Shown here: one piece after another, positions 1-26,236 of the stretch
Position numbering within the stretch: the first letter of the stretch is position 1
Layout of the letters: each line of letters begins with the position of its first letter
IMG/VR virus record: IMGVR_UViG_3300013131_000218
Coordinates: 1-26,236 of that record
From: a virus
Length of the DNA stretch: 26,236 nt
Strand: one strand, 5' to 3'
The notes under the pieces: model-generated
Databases searched by the model: none
What the model was told of the DNA's origin: nothing
Seen by the model: the letters and a program-made list of their open reading frames with translations, nothing else
Translations under genes and position numbers: made by a program

Positions 1-1
1 A

Positions 2-1720
2 CTTGCAGCGTATGTCGGTGATGTATTGTCGTACTATACCGATAATCAATTGAAAGAGTCGTTGATGTCTTATACAAACACTCGAGCCAATGTCATTTCG
101 CTAGCATCGTCAAATTTCGGATATAAAGTAAAAAATAATATTCCTGCTACTACAGATTTAGATGTATATCAACTTCTACCAGCAAAAACAGTAAGCGGTC
201 AAAAAGTACCTGATTGGGATTACGCTTTACAGATACAACAAAACATGATTGTTAACAATACATTTCGTACTGTAAGTAGCATTAATTTTGCGCAATCAAG
301 TAGTTTTGATCCGACAGAAGTTTCTATTTATCAAGTTAATACAGTAGACAATACTCCGGAATTTTATTTATTAAAAAAGAAAGTAAAGGCAATTGCGGGT
401 ACTATACAAACAAGAGACTATGGATTCAACGCTGCAAAACGTTTTGATAAAATTTTAATTCCAGAAACAAACATAATTGAAATTGTTTCAGTTGTAGATT
501 CAGATGGCAATACATGGTATGAAGTTCCGTATTTAGCTCAAGATACTATTTTCGAAACAGTATCTAATACAGTGCAAAACGATCCAGATTTATATGTATA
601 CAACAGTGTACCGTATCTACTTAAAATTAAAAAGACAGCTAGACGATTTGTAACTAGATATCGATCTGATGGTACTTTAGAATTGCAATTTGGTCCTGGG
701 GTTTCAGTCGACGATGATGAAGAAATTATTCCTAATCCAGACAATGTAGGTTCTAGTTTAGTGGGACTACAAACTCAATTTGATCGGCCTATTGACCCTT
801 CAAATTTCATGTATACTAAAACATATGGATTAGCTCCTGCAAATACAACATTAACTGTAACTTACACGACAGGAGGGGGCGTTACATCAAATGTAGCGTC
901 AAAAACTTTAACTACAGTATCTGAAATTAATTACGTAACGGCTAATCAAAATTTGAATACGGCCTTGGTTAATAGAGTTCGAGCTTCTGTGGCATGCACT
1001 AATCCTAATCCTGCATCTGGCGGTAAAAATCAAGAATCGATTGAAGAAATTCGTCAAAATGCCATAGCAAATTTTGCAGCACAAAATCGAGCAGTAACTG
1101 CGCAAGATTATATAATTCGCGCGTATTCGCTACCGACAAAATTTGGTTCAGTAGCCAAAGCGTATGTTCTTCAAGATCAGCAGGTAAGTCCTGAAGATCC
1201 TAGTAAAATGATTGCCAATCCTTTAGCCATTAATTTGTATACATTAGGATATGATGCTAATAATAATTTAACGACGCTAAACCCTGCAGTTAAAGAAAAT
1301 TTGCGAACATATCTTACTCAATATAGAATGTTAACTGATGCTGTAAATTTAATGGACGCATTCATTATCAACATAGGTATACGATTTGAAATTACAGTAC
1401 TTCCAGAATACAATTCCAATGAAGTCTTATTAAGATGCGTGTCTAGATTGCGAAATATCTTTGACGTTAACAAGTGGCAAATCAATCAGCCGATATTGTT
1501 GTCAAGAATGTATACAGAGCTCGATCGAATTGACGGAGTGCAATCTGTGCCGACGATTCGAGCAGTTAATTTATACGACGACACGTTAGGATATTCTGGA
1601 AATGTATATGACATTGGGGCCGCTACTCGCGACGGCACCATTTATCCTTCTTTAGATCCTAGTATTTTTGAAGTTAAATTTCCAGACTCTGATATAGTAG
1701 GAAAAGTAGTATCACTATAA
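2..1720 (+). CDS. Baseplate wedge protein, T4 gp6 / baseplate-J-like (5' end outside window)
   Basis: The reading frame is open from base 2 to the TAA at 1718-1720, giving 572 visible residues. The first visible residues (LAAYVGDVLSYYTDNQ) are internal to the usual N-terminal region of gp6/baseplate-J proteins, so the true start lies upstream; the in-frame TTG at 26 is not the start. The visible segment AVTAQDYIIRAYSLP, near residue 360, is the typical 'RAVTxxDY' stretch of the family. T4 gp6 forms the inner ring of the baseplate wedge, and that role is inferred here from family likeness and from the structural genes that follow. Spacing to the next gene is 11 bases with no promoter-like motif, which suggests co-transcription. 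It could be a generic baseplate J protein rather than a strict gp6 orthologue. Confidence 0.8.
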   Translation, partial: LAAYVGDVLSYYTDNQLKESLMSYTNTRANVISLASSNFGYKVKNNIPATTDLDVYQLLPAKTVSGQKVPDWDYALQIQQNMIVNNTFRTVSSINFAQSSSFDPTEVSIYQVNTVDNTPEFYLLKKKVKAIAGTIQTRDYGFNAAKRFDKILIPETNIIEIVSVVDSDGNTWYEVPYLAQDTIFETVSNTVQNDPDLYVYNSVPYLLKIKKTARRFVTRYRSDGTLELQFGPGVSVDDDEEIIPNPDNVGSSLVGLQTQFDRPIDPSNFMYTKTYGLAPANTTLTVTYTTGGGVTSNVASKTLTTVSEINYVTANQNLNTALVNRVRASVACTNPNPASGGKNQESIEEIRQNAIANFAAQNRAVTAQDYIIRAYSLPTKFGSVAKAYVLQDQQVSPEDPSKMIANPLAINLYTLGYDANNNLTTLNPAVKENLRTYLTQYRMLTDAVNLMDAFIINIGIRFEITVLPEYNSNEVLLRCVSRLRNIFDVNKWQINQPILLSRMYTELDRIDGVQSVPTIRAVNLYDDTLGYSGNVYDIGAATRDGTIYPSLDPSIFEVKFPDSDIVGKVVSL

Positions 1721-1731
1721 TTTAAATAAAC

Positions 1732-2847
1732 ATGATTTGGTCAGTACCAGCACTAGAAGATGCAACAATATATGAATCAGATCCGTATAGAAACTCGGGT
1801 TTAGATCAAGTTTTAGAACTTCGAAAATCAGGAGATAGTTCAACAAACGATTTAGAAGAATCAAGAATTTTAATACGGTTTGATTTAGATGACTTAACTA
1901 CAGTATTATCTGATAACAGTATATCAATAAATGATATATCTGCCAGTTTAAATTTATACAGTGTACAAGTTTCTGAAGTTCCTAGATCGTACTCCATAGA
2001 AGCAAAAGTTCTAGCAGTTTCTTGGTCAAATGGCACTGGTTATTCTACTTCACCGGCCGGAGAAATTTCTGCTACTTTGGCAACAGATGGTGTAACATGG
2101 GAATCGACTGCTGGTTCAGGATCGCTTACTTGGAGCGCGTCGCTGTCATCTGGAACTGAATTACAATATAATACATCTTCAATAGGTGGAGGAGTTTGGT
2201 ATACTTCTTCCATAGCCAGTCAATCATTTAACAGAAAATCTGATGACGACTTGTCAATTGATGTAACGCAATTTGTAAAAGATTGGTACAACAATGTATT
2301 TGAAAACAATGGTATTTTAGTTTCCTTTAAAAATTCGCAAATTGCAGCTAGCAATTATCCTAATACTACATTGCAATTTTATTCTACAGAAACAAATACA
2401 ATTTATCAACCACAATTGTTTATTAGTTGGACAGGCAGTGTATCATATACCACTGGATCGCTTTCGACAGTAACTTTTGCAGATAATCCAATTGTTTATT
2501 CTAGAAATTTTCGAGGAGAGTACAAACAAAATCGAAAAGTAAGAGTGCTAATAGCTTCTCGAAACAAGTATCCTAGACCTTCATTTGCTCAAAATTCTGT
2601 ATTTAGTACAGTTAAAGCTTTGCCGCAAAATTCATATTATCAAATTTTAGATGCACATACAAACAAAGTTTTAATTCCATACAGCAATGCTACGAAAATA
2701 AGTTCAGATTCTACCGGAGCATATTTTGATTTTTATACGACAATGATGTATCCGGAACGATACTATAAATTTGAAGTAAAAATAGAATTTTCTGGAATTA
2801 CTGAATATTTCAATTCCAATGATTTTGTATTTAAAGTAATAGAATAA
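1732..2847 (+). CDS. Virion structural protein with DNRLRE-like N-terminal domain
   Basis: This 371-residue protein begins at ATG 1732, after an A/T-only leader. Residues about 10-60 (IYESDPYRNSGLDQVLELRK, then SRILIRFDL) match the layout of DNRLRE domains: an extended-strand start, a 'N-x-G' loop, then 'R-x-L-I-R-F-D-L'. These are beta-sandwich modules known mainly from bacterial surface proteins. A second conserved element of that fold, DDLSIDVTQFVKDWYNN, lies near residues 170-185 (V-T-x-F-V-x-D-W). The C-terminal third (from about 250) is a different, aromatic-rich beta region. No signal peptide or membrane segment is seen. Its place directly after the wedge gene, with its stop overlapping the next start, points to a baseplate or tail component. 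The exact role is unknown. Confidence 0.65.
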   Translation: MIWSVPALEDATIYESDPYRNSGLDQVLELRKSGDSSTNDLEESRILIRFDLDDLTTVLSDNSISINDISASLNLYSVQVSEVPRSYSIEAKVLAVSWSNGTGYSTSPAGEISATLATDGVTWESTAGSGSLTWSASLSSGTELQYNTSSIGGGVWYTSSIASQSFNRKSDDDLSIDVTQFVKDWYNNVFENNGILVSFKNSQIAASNYPNTTLQFYSTETNTIYQPQLFISWTGSVSYTTGSLSTVTFADNPIVYSRNFRGEYKQNRKVRVLIASRNKYPRPSFAQNSVFSTVKALPQNSYYQILDAHTNKVLIPYSNATKISSDSTGAYFDFYTTMMYPERYYKFEVKIEFSGITEYFNSNDFVFKVIE

Positions 2848-3929
2848 TGCCTCAACAACGATATACAGATTTAAATACCGGAGGTAACGCTTCATTTTCG
2901 CCAAGAGTTGGAAATGAAATATTCAATCCTTCTCCAGGAGATCCATATCAAATTATTGATTTAGATTCTGATACTACAAGAAGGCCTCCAGCTACGTATT
3001 ACGAACAATGTCAATTTTTCAAATTGGATGAACGATATACCGTATCCGATCGAATAAAATTAGAATCGGTACGAAATATAATAAATGAGCCGTATAAAAA
3101 ATTAGACTCAGGAACAGTACAAATTGATAAAAATTTAGATTTAGCAAACCAAAGACAATTTGTAAGTTTATTTGCTACTAAAACTACTTATAAAAAAATA
3201 CGCGAAGCTATTGATACTGAATTTGAAGAATTTGTAGCTCCAAAAGCAGATGTCGTACCATCGTTAGTAAAAGCAATATCTGATTTAGAATTAGATGTGT
3301 CAGAGCTATTAGCACAAACTCGTGTTGATACGACTACAATTGCCAGACTTAGACAACAAATTGCAGAGCTTCAGACTCAGTTAGATCTAACGAGAAGGCC
3401 ACCCGACTTAATTAATGCCGTACCAGATATTGTTACTGCAGGTGGAGGATTGTTTTCTGATAGAACAGGTCGACCTGGCGCGCCAGGGGCACCTCAAATC
3501 GGTAATATGTTGCTGTCTAAAAATAGAACAGCGAAATTAATGATTTTATTAGGACCAGTGTCTGATATAAATGGTACTACGAGAATCAGAGCTCGATTGC
3601 AAGTGTATTTAGGAGAATTTGATGAAATAGGTAATCCATTACCTGGCACAATACAAACGTTAGGATTTAGCATTATTTCAGGCTCAGACCTTATATTTAA
3701 TCCTAATAGAACCAATGAAGTTGTAGCCTTGCAATGGTCTAACGCACGATTGCGTTGGGAGTTTTTCGTAGTAGGAACTAACCGACAAATTTGGTCGACT
3801 AGTGACTTTACCGGCCCAGCAAATGCGCCTGTATTTCGAGGCAATTCTTCAGTACAAATTACAGACGCTGGTATTATTCAAATAGCTAATGATGGCATAC
3901 CGCTTTGGTCATCATACAATCGTGGATAA
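2847..3929 (+). CDS. Virion structural protein with central coiled coil and lectin-like C-terminus
   Basis: This 360-residue protein starts at ATG 2847, which shares one base with the preceding stop codon (TAATG), so the two genes are probably translationally coupled. An N-terminal polar region is followed by a heptad-like helix at about 147-181 (TIARLRQQIAELQTQLDL), a short Gly/Pro segment near 210 (GRPGAPGAPQ), and a beta-rich C-terminal domain. The last 45 residues (RQIWSTSDFTG, then ITDAGIIQIANDGIPLWSS) recall the W-x-S / DxGxLxL / W-S repeat of bulb-type lectins, but this likeness is weak. The order helix, collagen-like linker, beta head fits a trimeric fibre or baseplate attachment protein. 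I do not recognise the family with confidence. Confidence 0.6.
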   Translation: MPQQRYTDLNTGGNASFSPRVGNEIFNPSPGDPYQIIDLDSDTTRRPPATYYEQCQFFKLDERYTVSDRIKLESVRNIINEPYKKLDSGTVQIDKNLDLANQRQFVSLFATKTTYKKIREAIDTEFEEFVAPKADVVPSLVKAISDLELDVSELLAQTRVDTTTIARLRQQIAELQTQLDLTRRPPDLINAVPDIVTAGGGLFSDRTGRPGAPGAPQIGNMLLSKNRTAKLMILLGPVSDINGTTRIRARLQVYLGEFDEIGNPLPGTIQTLGFSIISGSDLIFNPNRTNEVVALQWSNARLRWEFFVVGTNRQIWSTSDFTGPANAPVFRGNSSVQITDAGIIQIANDGIPLWSSYNRG

Positions 3930-3934
3930 ACAAT

Positions 3935-3957
3935 AATATCTAAGTTAGATATTTATT
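3935..3957 (+). promoter_or_regulatory. 19-nt perfect palindrome overlapping the ATATTTATT motif
   Basis: The gap between the genes at 2847 and 3970 holds AATATCTAAGTTAGATATT at 3935-3953, a perfect inverted repeat with 9-base arms around one central G. Its right arm overlaps ATATTTATT at 3949-3957, which is followed by TTAAAG and, 12 bases after the motif, the ATG at 3970. The one-base centre suits a dimeric protein operator better than an RNA hairpin. Function is inferred. Confidence 0.5.
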
Positions 3958-3969
3958 TTAAAGAAAGTA

Positions 3970-6900
3970 ATGTCGTTTTCAAATTACACTAACGAGCGGG
4001 ATATTTTAAATTCTAGAAATTTAGTTCGTGCAAGTCGACTTAATATTAAAGATACGGAATTTTTAGATTTACAAGCGTATTCTGTACAAGCTACTTACCC
4101 AACGCCTCCAATTGTTGAAATGCATGTATATACTTCAGACGGAGTATATATCAATGGATTACATAATATAAGTCAATATACTACAGTAGAATTCAATGAC
4201 GCTAACAATGGAGATGTAGTTGAACAATATTTAAGTATTAATACTAACGCCGCGTTAGAAGAAATAAACATTGTTCGCGGTCAATATAAAATTGTATACA
4301 ATACATTATATAATGTCATTGGTTCGTATGAAGGACAAAAGTTATGGGTGTATGAAATTTCTCCTTCAAGACGAGAAGTGCGAATTCGATTAACAGACAA
4401 TGAAAGTAATACTCTTCGCCGCGAACTTCTTAACTTTTATAACTTTTTCATAGCAAAAAGTAAACAGGAAGATTTATTCAATTCATATGTATTAAATTTT
4501 GGATTTAATAATATTTCGCAAATTGTCAATATTCGTTTTGATAGAAGAAATTCAGCGAACCCTGAACTAGTACTTCGATTATACAATCCATTACCAGCAG
4601 ATATAGAGGAAAAAGATAAATGCTGGATATCATTTGAAGTATCTGATCCAGCATCTACTTCTGTTACAGTAACACCACAGTCTGCTGAACGAACTTTTAG
4701 ACGACTTTCAGGACCGAATTTTGATTTAGAAGAATTGGATTCGACTTCCATAGCTACAGATTTTAAATCATGGAACGATTTGTTAGGTTCAAATATTACT
4801 ACTTCGCAACAGTTAATTGATTCATATTTTTCAGGATCGCTATCTGGTGTTAAATTGAATATAAACTATCGTTTATTTGATAATTTTGTACACTATTCTT
4901 CTGCAACTGAAAGAGTAAAAAACTTTCATTATAAATTGGAACTGATAGAATACTATTCTGATCAGATACAAACTTTATCGCAAGTTAATGGAGGGGATAT
5001 TACTAATACAAACATCATTGATGTATTTAGTAAACGAAACAGTGTAGTAAGTAGTTTTGACGATTTTGAAAAATATTTGTTTTTTGAATCAACTGGCAGC
5101 AAATTATATACTCACTATGATACGACTGGATCAATCGATCCATGGCCAAAAACGCAACCCATAAGTTTGCAATGGCAACAATCTTTTATGTTATGGAGTC
5201 AATTCGGTCAGACATGGCAAGTAGGAAGCGGACCAGATCCGTACGGATATTTTTCAACGCAAGTTCGAACTACTTCAACTCAAGGCAAAACATACTATCA
5301 GAATTTGTTAAGTCTTGCGCAAACGTATGATATTAACAATGCACATAAATTAGAAAATGCTATTCCATTACATTTACGAAATTTAGAAGATGCTGATCAG
5401 TTTCTTCTTTTCGTGCACATGTTAGGTCATCATTTTGATATATTATGGACGTATATTAATAGTTTAACACTGATACATTCTCGAGAAGAACATCCTAAAG
5501 ATGGTATGTCAGATGAGTTACTTTATCATGTAGCAGAATCAATGGGATTCAAATTGTTAGATGGTCGGTCTGTATCAGATTTATGGAAATATACAATTGG
5601 TGTTGATGAAAATGGAGATTTAATTCAGGAAAATGTTAATGGCAGAACCTCTTTGGCAGATAAAAATTCCACCAGAGAAGTATGGAGACGAATTGTCAAC
5701 AATTTACCATTTATTCTTAAAAATAAAGGAACGTCTCGTTCAATCAAAGCTCTTTTGACTTGTTTTGGAATTCCATCCACTGTATTAACAATTAAAGAGT
5801 ATGGAGGTCCGTCAACGTTTACGGACAATGATCATTTTCCTGAATATGAACATGATGTGTATCATTATGCATGGTTATCTGATACAGGAAGCTTAACTGT
5901 ACCTGTAACTACATACGTTAACGGTTCAGGTAACATTATATCAGCAAATACGCTACAGTTTAGATTTAAGCCTGATAATAATTTTGTATACGGTAATACT
6001 ACAAATTACAATATATTTTCAGCTACTAGCGCATCTGTCAGTGATGTGTATCAATTAACATTGAACAGATCTGATTTAGTAAATGAAGGCACGATAACAT
6101 TATTTAATACTGTAACAGGTAATGCAGTTTCAGCTTCAAATGTATACATATTTGACAATAGCTGGCACAATATTTATATTGAGTCAGTTAATTCAACTGG
6201 GTCACTGAAAGTATCTAGAACTAAATATGGAAAAACAACATACATAAAATCTGCTAGCTTCAATGGCGATTTAAATATATTTCCGACAACAGGCACTGAA
6301 ACGTTTACATTTAGTTCAGGTTCTAGAACATTAACTTCTCCTGTAACTCTTCCTAACGGTAGTACAGTTTCAGATTTATCTAAATTTAATGGACATTATC
6401 ATGAAATACGTATTTGGTCTGGAACTTTAAACGATGCGACGATTCGCGAACATGGAGCATCGCCAAATACCTATACATATAACATAGATCGCATATCGCT
6501 TTCGACAGGAGAGCAAGCAGCTAAACCATATGATCATTTGCTGCAAAGATTTACATTGGCAAACAAAGAAATTATCAGTGGATCATTTTATCAAAATTCC
6601 ATTCACCCAAATCAACATATAAATACAGGGTCTGTTTATTACAATGGATTTACTGATTCAGGTTCAATCAATTTTGAAGGATTTGAAGAACGATATTATA
6701 CACCGTCGCCTTCATTAGGTGGCAATAGTTTATATACAAATAAAATTCGAATCGATTCTTCCAGCTTTATTCCAGGTAGAACGTTAAATACAAAAACTCG
6801 AGCTACTAGATCTAGTTTAGATAGATATTCTTTAGATTCAAATCGATTAGGAGTGTATTTTTCGCCACAGACTGCGATCAATGAAGACATTTTCAATCAG

Positions 6901-8067
6901 TTAGGATATTTTGAAATTGACGATTATATCGGAGATCCAAATGACGAGTATTCTGAAAAATACCCTAGATTGATTAATTTCGCTACTAACTATTGGAAAA
7001 AGTACGATAATCGCAATGATTTTGAAGCGTATTTTCGTGCATTGGAAATATACGATTTTTCATTGTTCAAATACATCAAACAACTTTTACCAAATAGAGT
7101 TAATCCTATAGTTGGATTGTTGGTTGAGCCGAATGTATTAGAACGAAGTAAAGTTCGTGTAATGCGAAACAAGCCCGGTATTGAAGATTTAACATACAAC
7201 ATGTCATTAGAGGGCATCAATCCAGAATTAATCGGAGAATATAGTTCTATTCCATTAACTATTGAATGGCCAATACAAATCGACTCGACAGTTAATAGCG
7301 ATATAACATTTGGAATTGACATTTCTAGAAATTCAGAAATTGAATTTGGTTCGGAAGTACTAAGTAATTTTGAAGTTGCGCAAATCGATAATTTAACGGA
7401 ACAAAATAAACTTCCGAACAGGTGGGTACAAAACAGATACATTGGTGTATATAAAATACAAGAATCAGGTTCATATATACCATATGACACAGGTTCGATA
7501 ATTTTAAATGCGCGAACTTCAAACTATTTAGTTGATAAAGATGAGCGGTATAAAATTTTATCGTGGTCTGGATCTGTTACTACCGCGCCAGGTGCCACAA
7601 TAGCTACGTTTAATCTTCCTTATCCTGGAACTTACTATGTAAGCGCTTCTTTCGATGATTTGAACGGCGATGTTCGAATACAAGATTCTTTAACGATATT
7701 GCATACTATTCCACAGATTTCAGCATTCAATCGTACAGGTTCCTACGATAATGAATTTAGATTTAATACAACTCAAATAATATTTCGAAATGTCAATTTT
7801 AGTAATACAGTTGTAACTAAACAAATTTTAATTTACCGACTTAATTATTCTCAAACGCAAGATTTCATACCACGTGGTACACAAAATCATCGTTATTTAG
7901 GATCGAAATTAACGGCCTCTGCAGTTAACGTAGATACGCCAGTTACCATCGACGGCGGACCAGTAGTTAAAATAACTGAAGTGAATCCAAACAAATTAGT
8001 ATTTTCATCTAATCAGTTAACTACTATAGATAAAACTGTATCAGGTAGAAGAATTGTATCGAAATAA
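3970..8067 (+). CDS. Large baseplate/tail structural protein with LamG-like domain
   Basis: This is the longest gene in the window (1365 residues). Three recognisable blocks stand out. NLPFILKNKGTSRSIKALLT and the following CFGIP (about 577-602) resemble a motif of large tail proteins in marine T4-like phages. A LamG/concanavalin-like beta-sandwich lies at about 650-815, starting LQFRFKP, with a 'W-H-N-I-Y-I' core strand and ending EIRIWSGTL. The segment DFSLFKYIKQLLPNRVNPIV with downstream GLLVEPNVLERSK (about 1027-1060) is another block I associate with such proteins. The position after the wedge genes is where T4 carries gene 7, but I cannot show homology to gp7. The LamG-like insert suggests glycan contact on the particle surface. 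The start is ATG 3970, preceded by the recurrent A/T motif and no Shine-Dalgarno. Confidence 0.7.
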   Translation: MSFSNYTNERDILNSRNLVRASRLNIKDTEFLDLQAYSVQATYPTPPIVEMHVYTSDGVYINGLHNISQYTTVEFNDANNGDVVEQYLSINTNAALEEINIVRGQYKIVYNTLYNVIGSYEGQKLWVYEISPSRREVRIRLTDNESNTLRRELLNFYNFFIAKSKQEDLFNSYVLNFGFNNISQIVNIRFDRRNSANPELVLRLYNPLPADIEEKDKCWISFEVSDPASTSVTVTPQSAERTFRRLSGPNFDLEELDSTSIATDFKSWNDLLGSNITTSQQLIDSYFSGSLSGVKLNINYRLFDNFVHYSSATERVKNFHYKLELIEYYSDQIQTLSQVNGGDITNTNIIDVFSKRNSVVSSFDDFEKYLFFESTGSKLYTHYDTTGSIDPWPKTQPISLQWQQSFMLWSQFGQTWQVGSGPDPYGYFSTQVRTTSTQGKTYYQNLLSLAQTYDINNAHKLENAIPLHLRNLEDADQFLLFVHMLGHHFDILWTYINSLTLIHSREEHPKDGMSDELLYHVAESMGFKLLDGRSVSDLWKYTIGVDENGDLIQENVNGRTSLADKNSTREVWRRIVNNLPFILKNKGTSRSIKALLTCFGIPSTVLTIKEYGGPSTFTDNDHFPEYEHDVYHYAWLSDTGSLTVPVTTYVNGSGNIISANTLQFRFKPDNNFVYGNTTNYNIFSATSASVSDVYQLTLNRSDLVNEGTITLFNTVTGNAVSASNVYIFDNSWHNIYIESVNSTGSLKVSRTKYGKTTYIKSASFNGDLNIFPTTGTETFTFSSGSRTLTSPVTLPNGSTVSDLSKFNGHYHEIRIWSGTLNDATIREHGASPNTYTYNIDRISLSTGEQAAKPYDHLLQRFTLANKEIISGSFYQNSIHPNQHINTGSVYYNGFTDSGSINFEGFEERYYTPSPSLGGNSLYTNKIRIDSSSFIPGRTLNTKTRATRSSLDRYSLDSNRLGVYFSPQTAINEDIFNQLGYFEIDDYIGDPNDEYSEKYPRLINFATNYWKKYDNRNDFEAYFRALEIYDFSLFKYIKQLLPNRVNPIVGLLVEPNVLERSKVRVMRNKPGIEDLTYNMSLEGINPELIGEYSSIPLTIEWPIQIDSTVNSDITFGIDISRNSEIEFGSEVLSNFEVAQIDNLTEQNKLPNRWVQNRYIGVYKIQESGSYIPYDTGSIILNARTSNYLVDKDERYKILSWSGSVTTAPGATIATFNLPYPGTYYVSASFDDLNGDVRIQDSLTILHTIPQISAFNRTGSYDNEFRFNTTQIIFRNVNFSNTVVTKQILIYRLNYSQTQDFIPRGTQNHRYLGSKLTASAVNVDTPVTIDGGPVVKITEVNPNKLVFSSNQLTTIDKTVSGRRIVSK

Positions 8068-8083
8068 GAACTTAACGATTTCT

Positions 8084-8098
8084 ATATTTATTTAAAAG
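8084..8098 (+). promoter_or_regulatory. Recurrent motif ATATTTATTNNAAAG upstream of 8106
   Basis: ATATTTATTTAAAAG lies in the 38-base gap before the gene at 8106, 13 bases from the end of ATATTTATT to the ATG. Short arms TTTCT (8079-8083) and AGAAA (8097-8101) flank it. The same sequence occurs before most other unit-leading genes. A promoter or 5'-UTR role is inferred. Confidence 0.5.
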
Positions 8099-8105
8099 AA
8101 AGATT

Positions 8106-8783
8106 ATGGGATATTTAGACAATAGTTCAATCACTGTTGATGCCATTTTAACTAAAAAAGGGCGAGAGTTGCTAGCCCGCGGCAAAGATGAGTTTAAAAT
8201 TAGTCAGTTCGCTCTAGCAGACGATGAAATTGATTATGATTTATGGAATCCAGCTCACCCACTAGGCTCTGATTATTATGGTATTATTATTGAAAACATG
8301 CCACTGATAGAAGCCACTGCAGATGAAAGTCAAATCATGAGATATAAACTAGTAACGTTACCTAAACGAACAGCTAGAATTCCAGTTTTATCAGTGCCGC
8401 AAACGTCAATTACGTTAACTTCTCCTGGACAAAGATTTTCAATTACTCCGACAACAATTAATTTTTCTGCCGGAAATGCTACGTTAGGATATACAGCTAT
8501 CTTGGCTAATTCAGATGCAGCTACGATACGTACTATATTACCTGTAACGGCAGGAGCAAGTCCTACGGTACCTAGATTTATTGGAGATGCCGAGGCGGCC
8601 CAGTCTGTATCTGTTGTAGGATTTAGTTTTGAGCTAATTGCTAAACAGCAGCTAGTTTCAGATGTCAATACGACAGTGACGATTATTGGTAATGAAACCG
8701 GTGGCCGAGTTACCGTTAACGTGACAATTAAAAAAGTAGAACTAGCTACGGCAGTTGGTTCGACAATCATCAATGCACAATAA
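8106..8783 (+). CDS. Conserved virion structural protein (MGYLDNSS family)
   Basis: This 225-residue protein opens MGYLDNSSITVDAILTKKGR, followed by ELLARGKDEFKISQFALADD and 'EIDYDLWNP'. I recognise this N-terminal signature as a widely conserved structural protein of T4-like marine phages, usually annotated only as structural. The conserved part covers about residues 1-95. The remainder (about 100-225) is a Thr/Val-rich beta domain that looks Ig-like and may be variable. There is no membrane segment or cysteine cluster. It leads a two-gene unit: the next gene starts 12 bases after its stop with no motif between them. Placement between tail and fibre genes suggests a baseplate or fibre-attachment role, but no function is established. 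Confidence 0.7.
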   Translation: MGYLDNSSITVDAILTKKGRELLARGKDEFKISQFALADDEIDYDLWNPAHPLGSDYYGIIIENMPLIEATADESQIMRYKLVTLPKRTARIPVLSVPQTSITLTSPGQRFSITPTTINFSAGNATLGYTAILANSDAATIRTILPVTAGASPTVPRFIGDAEAAQSVSVVGFSFELIAKQQLVSDVNTTVTIIGNETGGRVTVNVTIKKVELATAVGSTIINAQ

Positions 8784-8795
8784 TTAAAATAAAAT

Positions 8796-10142
8796 ATGGG
8801 ACGTACAGTAGAAACCATTACCTTTAATCCAGGATCATCATTTAGCACTGGCACAGGAACATTTACTCCGCCGCCAGGAGGAATCGCTGCTGGCTCAACC
8901 GGACCTGTAACTAGTGGATTTGATATATCTGGGTTAGGTCCAGCAATTGAAGCCGCGCAGAGACAGGCACAAGATCAAGCCGCGCAAGCAAATATTCAAG
9001 CTGAAATTGAACGAAGAGCGCGCGAAATTGCAGATCAAATAATTGCAGAACAAGCACGACAAAATCAAGCAACGGCTAATGGCAGAATCTTTACTCGATT
9101 TGATATCGCCAGCGATATTATCGAAAACCAAAAGACGGAAGTTACGACAGGAGTATTTTCTGGTAATGCAGCTACAATGTCCGCTGCATATACTTCATCA
9201 GCTCAAAGCGTATCATCTAAAAAATACTTTTATGATGTTTGGAATGGCACGTCTTCGACATCAGAATCGCAATTTGCAGTAGCGTATGGTCATAGGTTAG
9301 GCTCTGGTTCATCTGCAGAAGGCACTTTAAATGATTCAGCAACTCGCGCGGTATATTCTCAATATCGTTTACTATTACTTGAACCAACAGACACGACATT
9401 TACATTTGCAAATTCTACAGATTCAAATTCAGTGTATTTTGTAAATTATACTCGAGCCAGAATTAAAGAAAAGCTAGATGCTGGTACCTGGGAACTTACT
9501 TTAGGTCAATTAAGTGGTTCAGCTGTACCAAACAATGTACATACTGGCTCAAATGTTAAATTAGCCGATAATCCAACATACATTACATTAATCGACGACT
9601 CTTCTAATACTTCAACGACTTCCGTAGTCAATGGATCTAGAGTATTTAATATTGTATCAGGATCGTTAATCAATGGTATTTATTCGTCAGCATCGCCTGT
9701 ATATTATGGATTAGCTTATCCTGATTTAGGTATTTTTGCTCTGAACGCCGATGTATTAGATGTATCTGCTTCATTTAATACTGTAACAGGATCGAATATT
9801 GCCGGAGACAATGCATTTAAATTGTTTACGGCTATATCAGGCGCAATGGCTGCTAGCAGTACTTTCGCAGCTCAAGGAAGATCGGCAGAATCAGTTTCTT
9901 CAACGCACTATTTTGTACGAGTAAAAAATGCTGAATATAACTTTTCAAACAATCCAACATTTGTTACAGGTTCAGTTGGAGAAATTGCTCAGGCTACATT
10001 TATCGGCGATCCTAAAGTTTACATTACAACCATAGGTATGTATAATGACAGACAGGAATTGTTAGCGGTTGGTAAATTAAGTCAACCTATCAAGAAGACA
10101 TTTAGTAATGAAGTTTTAATAAAGGTAAAACTCGACTTTTAA
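8796..10142 (+). CDS. Fibre-like virion protein with N-terminal coiled coil and shared C-terminal module
   Basis: This 448-residue protein has a Gly/Pro/Thr-rich start and an Ala/Gln/Glu-rich helix at about 49-92 (the stretch IQAEIERRAREIADQIIAEQ is typical coiled coil), then Ser/Thr/Gly-rich beta structure. The last 70 or so residues (YNFSNNPTF, then YITTIGMYNDRQELLAVGKL and PIKK) are clearly related to the C-terminus of the next gene at 10201 (EFNFTMNPTI, then YITTVGLYNDKGQLLAIGKL and PIRK). A shared end suggests that both proteins dock on, or are assembled through, the same partner. The start ATG 8796 follows taattaaaataaaat with no Shine-Dalgarno. The role is inferred as tail fibre or baseplate appendage. 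Confidence 0.6.
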   Translation: MGRTVETITFNPGSSFSTGTGTFTPPPGGIAAGSTGPVTSGFDISGLGPAIEAAQRQAQDQAAQANIQAEIERRAREIADQIIAEQARQNQATANGRIFTRFDIASDIIENQKTEVTTGVFSGNAATMSAAYTSSAQSVSSKKYFYDVWNGTSSTSESQFAVAYGHRLGSGSSAEGTLNDSATRAVYSQYRLLLLEPTDTTFTFANSTDSNSVYFVNYTRARIKEKLDAGTWELTLGQLSGSAVPNNVHTGSNVKLADNPTYITLIDDSSNTSTTSVVNGSRVFNIVSGSLINGIYSSASPVYYGLAYPDLGIFALNADVLDVSASFNTVTGSNIAGDNAFKLFTAISGAMAASSTFAAQGRSAESVSSTHYFVRVKNAEYNFSNNPTFVTGSVGEIAQATFIGDPKVYITTIGMYNDRQELLAVGKLSQPIKKTFSNEVLIKVKLDF

Positions 10143-10156
10143 AAATAACCAATAAG

Positions 10157-10188
10157 TAGGCTCTTTGGTATTTATATTAAAGAGCCTA
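10157..10188 (+). promoter_or_regulatory. Perfect 10-bp hairpin with the recurrent motif in its loop
   Basis: TAGGCTCTTT (10157-10166) and AAAGAGCCTA (10179-10188) are perfect inverted repeats around a 12-base loop, GGTATTTATATT. The loop and the start of the right arm contain a variant of the recurrent motif (GTATTTATATTAAAG). It lies between the stop at 10142 and the ATG at 10201. No T-run follows, so it is not a classic terminator, although termination, RNA processing or promoter control are all possible. Confidence 0.65.
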
Positions 10189-10200
10189 TTTACTATTCAT

Positions 10201-11964
10201 ATGGCAAAGTCAGGAGTTTTTAAAACGATAAAAGATCGAGATAAATCGATTACGCCCTTTAAAGTTTATAAATCATGGGGATATAGTACAACATCTAGCT
10301 TACAGTTAGATAATATTTCTAGATTTGCTGCAATAAAGCCAAATCCTAAATCATTTAATGGAAGCATATTAACGCTTGACAGTCAACAGTACTTAAATGA
10401 TAGTTCATCTGCATTAATCAATTCATCTAGTCAAAAAGAATCTGGACTGTATTGGTATAGCATTGATCATTTATATTATAAACGAGCTGGTGTACCGTAT
10501 GACGTATTTGGTAATAGCAATCAACAAAATATATATCGAACTCTTTATCCTGAAGCATCGATAATTAGTATTCCACAAGCTCGATTCGGAGAAACGATAC
10601 GACCTGAATCAATTGAATTACGTTTACGAAATTCGCAATTAAATGCAGTTAGTATGTCTTTGTATGACGATGGAAATGGAAATTTAATTGACTCGTCATT
10701 AAGTTCATCGATTTCCAATGAATTGATTTATTTAACGATAAATTCAATGCGATACGCGCCTAATTGGACAAACAATACTTCAATAGCATTAAATACTGAT
10801 ACAGACGTGACAGAAATTTCAACGGAAACGGTAATACCTGATTTAATTATATCTGCAAAAAATGTTTGGATAACGAACAATTCTGGATATAATATCGGAT
10901 CGACAAACTGGGGCGAAGCTGCTGCATTTTCTGATAATAGCTATATTAGAATACCTACTAACGATCGAATGAATTTCGAACAAGATGACAATTATTCCAT
11001 AGCATTTTGGGCAACGCTGCCTTCGACAATATCTAGAAAAAAGCATTTATTAACTAAACGATCTACAGGATTAATCGATCGATTCAACCCTAATACTCGA
11101 TTGCTAGTACATGGAGATTTTGATACTAACAGTTCTCAATATCCATTTGATATGTATATTGACGATGCCGGCACTGGATTACCAGCAGTTGTTTGCAATT
11201 ACAAGGCTTCAGGCCAAATGGCAAGTGTACAGTATTCAGCTTCATTGGCAGATACAGCAAATTTAAATCATTTTGTATTTCAAAAAACAGGTTCAGTTAT
11301 AGAATTGTATTTCAATGGCCAGCTTCAAAGCTCGGCTTCAGTACCTGCAGGTAATATACAAAATCAAGCAGATATCTTTATTGGATCGTTAGGATTAGAT
11401 TCAAGTGGTAACGGAAAAGATGGATATTATGGATACATTCGAGAGTTTTTAATGTTTGATAAATCATTAACGCAAACCGAAATTACACAATTAACGCATA
11501 CCGGATCTAATTTAATGTCTACGAACAGAAATATTGTAGGTAATGTATTCTATGAACATGGAATTGTTGTACTGTCTGATCCTAGACCTAAATATGGAAC
11601 TGAACAATATCGAATGTTTGCCGATCAATTAATTAATCTTCGAACGAATACACTTGAGCCATCTTATTTAGATGAATTTTATTTAGAATTCAATTCAACG
11701 AAAACGTTGTATGAGCATGAATATATTTGTAAAATGCGCGGAGATGAATTCAATTTTACTATGAATCCAACCATACGTAAAAATAACAATCCAGGCAGCG
11801 AATTTCCAAAATCGTTTGTAGCTTTAGATGAATTTGCTCCATATATTACAACGGTAGGATTATACAATGATAAAGGTCAGCTTCTGGCAATTGGAAAGCT
11901 AGGAACACCTATACGTAAACGAGATGATGTTGATTTGAATATTATTGTGCGATTTGACGCTTAA
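10201..11964 (+). CDS. LamG-domain fibre/adhesin-like virion protein
   Basis: The protein is 587 residues long from ATG 10201 (MAKSGVFKTIKDRDKSITPF). An in-frame TTG at 10165 lies inside the hairpin and is rejected as start. Residues about 240-433 form a LamG/concanavalin-like sandwich: 'SYIRIPTNDRMNFEQDDNYS' with 'IAFWATL', then FNGQLQSSASVP, 'IFIGSLG' and 'GYIREFLMFDKSLT'. Such domains bind glycans in many surface proteins. The C-terminal 75 or so residues repeat the module that ends the preceding gene. It probably forms part of a tail appendage contacting the host surface; receptor binding is inference. The next gene begins 13 bases later and so probably shares the transcript, even though it encodes a nuclease. 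Confidence 0.65.
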   Translation: MAKSGVFKTIKDRDKSITPFKVYKSWGYSTTSSLQLDNISRFAAIKPNPKSFNGSILTLDSQQYLNDSSSALINSSSQKESGLYWYSIDHLYYKRAGVPYDVFGNSNQQNIYRTLYPEASIISIPQARFGETIRPESIELRLRNSQLNAVSMSLYDDGNGNLIDSSLSSSISNELIYLTINSMRYAPNWTNNTSIALNTDTDVTEISTETVIPDLIISAKNVWITNNSGYNIGSTNWGEAAAFSDNSYIRIPTNDRMNFEQDDNYSIAFWATLPSTISRKKHLLTKRSTGLIDRFNPNTRLLVHGDFDTNSSQYPFDMYIDDAGTGLPAVVCNYKASGQMASVQYSASLADTANLNHFVFQKTGSVIELYFNGQLQSSASVPAGNIQNQADIFIGSLGLDSSGNGKDGYYGYIREFLMFDKSLTQTEITQLTHTGSNLMSTNRNIVGNVFYEHGIVVLSDPRPKYGTEQYRMFADQLINLRTNTLEPSYLDEFYLEFNSTKTLYEHEYICKMRGDEFNFTMNPTIRKNNNPGSEFPKSFVALDEFAPYITTVGLYNDKGQLLAIGKLGTPIRKRDDVDLNIIVRFDA

Positions 11965-11977
11965 AATAAAATTAGTT

Positions 11978-12379
11978 ATGGCAAGAAAAAAGTTTAGTAG
12001 AAAGCAGGTAGCTGCGAAATATGGATTTCGAAGCGGTTTAGAAATGGAAATTAATGAGTCGCTTACTTCTCGAGGCATCGATGGCCAATACGAGCAAAAT
12101 GTTATTGAATTCATCAAACCTGTAACCAAGCACAAATACCGACCTGATTTTCGTTTACCAAATGGTATATTCGTGGAAACGAAAGGAAGATTTCTAGCTG
12201 CTGATAGAAAAAAGCATTTGTTAATTAAAGAACAGTGCCCTGAATTAGATATTCGATTTCTATTTCAAAATTCCAAAGCAAAAATTTCAAAAAATTCAAA
12301 AACTACTTACGCCACGTGGTGTGAGAAAAATGGATTTCTTTATGCAGATAAAGACATTCCCGAAGAATGGTTCAATTAA
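11978..12379 (+). CDS. Holliday junction resolvase, T7 endonuclease I family
   Basis: This 133-residue protein from ATG 11978 has the full T7 endonuclease I (gene 3) pattern. GFRSGLE carries Glu22, YRPDFRLPNGIFVETKGRF carries Asp57, Glu67 and Lys69, then come DRKKHLLIKEQCPELDIRF and a C-terminal IPEEWF. These correspond to the family's four catalytic residues (E-D-E-K of the PD-(D/E)xK fold), all present. Length is close to the family norm (about 150), with a slightly short N-terminus. In T7 the dimer resolves branched DNA during packaging and degrades host DNA. T4 itself uses the unrelated gp49 endonuclease VII for this, so a T7-type enzyme in a T4-like phage is a replacement worth noting. 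It stands directly before the primase and recombination genes. Confidence 0.93.
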   Translation: MARKKFSRKQVAAKYGFRSGLEMEINESLTSRGIDGQYEQNVIEFIKPVTKHKYRPDFRLPNGIFVETKGRFLAADRKKHLLIKEQCPELDIRFLFQNSKAKISKNSKTTYATWCEKNGFLYADKDIPEEWFN

Positions 12380-12388
12380 ATTTGTATT

Positions 12389-12415
12389 ATAGAAATAATT
12401 TTCATATATTTCTAT
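12389..12415 (+). promoter_or_regulatory. 9-bp inverted repeat immediately before the primase start
   Basis: ATAGAAATA (12389-12397) and TATTTCTAT (12407-12415) are perfect complements around a 9-base loop (ATTTTCATA), and the right arm ends one base before the ATG at 12417. It occupies most of the 37-base gap between resolvase and primase genes. This gap lacks the ATATTTATT motif found at other unit boundaries. The element may limit primase translation or mark an RNA end; that role is inferred. Confidence 0.5.
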
Positions 12416-12416
12416 C

Positions 12417-13370
12417 ATGAATAATTCTAGATTGATTGAACTGCTTCAGACACAGTTAGGCAAAGGCAAGCAAACTAATAAAGGAAACATGGCATTTTGC
12501 TGCCCTTTCTGTTCATCGTCTAAGAAAAAGTTAGAAGTTCAGACTGTTACATCTGATTCAGGTGACAACCCATGGCATTGTTGGATATGTAACAAGTCAG
12601 GTAAAAAGCTTACTTCCTTGTTTAAAGCTTTGAACTTAGGCCGAGATTTAATTTCTGAATTGCATCGGATTGTAGGCACCCAAACTAAGTATAGTAGTTT
12701 TTCGAAAGGTGATGCACGTGAGTCTACGAATGTACTCGACCTACCAAAAGGGTTTATTCCTTTACACAACTATTCCAATTCAATTGAATATAAAAATGCT
12801 ATACACTATCTAAATGTAAAGCGAGACGTGTCTTTGTCTGAAATTGTTAAATATGGTATTGGGTATTGTGAAGAAGGAGAATACAGTAAAAAAATAATTA
12901 TTCCTTCCTATGATGAGACAGGTAAATTGAACTTTTTCGTTGGTAGGTCCTATTACGATGACGACCCGTTTAAACATAAAAATCCAGACTTTTCTAAAAA
13001 TTGCGTTGGATTTGAATTGTTTATAAATTGGGATCTTCCAATTGTGTTAGTTGAAGGAGCGTTTGACGCAATTGCAGTAAGACGAAATGCAATTCCATTG
13101 TTTGGAAAAACAATATCTGAAGATTTGCGAAAGAAAATTATCGAGCGCAAAGTATCTAAAGTATACATTTGTCTAGATAAAGATGCTCAAAAACAAGCCC
13201 TGCAGCATGCAGAGTATTTTATGAACAATGGCGTTCAAGTGTATTTTGTTGATTTACATGATAAAGACCCTGCAGAAATTGGGTTTGAAACTATGATAAC
13301 GTTAATTAAAGAAACGAAGCCGCTTTCGTTTACGAAATTTATTGAATATAAACTATTTGCAAAAATATGA
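12417..13370 (+). CDS. DNA primase, T4 gp61 / DnaG-type (zinc ribbon plus TOPRIM)
   Basis: This 317-residue protein has an N-terminal zinc ribbon (Cys29-x2-Cys32, CCPFC; Cys55-x2-Cys58, HCWIC) and a C-terminal TOPRIM domain. TOPRIM shows the conserved Glu213 in VLVEGAFDAIAV and the Asp pair in LDKDAQ (Asp254, Asp256), which bind the catalytic metal. The size is close to T4 gp61 (342 aa). Such primases make short RNA primers for lagging-strand synthesis with a DnaB-type helicase, which is not in this window. Its TGA stop overlaps the ATG of the next gene by four bases (ATGA), so the primase and the Mre11-Rad50 fusion are translationally coupled. The start ATG 12417 directly follows a hairpin and has no Shine-Dalgarno. 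Confidence 0.9.
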   Translation: MNNSRLIELLQTQLGKGKQTNKGNMAFCCPFCSSSKKKLEVQTVTSDSGDNPWHCWICNKSGKKLTSLFKALNLGRDLISELHRIVGTQTKYSSFSKGDARESTNVLDLPKGFIPLHNYSNSIEYKNAIHYLNVKRDVSLSEIVKYGIGYCEEGEYSKKIIIPSYDETGKLNFFVGRSYYDDDPFKHKNPDFSKNCVGFELFINWDLPIVLVEGAFDAIAVRRNAIPLFGKTISEDLRKKIIERKVSKVYICLDKDAQKQALQHAEYFMNNGVQVYFVDLHDKDPAEIGFETMITLIKETKPLSFTKFIEYKLFAKI

Positions 13371-16300
13371 TAAGAGGAAAGAAAATTGACATTGGTATTT
13401 CGAAAATTGATAAAATTTATCATATTTCAGATGTACATATTAGAAACTTAAAAAGGCACAAAGAGTATCGAATTGTATTTGATCGAGTAGTCGAATCAAT
13501 TAAATCTACTTGCACTGAAAATTCTATAATTTTTTTAGGAGGAGATATAGTGCATGCAAAAACAGATATGACTCCAGAGCTAGTTCAATCAGTTCAGGAA
13601 TTTTTCAAAATGTTTGCAGACATAGCTCCTACAATATTAATTACGGGCAATCACGACTGCAATCTAAACAATAAAACTAGATTAGACGCTTTAACGCCAA
13701 TCGTTAATGCACTTAATCATACAAATTTACTATATCTTAAAGATTCGGGCGTTTATCAAGTGGCGGATAAAACGTTTGTAGTTATGTCTGTATTTGATAA
13801 ACCAAAAGACTTTATTCGCGCAAATGACGTAAAAGGATCGTATAAAATTGCTCTTCATCATGGCGCAGTTAATTCAGCTGTTACAGACATTGGATTTACT
13901 TTAGTTAATGAAAATGTGCCAATTGAATTATTTGATGGATATGATTTAGTATTGTTAGGTGATATTCATAAACCAGCTCAATATTTAAATCATGAAAAAA
14001 CAATAGCTTATCCTGGTTCAACGATTCAACAAAATCATGCAGAAGCATTAGATCATGGATATTTAGTATGGGATACGGCTACAAAACAATCTGAATTTAT
14101 TGTAATAGAAAACGATTTTTGCTATTATACAGTTGATATTGATAATAGTAAATACATACCATTGCCTGAAAAATTAAAAGACAAACAAATTCGTTTAAGA
14201 ATTCGGTCACAAAATACAGATACTGCAGATCTAAAGAAAATCATAGCAGAAATTAAATCGAGTTATCGTATAGAAGAAACGACAGTACAGCGAATATCAG
14301 ATTATCAAAACAATCGAAATCGTGTATCTCGAATTAATATTGGAGATGTACGCGATACAGAATATCAAAATGATTTGATAACGAAATATTTAGAAAATAA
14401 ATTTGCATTAGAAGATGACATGTTAGACGGTGTACGTTATGTTAACCGTATGGTAAATTCCGGACTGAAACATTTAGAGGTAAGTCGCAATGTATCATGG
14501 GTACCTAAACGATTTGAATTTTCCAACATGTTTAGTTATGGCAAAAATAATGTCGTAGACTTTACCAACATGAAAGGTTTGTATGGCTTATTTGCTCCAA
14601 ACGCTTCAGGAAAATCTACATTTTTAGATTCAGTTACATATTGTATATTTGATAAATGTAGTCGTGCTTCAAAAGCATCAAATGTACTAAACAATCGAGC
14701 AAGTTCATTTTCATGCAAATTTGAGTTTGAATTAAATGGAAAAGATTATGTTATTGAACGTACAGGCACGAAGGGTCGCCACAATCATGTTCGAGTAGCA
14801 GTTAATTTTTACAGTGTAGATGAATTAGGCAATCAAGAATCTTTAAATGGTAAAGAGCGTAGCGAAACCAACGCAAATATACGAACAGTACTCGGCACGT
14901 ATGAAGATTTTGTTTTAACAACGCTATCCATACAAAACAACAATTCAGGATTTATTGATATGGATCAAAGAAATCGTAAAGATTTACTTTCACAATTTCT
15001 AGACATAAACATTTTTGAAGAATTATATTCAGTCGCCAATGAAGACATCAAGGAAGTTGCTACATTACTTAAAGAATATACTAAACAAGATTTAGATACT
15101 AAATTAGCAGAATCATTGACTGATATAAAAATATATTCAGCATCGTATCAAGATTTACTACAAGAAAAACAACTGTTAGACGAAAAAATTGACGTTTATA
15201 CTGACAACATTTTAAACTTGACTTCGACACTAGTAACGGTAGATTCGTCTATAACAGATTTAAATCAACTAGTTACTTTGAAATCTTCTATAGAAACGAA
15301 AATTTCTGAAATTGAAGATAAAATTGAATCAATTGACGAATTAATTGTCGATACGCAACAAAAAATTAATGAATATACATTACAGCTGACTACATTTAAT
15401 GTAAGCGATTTAAAGGATAAAATTTCCAGTTTAGAAACGTTACGGTCTGAAGAAAAAGGTATTTTATTGAAAATTGAACGACTTAAAACGGAAGTGTCGA
15501 ATAAACTTGAAAAAATGAAAAAATTGGAAAGTTTAGAGTATGATGAAAATTGCGAATTTTGCATGAATAATATTTTTGTCAAAGACGCTATTGAAACGAA
15601 AGAATCTATTAAATTAGACGCGCTAAAAGGTGATGAAATGTCTAGACATTTAACTAGTATACGAGAAAAGATGGAAGCGTATTCGTCAGCGCAGTCTGAA
15701 TTAAATGAATATAACGATTTACTTCAATTAAAATCGACTACTGAATTGTCTTTAAGTAATTTGCGACAGCAGCTGCAAACAAATTCAGAGTTAGAAATCA
15801 AAGCAAATAATTTACTTTCTGAAGCAAAACATAAAATTGAAGAATATCATAAAACCAAAGATATCATTGCTGCTAATTTAGAAATAAACGCTCAAATTGA
15901 AAGTTTAAAGCTAGAATTGGATTATAAAAAATCTGAATTGAAAGGTATCGATCAAGAAATACTTTCTACGCATTCTAATTTATCTGTTGCTGAAAAAACA
16001 AAACAACATGCAGAAGATTCCATTCAAAAACTTAAAGAATTAACGCAGCAGTATAAATTTTATGAATATTATTTAAAGGCAGTTTCTCGAGATGGAGTTC
16101 CATATGATTTAATTTCAACTGCAGTTCCTTACATCGAGCAGGAAATCAATAACATACTTTCTCAAATTGTCGACTTCAATTTGATGCTGGATATGGACGG
16201 CAAAAATATCAATTGTCATATTGTATATGATGAAGATAATTTTTGGCCTATTGAGCTTACTTCAGGCATGGAAAAATTTATATCTTCATTGGCTATTCGA

Positions 16301-16534
16301 ACGGCTTTAGTTAATGTATCTAATTTACCCAGACCAAATTTTCTAGCAATTGATGAAGGCTTTGGTGTACTTGATTCAGACAACATGAATTCCATGTTCA
16401 ACTTATTTGATTATATGAAAACGCAATTTTCATTTATTATGATTATTTCGCACATAGATTCAATGCGGGATATTGTAGACAAACTAGTAGAAATTACAAA
16501 ATCTAAAGGACAATCCAAAATTCATTTTGTATGA
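13367..16534 (+). CDS. Fused Mre11-Rad50 (SbcD-SbcC; T4 gp47-gp46) recombination nuclease
   Basis: This single 1055-residue frame contains both subunits. Residues 1 to about 390 are a calcineurin-like metallophosphoesterase: ISDVHI (Asp22, His24), GGD (Asp60), GNHD (Asn95, His96), 'ALHHGAV' and LLGDIHK. Residues about 395-1055 are a Rad50/SMC ATPase: Walker A GLFAPNASGKST (Lys416), a long coiled coil, a zinc hook CEFC (Cys729, Cys732), another coiled coil, an ABC-signature-like LTSGMEKF (about 965-971) and Walker B NFLAIDEGFG (Asp996, Glu997). All key residues are intact and there is no internal stop. In T4 gp47 and gp46 are separate proteins that resect DNA ends for recombination-dependent replication. 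A fusion fixes the subunit ratio at 1:1. It overlaps the primase gene by four bases. Confidence 0.93.
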   Translation: MIRGKKIDIGISKIDKIYHISDVHIRNLKRHKEYRIVFDRVVESIKSTCTENSIIFLGGDIVHAKTDMTPELVQSVQEFFKMFADIAPTILITGNHDCNLNNKTRLDALTPIVNALNHTNLLYLKDSGVYQVADKTFVVMSVFDKPKDFIRANDVKGSYKIALHHGAVNSAVTDIGFTLVNENVPIELFDGYDLVLLGDIHKPAQYLNHEKTIAYPGSTIQQNHAEALDHGYLVWDTATKQSEFIVIENDFCYYTVDIDNSKYIPLPEKLKDKQIRLRIRSQNTDTADLKKIIAEIKSSYRIEETTVQRISDYQNNRNRVSRINIGDVRDTEYQNDLITKYLENKFALEDDMLDGVRYVNRMVNSGLKHLEVSRNVSWVPKRFEFSNMFSYGKNNVVDFTNMKGLYGLFAPNASGKSTFLDSVTYCIFDKCSRASKASNVLNNRASSFSCKFEFELNGKDYVIERTGTKGRHNHVRVAVNFYSVDELGNQESLNGKERSETNANIRTVLGTYEDFVLTTLSIQNNNSGFIDMDQRNRKDLLSQFLDINIFEELYSVANEDIKEVATLLKEYTKQDLDTKLAESLTDIKIYSASYQDLLQEKQLLDEKIDVYTDNILNLTSTLVTVDSSITDLNQLVTLKSSIETKISEIEDKIESIDELIVDTQQKINEYTLQLTTFNVSDLKDKISSLETLRSEEKGILLKIERLKTEVSNKLEKMKKLESLEYDENCEFCMNNIFVKDAIETKESIKLDALKGDEMSRHLTSIREKMEAYSSAQSELNEYNDLLQLKSTTELSLSNLRQQLQTNSELEIKANNLLSEAKHKIEEYHKTKDIIAANLEINAQIESLKLELDYKKSELKGIDQEILSTHSNLSVAEKTKQHAEDSIQKLKELTQQYKFYEYYLKAVSRDGVPYDLISTAVPYIEQEINNILSQIVDFNLMLDMDGKNINCHIVYDEDNFWPIELTSGMEKFISSLAIRTALVNVSNLPRPNFLAIDEGFGVLDSDNMNSMFNLFDYMKTQFSFIMIISHIDSMRDIVDKLVEITKSKGQSKIHFV

Positions 16535-16556
16535 TATTTATTTTAAAGTATCGTAC
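16529..16556 (+). promoter_or_regulatory. 8-bp stem (one G-U) with the recurrent motif at its loop
   Basis: GTATGATA (16529-16536) can pair with TATCGTAC (16549-16556) with one G-U wobble around a 12-base loop. The motif ATATTTATTTTAAAG (16534-16548) covers the loop and the inner end of the left arm. It spans the TGA stop of the preceding gene (16532-16534) and ends two bases before the ATG at 16559. Confidence 0.5.
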
Positions 16557-16558
16557 GA

Positions 16559-18976
16559 ATGAGCAGAAAAGAAATCATTTATCAAGGGTTATTAGAGTTA
16601 AATGTAGTAGTTGAAGATTTTTCAGTATCGTCTCCTAATTATTTTCGAATTAGTTATTTACCTACTGAATTTACATCTGGACAAAACATTTTCAAATTCA
16701 AAGGTAATCCAGATACTTTTGTAGAAGATACTCCTATAGAAATTGAAATTTTAGATTCCAATGGAGATCCTATTTATTTTGAAATTGATTTAGATTTAGA
16801 ATCGTCTGAACAAGAAGCGATTGTTTCTGTATTTATTACGCAAGATATTCCACCTGGCCCCGTTGATATCGTTTTATGTGGTATTATTGATCAAGATGCT
16901 AATGGTAATCGATTACCAGAAACAATGGAGCCAAACATTAGATGGACTACGACAGTAGCTACTAATCCATCAAAGCGCAATGAAACGGAAATTATTTTCA
17001 ATACCACGCCTTCAGTTACTATTACATCTTCAACAGGGTCTTATTTAGATAAAGTATATTCAGGAGGTAATAAATTTTCATCCGCCACTGTCGATAATAT
17101 AGAATATTACTATGTAAATAATACTGCAGTATTTGTAACTAGTTCAGCTACTACAGTAGCATTTAATCCAAATGTAGTTTCCGCTACTGTATATGTATCA
17201 AGTTCTGTTATAGCGACCGCTACAGGGTTAACGCCGTCAATTGGCGGTACGTTAGTCGAATCGATATTTTCTTCTAGTTTATTGATTTCTAGTGGCTCTG
17301 GAGTAGGATATTTAAATGATTTTCTAGTTTTTGGAATTAACAATTCAAACTCGCAATACATTCCAACCCGTGGTAGAATTTCAACTATCAATATCATTTA
17401 TGAACAAACGGCATCGGCAGAACCGACTACAGAAAACAAATACAATTTAGCTACAGCATTTTTTACAAATTTAACGCCAACGGTAGGAACTGTAGCTAGA
17501 ATTCGTTCATATTATCGTAGCGCAGGCATTGGAGAGTATATTTTATCAAATGAAACAGACATTACTGGAACAGAATCTGAATTTGGATTTACTTCGCAAG
17601 TAGTCACAGCTTCATTTGCAATACCAACAGTGCATCGAAATGATCGGTTAGATTTCAAATTTGAATTTATCAATCCTTCAGGACTGGTAGCCAAGCAATC
17701 GATTCAATCTTTGAACAATTTATTTTTAGGAGGTAATACATATGTAGGTGGAGATGATAATTTGTTAACTGGTTCATTGTTTGTAGCGGGTGAAACGGGT
17801 ACCGGTGTACAATTATCTGGACGAAACAACGCAGCCTTGATACGAAGTATAGGTTATACTGGATTTGAAAATGCACTAGACGGTACGGGTCAAGCCGGAT
17901 TTGTAATGTACTCAGGGTCTGTTCAATCATTGTTAACGGCGGCAGAATCGTATGCTGGTGTAGGTTTGGAACTAGTAGCAAATTCAGAATCGTATTTTCG
18001 ATATGCAACTGATAATGGGGGTGAGTTAGATATTCGCACGAACAAATTTTTCATTGGTAATCAAGATGTGTTTTTAAGTGGGTCGTCTGGTCAATTGGAA
18101 ATTTTATATAAATCAGGTTCTGGAGCTGGTCAATTGACAAAATTTCATTTAGATACAACCGGTCAAGTAACAGCATCGGCATTTATTACATTTACAGGTT
18201 CAAATGATGCTACCAATTATCGAATGATGGATACGTCCATTGGATTGATTGACGGTAAAAATATAGCTCGGTTAATTTACTCGCAACAGTCGACGGTAAC
18301 GCAAGTTTCGCAATCCACCGCTACGCAGCAGTCTTCGTTAGAGACGACATACAGCACAGTAATAGGATCAGGTTCAGTCACTAGTCCATTTTTAAATTGG
18401 GTCGACTTAACGACACCAATATCAGTGTATTTGCTTCCATTTGAAAATGCTATTACTATATTCGGAAATGCAATTATAACAAAAAATACAGATAATGGCA
18501 TTACAGATTGTAGATTAGGATTCGGATTACGAGCTACGGTATGGAAACCAGTATCGTCATCGCTATCAAATACTCATACTACTAGTTTCGGATTACCAGA
18601 TACATCGTCATTAAATTCATATGTGGCTGGAAAATCTGGATCGCTAAATCTAGGAATAAATAATACAAATTTACCAGGATCGACAACAAATACATTTGAT
18701 TCAACTGATCCTGCGGGTACAACTAAATTTAGTCGACCATTTCGAATAGTATTAGCCATTCCATCTACTTCTGAAGATTCCATAGTAACTATTGCGCTTC
18801 AGTATAATTTATTAAGAATGAGAAGATCGGTATCATTATCAGGTAACGATCATTTATTTAGTTGGTCTATAGCAAACGTAAATGTACTGGCCGGACGAGC
18901 TTTGCAATCTAATACTACAACTGGATTAAGTGAAGCATTTGCACCAGAACCACCCGGTACTCCGTCTCCATCTTAA
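16559..18976 (+). CDS. Large tail-fibre / baseplate-appendage structural protein
   Basis: This 805-residue protein has an N-terminal region (about 20-165) with YFRISYLPTEFTSGQNIFKF, 'TPIEIEILDSNGDPIYFEI', 'PPGPVDIVLCG' and 'KRNETEIIFNTTPSVTI'. I recognise this as a conserved start of structural proteins in marine T4-like phages; it reads as a beta-sandwich, perhaps Ig-like. The central part (about 270-390) is similar beta structure. From about 400, Gly/Ser-rich segments such as NLLTGSLFVAGETGTGVQLS and 'FFIGNQDVFLSGSSGQLEIL' resemble repeating fibre shafts. The last 150 or so residues look like a compact beta tip, ending in a Pro-rich tail. No cleavage or chaperone domain is recognised. It stands alone between two motif-bearing gaps, so it may be its own transcription unit. 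Fibre or baseplate role is inferred. Confidence 0.6.
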   Translation: MSRKEIIYQGLLELNVVVEDFSVSSPNYFRISYLPTEFTSGQNIFKFKGNPDTFVEDTPIEIEILDSNGDPIYFEIDLDLESSEQEAIVSVFITQDIPPGPVDIVLCGIIDQDANGNRLPETMEPNIRWTTTVATNPSKRNETEIIFNTTPSVTITSSTGSYLDKVYSGGNKFSSATVDNIEYYYVNNTAVFVTSSATTVAFNPNVVSATVYVSSSVIATATGLTPSIGGTLVESIFSSSLLISSGSGVGYLNDFLVFGINNSNSQYIPTRGRISTINIIYEQTASAEPTTENKYNLATAFFTNLTPTVGTVARIRSYYRSAGIGEYILSNETDITGTESEFGFTSQVVTASFAIPTVHRNDRLDFKFEFINPSGLVAKQSIQSLNNLFLGGNTYVGGDDNLLTGSLFVAGETGTGVQLSGRNNAALIRSIGYTGFENALDGTGQAGFVMYSGSVQSLLTAAESYAGVGLELVANSESYFRYATDNGGELDIRTNKFFIGNQDVFLSGSSGQLEILYKSGSGAGQLTKFHLDTTGQVTASAFITFTGSNDATNYRMMDTSIGLIDGKNIARLIYSQQSTVTQVSQSTATQQSSLETTYSTVIGSGSVTSPFLNWVDLTTPISVYLLPFENAITIFGNAIITKNTDNGITDCRLGFGLRATVWKPVSSSLSNTHTTSFGLPDTSSLNSYVAGKSGSLNLGINNTNLPGSTTNTFDSTDPAGTTKFSRPFRIVLAIPSTSEDSIVTIALQYNLLRMRRSVSLSGNDHLFSWSIANVNVLAGRALQSNTTTGLSEAFAPEPPGTPSPS

Positions 18977-18993
18977 TACTATTTACATTTTCG

Positions 18994-19009
18994 ATATTTA
19001 TTACAAAAG
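18994..19009 (+). promoter_or_regulatory. Recurrent motif ATATTTATTacAAAAG upstream of 19018
   Basis: ATATTTATTACAAAAG lies in the 41-base gap before the gene at 19018, with 15 bases from the end of ATATTTATT to the ATG. Compared with the other copies it has one extra A before the AAAG. Only short 4-base flanking complementarity (TTTT/AAAA) is seen here. Confidence 0.45.
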
Positions 19010-19017
19010 AGAATTAA

Positions 19018-20136
19018 ATGGCAATTTCTAGTTTATCTGCGCAGTATGTTTCTGCGTCATTTCAAAATTTAATACAAATTTCCAGTTCAGGTCAAGTATT
19101 TGACGGTTTAGGAAATACTATTACCAATTTAACTGCTTCATTTGCAACGACAGCTTCGTATATTTCTCCGACATTTATTTCAGCATCGGCCGCGGCCTCA
19201 GGATTTGGTAGCGGAGGTTCTGGAACTACTATTAATACAAGTTCATTTGCTACGACAGGATCTAATACATTTAATGGATTGCAAACGATCAATGGCAATT
19301 TAATTATAACAGGATCTATTACTGCAAACCAATACGTTATATCGTCGTCAGTAATCAATGAAACAATTGTATTTAGTAGCGGGTCGACTATTTTTGGTAA
19401 TAGTTTAGATGATACTCATATATTTACGGGTTCATTATTAGTAACAGGCAGTTTATTTGTTACAGGATCGTTAATAGTTTCTGGATCTTCAACATTTAAA
19501 GTAATTGGACCTTCTGAATTTACGGGATCAGTTGCAATTAATGGTACACTTTCAGCGCCAGCAGCTTCAATTACGGCTCAATCTGTAACAGCTTCTTTGT
19601 TTGGAACAGCTTCATATGCCGTTACTTCATTAACAGCTTCGTATGCATTAAGTGGAGGCTCTGGAGGAACTTCTTCAACAGTATCAACGGCTCAGACAGG
19701 GTCAGTATCAGGTACGACATCGGAAACAGTAATTCAATCGTTAACGATTCCAGCAAATACATTAAGCACTGACAATTTTGCTAGAATTTCTTCAAAAATA
19801 TTCGCTACTAATTCTAGCAACTATTCTTTAGGAATGTATATTAATTCTGCGAATTCATTAAATGGTAGCGAAAAGACCATAGCATTTATACCTGTCAATA
19901 GCGCCGTCAAATATTCTGTAGTAACAAGAACCATAGCTGTCGCCAATGCAACGACAGACACAAATTGGATATCTGATACATCATTGGTGCAAGATCCAGC
20001 ACAAGGATCAAATTCATTAGCACACGCTTCTTCTTCAATAGACTGGACGACTATACAATATGCATTGATAACGGTATTACCACAAAATTCAGGCGATTCA
20101 TTTATATGTCGCGGAACTTATTTTGAAAAAATATAA
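19018..20136 (+). CDS. Tail-fibre protein with short TGS-type shaft repeats
   Basis: This 372-residue protein is rich in Ser, Thr, Gly and Ala. The shaft (about 70-215) is built of short repeats, for example SLLVTGSLFVTGSLIVSGSS with a 7-residue period near residues 138-157, and later 'TASYA'-type units (SLFGTASYA, SLTASYALS). The C-terminal 150 or so residues (after SGGSGGTSSTVST) form a separate non-repetitive beta domain ending TWISD-type strands and ICRGTYFEKI, likely the distal tip. This layout (repetitive thin shaft plus compact C-terminal head) is that of phage fibres, and the head would be the receptor-contacting part. Both statements are inferred from composition. The following gene starts two bases after this stop, so a fibre gene is linked to a nucleotide-metabolism gene. 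Confidence 0.6.
   Translation: MAISSLSAQYVSASFQNLIQISSSGQVFDGLGNTITNLTASFATTASYISPTFISASAAASGFGSGGSGTTINTSSFATTGSNTFNGLQTINGNLIITGSITANQYVISSSVINETIVFSSGSTIFGNSLDDTHIFTGSLLVTGSLFVTGSLIVSGSSTFKVIGPSEFTGSVAINGTLSAPAASITAQSVTASLFGTASYAVTSLTASYALSGGSGGTSSTVSTAQTGSVSGTTSETVIQSLTIPANTLSTDNFARISSKIFATNSSNYSLGMYINSANSLNGSEKTIAFIPVNSAVKYSVVTRTIAVANATTDTNWISDTSLVQDPAQGSNSLAHASSSIDWTTIQYALITVLPQNSGDSFICRGTYFEKI
19423..19496 (+). repeat. In-gene short tandem repeat encoding (F/L)xVTGSL units
   Basis: About four imperfect copies of a 21-base unit encode successive TGSLLV / TGSLFV / TGSLIV / SGSS blocks in the fibre shaft. The copies differ mainly at third codon positions (ggttca, ggcagt, ggatcg, ggatct for Gly-Ser), so they are old or held by protein-level selection rather than recent slippage products. 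Confidence 0.55.
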
Positions 20137-20138
20137 TC

Positions 20139-22853
20139 ATGATTAAAACAGTAATTGCAATTTATCCGGGAAGATTTCAACCTTTTGGTCAACATCATGC
20201 AAAATCATTTAAATGGCTGCAACAAAATTTTGGAGCACAAAATACATACATTGCAACTTCAGATAAAGTAGAATTGCCTAAATCGCCATTTTCATTTTCA
20301 GAAAAGAAACAAATCATTGATGAATATGGATTAGGAGATTATGTAGTACAAACGAAAAATCCATACAAAGCAGAAGAAATTTTAGGTTCTATGGACCCAG
20401 CTACTACTGCAGTTGTATTTATGGTAGGTGCAAAAGACATGCAAAACGATCCTAGATTTGCTATGAAGCCAAAACGAGACGGGTCAGATTCCTACTTTCA
20501 ACCATACGATAAAAATAAAAGCAATTTGCAAGGGTTTGATAAACATGGATATTTAATTGTAGGGCCTCATGTATCGATTGCAATTCCAGGATATGGCGAA
20601 ATGTCAGGCACTGCCTTACGTAAAGCATTAGGAGCAAAAATTCCAAGATCTGAAAAAATTAAAATGTTCAAGGCAGTATTTGGTTGGTATGATGAATCTA
20701 CTGCTAACATGATTTTCAGTAAACTAGAACCAATATCAGAATCAAAATCTTCAATTGCGGAAATGTTTAAAAAAAGTAAATCTGCAACTACAACAAAACA
20801 TAAAGTAGAAGAGCAGATTTTTACTAAAGATTGGTGGAGTCAAATAATTGATTCAGTTATCAATGAACCAATTTCTGAAGGATATCCAAGTCAAAAGCAG
20901 ACAGATCAACATAACGCTAAAATTGAAAAACTTCGTAATTATCTTCGTAAACATATAGGAAAGGAATTTTCCTATTCATTTAATGAATTTCCAAAAACGG
21001 TTTATGGAGTTAAAATGCAAGAGTCTGTTATTTGCGAAATATGCAATAAACCGTTCAGACAAATAACAGAAAGACATTTAAAATATAAACACGACACAAC
21101 ACTTAACGAATATATCGATCAATATCCAACTGCAAAATTATTATCCGATTCTCTCAGAAAAGAATTGCGAGATAATAATCCAATGAAATACATTAAAAAT
21201 ATAAAAAAAATTGCTGAGACTAAACTAACTCGATACGGAGATAAAAATTATAATAATTACGAGCAAAGTAAAAAAACGAAGTTGGAGAAATATGGTAATG
21301 TGACATATAACAATCCAAAATTTGGAAGAGATAATTCATCGACCCGAAGCGATGTTCGTAAATTAATAAGTAAAGGTGTTACTGAATCATATGTAAAAAA
21401 TCCTGCTTTAAAAAATGAACGTTCTATAATAGGTAAGAATTTTGGCTTTGGAAACAAACAAGAATTCAAAAAGAAAATGATAGACAAAGGTTATTGGCTA
21501 TCAGAAGATGCAAAATCAGAGTTTTCATTGTATCGAAACTCTGTACGAAATATTACAGAAATAAATTATCATACATTTTTTAAGGAGATACCAAATGCAC
21601 ATTTACGTTCTAAAAAAATGCATTTAGACCATAAATACTCAATTTTTGAAGGATTTATGCATGATATTGACCCGGAAATTATAGGCCATTATAAAAATTT
21701 AGAAATAATGAGCCATTACATTAATGAATCAAAAAATATAAAATCTTCAATTTCATTATCCAAATTAGTTGAAGAAATACTTAATTCAAAAAATACCTTA
21801 GATATGGGGTATCAATTATTAATGTGCGGTGGGGCCGGGGGGCATATGGCCCACCCATTCAACATTGATTCAGTAAAAACAGGAAAAGATTTAATTGATA
21901 TCTTCAATAAATCAATTACATATTTGGAAAAAGGGCCCGCGGCAGTTAAAATTGACGGAGTTAACGCTTCAATTCGATTTGTTGAACTCAATGGTAAAAA
22001 ACAATTTGTCTTAGATCGAGGTTCAATGAAGCCGTTAGATGTACAAGGTATTACTAAAACAGATTTAGAATCGAGATTTGGTGAAGGACATGGTATGATT
22101 AAAATAGGCGGAACTGTATTAGATATATTCAATGCAGCGATTCCAAAAATTACATCGGCAATTAAATCATTAGGATTATGGGACAATCCTAATATTATGT
22201 TGAATATTGAATATGTAGCAGGCTCGACCAATGTATTACAGTATGATGAAAATTTTCTAGCAATACATGGTTTATTAGAACTGTATCAAGCAACTCCGAA
22301 ACGAAGAGCGACTAAAGAAATTTCATATAGCAAATCGGCGATGCAAGATTTACTAAATAATTTAGGTGAAACAGCAAAAAAATACAATTACAATGTGCTA
22401 GGATCAATTCCTACAACGCTTACATCTAAGCCGAATTTATCTACAGAGCTTAATCGTAAATACACTGTCACATTCAATGCAAGTACTAAAGAGACTAAGA
22501 CCTTGCTGCAGTGGTTAAACGACGCTAAAGTACCTGATACGACAATTAAAACGATAGACGGTAAAACAATATCTGCATTATCCAAAGAAGTTCTAATGAA
22601 AATTTCCGATGGTATTCCTTTAGATGAATTCATTGCCGATACAAAAGATTACAAAGACGCTGTCGATGGATTTGTAATTTATCTAGCTACTATGAAGTTA
22701 GGAGATGCAATATTAGATAAATTATCATCGCCACTGGGTCCAGTAAAAGATCATGAAGGTATTGTAATACGAGACAAACGAATTTACAACGAGCCGTTTA
22801 AAATTACTGGAAAATTTATTTTAGGTGGATTAGCCAGCAGTTTTAGAAAATGA
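20139..22853 (+). CDS. NMNAT-like nucleotidyltransferase / HNH endonuclease segment / polynucleotide-ligase-like protein
   Basis: One 904-residue frame with three parts. Residues 1 to about 200 are an HIGH-type nucleotidyltransferase of the NMNAT family: YPGRFQPFGQHH (9-20) and SGTALRK (156-162, the ISGTxxR site). The usual HxGH is changed to GQHH. Residues about 293-562 are a homing-endonuclease-like segment (separate entry). Residues about 563-904 are a nucleotidyltransferase of the ligase superfamily: KIDG (Lys604, motif I), DRGS (626-629), EGIVIRD (873-879, motif IV) and FKITGKF (887-893, motif V). The lead-in GGAGGHMAHPF (564-574) is a signature I associate with phage ligase-like proteins. 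A role in NAD or RNA-end metabolism is plausible. Whether the middle segment is removed or translated within the protein is unknown. It starts two bases after the fibre gene stop. Confidence 0.85.
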   Translation: MIKTVIAIYPGRFQPFGQHHAKSFKWLQQNFGAQNTYIATSDKVELPKSPFSFSEKKQIIDEYGLGDYVVQTKNPYKAEEILGSMDPATTAVVFMVGAKDMQNDPRFAMKPKRDGSDSYFQPYDKNKSNLQGFDKHGYLIVGPHVSIAIPGYGEMSGTALRKALGAKIPRSEKIKMFKAVFGWYDESTANMIFSKLEPISESKSSIAEMFKKSKSATTTKHKVEEQIFTKDWWSQIIDSVINEPISEGYPSQKQTDQHNAKIEKLRNYLRKHIGKEFSYSFNEFPKTVYGVKMQESVICEICNKPFRQITERHLKYKHDTTLNEYIDQYPTAKLLSDSLRKELRDNNPMKYIKNIKKIAETKLTRYGDKNYNNYEQSKKTKLEKYGNVTYNNPKFGRDNSSTRSDVRKLISKGVTESYVKNPALKNERSIIGKNFGFGNKQEFKKKMIDKGYWLSEDAKSEFSLYRNSVRNITEINYHTFFKEIPNAHLRSKKMHLDHKYSIFEGFMHDIDPEIIGHYKNLEIMSHYINESKNIKSSISLSKLVEEILNSKNTLDMGYQLLMCGGAGGHMAHPFNIDSVKTGKDLIDIFNKSITYLEKGPAAVKIDGVNASIRFVELNGKKQFVLDRGSMKPLDVQGITKTDLESRFGEGHGMIKIGGTVLDIFNAAIPKITSAIKSLGLWDNPNIMLNIEYVAGSTNVLQYDENFLAIHGLLELYQATPKRRATKEISYSKSAMQDLLNNLGETAKKYNYNVLGSIPTTLTSKPNLSTELNRKYTVTFNASTKETKTLLQWLNDAKVPDTTIKTIDGKTISALSKEVLMKISDGIPLDEFIADTKDYKDAVDGFVIYLATMKLGDAILDKLSSPLGPVKDHEGIVIRDKRIYNEPFKITGKFILGGLASSFRK
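20996..21055 (+). repeat. 10-bp inverted repeat spanning the 5' edge of the endonuclease segment
   Basis: AACGGTTTAT (20996-21005) is perfectly complementary to ATAAACCGTT (21046-21055), separated by 40 bases that include the putative junction near the ATG at 21015. The left arm lies in the host gene and the right arm in the inserted segment. Both are coding (KTVYG and NKPF). A repeat of this size could occur by chance in AT-rich DNA, so it is listed for its position. Confidence 0.35.
21015..21824 (+). mobile_element. In-frame HNH homing-endonuclease-like insertion
   Basis: About 270 codons (residues 293-562 of the host frame) carry features of phage homing endonucleases. They are a C2H2-type finger CEICNKPFRQITERHLKYKH (Cys299, Cys302, His313, His318), LNEYIDQYPTAKLLSDSLRK just after it, two related repeats TKLTRYGDKNYNN and TKLEKYGNVTYNN, and an HNH-like catalytic block 'HLDHKYSIFEGF' (Asp497, His498) with 'PEIIGHYKNLEIM' (Asn520). 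The segment begins at or near an in-frame ATG (21015) and runs without a stop into the ligase domain at the ATG/TGC at 21822-21827. Edges are approximate. I see no intein splice motifs (no terminal His-Asn) and no group I intron core that I can recognise. It may be a tolerated protein insertion, an unrecognised intron, or a fused free-standing endonuclease. Confidence 0.75.
21828..21855 (+). other. GC-rich run and strong hairpin at the 3' edge of the insertion
   Basis: GGTGGGGCC (21828-21836) pairs with GGCCCACC (21848-21855) with one bulged G, around a loop that includes six Gs (21837-21842). The stretch encodes the GGAGGHMAHP signature but uses GGG, GCC, CAC and GGG codons that are scarce in the AT-rich surroundings. 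It lies directly downstream of the endonuclease segment. Confidence 0.55.
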
Positions 22854-22854
22854 T

Positions 22855-22869
22855 ATATTTATTATAAAG
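22855..22869 (+). promoter_or_regulatory. Recurrent motif ATATTTATTATAAAG upstream of 22873
   Basis: ATATTTATTATAAAG fills most of the 19-base gap after the composite gene; only nine bases separate the end of ATATTTATT from the ATG at 22873. A minimal TATA-TTTAT-TATA self-complementarity is present. Such short spacing would give a very short or absent leader if the motif is a -10-type element. Confidence 0.5.
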
Positions 22870-22872
22870 TTT

Positions 22873-23466
22873 ATGGCAAAATTACAAAACATCAAAGCAA
22901 TTCGTCAAATGCTAGACGGTACGCATAGAACGCAAACTCGTACGTCAGTAAGCTTTGCACAACCTACATCTAAAACTCGCGAAGTCGGAGAAGTTTGGAC
23001 AGACGCTAATGGAAATGAATGGGAACAGCGAGAAGGATATAAAATACAAAAAGGAAAGTTAGACGAGATTCGTTCTTTACTAGCAAAAAATCAAATGCCA
23101 GCCCATTGCCCGAAATGCAGCAAACAAATGAACAAAAAATTAGATAGAAAATTTTGGTTGTATGAAAAGCATTGTTTCGATTGTCAAGTTGCATTTGAAC
23201 ATACTTTACGAATTGAAGGCAAGTATGCAGATTATGAAAAAGATCGTATGAGAAGAAATGCAGAATCTTGGTTAAAAGACGCAGAGCAAGAAGCTATGGA
23301 ATTAGTCGAAGCATTTCGAAATCCATTGTCTTTTGCTAATGCAGACGGTACAATTGAAAAATGGACCGGAGGACAAGATCCAGAAGAAATTGCACAAAAA
23401 ATAGAAGAAGAGTTTCGTAATTTCAAAGAAAATTTCTTACTTAAATTAACTACAGAAAATGATTAA
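22873..23466 (+). CDS. Conserved phage protein with a zinc ribbon
   Basis: This 197-residue protein opens MAKLQNIKAIRQMLDGTHRT and contains VGEVWTDANGNEWEQREGY (about 38-56), a Cys4 site (Cys79-x2-Cys82, CPKC; Cys101-x2-Cys104, CFDC), RIEGKYADYEKDRMRRNAES and a Glu-rich helical C-terminus. I recognise the overall pattern as a conserved hypothetical protein of T4-like marine phages; no function is assigned in that family to my knowledge. The four cysteines most likely bind zinc. Its stop overlaps the next start by eight bases, linking it with the putative capsid-targeted proteins. Roles in DNA or RNA binding are possible but not shown. Confidence 0.7.
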   Translation: MAKLQNIKAIRQMLDGTHRTQTRTSVSFAQPTSKTREVGEVWTDANGNEWEQREGYKIQKGKLDEIRSLLAKNQMPAHCPKCSKQMNKKLDRKFWLYEKHCFDCQVAFEHTLRIEGKYADYEKDRMRRNAESWLKDAEQEAMELVEAFRNPLSFANADGTIEKWTGGQDPEEIAQKIEEEFRNFKENFLLKLTTEND

Positions 23467-24115
23467 ATTAAAAGATTTGCTAAAAGAAGCTGAAGAAGCT
23501 AAACAGCCTGTTTCAGTTAAAGATGAAGTTGTTAAATTTTTCAATTCCAATAAAAAGAAATTGGAAAAATTAATGGACGATGAAGAATGGGACGATTTCT
23601 ATGAAATGGCGTTTGAAAAATTTCCAGATTACGATCAGGATGATGTGGCACAGGCAATGAACAAAGCAGCTTTACACGCCGGATATTTTGAAAATGAAGA
23701 CGTGCCTGAAATGCCAACAGAAAAAGAATTAGAAACTATGACATTCGGAGAAAAGTCTCAGCAAAAGGGCATTTCAATGAGCGACTACGACAAAAAACAA
23801 AAAATGCCCAAGACTTCGTCTACTGAGCTTTATATGGAATCTAAAAAAAAAGATCTAGAACCAATTGAAGAAGCTGAATATAGAGGTCGCAAAGTAAAGT
23901 TAGGCAAACCTTTTTATACTCCTGGAGGTCCTAGAAAGCGTGCAGTGTATGTAAGAAATGCCAAAGGTAATGTTGTTAAAGTAGGCTTTGGTGAGCCAGG
24001 AATGAAAATTAAAAAGAACAACCCAGAAAGGAGAAAATCATTCCGAGCTCGACATAACTGCGATAATCCAGGACCAAGATGGAAAGCTCGCTACTGGTCT
24101 TGCAGATTTTGGTAA
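23459..24115 (+). CDS. Putative prohead-processed virion protein with conserved basic C-terminal domain
   Basis: This 218-residue protein starts MIKLKDLLKEAEEAKQ, a short amphipathic peptide ending in L-K-E before Ala. That is the form of T4 capsid-targeting peptides cut by prohead protease gp21 (L/I-x-E). A second such site, PIEEAE near residues 139-144, precedes the C-terminal domain (about 145-218): YRGRKVKLGKPFYTPGGPRK, 'VKVGFGEP', RKSFRARHNCDNPGPRWKAR and YWSCRFW. I recognise that domain as common in phages and some large viruses, with unknown function. Its Arg/Lys/Trp/Cys content suggests nucleic-acid contact. Residues 20-125 are acidic and helical. Processing and packaging are inference. 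It overlaps the gene at 22873 by eight bases. Confidence 0.65.
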   Translation: MIKLKDLLKEAEEAKQPVSVKDEVVKFFNSNKKKLEKLMDDEEWDDFYEMAFEKFPDYDQDDVAQAMNKAALHAGYFENEDVPEMPTEKELETMTFGEKSQQKGISMSDYDKKQKMPKTSSTELYMESKKKDLEPIEEAEYRGRKVKLGKPFYTPGGPRKRAVYVRNAKGNVVKVGFGEPGMKIKKNNPERRKSFRARHNCDNPGPRWKARYWSCRFW

Positions 24116-24120
24116 TTAAC

Positions 24121-24137
24121 ATATTTATATAAAATAT
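24121..24137 (+). promoter_or_regulatory. Variant recurrent motif and 6-bp inverted repeat upstream of 24151
   Basis: ATATTTATATAAAAT (24121-24135) is a two-mismatch variant of ATATTTATTNNAAAG in the 35-base gap before the gene at 24151. ATATTT (24121-24126) and AAATAT (24132-24137) form a short inverted repeat. The gap from motif to ATG is 21 bases, among the longest of the set. Confidence 0.4.
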
Positions 24138-24150
24138 AAACTTATAAACT

Positions 24151-25086
24151 ATGTATACATATAACAGATTGAAAAAATTGTCTGGTCTTTTAAAGGAAGA
24201 TGAGACTCAAGATAAATTAGATGATTTATCGAGCGCGTTTGAAGATGCGTCAGTAGAAACGTATGTAAATCTTCTCAAAAAATATCAAACAGATCCGAAA
24301 GTGTTAGCTGCATTGAAAGCGGGTATTACCGACGGTAAACCAGCTGATGAAAAATTTTCCGTTTCTGACACCAGCTTGGCAGCTAAAGACTTAAGCCCAA
24401 CGCAAAATGAAATTGGAGCTGAAGAAAGTTTGAAAAACATTTTAACAGATAAGTATGGTTCACTTGAAGGATTTTTAAAAGGTTCAGCATCTTTTCCCGA
24501 TCCAATTATCACTTACAATGGTAAATATGTTTTAGATGGACATCATAGATGGTCTCAAGTGTACGCAGCTAATCCAAACGCGAAAATACCGGCGTTAAAT
24601 GTAGCGGGTACATTTGATGCTAAAGATATATTAAAAGCTGTTCATACTGCGATTGCAGTCGATTCAGGAGAAACTAAAACTATTTCTGCAAATTTAACGG
24701 CTGGTAATTTATTAGACTATACTCCAGAGCAAGTTAAAAAATATGTAAGTGATGAGTTAACTGATAAAGCTCGTAAAGTTTGGAATGCAAATGGATTTGA
24801 TTCTGACGAAGCAATTGCCAATGAAATTGCAAAAAATGTAGAAACAATGATTAGTTCTTCAAAACCTGAAGAATGGGCTCCATCTAGAGATTCAATGCCG
24901 CAACCTGGAGTAAGTAATTCAACTGAATGGGGCAAAGAAATGACGGCGGGCAAAGTTAACTTAATAGCGCCTAACACGACAGACGTTAAAGAATCAAAAC
25001 AAAATAAAAATTTAGAAACGAAACTTTTTGAATCTGTATTGAAAAAATCAATTTCTGAATTTACTAAAACCGTACATAGAAAATGA
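24151..25086 (+). CDS. ParB/Srx-like domain protein, putatively packaged in the capsid
   Basis: This 311-residue protein starts MYTYNRLKKLSGLLKEDETQ; the L-K-E before Asp resembles the leader ends of the neighbouring genes at 23459 and 25083. A ParB/sulfiredoxin-like N-terminal-type domain lies at about 75-165. It includes PIITYNGKYVLDGHHRWSQV with the family's DGHHRW signature (Asp129 to Trp134), then 'NPNAKIPALNV'. This fold is found in ParB CTPases, phospho-relay sulfiredoxin and DNase toxins. No ParB helix-turn-helix is recognised downstream; residues 190-311 are helical and lysine-rich near the end (SVLKKSISEFTKTVHRK). A DNA-, nucleotide- or phosphate-acting enzyme delivered with the genome is a plausible inference, not proven. 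Its stop overlaps the next start (ATGA). Confidence 0.65.
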   Translation: MYTYNRLKKLSGLLKEDETQDKLDDLSSAFEDASVETYVNLLKKYQTDPKVLAALKAGITDGKPADEKFSVSDTSLAAKDLSPTQNEIGAEESLKNILTDKYGSLEGFLKGSASFPDPIITYNGKYVLDGHHRWSQVYAANPNAKIPALNVAGTFDAKDILKAVHTAIAVDSGETKTISANLTAGNLLDYTPEQVKKYVSDELTDKARKVWNANGFDSDEAIANEIAKNVETMISSSKPEEWAPSRDSMPQPGVSNSTEWGKEMTAGKVNLIAPNTTDVKESKQNKNLETKLFESVLKKSISEFTKTVHRK

Positions 25087-25604
25087 TTAAACTTCAACAA
25101 TTAATTAAAGAAGCAGAAGCAGAATTCAAATGTCCGGTTGCAACGCAAGATATCGGAGTAAATCTTAAAAACCGTCAAATTGCAATCGATCGATATGGGT
25201 ATGGTCCACTCAACCCGAACAATCCAAACATTAAATTTTGGGAAGAAAAGCAATTGAAATGGAAATTGGATACAATGGAAGAAGCGAAATCATCTCGCTG
25301 CGGAAATTGCGCTGCATTTAACATTACTACGAAAATGCTTAATTGTCTGGAAAAAGGAATTGCATCAGGGGAAAAGTATGTAGAGCCAAATCAACCAGAT
25401 GCTATTACTGAAGGAGAAGAAGCTGTAGCTAAGCAGCCTGTAGAAAAGCCTGAAGTCGATCCGAAAGAAGATGGGTCCAATGAAGCCTGGGACACAATTG
25501 AAGCTGGTAAGTTAGGATATTGCACGTTTTTAAAATTTAAATGTGCAGCTTCTAGAACTTGCGACGCATGGGTTGTAGGAGGACCTGTAAAAGATAAAAA
25601 ATAA
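25083..25604 (+). CDS. Six-cysteine, HiPIP-like conserved phage protein
   Basis: This 173-residue protein starts MIKLQQLIKEAEAEFKCPVA; the leader ends in I-K-E before Ala and closely resembles that of the gene at 23459. A conserved region 'YGYGPLNPNNPNIKFWEEK' (about 38-56) is followed by RCGNCAAF (Cys73, Cys76), Cys88, an acidic low-complexity linker, and LGYCTFLKFKCAASRTCDAW (Cys147, Cys154, Cys160) with VVGGP. The spacing of CxxC, a lone Cys, then GYC and a Cys near Trp recalls high-potential iron-sulfur proteins, with the linker as an insertion. An Fe-S or zinc site is therefore likely. The linker contains I-x-E/L-x-E-like positions that a prohead protease could also cut. It overlaps the preceding gene by four bases. 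Confidence 0.65.
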   Translation: MIKLQQLIKEAEAEFKCPVATQDIGVNLKNRQIAIDRYGYGPLNPNNPNIKFWEEKQLKWKLDTMEEAKSSRCGNCAAFNITTKMLNCLEKGIASGEKYVEPNQPDAITEGEEAVAKQPVEKPEVDPKEDGSNEAWDTIEAGKLGYCTFLKFKCAASRTCDAWVVGGPVKDKK

Positions 25605-25611
25605 TATAGTC

Positions 25612-25863
25612 ATGCCACTAATACCACAAGTACTTCAATTAGATATTCTTGATGCGTTGCGATCGTTATCAAACAATGAAAATTCTACATTGGAACAATC
25701 GCAACTTGAATTGTCACAAAAATTAGCAGAAGCTATTGATCGATACATTAAATCGGCAACAATAATTGTTCCGCCTGGACAAACAATTGCAGGTGGCGGC
25801 GGCGGCCCAGCTCCGGTTACTGGCGCTACAGTTTCACCATCTAGTCCTGCACAAATTACATAA
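25612..25863 (+). CDS. Small conserved phage protein (83 aa)
   Basis: The protein opens MPLIPQVLQLDILDALRSLS, has a helical first half (to about residue 53, AIDRYIKSATI), then IVPPGQTIAGGGGGPAPVTG and a Pro/Ser/Thr tail. I associate this start and layout with small conserved proteins near structural genes of T4-like marine phages, without known function. It follows the Cys-rich gene by seven bases and probably shares its transcript. A small virion or assembly component is possible. The glycine run is low complexity and should not be over-read. Confidence 0.6.
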   Translation: MPLIPQVLQLDILDALRSLSNNENSTLEQSQLELSQKLAEAIDRYIKSATIIVPPGQTIAGGGGGPAPVTGATVSPSSPAQIT

Positions 25864-25869
25864 CATATA

Positions 25870-25892
25870 CATTTTAATATTTATTTAAAATG
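25870..25892 (+). promoter_or_regulatory. Perfect 8-bp hairpin with motif core in the loop and the start codon in the stem
   Basis: CATTTTAA (25870-25877) and TTAAAATG (25885-25892) are perfect complements around the loop TATTTAT. The recurrent motif ATATTTATTTAAAA spans 25877-25890 and the ATG of the last gene is 25890-25892, inside the right arm. If it forms in RNA, the hairpin would hide the start codon. If the motif is a -10-type promoter, the transcript would begin at or next to the ATG (leaderless). Confidence 0.6.
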
Positions 25893-26236
25893 AAAACACT
25901 TCAAAAGTATTTTCTCTACGTTGTAGTACTAATCTTAATTGCTATTATTCTTTTTCAGCGAGAGTGTGGCTCAGGCAATGTCGGAGACACAATTAACATT
26001 GACGGTAAAAATTATGTAGTAATTAAAAAGCATGTAGATACCGTTTATCATGATGTTAAACAAACTGTATATCGCAAAGGAGAAACTATATACAAAGAAG
26101 TTCCAATTTATGTGGACGTGCCTAGCACAGTCGATACTGCTGAAATTCTCAAAAATTACTATTCAGTTAACGTATACAAAGATACATTACAATTAGACAG
26201 TAATTTAGGATACATTGCAGTTACAGATACTATTTC
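25890..26236 (+). CDS. Membrane-anchored protein, 3' end outside window (possible spanin-like or envelope protein)
   Basis: Translation from ATG 25890 is open to the window end (115 codons): MKTLQKYFLYVVVLILIAII begins the protein, with one hydrophobic segment at about residues 8-22 after two lysines, then LFQRECGSGN and a polar domain rich in Val, Tyr, Lys and Asp (KHVDTVYHDVKQTVYRKGET). This is an N-in, C-out single-pass topology with an exported domain; no lipobox is seen at the single Cys. Phage inner-membrane spanins, lysis accessory proteins and superinfection-exclusion proteins share this layout. The repeated 'DTVY / QTVY / ETIY' pattern suggests extended beta or coiled structure. I do not recognise the family. 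The start is supported by the motif seen before other genes, although it lies unusually close. Confidence 0.6.
   Translation, partial: MKTLQKYFLYVVVLILIAIILFQRECGSGNVGDTINIDGKNYVVIKKHVDTVYHDVKQTVYRKGETIYKEVPIYVDVPSTVDTAEILKNYYSVNVYKDTLQLDSNLGYIAVTDTI

Follow-up and report, generated by a model that had tools for sequence, protein, structure and literature searches.

The window, i.e. the whole stretch of 26,236 nucleotides of viral DNA that was analyzed, encodes a single-chain protein that combines a complete Mre11/SbcD nuclease with a complete Rad50/SbcC ATPase across a joint of approximately 11 residues. This protein is very probably a DNA-end processor of a tailed phage, a one-chain form of Mre11/Rad50 (SbcD/SbcC, T4 gp47/gp46) acting in recombination-dependent replication or repair. 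The fusion architecture is not new; the gene is real and belongs to a kind described in 2011 (PMC3175470), and the fused form is common in related aquatic viruses.

The fusion gene and its domains

The fused gene is located at 13367-16534 (+) and runs as a single intact frame from ATG to stop, encoding 1055 amino acids. It was delimited by its open reading frame, Pfam and PHROGs matches, motifs and the presence of one frame in more than 100 relatives. An uninterrupted frame of 1055 codons had been reported in a first-pass annotation and was borne out, together with the positions given for D22, H24, D60, N95, H96, K416, C729/C732, SGME and D996/E997. The proposed order, nuclease first and ATPase second, was confirmed by domain matches. 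In Pfam, Metallophos (2.7e-10, aa 16-203) and AAA_23 (7.5e-9, aa 386-654) both exceeded the curated cut-off and SbcC Walker B (aa 966-1015) was sub-threshold. In PHROGs, the SbcC-like family phrog_77 (1.4e-56) and a DNA repair exonuclease (2.2e-8) were obtained. The Metallophos, AAA_23 and phrog_77 matches far exceed chance.

The Mre11/SbcD nuclease core and capping domain (aa 14-309; 13406..14293, +) were assigned using Pfam, motifs, alignment and structural comparison. All five phosphoesterase motifs with their metal ligands were found (D22xH24, G59D60xxH63, G94N95H96D97, H165 and G198D199xH201), Asp199 replacing the usual His. Using VIA-align, this part was superimposed on S. aureus SbcD (7dog_A; Z 24.9, 272 residues, rmsd 3.3), the match taking in the capping domain.

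The Rad50/SbcC part (aa 377-1055; 14495..16531, +) was assigned by Pfam, PHROGs, alignment, AlphaFold and a VIA-align match of aa 378-1055 to E. coli SbcC (7yzo_D; Z 31.3, 350 residues, rmsd 3.2). It carries all Rad50/SbcC hallmarks: Walker A (410-417), the signature S966-G-M-E969, Walker B (D996-E997), a coiled coil and a CxxC hook, in addition to Q523, D1003 and H1029. The coiled coil comprises about 330 residues (approximately 576-906) in the AlphaFold model, and the zinc-hook motif CEFC (aa 729-732; 15551..15562, +), assigned by its conservation in relatives, is placed at the coiled-coil tip.

The AlphaFold model of the whole fusion had a mean pLDDT of 84.2 and a pTM of only 0.44, so that the relative placement of the domains is not reliably predicted. 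Along the chain, the nuclease core and capping domain (to approximately residue 310) are followed by a floppy loop (312-323), two helices (331-346 and 350-365), an 11-residue joint, the Rad50 part beginning with strand 377-386, the coiled-coil helices and the second ATPase half. The two helices form a helix-loop-helix with a pLDDT of approximately 90 (14357..14461, +; AlphaFold) where Mre11 has its Rad50-binding region. The earlier suggestion that the linker near residues 370-400 matches this region agrees with the model, in which the helix-loop-helix occupies 331-365 and Rad50 starts from 377. The linker proper (aa 366-376; 14462..14494, +) was defined by alignment of relatives and AlphaFold.

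Conservation and selection

Conservation was assessed in an alignment of 64 proteins. Invariant positions were D22, D60, N95, H96, H165, D199 and H201 in the nuclease and N412, G415, K416, S417, S966, G967, E969, D996, E997 and H1029 in the ATPase. H24 was replaced by Gln in six proteins; the hook cysteines C729 and C732 were present in 63 and 64 of them, respectively. The signature, SGG in many Rad50s, reads SGME in the fusion studied here.

In all 64 proteins, Asp199 stands where the second metal site normally has a histidine (P. furiosus His206), and judging from this replacement metal use or activity could differ. That the nuclease is dead, the Mre11 part being structural and only Rad50 tethering DNA ends, is unlikely. 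This reading draws on the loss of the canonical His, a change also seen in Mimivirus R555 (PMC3175470), but Asp is able to bind metal, the six other ligands (D22, D60, N95, H96, H165 and H201) are invariant, and the invariance of the replacement itself suggests a working variant, not decay.

The linker region is nearly fixed in length among relatives, with R374-N375 followed by conserved W378-P-K; R374, N375, W378, P380 and the FEFSNMFSYG strand are all strongly conserved. From these residues and the near-constant length, the joint between the halves is not loose. The whole-gene dN/dS was approximately 0.07 against a 97% identical relative and 0.11 against an 80% identical one, with low values for each half; pairwise identities calculated for the N- and C-terminal domains were correlated (r = 0.92). 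At the level of sequence, both values indicate that the two halves are inherited together and are under purifying selection.

Gene neighborhood and proposed role

The gene order in the window is endonuclease I, primase, fusion. The T7-type endonuclease I (junction resolvase; 11945..12379, +; PF05367, 6.8e-55) and the Toprim DNA primase (12417..13370, +; phrog_47, 6.6e-40) are both conserved neighbors, and the last 4 bases of the primase gene (ATGA) are shared with the start of the fusion. The primase adjoins the fusion in nearly all relatives for which the upstream side was compared, and endonuclease I is kept in most close relatives. No strong Rad50/SbcC match other than the fusion was obtained in five related genomes or long contigs, where the other metallophosphoesterases were stand-alone proteins of 229-258 aa. 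As the window is a fragment, evidence for a recombinase comes from related genomes: a RecA/UvsX-type recombinase was found in all seven that were searched (five strong and two weak matches). Matches to phrog_97, which we take to be a UvsX-like family, coincided with the RecA matches in these genomes.

A gp46/gp47-type role is the likeliest, since the fusion is the only Rad50 in the related genomes and a RecA/UvsX-type recombinase is present. A Lamassu-like protein of defense or inter-phage conflict, instead of a replication enzyme, is very unlikely. The PADLOC LmuB model does match aa 392-1049 (2.1e-34) and Lamassu structures turn up in the fold search, but SbcC/Rad50 are the better structural matches, the nuclease half of the chain is of the metallophosphoesterase type, the neighbors are primase and endonuclease I, and the fusion is the one strong Rad50 of the related genomes. 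For a partner LmuA gene, no PADLOC match was obtained with the four neighboring proteins; the upstream flank is taken up by endonuclease I and primase.

For the DNA-end processor, oligomer state, enzymatic activity, resection direction and biological role are inferred by us as follows. Two fusion chains would most likely pair via their nuclease domains and ATP-bound ATPase heads, resulting in the usual M2R2 head, while the tips of the coiled coils would be held together by the zinc hooks. The nuclease site would be opened by ATP binding and hydrolysis, and double-strand ends would be trimmed to 3′ single strands. These could be used by the RecA/UvsX-type recombinase to start recombination-dependent replication and for break repair.

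It had been suggested that fusion forces a 1:1 stoichiometry. This brings no real change and adds little, because ordinary Mre11/Rad50 is already a 2:2 complex (M2R2) and two copies of the fusion would rebuild it; the known picture of the complex is unchanged. The designation "natural minimal resection machine" is a loose one in its word "minimal", as the protein still has its capping domain, helix-loop-helix, zinc hook and a coiled coil of some 330 residues. The protein is nevertheless a compact natural one-chain Mre11/Rad50 whose halves are unable to dissociate, which makes it useful for structural and single-molecule work.

Elsewhere in the window, a 904-aa open reading frame (20139-22853) has, by eye, a nucleotidyltransferase-like front and a possible RNA-ligase-like back. 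It contains an in-frame insert of approximately 0.8 kb (about 21024-21827) with a zinc finger and an HNH-like region, again by eye. The insert is absent from the 97-98% identical relative L001 and has no obvious intein or intron signature.

Relatives of the fusion

Scanning IMG/VR with the protein yielded 51 relatives, of which approximately 28 were full-length fusions with 35-97% identity; the remainder were cut by contig ends or were separate gp46-like genes. A profile scan confirmed at least 590 stretches as relatives, with full-length sequences making up almost all of the best 80. Among the collected relative loci, 105 matches span both domains, nearly all in one open frame of approximately 1050 codons; L065, with a stop near its start, is an exception. 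The nearest relative, IMGVR_UViG_3300004369_000290 (97% identical), has the same single frame; Microcystis phage Mel-JY01, an isolate, carries the fusion as one CDS. Relatives in the tailed aquatic phage clade are found on contigs of approximately 145-190 kb. The closest unfused matches were gp46-like proteins aligning with the Rad50 part only (23-39% identity). An assembly or frameshift artefact joining two neighboring genes, which are indeed separate neighbors in many phages such as Staphylococcus phage 0414_108, is ruled out by the conserved junction residues and by the recurrence of the frame in a phage isolate and in over 100 viral contigs of independent origin (24-97% identity), so that the earlier concern about an assembly error does not hold. 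A fusion present in most relatives and well documented had been named beforehand as counting against the first reading; most or all close relatives do carry it, and it was published in 2011 (PMC3175470).

Three loci initially taken as stop-broken fusions (L042, L043 and L047) were rejected, as each is an ordinary unfused gp46-like gene preceded by a gene of another kind. The 735-kb phage LR756501 carries a more distant fused Mre11-Rad50 (278537-282124; 1202 aa, 24-26% identity) and an apparently separate gp46-like gene (670999-672753), which was interrupted by stop codons in the scan.

In two homologues, L025 (6609-7065) and L053 (8558-9632; 484-kb phage LR756508), the fusion gene is interrupted at one and the same point, directly behind the nuclease GDIHK motif. 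The inserts are different endonuclease-like sequences, MTES_1575/Vsr-like in L025 versus TnsA-like in L053, and a short tail of similar sequence closes the upstream half in each (EIDLDRYLKEGWE and EDELEKYLNSGWK). A search for group I introns gave no Rfam match in the interrupted homologues or in the window. The two interrupted fusion genes are possibly genes in pieces made by homing endonucleases. In L011, an endonuclease-like open reading frame with a zinc-finger-like start (9295-10113) lies 3′ of the fusion gene. Its own end repeats the Rad50 C-terminus (ISHIDSMRD...KIYYV), and this second copy looks closer to the C-terminus of the window's protein than does the end of the L011 gene itself.

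A tblastn search of 72,556 plasmids resulted in partial matches only. The scan of cellular genomes gave nine loci, the full-length ones all on metagenome-assembled contigs, and these "cellular" fusions may be mis-binned viruses. Contigs labelled Nitrosopelagicus (L130) and Methylococcaceae (L132) carry full-length fusions with 51% and 29% identity, respectively. L132 is probably viral, because a phage-type primase gene lies directly upstream of the fusion, a phage-like arrangement.

Comparison with known systems

Both domain types are shared with T4 gp47/gp46 and with the recombination exonucleases A/B of Herelleviridae, and the role is likely the same, but in T4 and Herelleviridae they are encoded by two separate genes, which are adjacent in Staphylococcus phage 0414_108. 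Bacterial SbcCD (E. coli 7yzo, S. aureus 7dog) has the folds of both halves and consists of two chains; the coiled coil of E. coli SbcC is much longer than that of the fusion. The separate genes of T4 were noted in the 2011 study (PMC3175470).

Among phage proteins, WWT39521.1 of Microcystis phage Mel-JY01 is a full-length fusion with 43-44% identity and a primase-like gene just upstream. It differs in having a GIY-YIG protein upstream where the window has endonuclease I and a short open reading frame between primase and fusion, and it is annotated as "AAA domain containing protein" with the nuclease half unmentioned. The "DNA repair" protein BAV39141.1 of Tenacibaculum phage pT24, at rank 10 in the fold search, is likewise of fusion length and one CDS, but has only approximately 16% identity, 1310 aa and another neighborhood. 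The best matches in a viral fold library include fusion-length proteins of Tupanvirus, Harvfovirus, Yasminevirus, Catovirus and Tenacibaculum phages. The Tupanvirus protein ranked first (26% identity), and a Megavirus protein was also matched by fold.

The window's protein has GDxxH in motif II (GDIVH, 59-63) and Asp for His206 (GDIH, 198-201), as does R555; GDxxH occurs in ordinary Mre11 too, so only the Asp replacement is telling. Both features of R555 were described by Yoshida, Claverie and Ogata in 2011, who reported Mimivirus R555 as an Mre11/Rad50 fusion along with twelve more such proteins, the fusions outside Mimivirus being found in a Bacillus phage (0305phi8-36), plasmids and eukaryotes (PMC3175470). 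A linker of 9-12 residues was proposed from the T. maritima structure (PMC3175470). The geometry proposed for R555-type fusions is as found here: Mre11 N-terminal and Rad50 C-terminal in one uninterrupted chain, capping domain and helix-loop-helix kept, and a linker of approximately 11 residues (PMC3175470). The protein differs from R555, compared here by its published description, in its length (1055 versus 1351 aa) and in being encoded by a tailed-phage gene. A later description of the fusion in this phage clade was not found in the open-licence literature, subscription journals lying outside the scope.

The viral fraction of aquatic metagenomes is rich in R555-like genes, and environmental scaffolds bearing them carry phage primases and T7-type endonuclease I (PMC3175470), an arrangement that agrees with the gene order of the window. 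These aquatic sequences were left unassigned between phages and giant viruses (PMC3175470), and the abundance of the fusion helps to assign them to phages. There is an even chance that the aquatic tailed-phage clade is their source, in which case, instead of independent fusion events, one fused ancestor would be shared with the giant-virus R555 family.

Follow-up and report, generated by a model that had tools for sequence, protein, structure and literature searches.

An HNH homing endonuclease encoded in frame within a phage NMNAT/RNA-ligase-like gene, with no recognizable splicing partner

The stretch of viral DNA analyzed here (IMG/VR record IMGVR_UViG_3300013131_000218, 26,236 nucleotides; hereafter, the window) contains an open reading frame at positions 20139-22853 (this and all other features given below are on the plus strand) that is translated into 904 residues with no stops. 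The frame combines a 641-codon gene for an NMNAT-like and RNA-ligase-like protein with a 263-codon insert, an HNH homing endonuclease gene (HEG). Homing endonucleases are usually thought to spare the gene that they occupy only by residing in an intron, in an intein or between genes. The HEG of the window lies in frame before the RNA-ligase-like module and, as judged from sequence comparisons, probably has no splicing partner and is translated within one chain.

The predicted protein consists of an NMNAT-like domain, a linker, the endonuclease and an RNA-ligase-like domain. In the NMNAT/cytidylyltransferase-like domain (20139-20700), GRFQPFGQHH and MSGTALRK correspond to GxFxPxHxGH-like and ISGTxxR-like motifs, respectively. 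This domain matches the phrog_395 cytidyltransferase profile (E 1.4e-4), and its match to Pfam CTP_transf_like is weak in the window and clear in the related locus L070 (8e-9). The endonuclease starts with a Ros/MucR-like C2H2 zinc finger (21033-21092; C299, C302, H313 and H318), which matches Pfam PF05443 with an E-value of 5e-4, under the cut-off of that model, and the Ros structure 2jsp in the PDB with an E-value of 0.004; the finger columns are invariant among the inserts. The finger is followed by two TKLxxYG..xYNN repeats read as motifs (21219-21317), of which a relative of the insert, L025, has a single copy, and by the HNH nuclease block (21618-21734; HLDHKYS...GF...H.xN...N..K), in which the metal-binding HLDHKYS, N, N and K are unchanged across 17 inserts from two sites. 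A fold search with the endonuclease model yielded zero significant matches in the PDB, so that nuclease activity is predicted from the HNH motif and the relatives. The RNA-ligase-like nucleotidyltransferase domain (21828-22850) begins with GGAGGHMAHPF and carries KIDG at 21948-21959, followed by EG and KxTG. Its assignment draws on 63 related viral loci and on motif conservation, with KxDG, Glu, EG and K in this order and K40, D42, G43, E125, E371, G372 and K383 invariant. The best matches in a full-chain fold search were RNA ligases, none significant (E 0.001 was not reached), and a ligase profile search against the PDB gave no match. An earlier reading of the letters alone (the sequence-only reading) had described a 904-codon frame with a finger, paired repeats and an HNH-like block in its middle, NMNAT-like and ligase-like motifs on either side and no stop at either edge; the translation bears out each of these observations.

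The edges of the insert were pinned by alignment with an insert-free homologue, a comparison that the sequence-only reading had proposed. The empty allele L064 (IMG/VR contig 3300004369_000290) is the same gene minus the insert, with 641 codons and 97-98% nucleotide identity to the window beside the junction. The two are collinear up to the GAG codon for E295 (21023) and again from the GG pair (G564, 21828), giving a net insert of 789 nt, or 263 codons (21024-21812), within a few residues of the extent of about 293-562 read earlier from the window alone. Where L064 encodes KMQE-QLLKE-GGAGGHM, the window encodes KMQE, the 263 codons and then QLLMC-GGAGGHM. The QLLMC codons (21813-21827) differ from the native QLLKE codons and came in with the element; the replacement of Glu by Cys removes an L/I-x-E motif. 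L065 is another empty allele. The L025 locus has an in-frame endonuclease of 63% identity at the insertion point of the window, behind a different upstream linker, and empty relatives of its own (L022-L024). Near-identical alleles with and without the HEG (about 97% identity) thus exist as three pairs, window/L064, L025/L022 and L076/L226; in L076, a block of ~264 codons is found where a single GAG (Glu) codon stands in L226. Misassembly was rejected because about 13 distinct alleles, drawn from many metagenomes, show this layout, and the L025 insert at the same point, together with about 11 further distinct and more divergent alleles, argues against both chance and misassembly as the source of the insert in the window.

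To define the corresponding clade, a profile was built from five inserts and a threshold of >145 bits was applied (L068, L069, L070, L071/L072, L073, L075, L076, L077, L078, L079, L080, L082, L084 and L085). All clade members found (about 13 distinct alleles) are in frame in the NMNAT-ligase family, each at a module boundary; in L068, L072, L075, L080 and L084, the contig piece begins inside the gene and the NMNAT part is out of view. About 60 more distant HEGs retrieved by the same profile search are free-standing ORFs, which end no more than about 15 residues past the HNH block. Besides the site occupied in the window (site A), there is a second in-frame site before the NMNAT domain (site B), occupied in L082 and L085. 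L082 is a single ORF in the order ParB-like, HEG, NMNAT, HEG, ligase, and L085 has a HEG at site B only. The two site-B copies group as sisters in the HEG tree, and together they pair with the site-A copy of L082 itself, which suggests that the HEG has moved between the two sites. The possibility, raised from the sequence alone, that two genes had been bridged by the endonuclease fails at the window site, given that alleles without the HEG already have the two parts fused, but bridging is possible at the pre-NMNAT site of L082 and L085.

Alleles with the HEG are rare in samples collected by the ligase (1 of 79 in one and 1 of 63, L025, in the other), which indicates that the element is optional. 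The host gene itself was found in three phage records only, namely, the HEG-free Microcystis phage Mel-JY01 and two unannotated uncultured records, and a single scan of genome contigs returned one distant relative and nothing more. In a separate group of loci, L018-L021, the HEG is absent and the sequence TLDMEHQLLVCGG / SKPTDTLDMEHQLLVCGG resembles the tail of the element. This is probably a remnant left by in-frame loss of the HEG; alternatively, the element could have arisen in an exon of this type.

Spread between divergent alleles is apparent from two comparisons. L068 and L069 share a block of ~840 bp, including the HEG, that is ~99% identical and ends sharply at TTGCGGTGGGGCT, against 82-93% identity in the flanks; by this measure, the HEG has been recently transferred. 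The HEG tree places L073 and L077 as sisters, which the ligase tree does not. The dN/dS values of the HEGs, taken from pairs of moderate divergence, with no reliance on saturated pairs, are 0.13 (L076/L078), 0.18 (L071/L079) and 0.11 (L073/L077). By these ratios, the HEGs are under purifying selection, although selection at the codon level is by itself compatible with the removal of a translated intron from the RNA.

We weighed an unrecognized self-splicing intron filled by an open frame, which would leave a mature mRNA for a 641-aa protein. Endonuclease genes are common in group I introns, and joining past the left Glu would produce x-x-E-GG in many alleles. Furthermore, the window insert folds into somewhat more stable structures than its shuffles (z -2.3 to -3.0), which counts against translation as one chain, and a perfect 11-bp hairpin (TCTGTTATTTG / CAAATAACAGA; 21024-21070) begins at its first base. 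However, the other inserts are not unusually structured (z -0.1 to -1.6), and the hairpin is not conserved in L025. A covariance search of the window and 14 HEG-containing loci against Rfam 15 found nothing at the gathering score and chance-level matches only at a relaxed E-value, in agreement with the earlier remark that a group I core is not visible. Coding sequence fills the insert from the finger to the end of the HNH block and continues across both edges, leaving no space for an intron core. Moreover, because L076 lacks the GAG codon of L226, excision could not rebuild the empty sequence. The last ~70 bp of the insert are 96-98% identical between the window and L025 at the nucleotide level; no other pair shows this, and an RNA element at the 3' edge was rejected since the synonymous conservation is confined to that one pair, for which recombination between the two lineages is the likelier explanation. 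Taken together, we consider an intron very improbable.

Excision at the protein level, by a degenerate or new type of intein, was judged very improbable. Both edges are in frame, as an intein would require, the Cys at the right junction is conserved in 12 of 13 distinct alleles, and true inteins exist elsewhere in the same gene family: the Pfam and NCBIfam intein models match Cys inteins at the ligase KxDG motif of L069, L070 and L084. Yet the same models gave zero Hint or intein matches in the window or L025; in L082, the Pfam match is weak (19 bits against a cut-off of 36) and the NCBIfam models have none. The edges of the window insert read ...QE/SVICEIC and ...YQLLMC/GG, with neither a terminal His-Asn nor a Cys/Ser start with block A, as had been noted from the sequence alone. 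Ser is the first residue of the window insert, and Phe, Gly or others are found there in relatives. The right-edge Cys was rejected as a splicing residue because L080 has Glu in its place and a Hint domain is absent, and the roughly 250 residues available are taken up wholly by the endonuclease. The option of an atypical splicing element, which the sequence-only reading had kept, thus finds no backing in the Rfam search, in the intein models as applied here or in the insert, which is coding throughout.

Another way in which the fusion could be only apparent is separate production of the endonuclease or the ligase from internal starts. Indeed, GGAG lies 5 nt ahead of an ATG right before the insert in the window (21006-21017), and an ATG codon precedes the ligase Cys. 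Nevertheless, in most HEG-containing alleles the 12 codons ahead of the finger include no start codon, Met before the ligase Cys is confined to the window and L025, with Val, Leu, Thr, Gln or Lys encoded there elsewhere, and no allele has a stop between the parts. Neither start being conserved across HEG-containing alleles, internal starts were rejected, and we regard this reading as quite improbable.

The translation of the HEG within one chain can be further considered in light of the sequence that it interrupts. The main insertion point adjoins a conserved (L/I)-x-E/GG sequence (the slash marking the junction), which is the consensus of the T4 prohead protease; gp21 of T4 cleaves after L/I-x-E (PMC9026906). 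Of the 95 distinct alleles that lack the HEG, 91 have Glu immediately ahead of GGAxGHM (position -1) and 93 have Leu or Ile at -3, the position in between being variable. Upstream of this motif, the linkers are otherwise unrelated; they can be missing altogether or extend over hundreds of residues. The motif is also present in Mel-JY01, a cultured Microcystis phage (IIAE/GGLGGHM). Stand-alone ligases begin with MIRLKKLLNEVLLKE-GG or, in L056, outright with M-GGAAGHM, and these starts fit a mature N-terminus at GG. Within the first 20 residues, (L/I)xE(A/G/S) occurs in 15.4% of a non-redundant set of 460 N-termini taken from these loci, compared with 1.5-4.3% in windows from residue 20 to 120 and 7.2% at residues 120-140, an approximately five-fold N-terminal enrichment among neighboring genes. 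A gene downstream in the window (23459-24115) starts with MIKLKDLLKEAEE, a capsid-targeting-like leader. Downstream of the ligase gene are genes for terminase, portal and protease. Of 12 large relative records, 11 contain an S77 protease gene, as do several HEG-containing ones, and in the large records it is ~8-10 kb away from the ligase gene; the window record, of only 26 kb, is too short to show it. The junction motif, the S77 protease of the relatives and the gene location lend support, short of proof, to processing and packaging of the host protein.

One extension, compatible with translation as one chain, is that the chain is a polyprotein processed by the prohead protease of the phage, and that the endonuclease is set free or travels, alone or with the ligase, into the capsid for injection. 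We regard it as possible, if somewhat doubtful: the motif is short, the NMNAT part in the window has no leader, and the ligase-side Glu is gone from most HEG-containing alleles. Specifically, the ligase side reads LLxC-GG in 12 of the 13 distinct alleles with the HEG, the window included, and retains Glu in L080. An upstream L/I-x-E is found within 17 residues of the finger in 11 of 14 HEG-containing records, the exceptions being the window (MQE), L076 and L078, and L080 has Glu on both sides of the insert. This distribution of the motif would mean that, in most HEG-containing alleles, the prohead-protease cut is lost on the ligase side and often kept upstream, in which case the endonuclease would form the N-terminal part of the mature ligase. 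From the motif, the protease gene and the gene location, all observed, we infer that the endonuclease stays on the ligase and may enter the virion. The more specific proposal that the endonuclease is adapted to protease-cut module boundaries of a virion polyprotein, packaged as the N-terminal portion of the ligase, or freed from it by the prohead protease in the manner of L080, and then injected together with the DNA, seems unlikely at present.

Returning to the HEG as an in-frame passenger translated with its host protein, its behavior could be explained as follows. The endonuclease would cut empty alleles within the conserved stretch of codons for (L/I)-x-E-G-G-A-x-G-H-M or next to it, and repair of the break would copy the HEG in; optional presence and recent transfer are observed, and cleavage is the postulated step. 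The insert would be tolerated because the linker between the modules, where it lies, varies greatly and because its final codons rebuild the ligase N-terminus, with LLxC-GG in place of LLxE-GG. The location and the re-created N-terminus are seen in the alleles, and purifying selection on both parts argues for tolerance. Loss of the Glu codon next to GG in the HEG-containing allele probably also guards against self-cutting. A protein that tolerates a passenger had been one of the options offered by the sequence-only reading, and it is the one best supported by the empty alleles, the conserved in-frame edges and the purifying selection, as well as by the module-boundary location and the right end that resupplies the first residues of the ligase.

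Several known systems share parts of this arrangement. HEGs split phage genes in Aeromonas phage Aeh1 (mobE in nrdA), T4 (mobA in gene 60) and phage 25 (seg43 in gene 43); of these genes, nrdA and gene 43 at least retain their function (PMC2988022). Like mobE in nrdA, the HEG studied here lies within a phage enzyme gene with neither intron nor intein; however, those HEGs split the coding region into two polypeptides, whereas here the frame is stop-free and open across both edges in every HEG-containing allele. According to Gibb and Hausner (2005), as cited in PMC7902536, the mitochondrial rps3 of Ophiostoma is joined in frame to a LAGLIDADG endonuclease, also a fusion with a host protein and no intein; as described there, that case is organellar and rps3 itself resides in a group I intron, whereas the present clade is of the HNH type, phage-borne and found between modules at two sites. 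Intein-borne homing endonucleases are likewise mobile in-frame inserts in conserved enzymes, but the window insert has no Hint domain or splicing residues. Among the free-standing HNH genes of T4-like phages, the one of Citrobacter phage Ursula (XLZ16237.1) encodes a related HNH region (about 36-38% identity), although it is an independent gene between tail sheath and tail tube, whereas the HEG of the window lies between the domains of a single gene. In Campsomeris, an insert lies in frame between cox2a and cox2b, as it does here between the halves of an enzyme gene; unlike the present insert, it is a 3-kb cluster of ORFs, and RACE revealed separate transcripts (PMC5374615). Being in frame is thus not proof of a single protein. 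Full-text searches of an open-access library brought up, in the titles and abstracts listed, no report of an in-frame phage HEG without splicing.

Thus, a whole HEG clade lies in frame inside a phage enzyme, at no fewer than two module boundaries and with two copies in one protein, and the neutrality of a selfish gene inside coding sequence becomes directly testable with this clade. The NMNAT/RNA-ligase protein of large phages, widespread and little described, stands out as a potential constituent of the virion and as a mobile-element hot spot. If the endonuclease is indeed packaged, it would act on co-infecting phages from entry onward, and the arrangement would represent a third strategy of survival within a gene, besides the intron and the intein.

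The inserts of the window and of L025, a relative carrying a 63%-identical homing endonuclease at the same insertion point, are almost identical over their final ~70 bp (window 21750-21821; L025 4929-5000), synonymous sites included, and this near-identity falls off sharply at the exon. The matching insert ends probably reflect recombination. At the opposite edge, an 11-bp perfect hairpin (window 21024-21070), absent from L025, begins right at the insert's first base. Because the free-standing T4 homing endonuclease genes mobE and segF carry terminators within their 5' coding ends, a regulatory role for this hairpin is conceivable. Four alleles (L018-L021) lack the endonuclease, yet an element-like tail, TLDMEHQLLVC, precedes the GG at which the ligase part begins; this tail is either a remnant of endonuclease loss or an ancestral exon type.

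Endonucleases inserted before NMNAT (L082 3834-4433 and L085 4761-5312) connect a ParB-like module with NMNAT and carry a CxxC...CxxC finger in place of the C2H2 finger. Two short contigs, L093 and L125, each carry several consecutive HNH endonuclease-like ORFs. In the NMNAT...ligase ORFs of L051 and L053-L055, an extra module inserted between the two parts (YLSNSNIQGQGAFAQENYPEGTVI) resembles a SET domain and is a candidate for one. Furthermore, genes of L069, L070, L075 and L084 hold, in addition to the in-frame endonuclease, Cys-type inteins at the KxDG motif, the ligase active site, in the arrangement E-K/C...HN/TDGQ. The L069 intein is interrupted; a distinct nuclease-like ORF occupies the gap.

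Where the ligase occupies its own gene (L056-L058, L164, L167, L173, L178 and L211), it either has a leader of ~15-20 residues ending in LLKE or starts exactly at M-GGAAGHM, which suggests a mature N-terminus at GG. MIKLKDLLKEA-like leaders, similar to T4 capsid-targeting sequences, also open neighbouring genes in the window (23459-24115) and many related loci. Several of these neighbours may encode internal head proteins.
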